From NCBI GenBank assembly GCA_031276015.1, contig JAISNX010000140.1:1-40609 (forward strand): a stretch of DNA of 40,609 bases, in the 5' to 3' direction. This document shows positions 1-40,609 of the stretch, in pieces. The stretch is from Azoarcus sp. (GTDB lineage: Bacteria; Pseudomonadota; Gammaproteobacteria; Burkholderiales; Rhodocyclaceae). The position numbers and the translations under genes were made by a program. The stretch's first letter is position 1. Every line of letters begins with the position of its first letter. The notes below the pieces were generated by a model. That model was given only the letters and a program-made list of their open reading frames with translations. It was not told where the DNA came from and did not search any database.

Positions 1-2021
1 TTGCTGTACAGCATGACTCTCGCGGCTTCGTGCAGGTTGCGCGCAAGGGTGGAAAGGCGGGCGAATTCCTGCGGATTCTCGGCGGCAAGATTCTTCACGT
101 CGTCGGCATCGACGGCGTACAACCCGGCATCCGAGCCGTCGGCGTTCATGCTGAGGAGGTAGCGGCGCGTCACGACGCCCAGCAAGGGGAAAGTGCCCTC
201 GCGCAAGATTACGGGTACGGCGCGCTCCCCTTCCGGAGCCGGAAGCTGGATGTCGCGCCCCATCGTGGCCGTGTGGTAGTCCAGCCCCAGAAGGCCCGCC
301 AGTGTGGGCAGGAAATCGACGAGGCTGGTCGCTTCTTCGGTCACGCGCGCGGGAATCAGGCGCGGCGCGTGAATGATGCCGGGAACATGCAGGCTTTCCA
401 GGTTGAGATCGGCATAAGCCTTGGGTTTGAACGGCAAATCCGCGACACGTCCGTTGTGGTCGCCGTAGAGCACGAAAATGGTATTGTCGTAATAGCCGCT
501 TTCTTTCGCCATCTCGATGAAGCGCCCGAGACAATGGTCGAGAAAACGCACGGCGTTGTACTGGGCCTTGCTGCGGAATCCCGAACGGCGCAGTACATCG
601 TCCGGCAGGGTCTTGATTTCAAAGCCGTCGTTATCCTTGGGGATCGTGAAAGGCGGATGGTTGTCCGCAGTCTGGATGAAGGCGATGAAGGGACGATCCT
701 TGGGCTGCTGGCGCAAGAGTGCATCCACTTCCTTGAACAGCGCAAGGTCGGATATGCCCCACACGTCGATGTTGGGCGATTGCCACTCGCCTTCTTCGTG
801 CAACTGAATATCGGGAACGCTGCTCTTGAGCAGCGCGTTCATGTTCGCCCAACCCGCATTGCCGCCGACGGCATAGTGTTTGTCGTATCCGTTGAAGGCG
901 TTCAAAAGGCTTCGCTGCGGCAGGAGGAAGGGATTGCGGGTGGCGCTTTTCGTGCGCGACACGTCGGGAATGCCGGTGAAACTCGCCCAGACTGTTTTCG
1001 CCGTCCCCGTGACGGGTACGTAAAAGTTGCGCAAATCCCAACTTTCCCGCGCGATCCGGTCCAGATTCGGCGTGGGATCCAGCGGGTTGCCGTGCAGCCC
1101 GGTCACGCTGCCGCCCAGGGATTCCAGGTGAATGAAGACGATATTGGGCGGCGTGGTGAATTCGATACGATGCGGTTGTGGCGGGATGTGCCGCTCGAAC
1201 CGGGGCAGTTCCTTGCCCGTCGCGGTCGGAACCGGGGCACCCAGGTAAGCGGCAATTTCCTCGGCATGGGTTTGCACGTAGGCGAGGTCGTAGTGTTCGG
1301 ACGAGGTAGACCGGGTATCCAAGATGAAAAGCAGCGGGTTCAGCCCCAGCGCGCCCATCTGTGTGTTGCCGGAGAAGAAGGCGTCGCTCCAGCGCAGGGG
1401 CACGGGATTTTCCAGGTTGATGTTGTCCACGCGCCCCAGGCCGCCCAGCACGCACCCCACGACGACCAGCCCCACGACCATCGCGGTGATCCGTCTCCGC
1501 ACCGGCAGGGCCGGATGATCGAGCGTCCGGCGTTCCAAGCGGACAAAGCCCCAAAAGAGCGCCGCCGAAGCAAGTAACCACGCCAGGACAAGACGAATGA
1601 CCGGGTAATGCTCCCACACCAGTTGTGCCGAAATGTCGGGATTACTGAGAAACCGGAATGCGCTCGCGTTGACCCGCAAGCCCGTCCAGGCGTAGTAGCA
1701 GAAATCAATGATGTACACCAGGCCCACCGTCAGCAGGGCCACTCCCAACCATATCCGCATGCCCAATCGCCATCCCCGCGTGTTTTTCGCGTTCCAGCGC
1801 GGCGAGATCAACAGGAGCGCGGGCGGCAGCATCAAGAGGAGCGCCAGGCGCAAATCGAACCTGAAGCCGATTCCCAAGGTTTTCAGAAGCACGTCGTTGT
1901 TCCCGGAACGGGAAAAAGAGACTTCGGACGCGCCAAGCAGAAATCCCATTCGCAACCCGGCGAACAGGATGAACAATACGGCCACGCCGGACAGCAGATA
2001 ACGTAAACGTGGGAAAAGCAT
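1..2021 (-). CDS. LTA synthase family / alkaline-phosphatase-superfamily sulfatase (phosphoglycerol transferase-like), membrane protein, C-terminus cut by window edge
   Basis: Manual minus-strand translation from ATG at 2021 (MLFPRLRYLLSGVAVLFILFAGLRMGF...) stays open to base 1. It contains PPNIVFIHLESLGGSVTGLHGNPLDPTPNLDRIA..., ADNHPPFTIPKDNDGF and FVLYGDHNGR. Frame checked at 1145, 638 and 41. Absent from the supplied ORF track because no stop lies inside the window. Confidence 0.85.
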   Translation of the reverse strand, partial: MLFPRLRYLLSGVAVLFILFAGLRMGFLLGASEVSFSRSGNNDVLLKTLGIGFRFDLRLALLLMLPPALLLISPRWNAKNTRGWRLGMRIWLGVALLTVGLVYIIDFCYYAWTGLRVNASAFRFLSNPDISAQLVWEHYPVIRLVLAWLLASAALFWGFVRLERRTLDHPALPVRRRITAMVVGLVVVGCVLGGLGRVDNINLENPVPLRWSDAFFSGNTQMGALGLNPLLFILDTRSTSSEHYDLAYVQTHAEEIAAYLGAPVPTATGKELPRFERHIPPQPHRIEFTTPPNIVFIHLESLGGSVTGLHGNPLDPTPNLDRIARESWDLRNFYVPVTGTAKTVWASFTGIPDVSRTKSATRNPFLLPQRSLLNAFNGYDKHYAVGGNAGWANMNALLKSSVPDIQLHEEGEWQSPNIDVWGISDLALFKEVDALLRQQPKDRPFIAFIQTADNHPPFTIPKDNDGFEIKTLPDDVLRRSGFRSKAQYNAVRFLDHCLGRFIEMAKESGYYDNTIFVLYGDHNGRVADLPFKPKAYADLNLESLHVPGIIHAPRLIPARVTEEATSLVDFLPTLAGLLGLDYHTATMGRDIQLPAPEGERAVPVILREGTFPLLGVVTRRYLLSMNADGSDAGLYAVDADDVKNLAAENPQEFARLSTLARNLHEAARVMLYS

Positions 2022-2151
2022 GAAAATCTCCGTGGTCGGTGCTACCGGAAACAGGCATCGCACAAAAGATCGATGCGGATTGAATGCGCTTCACAAAGGA
2101 CGTTCTTGCGGCGGCAACATCCGCCGATTTCCTTTGGTCATTTCGGCCATT

Positions 2152-2742
2152 CTACCGCGCCCGAGGCAATCTTCCGGCGACGCCCGAGAACACATCGCGG
2201 CCAAGCGCGGTCATGACCAATGGCACGTCCAGCAGGTAATCCCACAGATTGGAGGAATCCAGCCAGTGCAAGCGCCAGGCGAGCAGCGCGGCGAGAAGCG
2301 CGAGCGAGAAGGCATACCCGCCGCGAAGCCAAAGAAGGCATGCCAGCCCCCCCGTCAAGCATGTCAAGACAACAGGGGCATATCCCCATGCGTAGGGATG
2401 GAGAGGCGACACCCCGAAGCTGAGAAAGAAAAAGGCAAGACCCATGAGGGTGAAGCAACGGGGGTACGGCAACAATGATTGCGGCCCCCGGAAAAAGAGG
2501 ATGGAGAGGAATACGAGGGTGACGATGGAAAGATCTCCCAAGGCTCCGCGCAATACCGCCAAAAGCGAAATGCCGAGGATGGGCAGGTGCAGGAGCGCAC
2601 ACACCGCCGCCAGCGCCAATGCCATGCGTCTGGGATGGGCACGCAGGGCCAGGGGCGCGCACGACGCAAAAAGGAGCGTTATCGCCAGGCCGTAGCCAAG
2701 GGAAGCAAGGAGCGTGGGCATCATCGTACTTTTTCCAGCCAT
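2152..2742 (-). CDS. hypothetical multi-pass membrane protein
   Basis: 196 aa ORF with several hydrophobic segments; overlaps the upstream sialidase-like ORF by about 22 nt, suggesting translational coupling. Confidence 0.6.
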   Translation of the reverse strand: MAGKSTMMPTLLASLGYGLAITLLFASCAPLALRAHPRRMALALAAVCALLHLPILGISLLAVLRGALGDLSIVTLVFLSILFFRGPQSLLPYPRCFTLMGLAFFFLSFGVSPLHPYAWGYAPVVLTCLTGGLACLLWLRGGYAFSLALLAALLAWRLHWLDSSNLWDYLLDVPLVMTALGRDVFSGVAGRLPRAR

Positions 2743-4079
2743 GTCTCGTTGAAACGCAGGTGGCGGATGAGACCGCGGTTCCAGGTGTAGACCAGATGGA
2801 AGTCGCCGTCGGCGGCCCGGATCAGATAGGGGTAGTCATATTGCCAACTGCAATGCGTCCCGCAAAGATTGCCCTCGATGTTCCGGGCAACCGCTTCCGG
2901 GTCTGGCATTCGGCTAAGGTGCTGCAAATCTTCCGAAAGGCGCGCGCGGAAGGCGGCGATGTCGGGCGGGTTCCGCAAAAAGGACTCTCTGTCTTCAAAG
3001 CGGTGGAGAACGCGCCAATGCCGTCCTTCATCGGCGCTCAGCAGGAGCGAGAGGCGAAACCGTTTGTCTTCCACGTCGTTGGCGACCGCCAGCAAGCTGC
3101 CGTCTTGCAGCCGCAAGGCGGAAAGCGCCGAGTTTGGATTGGGCAGGTCGGTCTGCGTCAAGGGCGACCAATGTTGTCCGGCATCTGTTGTCTCGGTGCG
3201 CCAGACGCGATGCGGCGGCAGGTCATCGGTGTCGCGCAGCAGGGACACGGCGCGGGTTGGCGTCTCCACCAGCACGATGGGTTGTATCGAACGCGTGCCG
3301 TGATCCATGCGCGTGACACGCCGCACCTCGCCCTTGGGCGACAAGGCGAGCAGTTCGCCCGATTTGCCTGCCATCTGGTAATAGACGGGAAGACCGATGT
3401 CGCCATTCTCGAAAAACACCGGAGGACCCTTGACCAGGGTCGAAAGATTGAGAAAAGGCTCGGTAATGAGCCGCCGGGCGGGTTGCCAGCTCCTGCCCAG
3501 GTCGGGCGAGACGATGAGATTCAACTGACTGGCAGCCCAACCGCCCAGCGCGACGCTGACATAGACGACCCACAGCTCGCCCTGCGGCGTGACGAAGGCG
3601 ACGGGATTTCCGAGTTTGCGCACGAATCTGCCGGTATCCGCAATGGTCTGCGCGGGCGTCGCCAACACGCGCTGTGGCGACCAGGCACCCTCCCTGTAAT
3701 CGGCGGCGTAGATTTTGACATCCGTGCTTCCCTCGTCCGTACCGCCAAACCAGACGGCGAAAAGCCCTCCGTCCGGCAAGGCGGCGATAGAGGCGGCATG
3801 GACGTGCCGTGGATCGGGCTGGTTGATGACGGCGCTTTCCAGCCGGGGCGTTTCTTCGGGGTGGCTGGCGGGAAGCGGCGGCAAAGCGAAACGCGGCGGC
3901 GGCGCAAGAAAAGCGGGCCAGCTCGCCCACAGGGTGAGGCATACGATCCCCGGCAAGGCGACCAGGCGACGATACCTGTGACACGACAAGAAGCAGGCCC
4001 GAAGCATTCCGGCCATCCTGGCACCACGTCCGCCATCCCGCCCGGCCCGGGAAGAGCCGGAAAAATCCTTGGTCGCCAT
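2721..4079 (-). CDS. sialidase-family (BNR-repeat) protein, probably membrane-anchored or exported
   Basis: 452 aa; ESAVINQPDPRHVHAASIAALPDGGLFAVWFGGTDEGSTDVKIY, SPDLGRSWQPARRL, SADEGRHWRVL are Asp-box/BNR-like motifs; hydrophobic N-terminal segment. Confidence 0.8.
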   Translation of the reverse strand: MATKDFSGSSRAGRDGGRGARMAGMLRACFLSCHRYRRLVALPGIVCLTLWASWPAFLAPPPRFALPPLPASHPEETPRLESAVINQPDPRHVHAASIAALPDGGLFAVWFGGTDEGSTDVKIYAADYREGAWSPQRVLATPAQTIADTGRFVRKLGNPVAFVTPQGELWVVYVSVALGGWAASQLNLIVSPDLGRSWQPARRLITEPFLNLSTLVKGPPVFFENGDIGLPVYYQMAGKSGELLALSPKGEVRRVTRMDHGTRSIQPIVLVETPTRAVSLLRDTDDLPPHRVWRTETTDAGQHWSPLTQTDLPNPNSALSALRLQDGSLLAVANDVEDKRFRLSLLLSADEGRHWRVLHRFEDRESFLRNPPDIAAFRARLSEDLQHLSRMPDPEAVARNIEGNLCGTHCSWQYDYPYLIRAADGDFHLVYTWNRGLIRHLRFNETWLEKVR

Positions 4080-4198
4080 CTTGGCCGGGTTCTCTCGTCA
4101 TGCACGTTGAAGAGCGTGGGATTCTGTCCGGGCAGGGGGAAAAAAGCAAGAAAAGAGAGATATGGTAATGTCGAGAGCCACAACATCCCAAACAGCGA

Positions 4199-4597
4199 TC
4201 AAGCTGCCTGCACGGCGGCGATGTGCATGTCGACATGGATGTCGGCATAGGGGCAGGACAATGCACCGTTATCGGCCCGTTCGACCAAACCCAACTCGAC
4301 CAGTTCGGCGGCGTCCTCATGCACGCGTTTTACATCCCGACCGAGTCGGCGCGCCAGCTCGCGCACGCCGATGCTACTTGCACCCTGGAGCGCGTTGAGC
4401 ATCGCCCAGCGGTTTGTCGTGAGGCGGGAAAAAAACGCAGCAGGGGTTTCAAAATTCAGTGTTTCCCCCATGTAGGTTTCCCGCGCCAGCCCGGTTTGCG
4501 CGCGCGCCATCGTGTCAATTATTTCCGTCTTCCAGTCGGTGCGGATGCTGATTGTCAGGGTGCGGTTCATGGTCTTACTCCTTTCGTTTTTCGACAA
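4199..4597 (-). CDS. HTH (MarR/HVO_A0114-like) DNA-binding regulator, possibly antitoxin-like
   Basis: 132 aa; LTTNRWAMLNALQGASSIGVRELARRLGRDVKRVHEDAAELVELGLVERADNG winged-HTH pattern; ribbon-like N-terminus; divergent from the ATPase gene. Confidence 0.7.
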   Translation of the reverse strand: MSKNERSKTMNRTLTISIRTDWKTEIIDTMARAQTGLARETYMGETLNFETPAAFFSRLTTNRWAMLNALQGASSIGVRELARRLGRDVKRVHEDAAELVELGLVERADNGALSCPYADIHVDMHIAAVQAA

Positions 4598-4677
4598 GAG
4601 ATACAGTATTGGGGCGCATCGAGCCTCGATACCTGGAAGGCGCGTGGTTCTGGATTCTTTTCTGAATCAAGCCATTA

Positions 4678-4740
4678 TAGCCTGTTTACTACGAACATGT
4701 ATAAATTAAACTCATACACGCTAAAACAGGCTAAAATAGA
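4678..4740. promoter_or_regulatory. candidate shared operator/promoter between HTH regulator and AAA ATPase
   Basis: Perfect 10-bp inverted repeat TAGCCTGTTT (4678-4687) / AAACAGGCTA (4724-4733); tandem GCTAAAACAG|GCTAAAATAG (4720-4739); nested TGTAT (4698-4702) / ATACA (4714-4718); AT-rich. Confidence 0.55.
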
Positions 4741-4746
4741 GCCATC

Positions 4747-5916
4747 ATGCTAACCACCTACCAGCATTTCCCGCGTCCGGAACTCGCCCGCCAGTACGCC
4801 GAAGCCTTGCAAGGCAAGGCACTGTTTGGCGACGCCCAAAACGGCCTGTTCCTCGCAGGCCCGCGCCGCACGGGAAAATCGACCTTCCTGCAAGCAGACC
4901 TCAAACCCGAACTGGAGCGGCAAGGGCTGCTGGTCTTGTACGTCGATCTTTGGGCCAATGTCGAACGCGATCCCGGCGCGCTCATTGCGGACGCCATCGG
5001 GGACGCGCTGGAAGCGCAACACGGCTTCGTGAAGAAGCTCGCCAAGGCGTCCGGGCTGGAAAGCGTCAGTATTGCCGGTGTCAAGCTGGATACCCGCAAG
5101 ATCGGCAAGGACGACGGCGCGACGCTCGCCGACGCGATCAAGGCATTGCTGAAAGCCGCCGGGAAACCCGTCGCCATCATCATCGACGAAGCGCAACACG
5201 CGCTGACGACGGAGGCGGGCGAGCACGCAATGATGGCGCTGAAATCGGCGCGCGATCAGATCAATATCGGCGGCCAGATCGAATTGATGCTGGTCATGAC
5301 CGGCTCGGATCGTGACAAGCTGCTTCGGCTCGTCAACAACAATGCGGCGGCGTTCTACGGTTCGGCGGTGCATCGCCTGCCCGGACTCGGGCCGGATTTC
5401 ATTGCCCATGTGGCGGCCCTTGTCGAAGCAGCGCAGCCCGCACGGGTACCCGTCGACACGGACAGGCTGGCGCAGGCATTCCAGATTCTCGGCGAGCGCC
5501 CGCAGTTCTTCATGGACGCGCTCGGTCACGCCCTCAATCCGCTTGCGAATCCGCCTGGACGTTTCGAGGATAGATTGCTGCTTGCCGCGAACGAACGGCA
5601 GGCCGTGGACGAAGCGCAAATGGAGTCGGATTACCTGAGCCTGTCGCCCATAGGCCGGGCGGTGCTCTGGCGAATACTGGAAAAGGGCGAACGCTTCCGC
5701 CCGTATGACGCCGATGCGCTCGCCTTTTATCAGAAAGCGACAGGCAGGAGAGTCACGGCGCAGGCGGCAAAGTCCGCCCTCGATGTGCTGAGGGAACGCA
5801 CGCCCTCGCTTGTCTGGAAATCGACGCGCGGCGAGTATGTGGTCGACGACCTGGCAATGCATCGCTGGTATCGACAACGGTGCGAAGCGGGGAAATGGCC
5901 GCCCACGAGCGATTGA
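4747..5916 (+). CDS. AAA+ / ORC-Cdc6-like ATP-binding protein with C-terminal winged-helix-like region
   Basis: 389 aa; Walker A GPRRTGKSTF, Walker B VAIIIDEAQHA, sensor-like LMLVMTGSDRDKL, C-terminal LSPIGRAVLWRILEKGERF... Confidence 0.8.
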   Translation: MLTTYQHFPRPELARQYAEALQGKALFGDAQNGLFLAGPRRTGKSTFLQADLKPELERQGLLVLYVDLWANVERDPGALIADAIGDALEAQHGFVKKLAKASGLESVSIAGVKLDTRKIGKDDGATLADAIKALLKAAGKPVAIIIDEAQHALTTEAGEHAMMALKSARDQINIGGQIELMLVMTGSDRDKLLRLVNNNAAAFYGSAVHRLPGLGPDFIAHVAALVEAAQPARVPVDTDRLAQAFQILGERPQFFMDALGHALNPLANPPGRFEDRLLLAANERQAVDEAQMESDYLSLSPIGRAVLWRILEKGERFRPYDADALAFYQKATGRRVTAQAAKSALDVLRERTPSLVWKSTRGEYVVDDLAMHRWYRQRCEAGKWPPTSD

Positions 5917-5949
5917 CTTGTCGTGCTTCGCTCACAATAACGAGGGTTT

Positions 5950-6107
5950 TTAGAGCGGATCAACAAAGTGAAGCCCAAGGAGAACCGCCGTCATTGCGAG
6001 GCCCGAAGGGCCGTGGCAATCCAGTAAGCCGCATGGATTGTCACGTCACTTCGCTCTTCGCAATGACGATCGGTTCGATATGGGCCTCATAAAGTTGATA
6101 TGTTATA
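5950..6107 (+). mobile_element. MITE-like element copy A (right end degenerate)
   Basis: TTAGAGCGGATCAACAAAGTGAAGCCCAAGGAGAACCGCCGTCATTGCGAG...CGCAATGACGATCGG...CCTCATAAAGTTGATATGTTATA; homologous along its length to copies at 8170 and 39172. Confidence 0.75.
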
Positions 6108-6210
6108 GGTATTATTTACAAGGATTTGCCGTCGATTTGGCACACCAATGCCGTTTGACTTTTCGTGGAGTAGTTCATCATAATCTCGTTTTCGCCGAAT
6201 GGAGAACGGA

Positions 6211-7698
6211 ATGACGCTCGCTCTTGTCCGCACCCGTGCCCTCGATGGTCTTGCCGCGCCCGAGGTCACTGTCGAAGTTCATCTTGCCAACGGCTTGCCG
6301 TCTTTTACGCTCGTCGGCCTGCCCGACACCGAAGTGCGCGAAGCGCGCGACCGGGTCAGGGCGGCCCTGGTGACATCGCAATTCAAGTTTCCGCAACGCC
6401 GCATCACCGTCAACCTCGCGCCCGCCGATCTGCCTAAGGAAGGCGGGCGCTTCGACCTGCCGATTGCGCTTGGCATTCTCGCCGCCTCGGGGCAGATCGC
6501 GGCGCGTTCGCTCGAAGGTCATGAATTTTGCGGCGAACTCTCGCTCGACGGCAGTTTGCGCGGCATCCGGGGGCCGCTTGCCGCCGCGCTCGCCTCCGGA
6601 AAAGCGCAGCGGGCGTTGGCCTTGCCGCGCGTCAATGCGGACGAGGCGGCGCTGGCGCGGGGCGTGACGGTGTTACCGGCAAGTTCGCTGCTGGCGCTTT
6701 GCGCACATCTTGCCGGGCACGATCCGATCCTGCCGCACGTTGCCCCCGCGCGGGCGCTCGCCCCCAATGTGCCGGATCTCGCCGACGTGCGTGGCCAGTT
6801 ACAGGCGCGGCGCGCGCTCGAAGTCGCTGCGGCGGGCGGGCATTCGATACTTTTTTTCGGCCCGCCGGGCACGGGAAAGTCGATGCTGGCACAACGCCTG
6901 CCGGGTCTGCTGCCGCCGCTCGACGAAGACGAGGCACTGGAAAGCGCGGCAGTGCTCTCGCTCGGCGGCGCGTTCGACGCCACGCATTGGGGGCTGCGGC
7001 CATTTCGCGCGCCGCACCATTCCGCCTCGGCGGCGGCCCTGATCGGCGGTGGTTCCGTGCCGAGGCCGGGGGAAGTCTCGCTGGCCCATCATGGCGTGCT
7101 TTTCCTCGACGAACTGCCGGAATTCGATCGCCGGGTGCTCGAATCGCTGCGCGAGCCGCTGGAAACCGGCATGGTCAGCGTGGCGCGCGCGCAGCGGCGG
7201 GCCGAATTCCCGGCGCGTTTCCATCTCGTGGCGGCGATGAATCCATGTCCCTGCGGCTATGCTGGACATCCGTCCAGGGCATGTACCTGCTCGCCGGGCC
7301 AGATTGCCCGCTATCGCGCCAGATTGTCGGGGCCGTTGCTCGACCGGATCGACCTCATGATCGAAGTTCCCGCCGTGCCTTTTGCCGATCTGGCGACGAG
7401 CACCGCGGGCGAATCGAGTGCCGAGGTGCGCGCCAGGGTCGTGCGCGCCCATGAGCGGCAGATGTCCCGGCAAGGCGTCGGCAATGCCCGGCTGGAAGCG
7501 GGGCGGATCGAATCACTGTGCGCGCCGGATGCGGCGGGCGCGGCACTGCTCGCCACCGCGATGGAGCGCCTCAAACTGTCGGCGCGCGCCTATCACCGCG
7601 TGCTCAGAGTGGCGCGCACGCTGGCCGACCTGAGCGGTGCCGAGCGCCCCGGCACGGTGCACATGGCCGAGGCAATCCAGTACCGGCGCGGGTTTTGA
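6211..7698 (+). CDS. comM: YifB family Mg chelatase-like AAA ATPase (ComM)
   Basis: MTLALVRTRALDGLAAPEVTVEVHLANGLPSFTLVGLPDTEVREARDRVRAA..., GPPGTGKSMLAQRLPGLLPPL, FRAPHHSASAAALIGGG, AAMNPCPCGYAGHPSRACTCSPGQIARYRARLSGPLLDRIDL. Confidence 0.95.
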   Translation: MTLALVRTRALDGLAAPEVTVEVHLANGLPSFTLVGLPDTEVREARDRVRAALVTSQFKFPQRRITVNLAPADLPKEGGRFDLPIALGILAASGQIAARSLEGHEFCGELSLDGSLRGIRGPLAAALASGKAQRALALPRVNADEAALARGVTVLPASSLLALCAHLAGHDPILPHVAPARALAPNVPDLADVRGQLQARRALEVAAAGGHSILFFGPPGTGKSMLAQRLPGLLPPLDEDEALESAAVLSLGGAFDATHWGLRPFRAPHHSASAAALIGGGSVPRPGEVSLAHHGVLFLDELPEFDRRVLESLREPLETGMVSVARAQRRAEFPARFHLVAAMNPCPCGYAGHPSRACTCSPGQIARYRARLSGPLLDRIDLMIEVPAVPFADLATSTAGESSAEVRARVVRAHERQMSRQGVGNARLEAGRIESLCAPDAAGAALLATAMERLKLSARAYHRVLRVARTLADLSGAERPGTVHMAEAIQYRRGF

Positions 7699-7783
7699 GG
7701 AAACTTGCTTCGCCTTGCCCGCAATGACGAAGGGTTGGGGGGATTGCGGCGAGGGTTTCGGGCATCGAGGTGCCCGCCACGCC

Positions 7784-7856
7784 CGTCATTGCGAGGCCCG
7801 AAGGGCCGTGGCAATCCATGCGGCCTGTGGATTGCCGCGCTTCGCTCGTCATGACG
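7784..7856. repeat. stand-alone core palindromic repeat (copy D)
   Basis: CGTCATTGCGAGGCCCGAAGGGCCGTGGCAATCCATGCGGCCTGTGGATTGCCGCGCTTCGCTCGTCATGACG; same core as in the MITE-like copies, without their flanks. Confidence 0.8.
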
Positions 7857-8169
7857 ATGGATTTAATCGGCAGAAATATAAGCATTTCCGGAAACGCGCG
7901 GCTCAGTTTGGCGGATCACCTTTCCGCCAAACTCTGCCTACTGTCGTGATTCGACGAGCGCTTTTCGCAAAACGCTTAACAATGCGGTGATGGTCATGCA
8001 ATGTGCAAATTCACCACTAAAGAGTCAAGCCATGTGACGCATTTATCGTCGGCGATTGTATTCAGGGTAGCAATTCCGAATTTCCCCTCGCTTGACGCAA
8101 TTACCCACATGGCAAATCTCCCGCGAGAGTTCCGCCCGGTCGGGGGTTAACTCGGGGGCAACCCGGGGG

Positions 8170-8320
8170 TTAGAGCAAATCGACTTTATGAGGCTCATAT
8201 CAACTGACCGTCATTGCGAGCGAAGCGCGGCAATCCACGGGCCGCATGGATTGCCACGGCCCTTTGGGCCTCGCAATGACGGCGGTTCTCTTTGGGCTTC
8301 AATTTGTTGATCTGCTCTAA
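8170..8320 (-). mobile_element. MITE-like element copy B (reverse orientation relative to A and C)
   Basis: TTAGAGCAAATCGACTTTATGAGGCTCATATC...CGTCATTGCGAG...CTCGCAATGACGGCGGTTCTCTTTGGGCTTCAATTTGTTGATCTGCTCTAA. Confidence 0.85.
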
Positions 8321-8341
8321 CCGTAAACATCAAAAATCGAA

Positions 8342-8785
8342 TCAATGAATTTCAACGACTTCGCCTCCAGATTCGCTTGCCCCTGGTTCCAGAGTTCCCG
8401 CGCCTGCCGCACGTCTTCGCGTTCCTGCTCGCTGGCGTGCAGCGGTTTTTTTATACCTCAATCCCCACTTGTTCAGCTGATGCCAGAGCGCCGGAATCTT
8501 GAGCGTGACGCCCAAGCCCGCCAGCCGCTCGACTAACTCCGCCAGGGTCAAATCCCCTTTCGCCGCGATCCATCCCCGGATCGTCTCTTCCAGATGGGCA
8601 ATACGGGAAACACGATACCCCCCTTGCCGCAGACTTTCCCTGCTTCCCTCCTGCTCCCAGCGACGGCGTACCTGATAGACCCACATCCGGCTTACCTCGA
8701 ATCGTCGGGCTATTTCCGTCGGCATTTCTCCTCGCTCCAATGCCCCCAATACCCGATCCCGCAAATCCTGTGAATACGCTCGCAT
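8342..8785 (-). pseudogene. IS630-family transposase, N-terminal part only (3' truncated, with A7 frameshift site)
   Basis: MRAYSQDLRDRVLGALERGEMPTEIARRFEVSRMWVYQVRRRWEQEGS...LTLAELVERLAGLGVTLKIPALWHQLNKWGLRYKKT. After TAT-AAAAAAA the alternative frame reads KKPLHASEQEREDVRQARELWNQGQANLEAKSLKFID and is then cut before the DDE domain. Confidence 0.8.
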
Positions 8786-9052
8786 TTCCTTCTCCTTATC
8801 TCAATACGACACGAAAGAAAAATAACATAAAAAGAAAATATATAAATCAAAAACACTCTAAAACCCCATCTTCCCGGCAGGAAAGGCTTGTGGGGAGGGA
8901 GGGCGCAAGATAACGGACAACAAGACAGAACAACTTCCGTGTCCAGAAGCTCGGCCAACTTCTTGTTGGCGGCACGTAACTGCTGGTTGATGATGGAACT
9001 ATGGCATGCTCCGGATGCCGACGGGAGTCGTACTGTCGCCCCTGAAAGCAAC

Positions 9053-9080
9053 GAGGCGCGGGAGAATTTCCCCGCGCCTC
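9053..9080 (-). terminator. candidate hairpin downstream of pbpG (no strong U-tract)
   Basis: Perfect 10-bp stem GAGGCGCGGG / CCCGCGCCTC with 8-nt loop, about 35-60 nt after the stop of the minus-strand gene. Confidence 0.45.
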
Positions 9081-9113
9081 GCGCTATTTGCGTAGTTTCC
9101 GCGCTCCGCGCTG

Positions 9114-10214
9114 TCAGCCCTGTGGCGACTGGCGGGCACCAGCCAGCAATTCCGGACGTTCCTCCAGCCACAGACGCACCCTCTGAGCATCGACGACGCG
9201 CATGTTGCGGCCATCTGAATCCATCAGCACGATCGACAGGGGCTGTCCGCCCATCCACGCCTGCATTACCAGACAACGCCCGGCTTCGCGGATGTAACCC
9301 GTCTTGGAAACGCCGATGTTCCAGTCCGGACTCCTGACCAGGCCATTGGTATTGCGGAAAAGTTTCACCTGTCCATCAATATGGACATAACGCTCGACGG
9401 TGGTGGTGAACTCGCGGATCAGGGGATAACGGGCCGCCGCGGTCACCAGGCGGGAAAGATCGTGTGGCGTGGAGACGTTGCGGGGAGTCAATCCGGTGCT
9501 GTCGTAGAAGCGGGTCTCGCTCATGCCGAGCAGGCGGGCCTGGACGTTCATCGCTTCCACGAAAGCGGCACGCCCGCCCGGATAGTTGCGCGCCAGCGCG
9601 GAGGCGGCACGGTTTTCGGAGGACATCAGCGCCAGTTGCAGCATTTCCTCACGCGTCAGGCGGGTTCCCAGTCCAAGCCGGGAGGCAGTACCTTTCAGGT
9701 GGTCGATGTCGTCCTCGGTGATGGAAAGCACTTCATTCAGGCTGCTCCGCGATTCGAGCACCACGATCGCCGTCATGAGCTTGGTGATCGAAGCGACCGG
9801 CATCACCCGGTGCGCGCCCCTCTGGAGCAACACTTCGCCCGTGTTCTGGTTGACGACGTAGAACGCCGAGGAACCCAACAAGGGCTGGCCGAAACCGTCC
9901 AGCCTCAGCGTAAGGGGGTCTTCCGCGACACGGGTGCGGGCGGCCTGTCTCCTGGCAGCGGCGAGCCTTCCCGCGAGCACGCGCTTGCCGCGCGCCGTCA
10001 GCCTTGCGGCATTCCGCCCGGCACGCGCGACTTTGGCCGATTTTTTGCTGGAGGACGCCTTTTTCTTGGCCAGGGACGTCGGGGCGGGCTTGCAGGCTTT
10101 CGTCTTCGCCGCTCCGGCGCATTTGGCCTTGGCGGGGGCAGCCGCGGCAGGCCCGGCTCCCGTCAGGGAAAACGCCAGCGCCGCCACGGCGGCAAGCAGA
10201 ATGCGATGTTTCAT
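9114..10214 (-). CDS. pbpG: D-alanyl-D-alanine endopeptidase (PBP7/8-like, peptidase S11)
   Basis: Signal peptide, Ala/Lys-rich linker, then YVVNQNTGEVLLQRGAHRVMPVASITKLMTAIVVLESRSSLNE (SxxK), MSSENRAASALARNYPGG, VSKTGYIREAGRCLVMQA (KTG). Confidence 0.9.
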   Translation of the reverse strand: MKHRILLAAVAALAFSLTGAGPAAAAPAKAKCAGAAKTKACKPAPTSLAKKKASSSKKSAKVARAGRNAARLTARGKRVLAGRLAAARRQAARTRVAEDPLTLRLDGFGQPLLGSSAFYVVNQNTGEVLLQRGAHRVMPVASITKLMTAIVVLESRSSLNEVLSITEDDIDHLKGTASRLGLGTRLTREEMLQLALMSSENRAASALARNYPGGRAAFVEAMNVQARLLGMSETRFYDSTGLTPRNVSTPHDLSRLVTAAARYPLIREFTTTVERYVHIDGQVKLFRNTNGLVRSPDWNIGVSKTGYIREAGRCLVMQAWMGGQPLSIVLMDSDGRNMRVVDAQRVRLWLEERPELLAGARQSPQG

Positions 10215-10418
10215 GATCGCCTCTCAAGGTCGGGGGAGAGTTCCGAAGACAGCCTTTGGGAAAACAGCGGTGTATCGTGGCTCTCTAAAACATTTTCATA
10301 GAAAAATACGTTTTTATTCTAGCACCTTTCCACCCGTATTGCAGGGAAAGTCCATCAAAAATCACAGCGATCCCGATCTGTTGCGATCACGCAACCATGT
10401 CATGCGCCGACGGATCCC

Positions 10419-12695
10419 TCATCCGGCCCGGTTCCCCGCCTCGACCACGGTCAGCGCGGTCATGTTGATGATTCTGCGCACTGTCGCCGAAGGCGAGAGC
10501 ACATGCACGGGCCTGGCCGCGCCAAGCAGGATCGGGCCCACCGTCACCCCCCCGCCCGCCGCGGTTTTCAGCAGATTGAAGGCGATGTTGGCCGCGTCCA
10601 GCGTCGGGAAGATCAGCAGGTTGGTTTCTTCGAGCAAGTTGGCGTTCGGGAACAGGTGCAGCCGCAGACGAACATCGAGCGCCGCGTCGCCCTGCATCTC
10701 GCCTTCGACCTGCAAGTCGGGGTGACGCTCCCGGATCAGCCGCAAGGCGGCCCTCATTTTCAGCGCGGATGGTGTGTCCGCCGATCCGAAAGAGGAATGC
10801 GACAACAGGGCGACCCTCGGCTCGAGTCCGAAACGGCGCACTTCTTCGGCGGCCAGCGCGGTCATTTCGGCGATCTGTTCGGGTGTCGGGTCGTAGTTGA
10901 CGCTGGTGTCCGCGAGAAACAGCGTCCGCCCGGGCACGTTCAGTACGTTGACCGTGTAGTAGTGGTCGACGCCGGGACGTCGCCCCACCGTGGCTTCGAT
11001 ATTGGAAAGGTGTTTGCGGTGCACGCCGTCGGTACCGCAGATCAGGCCGTCGGTGTAACCGAGCACGAGCGACAGCGCACCGATCAGGGTGGGATTGCGG
11101 CGCAGCCGCTTTTGCGCTTCGTCCGCCGTGACGCCGCGACGTTCCATGAGACTGTGATAGCGCGCCCACATCTCGTCGAAATACGGGTTGTGCGCCGGGT
11201 CGATGATTTCGTACTGCAAGCCGGAGTTCATGCGCAGGCCGAGGCGGTCTATCGTGCCGATGATCGCTTCCGTGCGCCCGACCAGGATCGGCCAGGCCAT
11301 GCCCTCGTCGATCACGGTGCGTACCGCCCGCAACACTCTTTCGGATTCGCCTTCGGCAAAGACGATACGCTGCGGCATGTTGCGGGCGGCGGCGAACACC
11401 GGCTTCATCAACATGCCGGAATGCCAGACGAAATTGTTGAGCTGCGCGCGATAGGTATCCCAATCGGCGATGGGCCGCGTCGCCACGCCTGAGGTAATGG
11501 CCGCCTCGGCCACCGCTGGCGCGATCTTGACGATGAGCCGGGGGTCGAACGGGCGCGGAATGATGTAATCGGCCCCGAATCCGCTCACTTTTTCGCCATA
11601 AGCGGAGGCAACGATGTCGCTTTGCTCGGCGCGCGCCAGTTCGGCGATGGCCCGCACCGCCGCGAGTTTCATCTCGTCGGTAATGGTGGTCGCGCCCACG
11701 TCCAGGGCACCCCTGAAGATGAAGGGGAAGCACAGTACGTTATTGACTTGGTTCGGATAATCCGAACGGCCCGTGGCGATGATGGCGTCCTCGCGCACCT
11801 GGCGCACCTCGCCGGGCATGATTTCCGGCACAGGGTTGGCGAGAGCCAATACCAGCGGCCTGTCCGCCATTTTCGCCACCATCTCGGCCTTGAGCACGCC
11901 GCCCGCCGACAACCCCAGAAAAATATCGGCTCCCCCGATGACTTCATCGAGGCGGCGTGCATCGGTTTTCTTGGCGTAACGCGCCTTGACCGGGTCCATC
12001 AGCACCGTGCGGCTTTCATAGACCACGCCTTCGATGTCCGTCACCCAGATGTTCTCCACCGGGATACCGAGCATCACCAGCAGATCGAGACAGGCCAGCG
12101 CCGCCGCGCCCGCACCCGACGTGACGAGCTTGACCTTCTTCAGATCCTTTCCCTGCATTTGCAGGCCGTTGAGGACGGCTGCGCCGACCACGATGGCAGT
12201 GCCATGCTGGTCGTCGTGGAAAACGGGTATTTTCATGCGCTCGCGCAGCTTCTTCTCGATGTAGAAGCATTCGGGAGCCTTGATGTCCTCAAGGTTGATG
12301 CCGCCGAAAGTCGGCTCCAGCGCGGCGATCATGTCGACCAGGCGGTCGGGGTCGGACTCGTTGATTTCGAGATCGAACACGTCGATACCGGCGAACTTCT
12401 TGAACAGTACGCCCTTGCCTTCCATGACCGGCTTGGCGGCGAGCGCGCCGATGTTGCCCAGGCCAAGCACGGCGCTGCCGTTGGTGATGACGCCGATCAG
12501 ATTGCCGCGCGAAGTAAGGCTGGCCGCCTCGCCCGGATCGGCCACGATCGCGTCGCAGGCGGCCCCCACGCCGGGCGAATAGGCCAGCGACAGATCGCGC
12601 TGGTTGGTCAGCGCCTTGGTCGGTGTTATCGCGATCTTGCCGGGCCTTGGGTTGCGGTGATAATCGAGCGCCGCGGCGCGTATCAGTTCGTCCAT
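10419..12695 (-). CDS. maeB: NADP-dependent malic enzyme with C-terminal phosphate acetyltransferase-like domain
   Basis: [50 protein letters not shown]..., [20 protein letters not shown]-terminal [16 protein letters not shown]... PTA-type domain. Confidence 0.95.
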
Positions 12696-13099
12696 GAATG
12701 TTGCGTTCCTCGTGCGTGACGGGCGGCGAAAGATTTCGACCGCCAAGCCAAACCCGTATTGTACGGGAGAGTGAAAACCGCCCGCCAATCACTCCGACTC
12801 CGGGGCCAAGGCATTATGTGTGCCCGGTGCAGTACTGCACTTTTGTGGATGTCCCCTGCCGACACCCTTCCTTCTGCCGGATGGTGCCGCGCGTGGCTTA
12901 TGGAAACTAATCAGGCGTCTGCCCGTCAAGGACGATTCCGGGACAATAGGCTTCAGCGGCACGCGACACGCCGGTAGCCGCTCGATCAAGGGCTTTCAGC
13001 GTGGCGCACGAAGGCACGACTGTATTTTTGCCCGCGCGGTAGCGCCGGATCCCTGTCAGACGATCATTGCCCGCGATTTCTGCGATCTTTGTAAGTTAT

Positions 13100-13172
13100 C
13101 GTCATTGCGAGCGAAGCGTGGCAATCCATGAGCCGCATGGATTGCCACGGCGCTGCGCGCCTCGCAATGACG
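13100..13172. repeat. core palindromic repeat (copy E)
   Basis: CGTCATTGCGAGCGAAGCGTGGCAATCCATGAGCCGCATGGATTGCCACGGCGCTGCGCGCCTCGCAATGACG. Confidence 0.8.
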
Positions 13173-13184
13173 AATCTCCCGCCC

Positions 13185-13307
13185 CGTCATTGCGAGGGCC
13201 GAAGGCCCGCGGCAATCCAGACGGCGGCGACTACCCGCACTGACGGGCGGTGTTGCGGGAATCACGGGCATATGGATTGCCTCGGCGCTTCGTGCTTCGC
13301 AATGATG
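13185..13307. repeat. core palindromic repeat (copy F) with about 50 nt of extra central sequence
   Basis: CGTCATTGCGAGGGCCGAAGGCCCGCGGCAATCCA ... TATGGATTGCCTCGGCGCTTCGTGCTTCGCAATGATG; arms match the core, centre is expanded. Confidence 0.65.
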
Positions 13308-13324
13308 CTTGTTCGGTGTTTCCC

Positions 13325-14602
13325 TCAAAGCAGGCGGAAAGCGAGTATCGCCACCAATGTCGGCAGCGTGGCGGCGGCGAGCAGTCCGAGGGGATTTACC
13401 GCGCCGCCCTTGAAATGGCCTTGCAGGATGGCCAGGCCCGCCGGGTTGGGCGCGTTGGCGATGACGGTCAGGCCGCCGCCCGTGACCGCGCCAGTCACCA
13501 GCGCGTATTTGAATTCGTCCGATAGCCCCGCTACCAACGAACCCAGGTAGGTGAGGGCGGCGTTGTCCGTGACCGCCGTCAATGCCGTGGCACCGTAATA
13601 CACGGTGGTGGCGTCCATGTGCGACAGCAGCGGTTGCAGCCACCACGATTGCTGGCCGCCAAGCGTCACCAGCCCGGCGAGGAAGCAACTGACCATCAGC
13701 CCTTCGCGCAGGATCAGCCGTTCCTGGAAGCGTGGATAGGCGTGGGCGAAGGCCAAAAATACCAACAGGATGCCGAGGAAAACGTGGGGGTGGTGGGCAA
13801 AGAGCACGATCAGGAACAGAAGCAGCAGATGCAGGCCGACAACCGGCCAAGGTACGCCGTCGCCGTCTTCGCGGGGGACGGAAATATCGAAATGGCCCAG
13901 TTCCTTGCGGAAAACCAGGCTGGCGAGCGTTGCGTTCACAAGGACGGCCACGGCGCTGCGCCAACCGATGTGGGTGAGCATGAAAAGGCTGTCCCATTTC
14001 CAGACGCTCGCCACCATCAGTACCGGCGGGGCCGCGAAATTGGTGAGCGTGCCGCCGATGGAGACGTTGACGAACAGCACGCCGAGGGTGCCGTACATCA
14101 GGCGCGGGGACATGTCCTTGCGGTAGTAGGCGTCTTTCAGGATCAGCGCGGCCAGCGCCATGGCGGCCGGTTCGGTGATGAAGGAGGAGAGCAGCGGCAC
14201 CACGGCCAGGATGGTGAAGTAAAAGGCAACTGGCCGCGCAACCGGTAACAGGCGCGAGGCCAGCCGCACGATGGCGGAGGCGAAAAGGAGCACCGGCTTG
14301 CTTGCCGCCACGATCATGATCGCCAGCACGAACAGCGGCTCGGTGTAGTTGCGGCCTTCCAGATATTCCGCGACGGCCAGGGAAGCACCGCTTTCCGTCC
14401 CGATGGCGGCAAGGGCGATGGCAAGGAGCAGGATGCCCGCCCAGAAGCCGAAAACGAATTCCACTTCGGCGAACAAGCAGAGCAATCCCGCGTGCGCAGG
14501 GTGTTTTTTTGCCAGGCGCGCGAAAAAGCCGACGGAGAAGGTATGCAGGATGGCAAGCGCGAACAGGAGGGCACCAGTTGCCTGGAGGATGGTTGGGGTC
14601 AT
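13325..14602 (-). CDS. putative Na+/H+ antiporter (polytopic membrane transporter)
   Basis: 425 aa, many TM segments, e.g. GVLFVNVSIGGTLTNFAAPPVLMVASVWKWDSLFML and NAALTYLGSLVAGLSDEFKYALVTGAVTGGGLTVIANAPNPAGLAIL. Confidence 0.8.
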   Translation of the reverse strand: MTPTILQATGALLFALAILHTFSVGFFARLAKKHPAHAGLLCLFAEVEFVFGFWAGILLLAIALAAIGTESGASLAVAEYLEGRNYTEPLFVLAIMIVAASKPVLLFASAIVRLASRLLPVARPVAFYFTILAVVPLLSSFITEPAAMALAALILKDAYYRKDMSPRLMYGTLGVLFVNVSIGGTLTNFAAPPVLMVASVWKWDSLFMLTHIGWRSAVAVLVNATLASLVFRKELGHFDISVPREDGDGVPWPVVGLHLLLLFLIVLFAHHPHVFLGILLVFLAFAHAYPRFQERLILREGLMVSCFLAGLVTLGGQQSWWLQPLLSHMDATTVYYGATALTAVTDNAALTYLGSLVAGLSDEFKYALVTGAVTGGGLTVIANAPNPAGLAILQGHFKGGAVNPLGLLAAATLPTLVAILAFRLL

Positions 14603-14764
14603 GGCCGGGGTGGTTTGTCGTGGATAGGGCGAATCCGGGAACCGGCGGCCAGCACCCTGCCGACGCAGTTTCGTCCGAGCGGAAAAGCGTGATTATACGG
14701 TTGGGCCGCCATGGCGGGAACCTGTTAAAATGCCAGACTTTTCGCAACATGCAGGAGTAATTCC

Positions 14765-15190
14765 ATGGCCGTCGAACGTACCCTTTCCATCATCAAGCCC
14801 GATGCCGTCGCCAAGAACGTGATCGGTAAAATCTATCAGCGTTTCGAGGATGCCGGACTCAAGATCGTCGCCGCCCGCATGGCGCATCTGTCCGCGCGGG
14901 AAGCGGGCGAGTTTTACGCCGTGCACCGCGAGCGCCCGTTTTTCAAGGATCTGGTGGCGTTCATGACTTCCGGCCCGGTTATGGTGCAAGTGCTCGAAGG
15001 CGAAAACGCCATCGCCAGGAACCGCGAATTGATGGGGGCCACCGATCCGAAGAAGGCCGCGCCCGGCACCCTGCGCGCCGATTTCGCAGAGTCGATAGAT
15101 GCCAACGCGGTGCATGGTTCTGATGCGCCCGAAACGGCAGCGGTGGAAATCGCCTTCTTCTTCCCCGGCATCAATATCCATCGTCGTTGA
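14765..15190 (+). CDS. ndk: nucleoside diphosphate kinase
   Basis: [39 protein letters not shown]... [20 protein letters not shown]. Confidence 0.97.
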
Positions 15191-15224
15191 TCCCGCGCGG
15201 CCCGCGCGCGCGGCTGTTTTTGTC

Positions 15225-16343
15225 ATGCCCAATCTGCTCGACTACGACCTTGCCGGACTCGTCGCCTGGTTCGGGGAACTGGGCGAAAAGCCTTTTCGTG
15301 CGCGCCAGGTGATGCGCTGGATACACCGCGAGGGCTGCGACGATTTCGGGGCGATGACCGATGTCGCCAAGTCCTTGCGGGCGAAGCTCGGCACGCTGGC
15401 GGAGATTCGCCCGCCCGCGCCCTTGCGGGATACCGTCTCCGGCGACGGCACGCGCAAATGGCTGCTCGACCTCGGGGGCGGCAATGCGGTGGAGGCGGTT
15501 TTTATCCCGGAGGCCGGGCGCGGCACACTATGCGTGTCGTCGCAGGCCGGATGCGCGCTCGACTGTGTTTTTTGCGCGACAGGCAAGCAGGGCTTCAATC
15601 GCAACCTCGAAGCGGGCGAGATCGTCGGGCAGTTGTGGCTGGCCAATAAGCTGCTCGGCGCGGCCAGTGCCGCCGTGTGCGGGGAGGAAAACGACAACGG
15701 GCGCGTCATCAGCAATGTCGTGCTGATGGGCATGGGAGAGCCGCTGGCCAATTTCGACAATGTCGCCACCGCCTTGCGGGTCATGCTCGATGACCACGCC
15801 TATGGGCTTTCGCGGCGGCGGGTGACGGTGTCGACCGCGGGCCTGGTGCCCGCCATGGATCGCCTGCGCGAAGAATGCCCGGTGGCGCTGGCGGTGTCGC
15901 TGCATGCGCCCGACGATGCCTTGCGGGATCGCCTGATGCCGATCAACCGCAAATATCCCCTGCGCGATCTGATGGCGGCCTGCCGCCGTTATCTCGAACG
16001 CGCCCCGCGCGATTTCGTGACTTTTGAGTACGCAATGATTGATGGCATCAACGATAGTGATGCCCACGCCCGCGCCCTGGTCGCGCTCACGCGCGACGTG
16101 CCGTGCAAGTTCAACCTGATTCCGTTCAACCCCTTTCCGCATTCCGGGTTTGCACGCTCGCCGGTCGATCGTATCCGCCGCTTCGCGGCGATATTGCTCG
16201 ATTCCGGTATCATTGCGACGACACGCAGGACGCGCGGCGATGACGTTGCCGCTGCCTGCGGTCAGCTTGCCGGGCAGGTGCGGGATAAAACCCGGCGTGC
16301 CCGGACGTATCCATTACAGACGATGGAGGAGGTTTGTTCATGA
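15225..16343 (+). CDS. rlmN: dual-specificity 23S rRNA/tRNA (adenine-C2)-methyltransferase RlmN
   Basis: [37 protein letters not shown]..., [27 protein letters not shown] radical SAM motif, [13 protein letters not shown]. Start chosen inside the longer ORF 15099..16343. Confidence 0.95.
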
Positions 16344-17176
16344 TTCGCATGATGACATCCCTGTGCTGGATCGTTTCTGCTTTCATCCTCGCCGGATGCG
16401 CGGCTCCCGCGGCGACGCCGCAGGCATCCGCGCGCGATGTCGCACCCGCGCCCAGTTATCGCGGCCCGTATTCCCGCCCCTTGTCCGATGTGCCGCCAGC
16501 GAACGAAGCGGCCTCGAAGGCGCGTGTCCATACCGAGCTTGGGATGGAGTATCTCGGCATCGGGCGCACCAAGGTCGCGCTCGACGAGGCCAGGATCGCC
16601 CTGGAGGCCAGTTCCGCTTATGCCCCGGCGCATCATCTGCTCGGCTTGATCTACATGGAACTCGAACAGCACGGGCAGGCCGACGAGGCGTTTCGCCGGG
16701 CGATCGCCGCCGCGCCGGGCGACCCGGATTTCAACAACAGCTATGGCTGGTTTCTGTGCGGGCGGGGGCGTTTTGCCGAGGCGATGTCCCATTTCGCCAC
16801 GGCACAAGCCAACCCCTACTATTGTTGCAAGGCGCGTCCGCGCATCAATGCCGGTCTGTGCCTGCTGAAAAACAACGATCCCGCCGGGGCCGAGACGCAG
16901 TTCGCCAAGGCGCTGGAGGCCGACCCCGCCAGCGGCGAGGCCCTGTATCAATTGGCGCAGGCCGTTTATCGCCGTGGAAATTACCGCCGCGCGCACGATC
17001 TGCTCGTCCAGTATCACCAGCGTTTCGATCCCGCCGCCCGTTCGGTGTGGCTGGGCTTGCGCGCGGCACGGCGTTTGGGCGAACATCATGCGGAAACAAG
17101 TTATACCGAGCAATTGCGTGGGCGCTTCGCCGGTTCTCCCGAAAGCGCATTGTTGATGCAAGGAAAATACGAGTGA
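16334..17176 (+). CDS. pilF: type IV pilus biogenesis/stability lipoprotein PilF/PilW (TPR)
   Basis: Lipobox [13 protein letters not shown] repeats; [20 protein letters not shown]; position between rlmN and rodZ. Confidence 0.92.
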
Positions 17177-17181
17177 ATACC

Positions 17182-18149
17182 ATGGAAAACGATTCCCCCG
17201 CCGTGGCGGACGAAAAGCCCGAAACCGGGGAGGGCACGCCCGAAGCCGCCGTGTCGGAACCCGTGTCCGCGCCCGGCGAAATCCTCAGAAAAGCGCGCGA
17301 AGCGCGCGGAGAGTCCCTGGTCGACGTCGTGCAGGCGCTCAAGCTGTCGTATCAGCAGCTCGAAGCCATCGAGAGCGGGCAGTTCGCTGCCTTGCCGGGG
17401 CCGACTTTCGTGCGGGGCTTCGTGCGCAATTACGCGCGCCATCTGGGGCTGGATCCCGAACCCTTGCTTGTCGGGCTTGAGGGGCAGGTTCCCAAACCCG
17501 TCAATCCGCCCCGGGTTTCCAACGGAAGGGCCAATATTCCCGCCCCGATGGTGGTGAGCAGCAAGATTTCCAGTGCGCCGACCGACCGCAGCGCGTTTCC
17601 GGTGTTGTTGGCCCTGCTGGCGTTGGTGGTGGCGGTCGGTGCCGGTTTTTTCCTGGGCTGGATCGAGATGCCGCAAAAACTGATGGGCAACTCCTCGTCG
17701 GCGGCAGCGGCAACAGAGGGCGAGGGATCGGAATCGGGCGAGGTATTCCAGCAAGTCCAGCAAGAACTGGTGCTGCCGCCCATCGCCGTGGCAGCCCCAC
17801 CGGTGGAGTCCATTCAGGGCGTTACCGCGGAGGCGCTTCCGGGCGCGGGGAACGCTTCGCCCGCCGCCAGCGCGGTCGCGCCGCCTGCCGTGGTCGAGCC
17901 GGAAATATCGACCTTGCGTTTCACCTTTTCGGCCAATGCCTGGGTTCAGGTGCGCGAAGGCTCCGAGGGCAACGGCAAGCTTCTTTTCGTGGGTACCGGC
18001 AATGCGGGCAGTACCCGCAATATCCGGGGAACGCCGCCCTTCTCGTTGGTGGTGGCCAAGGCGAACAGGGTGGTGCTGGAGTACAACGGCAAGCCGGTCG
18101 ATCTGAAGCCGCATATCGCCAACGACGGGATCGCACGCCTGATCTTGCA

Positions 18150-18153
<4 letters not shown>
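17182..18153 (+). CDS. rodZ: RodZ-like HTH/DUF4115 protein
   Basis: [14 protein letters not shown]..., [64 protein letters not shown] helix, C-terminal [16 protein letters not shown].... Start chosen within ORF 16150..18153. Confidence 0.9.
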
Positions 18154-19400
<1,247 letters not shown>

Positions 19401-19421
19401 CGCAAACCGGGAAAGCAGACC

Positions 19422-20789
19422 ATGACCAAAACCTTGCATGCCGTTCGCGGGATGAACGACATCCTGCCCGACGAGGCCGAAGTCTGGGAGAACTTCGAGG
19501 ACATCGTCCGCGACTGGCTGAAGGGCTATGGCTACCGCCCCGTCCGCCTGCCGATCGTGGAGCCGACGCCGCTTTTCCACCGTGCCATCGGCGAAGTCAC
19601 CGACATCGTCGAAAAGGAAATGTATTCGTTCGAGGATGCCCTGAACGGCGAGAAGCTGACCCTGCGCCCGGAAGGTACGGCGGGTTGCGTGCGCGCGGCG
19701 ATCCAGCACGGGCTGACGGGCGGGGGAGGGCGGCGGCTTTGGTACCAGGGGCCGATGTTTCGCCACGAGCGCCCGCAAAAGGGGCGCTATCGCCAGTTCC
19801 ACCAGGTCGGCGTCGAGGCACTGGGCTTTGCCGGGCCGGACATCGACGCGGAACTCATCGTCATGGGTGCGCGCCTGTGGGGGCAGTTGGGGCTTGCCGA
19901 TGTGCGGCTCGAACTCAATTCGCTCGGTTCGGTGGAGGAACGCGCCAGCCACCGCGCGGCCCTCGTCGACTATCTCGAAGAACACGAAGACGCGCTTGAC
20001 GAGGATGGTCGGCGGCGCATGTATTCCAACCCGCTGCGTATTCTCGACACCAAGAATCCGGCCTTGCAGGAGATCGCCGAGGGTGCCCCGAAACTGCTCG
20101 ACCACCTCGGCGATGCGTCGTGTGCGCATTTCGAGGCGGTTCGGGCGATGTTGGACGATGCCGGGATTACTTATCGTGTCAATCATCGCCTCGTGCGCGG
20201 TCTTGACTATTACAATCGCACCGTTTTCGAGTGGGTTACGGATCGCCTCGGCGCGCAAGGCACGGTCTGTGCGGGGGGGCGTTACGACACACTGGTGGAG
20301 CAGCTTGGCGGCAAGCCCTTGCCCGCGGCGGGTTTCGCCATGGGGGTGGAGCGGCTGATCGCGTTGTGGCTGGAAGGCGGCGAGGCAGAATATGCCATTG
20401 CGCGGCCCGCGCCCGATGTTTATGTGGTGCACCAAGGCGAGCGCGCGCAACGCTTGGCCTTTCGCGCCGCCGAAACCTTGCGCGATGTGGGGCTGAATAT
20501 TTTGTTGCATTGCGGGGAAGAGGGCAGTTTCAAGTCGCAGATGAGAAAGGCCGATGCCAGCGGTGCCCAGCTTGCGCTGGTGCTCGGCGACGACGAGGCC
20601 GCCGCCATGGAAGTCGGCATCAAACCCTTGCGTGGCGGCGGCGGCGCACAGCGGCGCGTGCCGTTCGCCGTGCTGGCGGAGGCGGTATTGGATAGCTTGC
20701 ATGGCAGCAGCGACGATCACGATGGCCACGAAATGACCGAACCGGAAAACGCCGGACAGGATGCGGGAGCGAAAGATGGCAGTGTATGA
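19422..20789 (+). CDS. hisS: histidine--tRNA ligase
   Basis: [22 protein letters not shown]..., [46 protein letters not shown], class II aaRS motifs. Confidence 0.97.
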
Positions 20790-21408
20790 CCTTGAGGAAC
20801 AGGAGCAGATCGCCCAGATCAAGGCTTGGTGGGAGCAGTACGGCAATCGGACGATTGTCGTATTGCTGGCGGTGGCGATCGGTTTCGCCGCCTGGACGGG
20901 ACTGCGCCGGTATCAGGAAGGCAGTGCCGTCGAAGCCGGAGCCTTGTACGTCGAATTGCAGCAAGTGGCGACGACCGGCGATGCGCAACGGACGCGCGAA
21001 CTTGCGGGCAGGCTGATCGACAAGTACGGCGGCACGCTCCAGGCGCAGTTGGGAGCCTTGTTGTCGGCTGAAGTGCAGTTCCGGAAAAACGAACTCGACT
21101 ATGCGCATTCGCAGCTCGAATGGGCGGCGGACAAGGGAACGGAACCTGCCTTGCGCGAATTGGCCCGCCTGAGACTGGCGACCGTGCTGTTGCAGAAAAA
21201 GGACTTCGACGGGGCGCTCGCCCGGCTGCAACCGGCCCCGGAGGGTGCCTGGCTTGCCCGTTTTGAAGATTTGCGCGGCGACGTGCTCGCCGCCCAAGGC
21301 AAGATCGACGAGGCACGCGCCGCCTGGCGGGCCGCGCTCGATGCGTTCGTCGATGCCGCGCCCTTGCGCGAAGCGATCCGCGCCAAACTCGAATCGTCGG
21401 AGGGGTAA
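20776..21408 (+). CDS. YfgM family ancillary periplasmic/TPR-like protein
   Basis: [47 protein letters not shown]...; located between hisS and bamB. Confidence 0.88.
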
Positions 21409-21412
21409 AACG

Positions 21413-22537
21413 ATGAACCGTTCTTTATTGCGTCTGCTGTGCCCGGCTGCGATGCTGGCCCTGTTCGCCGGATGCTCTTCCACGCCAGGCCCGGCCGATC
21501 TGGTCGATTTCAAGCCGAGCGTCGAACTGCGCAAGCTCTGGAAAGTGTCGGTCGGCGACGCGGATGCCTATGTGTTCCAGCCCGCCGTGGTCGATGACAG
21601 CGTCTATGTCGCGGAAGCCGATGGCGAAGTCTTCCGCATCGAGGACGGCAAGAAAAAATGGAAAACCGACACGCGCGGCAAGCTCTCTGCCGGGGTGGGC
21701 GCGGATGGCGATCTGGTCATCGTGGTGAGCGAGGCGGGGCAGGCGATCGCCCTCGATGCCGAAACCGGCACCGAACGCTGGCGGGCGAACATCGGTGCCG
21801 AGGTGCTGGCCCCTCCCGCCATCGGCGGCGGCGTCGTGGTGCTGCGGGCTTCCGACCACCGCCTGATCGGGCTGGACAGCCAGAAAGGGCAGCAGCGTTG
21901 GCTTTACCAGCGCAACATGCCGCCGCTGGCCTTGCGCAGCCACGCCGGTGTGCTCATCGTGGACAACGTCGCGCTCGTCGGTTTCCCCGGCGGCAAAGTG
22001 GTCGCGGTGAGCCTGGAAAACGGCGGCGATCTGTGGGAACTCAACATCGCCAGGCCGCGCGGCGCGACCGAACTCGAACGGGTGGCCGACGTGGCCGGTA
22101 CGCCCGTGGTCAGCCGCAGCGAAGTCTGCGCGGTGACGTACCAGGGGCGGGCGGCCTGCTTCGACGTCACGAACGGCAATACCATCTGGGCGCGCGATTT
22201 TTCCTCGCACGTCGGCATGGATCGGGACGCCCGTTTCGCCGTGCTCGTCGACGAGCGCGATTCCGTCCAGGCGCTCGATGTCTATAGCGGCGTCACGGTG
22301 TGGCGGCAGGACGCGATGCCGCGTCGGCAACTGACCCGGCCCGTGATCTTCGACGATTACGTGCTGGTCGGCGACGGCGAAGGTTACGTGCACATGCTCG
22401 CGCGCGAGGATGGCGGCTTCGTTGCGCGCGCGCGCGCCGACAGCAGCGCCATTGCCGCCGAACCGCGCCTGTTCGGGAACGGCTTCGTCGTGCAGACGCT
22501 CGATGGCGATGTCGTGGCCTATGAAGTGCGGCGCTGA
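21413..22537 (+). CDS. bamB: outer membrane protein assembly factor BamB
   Basis: Lipoprotein signal MLALFAGCSSTPGPADL, PQQ-like beta-propeller repeats (KLWKVSVGDADAYVFQPAVVDDSVYVAEADGEVFRI...). Confidence 0.95.
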   Translation: MNRSLLRLLCPAAMLALFAGCSSTPGPADLVDFKPSVELRKLWKVSVGDADAYVFQPAVVDDSVYVAEADGEVFRIEDGKKKWKTDTRGKLSAGVGADGDLVIVVSEAGQAIALDAETGTERWRANIGAEVLAPPAIGGGVVVLRASDHRLIGLDSQKGQQRWLYQRNMPPLALRSHAGVLIVDNVALVGFPGGKVVAVSLENGGDLWELNIARPRGATELERVADVAGTPVVSRSEVCAVTYQGRAACFDVTNGNTIWARDFSSHVGMDRDARFAVLVDERDSVQALDVYSGVTVWRQDAMPRRQLTRPVIFDDYVLVGDGEGYVHMLAREDGGFVARARADSSAIAAEPRLFGNGFVVQTLDGDVVAYEVRR

Positions 22538-22564
22538 TCCCGGTCGCCGCGCCGGAATCCGGCC

Positions 22565-23902
22565 ATGAAGCCCACCATCGTCCTGGTCGGCCGCCCCAAC
22601 GTCGGCAAATCGACCCTGTTCAACCGCCTGACCCGCAGCCGCGACGCGCTGGTCGCGGATCAACCCGGCCTGACGCGTGACCGCCACTATGGCGTCGGTC
22701 GTGTCGGCGGGGGCGGCTACCTGGTGGTCGACACCGCCGGGTTCGACCCCGTGGCGCGGGACGGCATCCTGCACGAAATGGCGCGCCAGGCCGAGCAGGC
22801 GATTGCCGAGGCCGATGCGCTGTTTTTCCTCGTCGACGGACGCGCGGGCCGCACGCCGCATGACGAAAAAATCGCGGTACGCCTGCGCCGCGCCGCCTGC
22901 CCCGTCTACCTCGTCGTCAACAAGGCCGAGGGACTCGACCGGGCGATGGTGGCCGCCGATTTCCACGCACTGGGGCTTGGCGAACCCTTGCCGGTCTCCT
23001 CCGCGCACGGCGAAGGGGTGCGGGAACTGATCGACGTGGCGCTGGCACCTTTCGCCACGGCGGACGAAAGCGATGAGGATGCCGAAAACGCCGACCGTGT
23101 GCCGAGGGTTGCCATCGTGGGCCGCCCCAACGTCGGCAAATCGACCCTGGTCAATGCCTTGTTGGGCGAAGAACGGGTCATCGCCTTCGACCTGCCGGGG
23201 ACGACCCGCGATGCCATCGAAATCCCGTTCGAGCGCGATGGTCGACGCTACATCCTGATCGACACCGCCGGTCTGCGCCGTCGCGGCAAGGTTTTCGAGA
23301 CGGTCGAAAAATTCTCCGTCGTCAAAACCCTCCAGGCCATCGAGCGGGCCAATGTCGCGGTGCTCGTGCTCGACGCGGCGCAGGACATCTCCGACCAGGA
23401 TGCGCGCATCGCCGGATTCGTGCTCGAAACCGGACGGGCGCTGGTGTTGGCGATCAACAAATGGGACGCGGTCGACCGCTACCGGCGCGAACGGCTCAAG
23501 GAAGATGTGGCGCACAAACTGGGCTTCCTCTCCTTTGCCCGCCTGCACCACATCTCCGCGCTCAAGGCCGACGGCATCGGCGCGCTGCTGAAATCGGTGA
23601 ATGCCGCCTATGCCGCCGCGATGGCCAGGCTCTCGACGCCGAAGCTCACTCGCGCCCTGCAAACCATCGTGGCCCGGCAGGCACCGCCGCGCACGGGGGT
23701 CGTTCGCCCGAAACCGCGCTACGCGCACCAGGGCGGCATGAACCCGCCGACCATCGTCATCCATGGCACCGCGCTCGAACGGCTGCCGGATACCTACGTG
23801 CGCTACCTCGAACGCGCGTTCATGGAAACGTTCGAGCTGCGGGGCACGCCGCTGCGCATCCAGCTACGCAGCGCGTACAATCCGTATGTGGATAAGTCAT
23901 AG
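22565..23902 (+). CDS. der: ribosome biogenesis GTPase Der
   Basis: Two GTPase domains: [35 protein letters not shown] and [37 protein letters not shown]. Confidence 0.97.
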
Positions 23903-24020
23903 TTTTTGATTTTTGTCAGTATACCGACGAGGAAGTTTCACCGCATACTCGCGGGCGACGGCAAGAGGCAATACAATTGCTCCCCCGTTTTTATAACCAC
24001 AAAAGAATCGAGGTTACACA

Positions 24021-24269
24021 ATGAGCAACAACAAGGGCCAGCTTTTACAAGACCCATTCCTGAACACGCTGCGGCGCGAGCATGTCCCGGTTTCCATCTA
24101 CCTGGTCAATGGCATCAAGCTGCAAGGGCAAATCGAGTCCTTCGACCAGTACGTGGTGCTGTTGAAGAACACCGTGACCCAGATGGTGTACAAGCACGCG
24201 ATCTCGACCGTCGTGCCGGGACGTGCCGTCACCATCCAGCAACAGGAAAACGAAGGGGGCGGTAGCTGA
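24021..24269 (+). CDS. hfq: RNA chaperone Hfq
   Basis: [68 protein letters not shown]. Confidence 0.98.
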
Positions 24270-24296
24270 ACGTCCCGCCAGGCCGGATTCCCCCGC

Positions 24297-25508
24297 ATGT
24301 TTGAACGACCGGCCAGCGGCGAGCGGGCCGTCGTCGTTCAGCTCGATCTTGGCCAGGGCGCGATCGAAGAGCGCCTGGCGGAACTGAAACTCCTGGCCTC
24401 AAGCGCGGGGGCAAGCGTGGAAGGCGTGGTGCAGGCGCGCCGCGCAAGGCCCGATCCGGCTTATTTCGCCGGGCGGGGCAAAGTCGAGGAAATCGCCGAA
24501 ACCCTGCGTGCCTGCAATGCCGATCTGGTCATCTTCAACCATGCCCTTTCCCCGGCGCAACAGCGCAATCTCGAAAAAAGCCTCGAATGCCGGGTCGTCG
24601 ACCGCAACACCCTGATCCTGGACATCTTCGCTCTGCGCGCCAGAAGCCACGAAGGCAAATTGCAGGTGGAACTGGCGCAACTCAACCATCTGGCCACGCG
24701 CCTGGTGAGAGGGTGGACCCACCTCGAAAGGCAAAAGGGCGGCATCGGCCTGCGCGGCCCCGGCGAAACACAGCTTGAGACCGACCGCCGCCTGCTCGGC
24801 GACCGGGTAAAACTGCTCAAATCGCGGCTGGCCCGGCTCGAAAAACAGCGCCGCACCCGACGGCGCGCGCGCGACCGGCGCGACATCCTCTCGGTATCGC
24901 TGGTCGGCTACACCAACGCGGGCAAGTCGACGCTGTTCAATGCGCTCACCAAGGCGGGAAGCTACGCCGCCGACCAGCTTTTCGCCACGCTGGACACCAC
25001 CTCGCGGCGGCTGTTCACCGGGGGCGGCAACATCGTGATTTCGGACACGGTCGGCTTCATCCGCGATCTGCCGCACGCACTGGTGGCTGCCTTCCACGCC
25101 ACGCTCGAAGAAACCGCGCATGCCGACCTGCTGCTGCACGTCGTCGACGCGGCAAGCGAAGACAGGGAAGCGCAAATCGCCGCCGTCGATGCGGTGCTCG
25201 ACGACATCGGTGCCGCGGGCGTGCCGCAAATCCAGATCTGGAACAAGATCGACCTCACGCGCGCCGAGGCCGCAATGCTGCGGGGCGATTGTGCTAGAAT
25301 CGAGCGCGTTTTTTTGAGCGCCCGCACGGGCGACGGACTCGGCCTCTTGCGTGCCGCGCTCGACGAAGCCGCGCAAGCGGCCTTCACGCGGGGAAGTGCA
25401 CGGACGGCACCGGCGGACACCGGGGCCGTCATGCCAGAAGTCGATTCGCGCCTGCCCGATCCCGACCCGCATGAGCTTGCGGGAGCCACCTTTCCTTGCG
25501 ATAAATGA
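24297..25508 (+). CDS. hflX: GTPase HflX
   Basis: YFAGRGKVEEIAETLRACNADLVIFNHALSPAQQRNLEKSLECRVVDRNTLILDIFALRARSHEGKLQVELAQL, GYTNAGKSTLFNALTKA. Confidence 0.97.
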   Translation: MFERPASGERAVVVQLDLGQGAIEERLAELKLLASSAGASVEGVVQARRARPDPAYFAGRGKVEEIAETLRACNADLVIFNHALSPAQQRNLEKSLECRVVDRNTLILDIFALRARSHEGKLQVELAQLNHLATRLVRGWTHLERQKGGIGLRGPGETQLETDRRLLGDRVKLLKSRLARLEKQRRTRRRARDRRDILSVSLVGYTNAGKSTLFNALTKAGSYAADQLFATLDTTSRRLFTGGGNIVISDTVGFIRDLPHALVAAFHATLEETAHADLLLHVVDAASEDREAQIAAVDAVLDDIGAAGVPQIQIWNKIDLTRAEAAMLRGDCARIERVFLSARTGDGLGLLRAALDEAAQAAFTRGSARTAPADTGAVMPEVDSRLPDPDPHELAGATFPCDK

Positions 25509-25525
25509 CGACCACAGGCATTCAC

Positions 25526-26767
25526 ATGTCAATCAACGATCCGCACTGGGGCAACCGTGACGGCAACAAAGAGCGCGGCGGCAAGCGCGGAGACGATCAG
25601 GGGCCGCCCGATCTCGAAGAAATCTGGCAAGACCTCAACCGGCGTCTGTCCGACATGTTCGGGCGGCGGCGCGGCGGAAACGGCAACAAAGGCGGCAATT
25701 CCGGCACCGGCGGCCCGGGCCTCTCGCCCAGGCAGCTTGGCGGCATGCTGGGCGTGCTGATCTTCCTCGTGCTCCTTGCCTGGCTCATCACGGGCATCTA
25801 CATGGTCGACACCAACGAACGCGGCATCGTGCTGCGGCTCGGCAGATTCACCGAAGTCACCGATCCGGGGCTGCACTGGCGTCTGCCCAGGCCCTTCGAG
25901 ACGCACGAAATCGTCGACCTCACCGGCTTGCGCACCGTGCCTGTCGGCGGACGCGGCAATTCCCGCGCCCTGATGCTCACCGACGACCTGAACATCGTCA
26001 ATGTCCAGTTCGCCGTCCAGTACGTGCTCGACGGCGTCAACCCGGAAAACCACATCTTCGAGAACCGCGACCCCAACGAAGAATTCGTCCGCCAGATCGC
26101 GGAAACCGCCATGCGCGGCATCGTCGGCAGAAGCAAGATGGACTTCGTGCTTTATGAAGGCCGGGAACAGATCGCCGACGCCGCGCAGAAACTGATCCAG
26201 GAAATCCTCGACCGCTACAAGGCCGGCATCCAGGTCAGCCGCGTGACCATGGAAGAAGTGCAGCCCCCCGAACAGGTGCAGGCCGCCTTCGACGACGCCA
26301 CCAAGGCCACGCAGGACTGGGAACGCCAGAAAAACGAAGGCGAAGCCTACGCCAACAAGGTCATCCCGCTCGCGCAGGGGACGGCCTCCCGCCTGCTTTC
26401 CGATGCGCAAGCCTACCGTGCCAAGGCGATCGCCAGTGCCGAGGGCGACACCTCCCGCTTTCGCCAGGTGCTTGCCGAATTCAAGCGCGCCCCGCAGGTC
26501 ACGCGCGAGCGCATGTACATCGAAACCGTGCAGCACGTCTACTCCCGCGCCAGCAAAGTGATGATCGACGACAAGGGCGGGAACAACCTGTTCCTGCTGC
26601 CGCTCGACAAACTCGTCCAGCAGACGGGCGCGCGCGCCGCCGCGGTTTCCGCCGCGATGGCCGACCCCTCATCCATGCCGCCCGAGCCGTCCGCGTCGGA
26701 GCCGTTGCTACAGATCAATCCGCGCGACCGCGACCTGATGCGCGACCGCGAACGGGGAGAACGTTAA
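25526..26767 (+). CDS. hflK: FtsH protease activity modulator HflK
   Basis: Gly-rich N-terminus, TM, SPFH domain: YMVDTNERGIVLRLGRFTEVTDPGLHWRLPRPFETHEIVDLTGLRTVPVG. Confidence 0.96.
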   Translation: MSINDPHWGNRDGNKERGGKRGDDQGPPDLEEIWQDLNRRLSDMFGRRRGGNGNKGGNSGTGGPGLSPRQLGGMLGVLIFLVLLAWLITGIYMVDTNERGIVLRLGRFTEVTDPGLHWRLPRPFETHEIVDLTGLRTVPVGGRGNSRALMLTDDLNIVNVQFAVQYVLDGVNPENHIFENRDPNEEFVRQIAETAMRGIVGRSKMDFVLYEGREQIADAAQKLIQEILDRYKAGIQVSRVTMEEVQPPEQVQAAFDDATKATQDWERQKNEGEAYANKVIPLAQGTASRLLSDAQAYRAKAIASAEGDTSRFRQVLAEFKRAPQVTRERMYIETVQHVYSRASKVMIDDKGGNNLFLLPLDKLVQQTGARAAAVSAAMADPSSMPPEPSASEPLLQINPRDRDLMRDRERGER

Positions 26768-27645
26768 TGCGAGACAAACTGTCCGTGCTCATCAGCGGCG
26801 CGCTGCTCATTTTGCTGGCGCTCGCCTCCATGGTGCTGTTCGTCGTCGACCAGCGCCAATATGCAATCGTGTTCGAGTTTGGCGAAGTCAAGGAAATCAT
26901 CAAGGAACCGGGGCTGAAGTTCAAATTGCCGATCATCCAGAACGTGCGCTACTTCGACCGCCGTATCCTGACCATGGATACCTCCGATCCCAAACGCTTC
27001 CTCACCTCCGAGAAGCAGAACGTCATCGTCGACTACTTCGTCAAATGGCGGATCGCCGACCCCAAGCTCTACTACCAGGCCGTGGCCGGGGATGAAGCGC
27101 GCGCCATCATCCGTCTCAACCAGGCGGTCGATGCCGGACTGCGCGAAGAATTCGGTCGGCGCACCGTCCAGGAAGTCATCTCGGGCGAGCGTGACACCAT
27201 CATGCGGCAGATGAGCGAGCGCGCCAACAAGGAAGCGCAACCCATCGGCGTGGAAATCGTCGACGTGCGGCTCAAAAGAGTCGAATACCCCGACGAAGTT
27301 TCCGGCAACGTCTATTCGCGGATGAAAGCCGAAAGAACGCGCGTTGCCAACGAACGGCGCTCGCGGGGCGCGGCGGATGCCGAGAAGATCAAGGCCGACG
27401 CCGACCGCCAGCGCGATGTCATCGTCGCCGAAGCCATGCGCGAAGCGCAGCAGATCAAGGGCGAAGGCGACGCCAAGGCCGCCGCGATCTACGGCGAAGC
27501 CTACGGCCAGGATCCGGAGTTCTACTCCTTCTACCGCAGCCTGGAAGCCTACCGCGCAAGCTTCGCCAGCAAGGAAGACGTCATCGTCGTCGCGCCGGAC
27601 GCGGACTTCTTCAAATACCTGAAAGGGCCGCAAGGCAAACGCTGA
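26767..27645 (+). CDS. hflC: protease modulator HflC
   Basis: MRDKLSVLISGALLILLALASMVLFVVDQRQYAIVFEFGEVKEIIKEPGLKFKLPIIQNVRYFDRRILTMDT; start overlaps hflK stop. Confidence 0.96.
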   Translation: MRDKLSVLISGALLILLALASMVLFVVDQRQYAIVFEFGEVKEIIKEPGLKFKLPIIQNVRYFDRRILTMDTSDPKRFLTSEKQNVIVDYFVKWRIADPKLYYQAVAGDEARAIIRLNQAVDAGLREEFGRRTVQEVISGERDTIMRQMSERANKEAQPIGVEIVDVRLKRVEYPDEVSGNVYSRMKAERTRVANERRSRGAADAEKIKADADRQRDVIVAEAMREAQQIKGEGDAKAAAIYGEAYGQDPEFYSFYRSLEAYRASFASKEDVIVVAPDADFFKYLKGPQGKR

Positions 27646-27656
27646 CCCTCACCACG

Positions 27657-27851
27657 ATGGGCACCATCCTGCTCACCGCCATTGCCTTGATGCTGATCCT
27701 CGAAGGATGCGTCCCCCTTTTTGCTCCCGCCCTGTGGCGGGAGGTTTTCCGCTTTCTCACCAGCATGAAAAACGGACAGATACGCTACGCCGGGCTTAGC
27801 TCCGTGCTCGCGGGCCTTGCCCTGCTGTTCTTGCTGTTTGTTTGGAACTGA
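27657..27851 (+). CDS. DUF2065 family small membrane protein
   Basis: 64 aa MGTILLTAIALMLILEGCVPLFAPALWREVFRFLTSMKNGQIRYAGLSSVLAGLALLFLLFVWN; between hflC and hisZ. Confidence 0.9.
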   Translation: MGTILLTAIALMLILEGCVPLFAPALWREVFRFLTSMKNGQIRYAGLSSVLAGLALLFLLFVWN

Positions 27852-27857
27852 TCCGCC

Positions 27858-29015
27858 ATGCGATGGGTTTTGCCGGACTACATACAAGACGTTCTGCCGG
27901 ACGAAGCCGCCCGGCTCGAAAACCTGCGTCGCCGCCTGCTCGATACCTTCCGGGCGCGCGGCTACCAGCTCGTCATGCCGCCGCTCGTCGAATACCTCGA
28001 TGCCCTCGTCACCGGCGCGGGGCGCGATCTGCAATGGCGCACCTGTCGGCTCGTCGACCAGTTCTCCGGGCGCGTCATGGGCGTGCGGGCCGACATGACC
28101 CCGCAAGTCACGCGCATCGACTCCCACCTCCTCAACCGCCAGGGTGTCTCGCGCCTGTGCTACTGCGGCAGCGTCCTGCACACAAGGCCCTCCTCCCTCA
28201 CCGCCACCCGCGAACCCCTGCAACTGGGAGCCGAACTCTACGGCCACGCCGGGCTTGAAGCCGACATCGAAATCCTGCGCCTGCTGGACATCGTCATGCG
28301 CCTGGCGGGCGTACCGGCCACGCGCATCGAAATCGGCCACGTCGGGCTTTTCCATGCCCTGGCCGCGCGCGCCGGACTGGCGGACGCCGAGCGCGAAGAA
28401 GCCTTCGGCCTCCTGCAAAGCAAGGACGTTCCCGGCCTGCGTGCCCTGCTGGCGACGAGCCGGGCGGATGCCCGCGATGCCCTCCTTGCCTTGCCCACGC
28501 TTTACGGTGGCACGGACACGCTCGACGAAGCCGCCCGCCGCCTGCCGCGAATCCCCGAAATTGCCGCCGCGCTTGCCGACCTGCGCTGCCTGGCCGAAGA
28601 ACTCGACGGCCTGCCGCTCGGCTTCGACCTGGCCGACCTGCGCGGCTACCACTACCACAGCGGCCTCGTATTCGCCGCCTACGGCAGCGACGCGCCCGCG
28701 GCGCTGGCCCTGGGCGGACGCTACGACCGCGTGGCCGAAGCCTTCGGGCGGGCGCGCCCGGCCACCGGCTTCAGCCTCGATCTTCGGGAACTCGTGCGGA
28801 ATTCCCCCGAAGCGGTGCAACCCGGCGCGATCCTCGCCCCCGCCCCGAAAGACCCGGCGCTGGCCGACGAGATCGCGCGCCTGCGGGGAGCGGGCGAAAT
28901 CGTCGTCGACACGCTTCCCGGACATGATGGAACATGGCAAGCCGCCGGTTGCGACCGGCAACTGGTAAAACGCGAAGGTCGCTGGACGGTCGCCGCGCTT
29001 TCCGAAAAGGAGTGA
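27858..29015 (+). CDS. hisZ: ATP phosphoribosyltransferase regulatory subunit HisZ
   Basis: [48 protein letters not shown]..., [35 protein letters not shown]. Confidence 0.95.
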
Positions 29016-29017
29016 AC

Positions 29018-30328
<1,311 letters not shown>

Positions 30329-30388
30329 ACGCGCGCGAACCCCGCCGCTCGCATGGGGGACGCGCGTCAGGAATCGGGCATCGGGAAA

Positions 30389-30417
30389 AGGTTCATCCCC
30401 GCTCGCGCGGGGAACGC
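30389..30417. CRISPR. solitary type I-E-like CRISPR repeat (no array, no cas genes in window)
   Basis: AGGTTCATCCCCGCTCGCGCGGGGAACGC; reverse complement GCGTTCCCCGCGCGAGCGGGGATGAACC matches the remembered I-E consensus GTGTTCCCCGCGYGAGCGGGGATGAACCG. Spurious translations show the typical RFIPARAGN / SVPRASGDEP strings. Confidence 0.75.
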
Positions 30418-30545
30418 TCAAGAGTATTCCGTTCGGTTGCCGCCAACACTCGAAGAACAAGCCGCCATTGCTGGAGTCCTCTCCGATATGGACGCGGAGA
30501 TCATCGCCTCGGCAGCGAAGCTCGCCAAGGCGAAATGCATCACAG
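30418..30545 (+). pseudogene. C-terminal remnant of type I restriction specificity subunit (HsdS)
   Basis: In-frame EYSVRLPPTLEEQAAIAGVLSDMDAEIIASAAKLAKAKCI matches the HsdS C-terminal LPPTLEEQxAIAxVLSDMDAEIxALExxxxKxR pattern; no N-terminal TRD, and the LLTGRIRL tail is missing. Confidence 0.75.
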
Positions 30546-30562
30546 GGGCTGCGGGGAGTGGA

Positions 30563-31978
30563 CTATCTCCCGCCGCCGGGATCGAAGGCGTCCCGCACGG
30601 CATCGGCCAGCAGATTGGCCGAGAGCACGAGCACGAACATGAAGATGAAGGCCGAGGTGAGCGACCACCAGACGATCGGCTCGCGGGCGAGTTCGGTGCG
30701 GGCCATGTTGATCATGCTGCCGAAGCTGATGGTGCCCGGATCGACGCCGATGCCGACGTAGGACAGCACGGCTTCGGCCAGCACCAGGCCGGAAAAATCC
30801 AGCACGACGTTTATCAGCACGATGTGCATGACGTTGGGCAGGATGTGCCGTTGCAGGATGGCCGCCGTGGAGGCACCGAAGGCGCGCGCGGCCTGGACGT
30901 AGTCGAGTTCGCGCAGTTTGAGGGTTTCGCCGCGCAGCAGGCGGCACAGGCCCGTCCAGCTCGTGATGCCGAGAATGGCGCAGAGGGCGAGCAGCCGCGC
31001 GTCGGCGCGCTGCGCGGCGGTGTCGAACCATTGCGGGTGGGTGTCGATGGCAACCTGCATCATGAGTACGGAGGCGGCGATGAGCAGCACGGAAGGGATG
31101 GCGTTGAGGACGGTGTAGAGGTATTGCACGGCATCGTCGACCCAGCCGCCCATGTAGCCCGCCGCGATGCCGAGGCTGATGGCGAAGGGCAGCATGATGA
31201 GGGTGGTGAGGGTGCCGATGACCAGCCCCGTGCGCACGCTCTTGAGCGAGAGATAAAGAACGTCCTGCCCCACTTTGTCGGTGCCGAGGATGTGGTAGTG
31301 GGGGGCCAGCGCGATGCCCGCCGCGATCAGCAGGGCAAGGAGGAAGGCGACGACAAGCACGGCGCGCCAGGCGAGGGTGCCGCGTCCGCTGAGGATGCGG
31401 CGCATGGCGGCGCGCAACCCGCCGGGATGGCGGCGGGCACCCGGGGCGGCAAGCGCCAGCAATAGCAGGCCGCTGGCGGCCAGCGCGACCAGCGGCGTCC
31501 AGGCGAGCCGCCGCGCGATATCGGCGAGGAGGGAATCCTCTGGCTGGAGGTGGCGCGCGCCGTAAACGAGGCGGGGATGGATGCGCGCCTGTCCGCCGCC
31601 GGGCTGCTCGATGGTTTCGCGCTGGAAAAGCTGGCGCGCGAAAGGGGCGGAGTAGGTTTTTTCGGTTTGCAGGCGCAGGGGGGCGAGCAGGGCGTCGAGC
31701 ACGCTGAGGACTTCGGCGGAATACCGGGGCTGCGCGGCGGCGGCCTCTCCCGGCGCGGGCGGCAGGGGTTCGCGGTAGTGCAGGCTGTCCAGGAAGCCGA
31801 TGACGGCAAAGACGAGGAGGATGACAGCCGCGCCCATGGCGGCGGGCCGACGGCCGACCCGCCGCCAGGCATCGCGGGACGGGGCGTGGTTTCTGGCCCG
31901 CACGGCCAGGGCGAGCGCGACGAGGATGAGGGCGAAGACGAGCAGGTCGGTGAGCAGCAGGACGGGCTGGACGTTCAT
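30563..31978 (-). CDS. peptide/dipeptide-type ABC transporter permease (OppC/YejE-like)
   Basis: 471 aa; HILGTDKVGQDVLYLSLKSVRTGLVIG, LRGETLKLRELDYVQAARAFGASTAAILQRHILPN. Confidence 0.9.
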   Translation of the reverse strand: MNVQPVLLLTDLLVFALILVALALAVRARNHAPSRDAWRRVGRRPAAMGAAVILLVFAVIGFLDSLHYREPLPPAPGEAAAAQPRYSAEVLSVLDALLAPLRLQTEKTYSAPFARQLFQRETIEQPGGGQARIHPRLVYGARHLQPEDSLLADIARRLAWTPLVALAASGLLLLALAAPGARRHPGGLRAAMRRILSGRGTLAWRAVLVVAFLLALLIAAGIALAPHYHILGTDKVGQDVLYLSLKSVRTGLVIGTLTTLIMLPFAISLGIAAGYMGGWVDDAVQYLYTVLNAIPSVLLIAASVLMMQVAIDTHPQWFDTAAQRADARLLALCAILGITSWTGLCRLLRGETLKLRELDYVQAARAFGASTAAILQRHILPNVMHIVLINVVLDFSGLVLAEAVLSYVGIGVDPGTISFGSMINMARTELAREPIVWWSLTSAFIFMFVLVLSANLLADAVRDAFDPGGGR

Positions 31979-31984
31979 GGCGTG

Positions 31985-32962
31985 CTATCCGAGCCTGATG
32001 CGGGGGTCGGCCAGGGTGTAGGAGAGGTCGGTGAGTATCAGGCCGACGATGTAGAGCACGGAGCCGATGAAGACCATGGCGCGCACGACGGCGAAGTCCT
32101 GGCTGCGGATGGCGTCGATGGTGTAGCTGCCCAGGCCGGGGATGGCGAAGAAGGACTCCATGAGCAGGCTGCCGAGAAAGAGCGAGGGAATGACGACGAC
32201 GACGCCGGTGAGGATGGGGATGAGGGCATTCCTGAGCACATGGCGGAAAAGCACGGCGAGTTCGGAGAGTCCCTTGGCGCGGGCGGTGCGCACGTAGTCG
32301 CGCGAGATTTCTTCGAGGAAGATGGTGCGGTACCAGCGGGTGCCCGCGCCCAGTCCGGCAACGACGCCGATGAGGACGGGCAGGCCGAGGAAGCGCGCCA
32401 TGTCGATGCCGCCCGCGTAGCCGGAGACGGGGACGAGCGCCCAGGTCTTGGAGACGAGCCACTGGCCGCCGATGATGTAGAACATGCTGGAGATGGACAT
32501 CATGGCCACGCAGAGGGCCACCCCCCAGAAGTCGAGCACGGTGGCGCGGAAAAAGACGAGCAGCAGGGCGAATACGATGGCGGCAAAGAGGCCCAGCACG
32601 AAGGTGGGCAGGGCGACGGCAAGGGACGGCCACATGCGGCTGCGGATTTCGCGGGCGATGTCGTGGCCGTCGCCGGCACGGCCAAAGTCGAAGGTGAACA
32701 TGCGCAGCGATTTGTCGACGAACAGGGTGTCGCCGAGTTTTTCCATGCCCGCGCGGGCGGGGTTCCAGAACATGGGCTTGTCGTAGCCGCGCTCGGCTTT
32801 CCAGCGTTCGATGGCTTCGGTGGTGGTGTACTTCGCGCCAAGCTGCATGCGCGCGATGTCGTCGGGCGAGTTGAGGCCGAAGAAGAGCAGGAAGGTAAAG
32901 AGGTTGACGCCGAAAAGGATGGGAAGGGCGTAGAGCAGCCGCCGGAGGATGTAGGCCGACAT
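31985..32962 (-). CDS. peptide/dipeptide-type ABC transporter permease (OppB/YejB-like)
   Basis: 325 aa; MSAYILRRLLYALPILFGVNLFTFLLFFGLNSPDDIARMQLG..., DYVRTARAKGLSELAVLFRHVLRNALIPILT. Confidence 0.92.
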   Translation of the reverse strand: MSAYILRRLLYALPILFGVNLFTFLLFFGLNSPDDIARMQLGAKYTTTEAIERWKAERGYDKPMFWNPARAGMEKLGDTLFVDKSLRMFTFDFGRAGDGHDIAREIRSRMWPSLAVALPTFVLGLFAAIVFALLLVFFRATVLDFWGVALCVAMMSISSMFYIIGGQWLVSKTWALVPVSGYAGGIDMARFLGLPVLIGVVAGLGAGTRWYRTIFLEEISRDYVRTARAKGLSELAVLFRHVLRNALIPILTGVVVVIPSLFLGSLLMESFFAIPGLGSYTIDAIRSQDFAVVRAMVFIGSVLYIVGLILTDLSYTLADPRIRLG

Positions 32963-35224
32963 TCAGGGGGTTTCCTTGCTGTCCGGGGTGGCGGTGGCCC
33001 GTTCGTGCCGCCGCCAGAATCGCAGGGCGGGGAAGATGAAGAGGAGCAGCAGCGCGGCGGTCGCGGCGAGGGGCCAGCGCGTGGGGCGGTTCCATTGCAG
33101 GCGGGCCGCCTCGCGCGCGGCGGGGTCGAGCCGCTGGTATTTGAGGGTGTTGCGCACGATGTTGCCGGGCTTGCGGTTGTAGAGCCAGCCGTGCTGGAGC
33201 GAGTAGGCTTTGGGGTGGTGCCAGAATACCCATGGGGCATCGTGCCGGAGGATGTCCGTCATGCGGTCGATGACGGTCTGGCGCTCGGGGCCGTCGGGCA
33301 GGATTTTCATGCGCTCGAAAAGACGGTCGTATTCCGCGTTGCGGTAGTTGGCGGCGTTGTTGCCCTGGCCGTCCGCCTTGCCCTGCGGGCCGTGGAGCAG
33401 GAACAGCAGGTTTTCGGGGTCGGGATAGTCGGCGTTCCAGCCCATGAAGAAGATCTGGGCATTGCCCTGGAGAATCTTCTCCTGAAAGCGGTTCCAGTCC
33501 GTGGTGCGCACGTTGAATTGCACGCCGAGGGCGCGGAACTGTTTTGCCAGCCAGTCGACGACGGCCTTGTCGCCCATGCCGGTGGCGGTGGTGTCGAAGT
33601 TGATGAGGAGGGGTTCGCCGGTCCTGGCGTTGCGCCCGTCTGGCCAGCCTGCGGCGGCCAGGAGCCTTTTGGCGTCGTCCAGGCCGCGACGACGGGGTTT
33701 GCCGTCCTGCCAGGTGTAGATGACGGGGTTGATGCCTGCCTCGCCTTCGTGCGCGCCGAAGATGCCGGGCGGGATGGGCTGCATGGCGGGGATGCCGCGC
33801 CCGTTGAGGAAGATGGAGATGTATTCTTCCACGTCGAGGGCCACGGAAATGGCCTGGCGCAGCAGGCGCGCGTGCTCCCGCGTGGCGGCATCGGCATTGC
33901 CCGCGCCCACCAGCGGGTCGCGCATGTTGAAGCCGAGGTAGAAGATGGAAGGCGAGATGGAGGTGGCCAGCCGGATGCCGCGCGCGCTCATGTCGTCGGA
34001 GAGGGTGACTTCGCCCTGGCTGCCGAGGTTGACGGCCTGGTCGAAGTTGTCGGAGGAAATCCCGGCGGCGTCGTAATAGCCTTGCAGGAACTTGTTCCAA
34101 TAGGGGATGGCTTCGCGCTCGCGGGAGAAAACGATCTTGTCGATGAAGGGCAGGGCCTTGCCGCAGTCTTCCAGCAGCCCCGCTTCGGCATCGCCCGGCG
34201 CGCCTTCGCAGGGGTAGGTGTCGTGGCGGTAGTGGGGGTTTCTCGCCATCGTCATGCGGGCGTTGGGGTTGTTCTCCACCAGCATGTACGGCCCCGTGCC
34301 CATGGGCCAGGCATCCAGCGTCAGGTTGCGCGAGACCATGCCGGGCTGCGAGAAGAAGCGGTCGACCTCGCGGGGGATCGGGCCGAAAAAGGGCATGGAG
34401 AGCCAGTACAGGAATTGCGGGTACAGGCCCTTCAGGGTGATGCGGTAGGTGTAATCGTCCAGCACTTCCACGCCATCGAGGGGAAAGGCGTCGAGGTCGG
34501 GCCACTCGTCCGGATGCGCCGCGATGTGCGCGGACAGTGCGCCGTGCAGGTTCTTGAGGCCCGGCAGGTATTCGGACATCAGTTCGAGAATCGGGGAGTG
34601 CAGGCGGGGATGGGCGAGGCGCTTGATCTGGTAGACGAAGTCCCTGGCGAGCAACTCGCGGCTGCCCTGTTCGGGGAAGTCCGCGGGGCGGCGGATGTCG
34701 GCAAGGTCGGCTTCGGTGAGAGCGGCATATCGGGGCTTGCCGTGCGCATCCAGGGCGAAGGCCGGATGGGGGGCGTAGCGCACGCCGGGGCGGATGCGGA
34801 TGTCGATGACGCTGCGCGCGACAAGCGAAGGGTCGGCGGCGTCGGGCAGTTCGCGCCCGTCCGCCGCGAAGTAACGCACCTGCGGCATGCGCGCGGCCAC
34901 GGCGGGTTCGAGCGCGTAGGGCCGCTTCAGGTAATGGTATTGCAGGGGCGGTTCGACGATCTGGTAGAGGAAAGTGGCTTCGTCTTCGACGAAGGATTGC
35001 ACCGGGTCGAGATGCCGGGGCCGCTCCATGAAGGCGCTGTAGAGGATGTTCTGGCCGCGTTCGCCGATGGGGTGGGGGTCGTTGGGCAGCGGGCCGCAGG
35101 CGGCGAGCGCGAGCACGATCCCCGCGCGAGCCAGGGCGCGGGTAGCAAAAAAGCAACGGATGGGACGGTCTATCGGCACGGGCGCAATTCTGGCAGGTTT
35201 TTGCCCGGAATCGTGATCCGTCAT
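32963..35224 (-). CDS. ABC transporter extracellular solute-binding lipoprotein (SBP family 5)
   Basis: 753 aa; LALAACGPLPND lipobox; RHLDPVQSFVEDEATFLYQIVEPPLQY..., GTGPYMLVENNPNARMTMARNPHY, C-terminal TM anchor. Confidence 0.92.
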   Translation of the reverse strand: MTDHDSGQKPARIAPVPIDRPIRCFFATRALARAGIVLALAACGPLPNDPHPIGERGQNILYSAFMERPRHLDPVQSFVEDEATFLYQIVEPPLQYHYLKRPYALEPAVAARMPQVRYFAADGRELPDAADPSLVARSVIDIRIRPGVRYAPHPAFALDAHGKPRYAALTEADLADIRRPADFPEQGSRELLARDFVYQIKRLAHPRLHSPILELMSEYLPGLKNLHGALSAHIAAHPDEWPDLDAFPLDGVEVLDDYTYRITLKGLYPQFLYWLSMPFFGPIPREVDRFFSQPGMVSRNLTLDAWPMGTGPYMLVENNPNARMTMARNPHYRHDTYPCEGAPGDAEAGLLEDCGKALPFIDKIVFSREREAIPYWNKFLQGYYDAAGISSDNFDQAVNLGSQGEVTLSDDMSARGIRLATSISPSIFYLGFNMRDPLVGAGNADAATREHARLLRQAISVALDVEEYISIFLNGRGIPAMQPIPPGIFGAHEGEAGINPVIYTWQDGKPRRRGLDDAKRLLAAAGWPDGRNARTGEPLLINFDTTATGMGDKAVVDWLAKQFRALGVQFNVRTTDWNRFQEKILQGNAQIFFMGWNADYPDPENLLFLLHGPQGKADGQGNNAANYRNAEYDRLFERMKILPDGPERQTVIDRMTDILRHDAPWVFWHHPKAYSLQHGWLYNRKPGNIVRNTLKYQRLDPAAREAARLQWNRPTRWPLAATAALLLLFIFPALRFWRRHERATATPDSKETP

Positions 35225-35352
35225 GAGCGGGTTTCGGCCAGGCCGTCGCCTGTCACCGCCGCGCCATATGCCGTAATGCGGAATCGGGCTATTGCAGCAC
35301 GGTTTTGGCTATAATCGCGGCTCTCTCTCCCGCCACCTGGAGTTACCGATCC

Positions 35353-36147
35353 ATGGGTTTTCTTGTCGGCAAGCGTATTCTCGTTACCGGCGTGCTGGGC
35401 AACCGCTCGATTGCCTACGGCATCGCCAAGGCCATGCACCGCGAAGGCGCGCAGCTTGCTTTTACTTACCAGAACGAGCGATTCCATGAGCGGGTTGCGA
35501 AGGTGGCGGCCGATTTCGGGAGTTCCCTGCTTTTCCCGCTCGATGTCCAGGATGACAGCCAGATCACGGCACTGTTCGACAGCCTCGGCGAATCATGGGA
35601 TGGCCTGGACGGTCTCGTGCATTCCATCGCCTACGCGCCCAACGAGGCGCTCGACGGCGATTTCCTCGACGGTTTTTCGCGCGAGGCTTTCCGTACCGCG
35701 CTGGAAGTGAGCGTCCATTCCTTTCCGGCACTCGCCAAGGCCGCCAGGCCCTTGATGCGGGGCCGCCAGGGCAGCCTGCTGACGCTCACGTATCTGGGCG
35801 CGGTGCGCACGATGCCCAACTACAACCTGATGGGTTTGGCGAAGGCGGGGTTGGAAGCCTCCGTGCGTTACCTGGCCGCCTGCCTGGGGCCGGAGGGCAC
35901 GCGCGTCAACGCCATTTCCGCCGGGCCGATCAAGACCGTGGCGGCTTCGGGCATCGGCAGCTTCAACAAGCTGCTGTCGTTCAACGCGCACAACGCGCCC
36001 CTGCGCCGCAATGTGACCATCGACGAAGTCGGCAACGCCGCCGCCTTCGTCTGTTCGGATCTGGCAAGCGGCATTACCGGCGAGATTCTCTACGTCGATG
36101 CCGGGTTCAACACCACGGCGCTCGGCAACGCCCAACCGCTTTCCTGA
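35353..36147 (+). CDS. fabI: enoyl-[acyl-carrier-protein] reductase [NADH] FabI
   Basis: [44 protein letters not shown]..., [41 protein letters not shown]. Confidence 0.96.
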
Positions 36148-36158
36148 CGCGCCTCCGA

Positions 36159-37193
36159 CTACATTCCCCTCCCTGCCGCCGCACCTGAGGCGGCGGGGAG
36201 GTGGGGCGGTGGTAATGGAAAGACTTGGGTTTCCTTCCTCCGATTTTCTTTCCTTCGATCACTATGGCGTCGGTCAGATCGGGGTGGCGGCAAAACCGGA
36301 GTTGCTGCCTCCCATCGGCGCTCGAAAACTGCGGTGATCGGATAAAGCAGGGTGGTGCCGAACCGTCTTTTGCCCTTTTTGGAGTATCTTGATAGAAGGT
36401 AAGCGGATGTCTTGTGCACATCGTACCCATCACGGTAATGCTGCACCCAGGCATAGTTGTTGTCCAGGGAGACTATTTTCCAGATGGGCTTGAAATCATC
36501 ATAATATCTCAACATTATTTTTACCCCGTTCTCCGCCAGTTTCTTACAACGATCAACGCATTCAGCATGGTCTTCCTGGAATTTTTCTAGTTTTGCTCCG
36601 CTGCTGTTCGCCCTTTCCTTGAATAAGGGTGATGCTGGGTTCAGCAAGAGAATCAGGACTATTCCCTTAAAATATGCCAGCTTCTCATGCAAGGGAGAAC
36701 CAGGTTTTCCGAAGGTATCCCAGCCTGTAACACCCAGAATGCGAAGGATTTTCGGATCGGTTCCGTCGTCCCTGATTCTCTCTGCAAAATCCTTCCATGC
36801 TTCGGTAAGGCTGGTATGGCTGGCCTTATGGGTCTTGTCTTCATCATACCTTATAGAGCGATGAATTCCCATGTCGTCAAGTATGCCGATTTTGCGTCGT
36901 GCCTCTTCAAGACTACGTTCAAGCTCGGCGATACGTTTATGATAGCGCTTCTTCAATAAAATAAGGATTAGCGTAAATATTCCGAACACCACGAAAAACA
37001 ACACGGTAACGCTGATGGATTGAAAAAGAAATCCTGCAAGCGCTGCAAATGGTGCTCCAACTTTCAGCACGGTTGTTGCGTAAGAATTAATCGTCTCAGC
37101 GATAAGCTTCCCGATCTCTGCGCGAGTCTTTTGGATTCCTACACGTTTCTCCTCCTCCGTCCTACCTTCTTCTTTGGCAGTATTCTGCTCCAT
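36159..37193 (-). CDS. two-TM membrane protein with C-terminal soluble domain (possible DUF5919/PLD-like fold), low-GC accessory gene, unusual C-terminal tail
   Basis: 344 aa; TM pair APFAALAGFLFQSISVTVLFFVVFGIFTLILILL; coiled coil; PKILRILGVTGWDTFGKPGSPLHEKLAYFKGIVLILLLNPASPLFKERANSS...; SD GGAGGA 5 nt before ATG; AT-richer than neighbours. Confidence 0.7.
   Translation of the reverse strand: MEQNTAKEEGRTEEEKRVGIQKTRAEIGKLIAETINSYATTVLKVGAPFAALAGFLFQSISVTVLFFVVFGIFTLILILLKKRYHKRIAELERSLEEARRKIGILDDMGIHRSIRYDEDKTHKASHTSLTEAWKDFAERIRDDGTDPKILRILGVTGWDTFGKPGSPLHEKLAYFKGIVLILLLNPASPLFKERANSSGAKLEKFQEDHAECVDRCKKLAENGVKIMLRYYDDFKPIWKIVSLDNNYAWVQHYRDGYDVHKTSAYLLSRYSKKGKRRFGTTLLYPITAVFERRWEAATPVLPPPRSDRRHSDRRKENRRKETQVFPLPPPHLPAASGAAAGRGM
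36168..36201 (+). terminator. strong GC-rich hairpin downstream of fabI
   Basis: CCTCCCTGCCGCC / GGCGGCGGGGAGG, 13-bp stem with one non-Watson-Crick pair, 8-nt loop, 20 nt after fabI stop; no clear U-tract. Confidence 0.5.
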
Positions 37194-37271
37194 GTATTCC
37201 TCCCCCCCATATCCGTTCTGCTACCTGGCAGGATGAAAGTCTTTATGTGTTTCATTCATCCGCTTTTATTT

Positions 37272-37583
37272 TCATCCTCCCCCATACATTTTCGCCATTT
37301 TCGCCATTTCCGCCGATTCTGCCTCTTCATCTTTCGACGTCATAATTTCATCATCGGGCGGCTCATAGGCTTCTTCAAGTTCATTATGCAGAATCAGATA
37401 TTCCCCAAGTTCATCACGCAGAATCCGCTCGTTAGTCATGACCATCTGTACCTGTGGTTCCTGTTCCTTCGCGTGAAGCTTGCCTATTTTGTCAGCAATG
37501 CCATCTACAGGTATCAGTATGCTCACCACTATCGCAGCCAATATGGCAATCAAGCTTGTCGCACTGAACGTAGCCAAGTCCAT
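37272..37583 (-). CDS. small single-TM protein with acidic, charged C-terminal tail
   Basis: MDLATFSATSLIAILAAIVVSILIPVDGIADKIGKLHAKEQEPQVQMVMTNERILRDELGEYLILHNELEEAYEPPDDEIMTSKDEEAESAEMAKMAKMYGGG; SD GGAGGGG just upstream of ATG at 37583. Confidence 0.65.
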   Translation of the reverse strand: MDLATFSATSLIAILAAIVVSILIPVDGIADKIGKLHAKEQEPQVQMVMTNERILRDELGEYLILHNELEEAYEPPDDEIMTSKDEEAESAEMAKMAKMYGGG

Positions 37584-37671
37584 CGCACCCCTCCAACAAA
37601 AAAGTTCATCAACACGCAGGCCCTGCAACCCTGCAACCAGACCTGTCCGTAGCGGTCGAGTAGCGGACACT

Positions 37672-37701
37672 ATCATACTGACCATACGAAGTGCAAGTCA
37701 A
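37672..37701 (-). promoter_or_regulatory. sigma70-like promoter for the two-gene membrane module
   Basis: On the minus strand TTGACT - 18 nt - TATGAT, about 90 nt upstream of the 37583 start codon. Confidence 0.5.
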
Positions 37702-37920
37702 GTGCATAGATTGCGCGCGATTTGCTCGCATTCTCGTATGGGTTCTGCTTGCCAACGGACAGAAAAATATCCATGATCGAGGCCGCATCCCTGTGTGGGA
37801 TCACCGCAACGATCTTTTTGATCAACTGGTTGTGACTTGTCTGGATGATAGTTCGGCTGAGAAATTTCTTTGCTATTCCAAGACGGCACAGGACTGTCTG
37901 AACAGGCAACGGCAATTTCG

Positions 37921-39135
37921 ATGAATCACGCTCCCTCTACACTCGACATCCTGTCTCTCGTCATCCATGGCGACGTGGATGCTGCGCATCCGGAACTGAA
38001 CGACACGGCGCTGGCTCCGGCCATTCACACGGCTTCCACCTACAGCGCCCGGACTTCCGGCGAATTCGCCGCCATGGCGAACGCACCGCGTCACCCGCGC
38101 TACTACGCCCGCTACGGCAATCCCACGCAGGCGCGTTGCGAACGGCTCATTGCCCGCCTGGAAAACGCGGAATCCGCGCTGTTGTGCGCCTCCGGCATGG
38201 GCGCAATGAGCACATCCCTGCTCTCGCTGGTGAAAGCGGGCGAGCACATCGTGGCGCAAACCGCGCATTACATGGGCACGGCCCAACTCCTGACCGATCT
38301 CCTGCCGGGCATGGGGGTGGAAGTCACGCTCGTCGACCAGCGCGACGCCGAAGCTTTTTGCAAGGCCGCGCGCCCGAACACCAAGCTGATGGTCGTGGAG
38401 ACGCCCTCCAATCCAACCCTGGCGCTCACCGACCTTGCCGCCGTCGCCCGTTTCGCGCGCGAACGCGGCATCCTCACCCTGGCCGACAACACCTTCGCCT
38501 CGCCCATCAACCAGCGCCCGCGCGATTTCGGCATCGACCTCGTTCTGCACAGCGCCACCAAATACCTGGGCGGGCACAGCGACCTGATTGCGGGTGTCGT
38601 CTGCGGCGACGCCGACATCATCGAGAAAATCTGGAAACGCTCGATCATGCTGGGCACGAATGTAAGCCCCTTCACCGCTTTCCTGCTCCTGCGCGGCCTG
38701 CGCACCCTGCCGTTGAGGGTCGCGCGCCAGAACGAAAACGCGCTGGCGCTGGCGCGCTTCCTGCAAGAACATCCGGCCATCGCGCAAGTGCATTATCCGG
38801 CGCTGGAAACCCATCCGCAGCACGCGCTTTTCCAGCGCCAGATGCGGCACGGCGGCGGCGTGCTGAGCGCCGAATTCAAGGGCGGCGCGCAGACGGGGTA
38901 CGAAACGGCGAAACGCTTCGCCGCCTCGCTCAAGCTCGCCCGGCACGCGGTGAGCCTGGGCGGCGTCGAAACGCTGGTGGTGCATGCGGCCTCCATGTGG
39001 GAAGCCTCGCTCAGCCCCGAAAACATGCAAAAAGCCGGGATTTCCCCCACGCTCGTGCGCATCGCCGCCGGGCTGGAAAACGTCGCCGACCTGCGCGCGG
39101 ACATGACGATGGCGCTGGAGGCGGCGGCGGGATAG
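37921..39135 (+). CDS. trans-sulfuration family PLP-dependent enzyme (cystathionine gamma-synthase / methionine gamma-lyase type)
   Basis: YARYGNPTQARCERLIARLENAESALLCASGMGAMSTSLLSLVKAGEHIVA..., VETPSNPTLALTDLAAVA, LADNTFASPINQRPRDFGIDLVLHSATKYLGGHSDLIAG. Confidence 0.92.
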   Translation: MNHAPSTLDILSLVIHGDVDAAHPELNDTALAPAIHTASTYSARTSGEFAAMANAPRHPRYYARYGNPTQARCERLIARLENAESALLCASGMGAMSTSLLSLVKAGEHIVAQTAHYMGTAQLLTDLLPGMGVEVTLVDQRDAEAFCKAARPNTKLMVVETPSNPTLALTDLAAVARFARERGILTLADNTFASPINQRPRDFGIDLVLHSATKYLGGHSDLIAGVVCGDADIIEKIWKRSIMLGTNVSPFTAFLLLRGLRTLPLRVARQNENALALARFLQEHPAIAQVHYPALETHPQHALFQRQMRHGGGVLSAEFKGGAQTGYETAKRFAASLKLARHAVSLGGVETLVVHAASMWEASLSPENMQKAGISPTLVRIAAGLENVADLRADMTMALEAAAG

Positions 39136-39171
39136 GGGCCTTCTGGCTTGTCCTTGCGGTGAATCGGGCGC

Positions 39172-39330
39172 TTAGAGCAGATCAACAAATTGAAGCCCAA
39201 AGAGAACCGCCGTCATTGCGAGGCCCGAAGGGCCGTGGCAATCCAGTAAGCCGTGTGGATTGCCACGTCGCTTCGCTCCTCGCAATGACGATCAGTCTGA
39301 CATGAGCCTCATAAAGTTGATTTGCTCTAA
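39172..39330 (+). mobile_element. MITE-like element copy C (most intact)
   Basis: TTAGAGCAGATCAACAAATTGAAGCCCAAAGAGAACCGCCGTCATTGCGAG...CTCGCAATGACGATCAGTCTGACATGAGCCTCATAAAGTTGATTTGCTCTAA; 15-bp terminal inverted repeats with one mismatch. Confidence 0.85.
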
Positions 39331-39349
39331 TCTCCGCATGATTTACGGA

Positions 39350-39567
39350 GAAAATGCGGCATCTGGCAGATCGAGGACTGGCCCAACCGGCCAACTGCCT
39401 GATCGACGGCTTCGAGGGCAAACTCACCAGCAGCAAGTGGGCGGCCATCGCCAAGTGCTCGCCCGATAACCGCGCTACGCGACATCACGCAATTGCTGGA
39501 ACTGGATGTGCTGGAGAAGTCGCCCGGTGGTGGGCGCAGCACGGGCTACGAACTGGCGGAGCGATGA
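39350..39567 (+). pseudogene. Fic-family protein remnant (N-terminal fragment fused to C-terminal winged helix, catalytic core deleted, frameshifted)
   Basis: One frame gives IWQIEDWPN (Fic/DUF4172-like N-terminus); another gives LIDGFEGKLTSSKWAAIAKCSPD; after one extra A the frame shifts to ALRDITQLLELDVLEKSPGGGRSTGYELAER*, the typical C-terminal Fic winged helix. No HPFxxGNGR core. Confidence 0.7.
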
Positions 39568-40277
39568 GTGATTACAATTTGTCCGGCGAGCGGTTCGTTC
39601 GCGGCATTTGGGAGGAAACAAGGCATGCGGCATCTTTTTTATCGAAACCTGGCGAGCGTGATCCTGGCGGTTTTCCTCGTGGGCGGAAACGCGGCTTGCA
39701 CTGGGAGGACGGGCATTTCGACGTTTCCGGGTTTCGGGAGGGCGACATTATTTTCCAGTCCTCCCTTTCCTCGCAGAGCAAGGCGATTGAATTGGCGACG
39801 CATTCCCGTTATTCCCACTGCGGCATTGTCCTGAAGATCGGGAAACAGTTTTATGTCTACGAAGCCGTCGGGCCTGTGCGTTATCTGCCGTTGCAGGAAT
39901 GGATCGCGCTCGGCAAGGGTGGCCGGTACGCGCTCAAGAGGCTGAAAAACGCCGATACCATTCTGACGGCGGAAGCGATCGGCAAAATCAGGAAGGCCGG
40001 AGAATACTTCAAGGGCAAGCCTTACGATTCTACTTTTGGCTGGGGCGATGAACGTATTTATTGTTCCGAACTCGTCCATAAAATCTATTCCCGCGCCCTG
40101 GGACTGGAAGTGGGGAAAATCCGTCGACTTGGCGACTTCGATTTGACACACCCGTCCGTGCGGGAAGAATTGCGCGAACGCTATGGGGAAAACATTCCGC
40201 TGAACGAACCTGTTGTTTCGCCGCAGGATGTTTTTGAAAGCGATCTGCTTGTTTCGGTCGGGGGGAATGGCAGATAG
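39564..40277 (+). CDS. YiiX/YebB-like NlpC/P60-superfamily hydrolase, likely N-terminally frameshifted (native start probably 39625)
   Basis: FREGDIIFQSSLSSQSKAIELATHSRYSHCGIVLKIGKQFYVYEAVGPVRYLPLQEWIALGKGGRYALKRLK..., YDSTFGWGDERIYCSELVHKIY. SD GGAGGA (39611) and signal peptide MRHLFYRNLASVILAVFLVGGNAAC lie in another frame. Confidence 0.75.
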   Translation: MSDYNLSGERFVRGIWEETRHAASFLSKPGERDPGGFPRGRKRGLHWEDGHFDVSGFREGDIIFQSSLSSQSKAIELATHSRYSHCGIVLKIGKQFYVYEAVGPVRYLPLQEWIALGKGGRYALKRLKNADTILTAEAIGKIRKAGEYFKGKPYDSTFGWGDERIYCSELVHKIYSRALGLEVGKIRRLGDFDLTHPSVREELRERYGENIPLNEPVVSPQDVFESDLLVSVGGNGR

Positions 40278-40409
40278 CGGGCGATGGGATGTGGATGGCG
40301 GTCGATTTCCGGAATTTCAGGCCGGGGGCGGGTCACGACCGCAAAACAGCCGGAGTCACAACCGCGTGATCGCGGTGCTGGGGACGGCGGGGCAATCGCC
40401 ATTTAATCG

Positions 40410-40481
40410 CCATTGCGAGGCGCGCCAGCGCCGTGGCAATCCATGCGGCCTGTGGATTGCCGCGCTTCGCTCGCAATGACG
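40410..40481. repeat. core palindromic repeat (copy G)
   Basis: CCATTGCGAGGCGCGCCAGCGCCGTGGCAATCCATGCGGCCTGTGGATTGCCGCGCTTCGCTCGCAATGACG. Confidence 0.75.
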
Positions 40482-40513
40482 AGGGATTGAGGCATTGCGG
40501 CACCATCCATGCC

Positions 40514-40550
40514 CGTCATTGCGAGGCGCGCAGTGCCGTGGCAATCCGTT
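40514..40550. repeat. half core repeat (copy H)
   Basis: CGTCATTGCGAGGCGCGCAGTGCCGTGGCAATCCG; only the left arm is present. Confidence 0.6.
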
Positions 40551-40609
40551 CGTCGTACCGGCTTGCTTTCCGACACGTTTCCCCGTGGTCGCACTGGCGA
40601 CTGACTCAA

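Follow-up and report, generated by a model that had tools for sequence, protein, structure and literature searches.

A TM-anchored protein with a predicted PLD-type fold and an adjoining small TM protein: a probable phage-response or phage-exclusion module in Azoarcus sp.

Among the eukaryotic proteins with a PLD fold, MitoPLD (Zucchini) is catalytically active and carries the HKD motif; FAM83 and MITD1 have no active HKD site and are scaffold-type PLD folds. DUF5919 (PF19319) is a soluble domain, and for His-less PLD-fold domains of this type we found no assigned function, nor any mention of DUF5919 in the literature searched. Two further systems resemble the locus described here in their architecture. 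Csx23 has TM helices at its N-terminus and, at its C-terminus, a ligand-binding domain located in the cytoplasm (PMC11014256), and Panoptes (OptS-OptE) is a compact two-gene system whose TM effector OptE carries a soluble sensor domain (PMC12657218).

We analysed a window of 40,609 nucleotides, which is positions 1 to 40,609 of contig JAISNX010000140.1 from Azoarcus sp. It contains two genes, termed P1 and P2, between fabI and a trans-sulfuration gene. The features of the locus are listed below.

36199..37917 (about 1.72 kb), no strand: inserted segment, 47.9% GC, missing from a sister genome
36163..36203, no strand: ancestral fabI terminator-type hairpin, which now also encodes the last residues of P2
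36159..37193, minus strand: P2, 344 aa, with a TM hairpin, a charged helix and a C-terminal predicted pseudo-PLD domain
36294..36836, minus strand: predicted pseudo-PLD domain of P2 (residues 120-300), from AF2, Foldseek and a motif survey
36945..37079, minus strand: TM hairpin of P2 (about residues 39-83), from hydropathy and long helices in the AF2 model
37194..37271, minus strand: P1-P2 spacer, with an imperfect inverted repeat (37227-37238 / 37270-37281)
37272..37583, minus strand: P1, 103 aa, with one N-terminal TM helix and an acidic C-terminal tail, from ORF, SD and hydropathy
37672..37701, minus strand: candidate promoter TTGACT-18-TATGAT, from a consensus match alone (10/12, best of the region)

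The initial annotation had described two co-oriented ORFs at 37583-37272 (103 aa) and 37193-36159 (344 aa), and both are present, each behind the SD it had named (GGAGGGG-tgcg-ATG for P1 and GGAGGA-atac-ATG for P2). The frame of P1 is open further upstream, to 37685; the ATG at 37583 was taken as the start because the SD favours it. The proposed promoter was recovered at 37701-37672 on the minus strand by consensus match, and promoter-like matches as a class barely exceed chance (4 found, 1.9 expected). The P1-P2 spacer contains neither a U-run nor a terminator, and its fold is not clearly superior to those of shuffled sequences. P1 displays a single strong hydropathy peak at about residues 6-29, followed by a tail with 19 D/E and 8 K/R, in agreement with the one TM helix and charged acidic tail read before. 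P2 shows the TM pair and the soluble domain seen at that stage, the latter of alpha/beta type, with a charged helix between them. The membrane localisation claimed for the pair is thus supported by sequence.

Structure prediction and a Foldseek search of the C-terminal domain of P2 returned a PLD-superfamily fold. The domain as modelled by AF2 (pTM 0.77; element order H-E-H-H-E-H-H-E-E-E-E-H) matched FAM83A, FAM83B, MitoPLD, MITD1, NucT, PssA and PLD3 with probabilities of 0.9-1.0, and members of the PLD superfamily made up most of the leading PDB matches (TMq up to 0.58). Of five domain models, a single one was good, and the pLDDT of full-length P2 was low (63). The PLD alpha/beta fold is to be read as a prediction. 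The DUF1669 domain of FAM83, the C-terminal PLD-like domain of MITD1 and MitoPLD are among the best structural matches, but they are only 12-16% identical to P2. Sequence profiles found no match in the PDB, and a Foldseek search against viral structures gave one weak PLD match and nothing else. APOBEC3G scores in the PDB search were at chance level (E >= 0.026), and a Pfam match to SPC12 lay below the cut-off and covered the TM hairpin; both were rejected.

The HxKx4D motif of active PLD superfamily enzymes is absent from P2, in which the site equivalent to HKD reads PIWKIVSLD, without the His. Across the family, this position reads P[IVFL][WL][KNSR], and the His is absent in all of the ~35 distinct homologue motifs read, with the register set by motif reading and not by structural superposition. 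Because the HKD His is missing from P2 and from every homologue motif read, we regard P2 as a pseudo-PLD protein, whose domain is probably a catalytically dead binding module.

The soluble domain had been likened to DUF5919 or to PLD-like domains. The latter assignment stands, on the basis of the predicted structure; the former holds at sub-threshold level in relatives, but not in P2, which gave no match to DUF5919 up to E 10 and, unlike DUF5919, is TM-anchored. Members of the P2 family reached E 0.0023 and 0.031, and a TIR-like fusion 0.0014; relatives scored 14.5 and 18.9 bits, and none attained the curated cut-off (23.5 bits). When 61 relatives and another 200 genomes from the phylum were searched with PF19319, one sub-threshold match emerged, and the controls were silent too. 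Csx23 differs from P2 in having its own cA4-binding fold, and P2 has no adjoining CRISPR or cyclase gene. The partner in Panoptes is the mCpol nucleotide cyclase, whereas the partner gene of P2 encodes a small TM protein. Csx23 and OptE serve as precedents for effectors that join TM and soluble sensor parts, not as relatives of P2. Neither P1 nor P2 matched an anti-phage family of PADLOC 2.0.0 at E<=10 or had an accepted match in Pfam, NCBIfam, PADLOC or PHROGs; the initial annotation had not recognised the pair as a described system.

The segment at 36199-37917 has a GC content of 47.9%, compared to 63.7% in the remaining window, and all 345 equal-size tiles elsewhere in the window are richer in GC (minimum 56.0%). 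The GC3 values of the two ORFs (0.49/0.51) contrast with 0.80-0.87 for fabI, the trans-sulfuration gene and an ABC-binding-protein gene. The segment is therefore foreign in composition and, as had been claimed, AT-richer than the core genes on both sides. In a sister genome of the same genus (G015, FabI 97% identical), the trans-sulfuration gene directly follows fabI (locus L036), which represents an empty site; the alignment with the window ends at 36198 and picks up again near 37918-37942. Given this empty site, we infer that ~1.7 kb, holding the P1 and P2 genes and no others, was gained between fabI and the trans-sulfuration gene. Gain in Azoarcus sp. is favoured over loss in the sister genome because the pair is absent from the other same-genus genomes searched (P1 in 0/21; P2 in none). 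The patchy presence, the empty site, GC and GC3 support the horizontal acquisition suggested at the outset. No integrase was found in the inserted segment, and no clear case of a target duplication or of terminal repeats at its ends. The host is a 2.3-Mb draft genome (73% complete) with one copy of the locus.

Homology searches uncovered ~57 distinct sequences related to P2. Relatives of its C-terminal domain occur in 11/199 genomes of the family, 23/398 of the order, 4/369 of the class and 1/399 of the phylum, counts that include the genome itself and stem from different query profiles. In named genomes, there are 23 loci, mostly in Thiobacillus, Sulfuricella and Gallionella, and one Azospirillum megaplasmid carries a relative (L006). 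The homologues inspected by eye or hydropathy have two N-terminal hydrophobic segments each. Most of the ~57 homologues (Thiobacillus, Sulfuricella, Gallionella and others) are standalone proteins of two TM segments plus the domain, without a small partner. For the wider family, no gene neighbour turned out to be conserved beyond close species. In one genome (G030), the standalone family is present as two close copies (L002 and L005); as judged by eye, each is flanked by a sulfite-dehydrogenase/cytochrome pair on one side and a methyltransferase gene on the other.

The two nearest relatives of P2, on the Azospirillum megaplasmid and in a Burkholderiales genome (G1106; L075/L081), have an unannotated single-TM ORF of 59-61 aa 55-57 bp upstream of the P2-like gene:

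L006, 7409-7597: small ORF, 61 aa, one TM helix, from the upstream DNA
L081, 7724-7904: small ORF, 59 aa, one TM helix, from the upstream DNA

In a FastTree analysis of 55 domains, the sequences from the window, L006 and L075 grouped with a support of 0.993. A small, SD-preceded single-TM ORF within 200 bp upstream was found in 3/3 members of this clade (at 55-78 bp) and in 3/54 other homologues, a contrast with a chance probability of about 7e-4; at least one of the three ORFs outside the clade looks, by eye, like an unrelated BON-type lipoprotein. A search for P1 homologues by sequence in the genus, 100 relatives, plasmids, phages and four profile libraries was negative, and one viral match (L085) was dismissed as chance, as it falls inside an unrelated phage protein. 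The three small proteins have in common a TM helix followed by an I-x-x-K-[IV] stretch. Their pairwise sequence similarity is not significant, and we therefore claim only a shared layout. The pair thus recurs elsewhere, by position and not by P1 sequence. A small TM partner can evidently escape every sequence search and yet reveal itself by position.

In both relatives, a terminator-like hairpin separates the small ORF from the P2-like gene (L006 7625-7650 and L081 7929-7961), with its U-run ending at the start codon and the only SD-like bases of the P2-like gene in its 3' arm. Taken as a class, terminator-like matches occur in L006 at about the rate seen in shuffled sequences and in L081 at a somewhat higher one; the weight of the hairpins lies, therefore, in their shared position. 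Such a hairpin at the start codon might act as an expression switch.

Since most other P2 homologues stand alone, the family as a whole may have another function. One could imagine a chromosomal-type scaffold, in which standalone 2TM-pseudo-PLD proteins act in envelope remodelling or stress by binding lipids or proteins, the window pair being a horizontally moved version with an incidental P1. That most of the ~57 homologues are standalone proteins of Burkholderiales, lacking a small partner and conserved neighbours, and that FAM83 and MITD1 are structural neighbours, speaks for this explanation; we nevertheless consider it rather unlikely, as the subgroup of the window appears, from its three members, to be distinct, patchily distributed, located in mobile settings and always accompanied by a small TM ORF.

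These settings differ between the two relatives. The Azospirillum gene directly follows a prophage endolysin gene (phrog_1224, E 3e-65), with other phage families nearby, and its DNA is likewise GC-poor (44%, compared to 65% in the surroundings). The Burkholderiales copy resides in a defence island (L081, 790-9919) with a PDC-M05A/B pair (E 2e-85 and 5e-62), an Old-like ATPase-TOPRIM (E 2e-25), transposases/IS elements and an inovirus-type Zot remnant. Thus, one of the two subgroup relatives is in a defence island and the other in a prophage-like setting, an association that rests on these two loci, and the window copy sits between core genes. The layout is thus found again in two unrelated bacteria, each time next to defence or phage genes, and on that basis P1-P2 probably represents a hitherto undescribed module for phage response or phage exclusion, of hypothetical function.

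The same neighbours would suit a prophage moron for superinfection exclusion, in which inner-membrane proteins made constitutively would stop the DNA of related phages from entering or being injected in a receptor-linked manner, without a death effector. All proteins concerned are membrane proteins, P1 is small, and the two relatives adjoin an endolysin gene and a Zot remnant. We judge this explanation unlikely, since no recognisable copy was found in 50,697 phage genome records or, in scans with two alignments, among IMG/VR contigs, and since, to our knowledge, small exclusion proteins typically lack a soluble pseudo-PLD domain.

Small single-TM and 2TM proteins next to an endolysin gene are also reminiscent of a membrane toxin-antitoxin or lysis-type pair, one protein being a pore-forming, holin-like toxin and the other its inhibitor. 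Holin/lysis profiles gave sub-threshold scores alone for the TM region (PF07332 E 0.054; phrog_920 E 0.22), however, which are near chance; the conserved soluble domain would be left unexplained, and terminator-like hairpins part the genes in two loci. This makes such a pair very unlikely.

Our preferred reading, to which we assign a probability of about 0.42 and which is thus tentative, is a mobile two-gene membrane module acting as a membrane-anchored sensor/effector in phage response or exclusion. It fits best because it accommodates the TM hairpin, the charged helix, the soluble non-enzymatic domain, the small TM partner and the mobile or defence settings. From these traits, we infer a P1-P2 interaction, ligand sensing, a membrane effect and a role against phages. 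P2 would be anchored by its TM hairpin, with the dead PLD-fold domain most likely in the cytoplasm, where it could serve as a sensor that binds a ligand or a protein. P1, a putative regulatory or pore partner, would either restrain P2 as a brake or join it as a co-subunit. When a phage enters or the envelope is disturbed, the pseudo-PLD domain may alter the assembly of P2, whose TM part would then prevent entry or perturb the inner membrane. A fuller version, namely an undescribed mobile immune module in which a dead PLD-fold infection sensor gates a TM-hairpin effector, restrained by a fast-evolving small TM partner and encoded behind a terminator in two of three loci, is conceivable though doubtful. 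P1-P2 represents a minimal two-gene construct for testing.

A related domain occurs in another architecture. At L089 (1318-2307, minus strand), a TIR/nucleoside-deoxyribosyltransferase-like domain (PADLOC TIR effector, E 4e-6) takes the place of the TM hairpin and is fused to a DUF5919-like pseudo-PLD domain of the same class as that of P2 (hhalign probability 85%, E 7e-6). The fusion would fit, by analogy, the use of such a domain as a sensor module in immune effectors, and the presence of a DUF5919-type domain in both a TM-anchored mobile pair and a TIR-like fusion points to a sensor role for this fold in bacterial conflict systems. The L089 protein is itself a candidate single-gene immune effector. 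Another distant protein (L090) has a similar domain joined to another TM region.

Residues 333-344 of P2 (~12) are read from the pre-existing fabI terminator hairpin; the C-terminal tail is thus a junction product, and the window copy of P2 may perhaps be decaying. That the whole segment is decaying foreign DNA without present function, with P1 a chance ORF, is highly improbable: the tail, the single copy in a draft genome and the missing sequence homologues of P1 would agree with it, but the reading frame of P2 is intact and retains conserved residues of the fold, a strong SD precedes each of the two ORFs, and the small TM ORF recurs by position in two unrelated loci.

Elsewhere in the window, at 39210-39290 and 40426-40552, a dispersed palindromic repeat (CCGTCATTGCGAGG...CCGTGGCAATCC) with 35-nt arms that are 89% complementary, present in at least three places, resembles a mobile REP/MITE-type element. 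The centre of an ORF at 39354-40277 on the plus strand looks, by eye, like YiiX/YebB-type permuted NlpC/P60 hydrolases.
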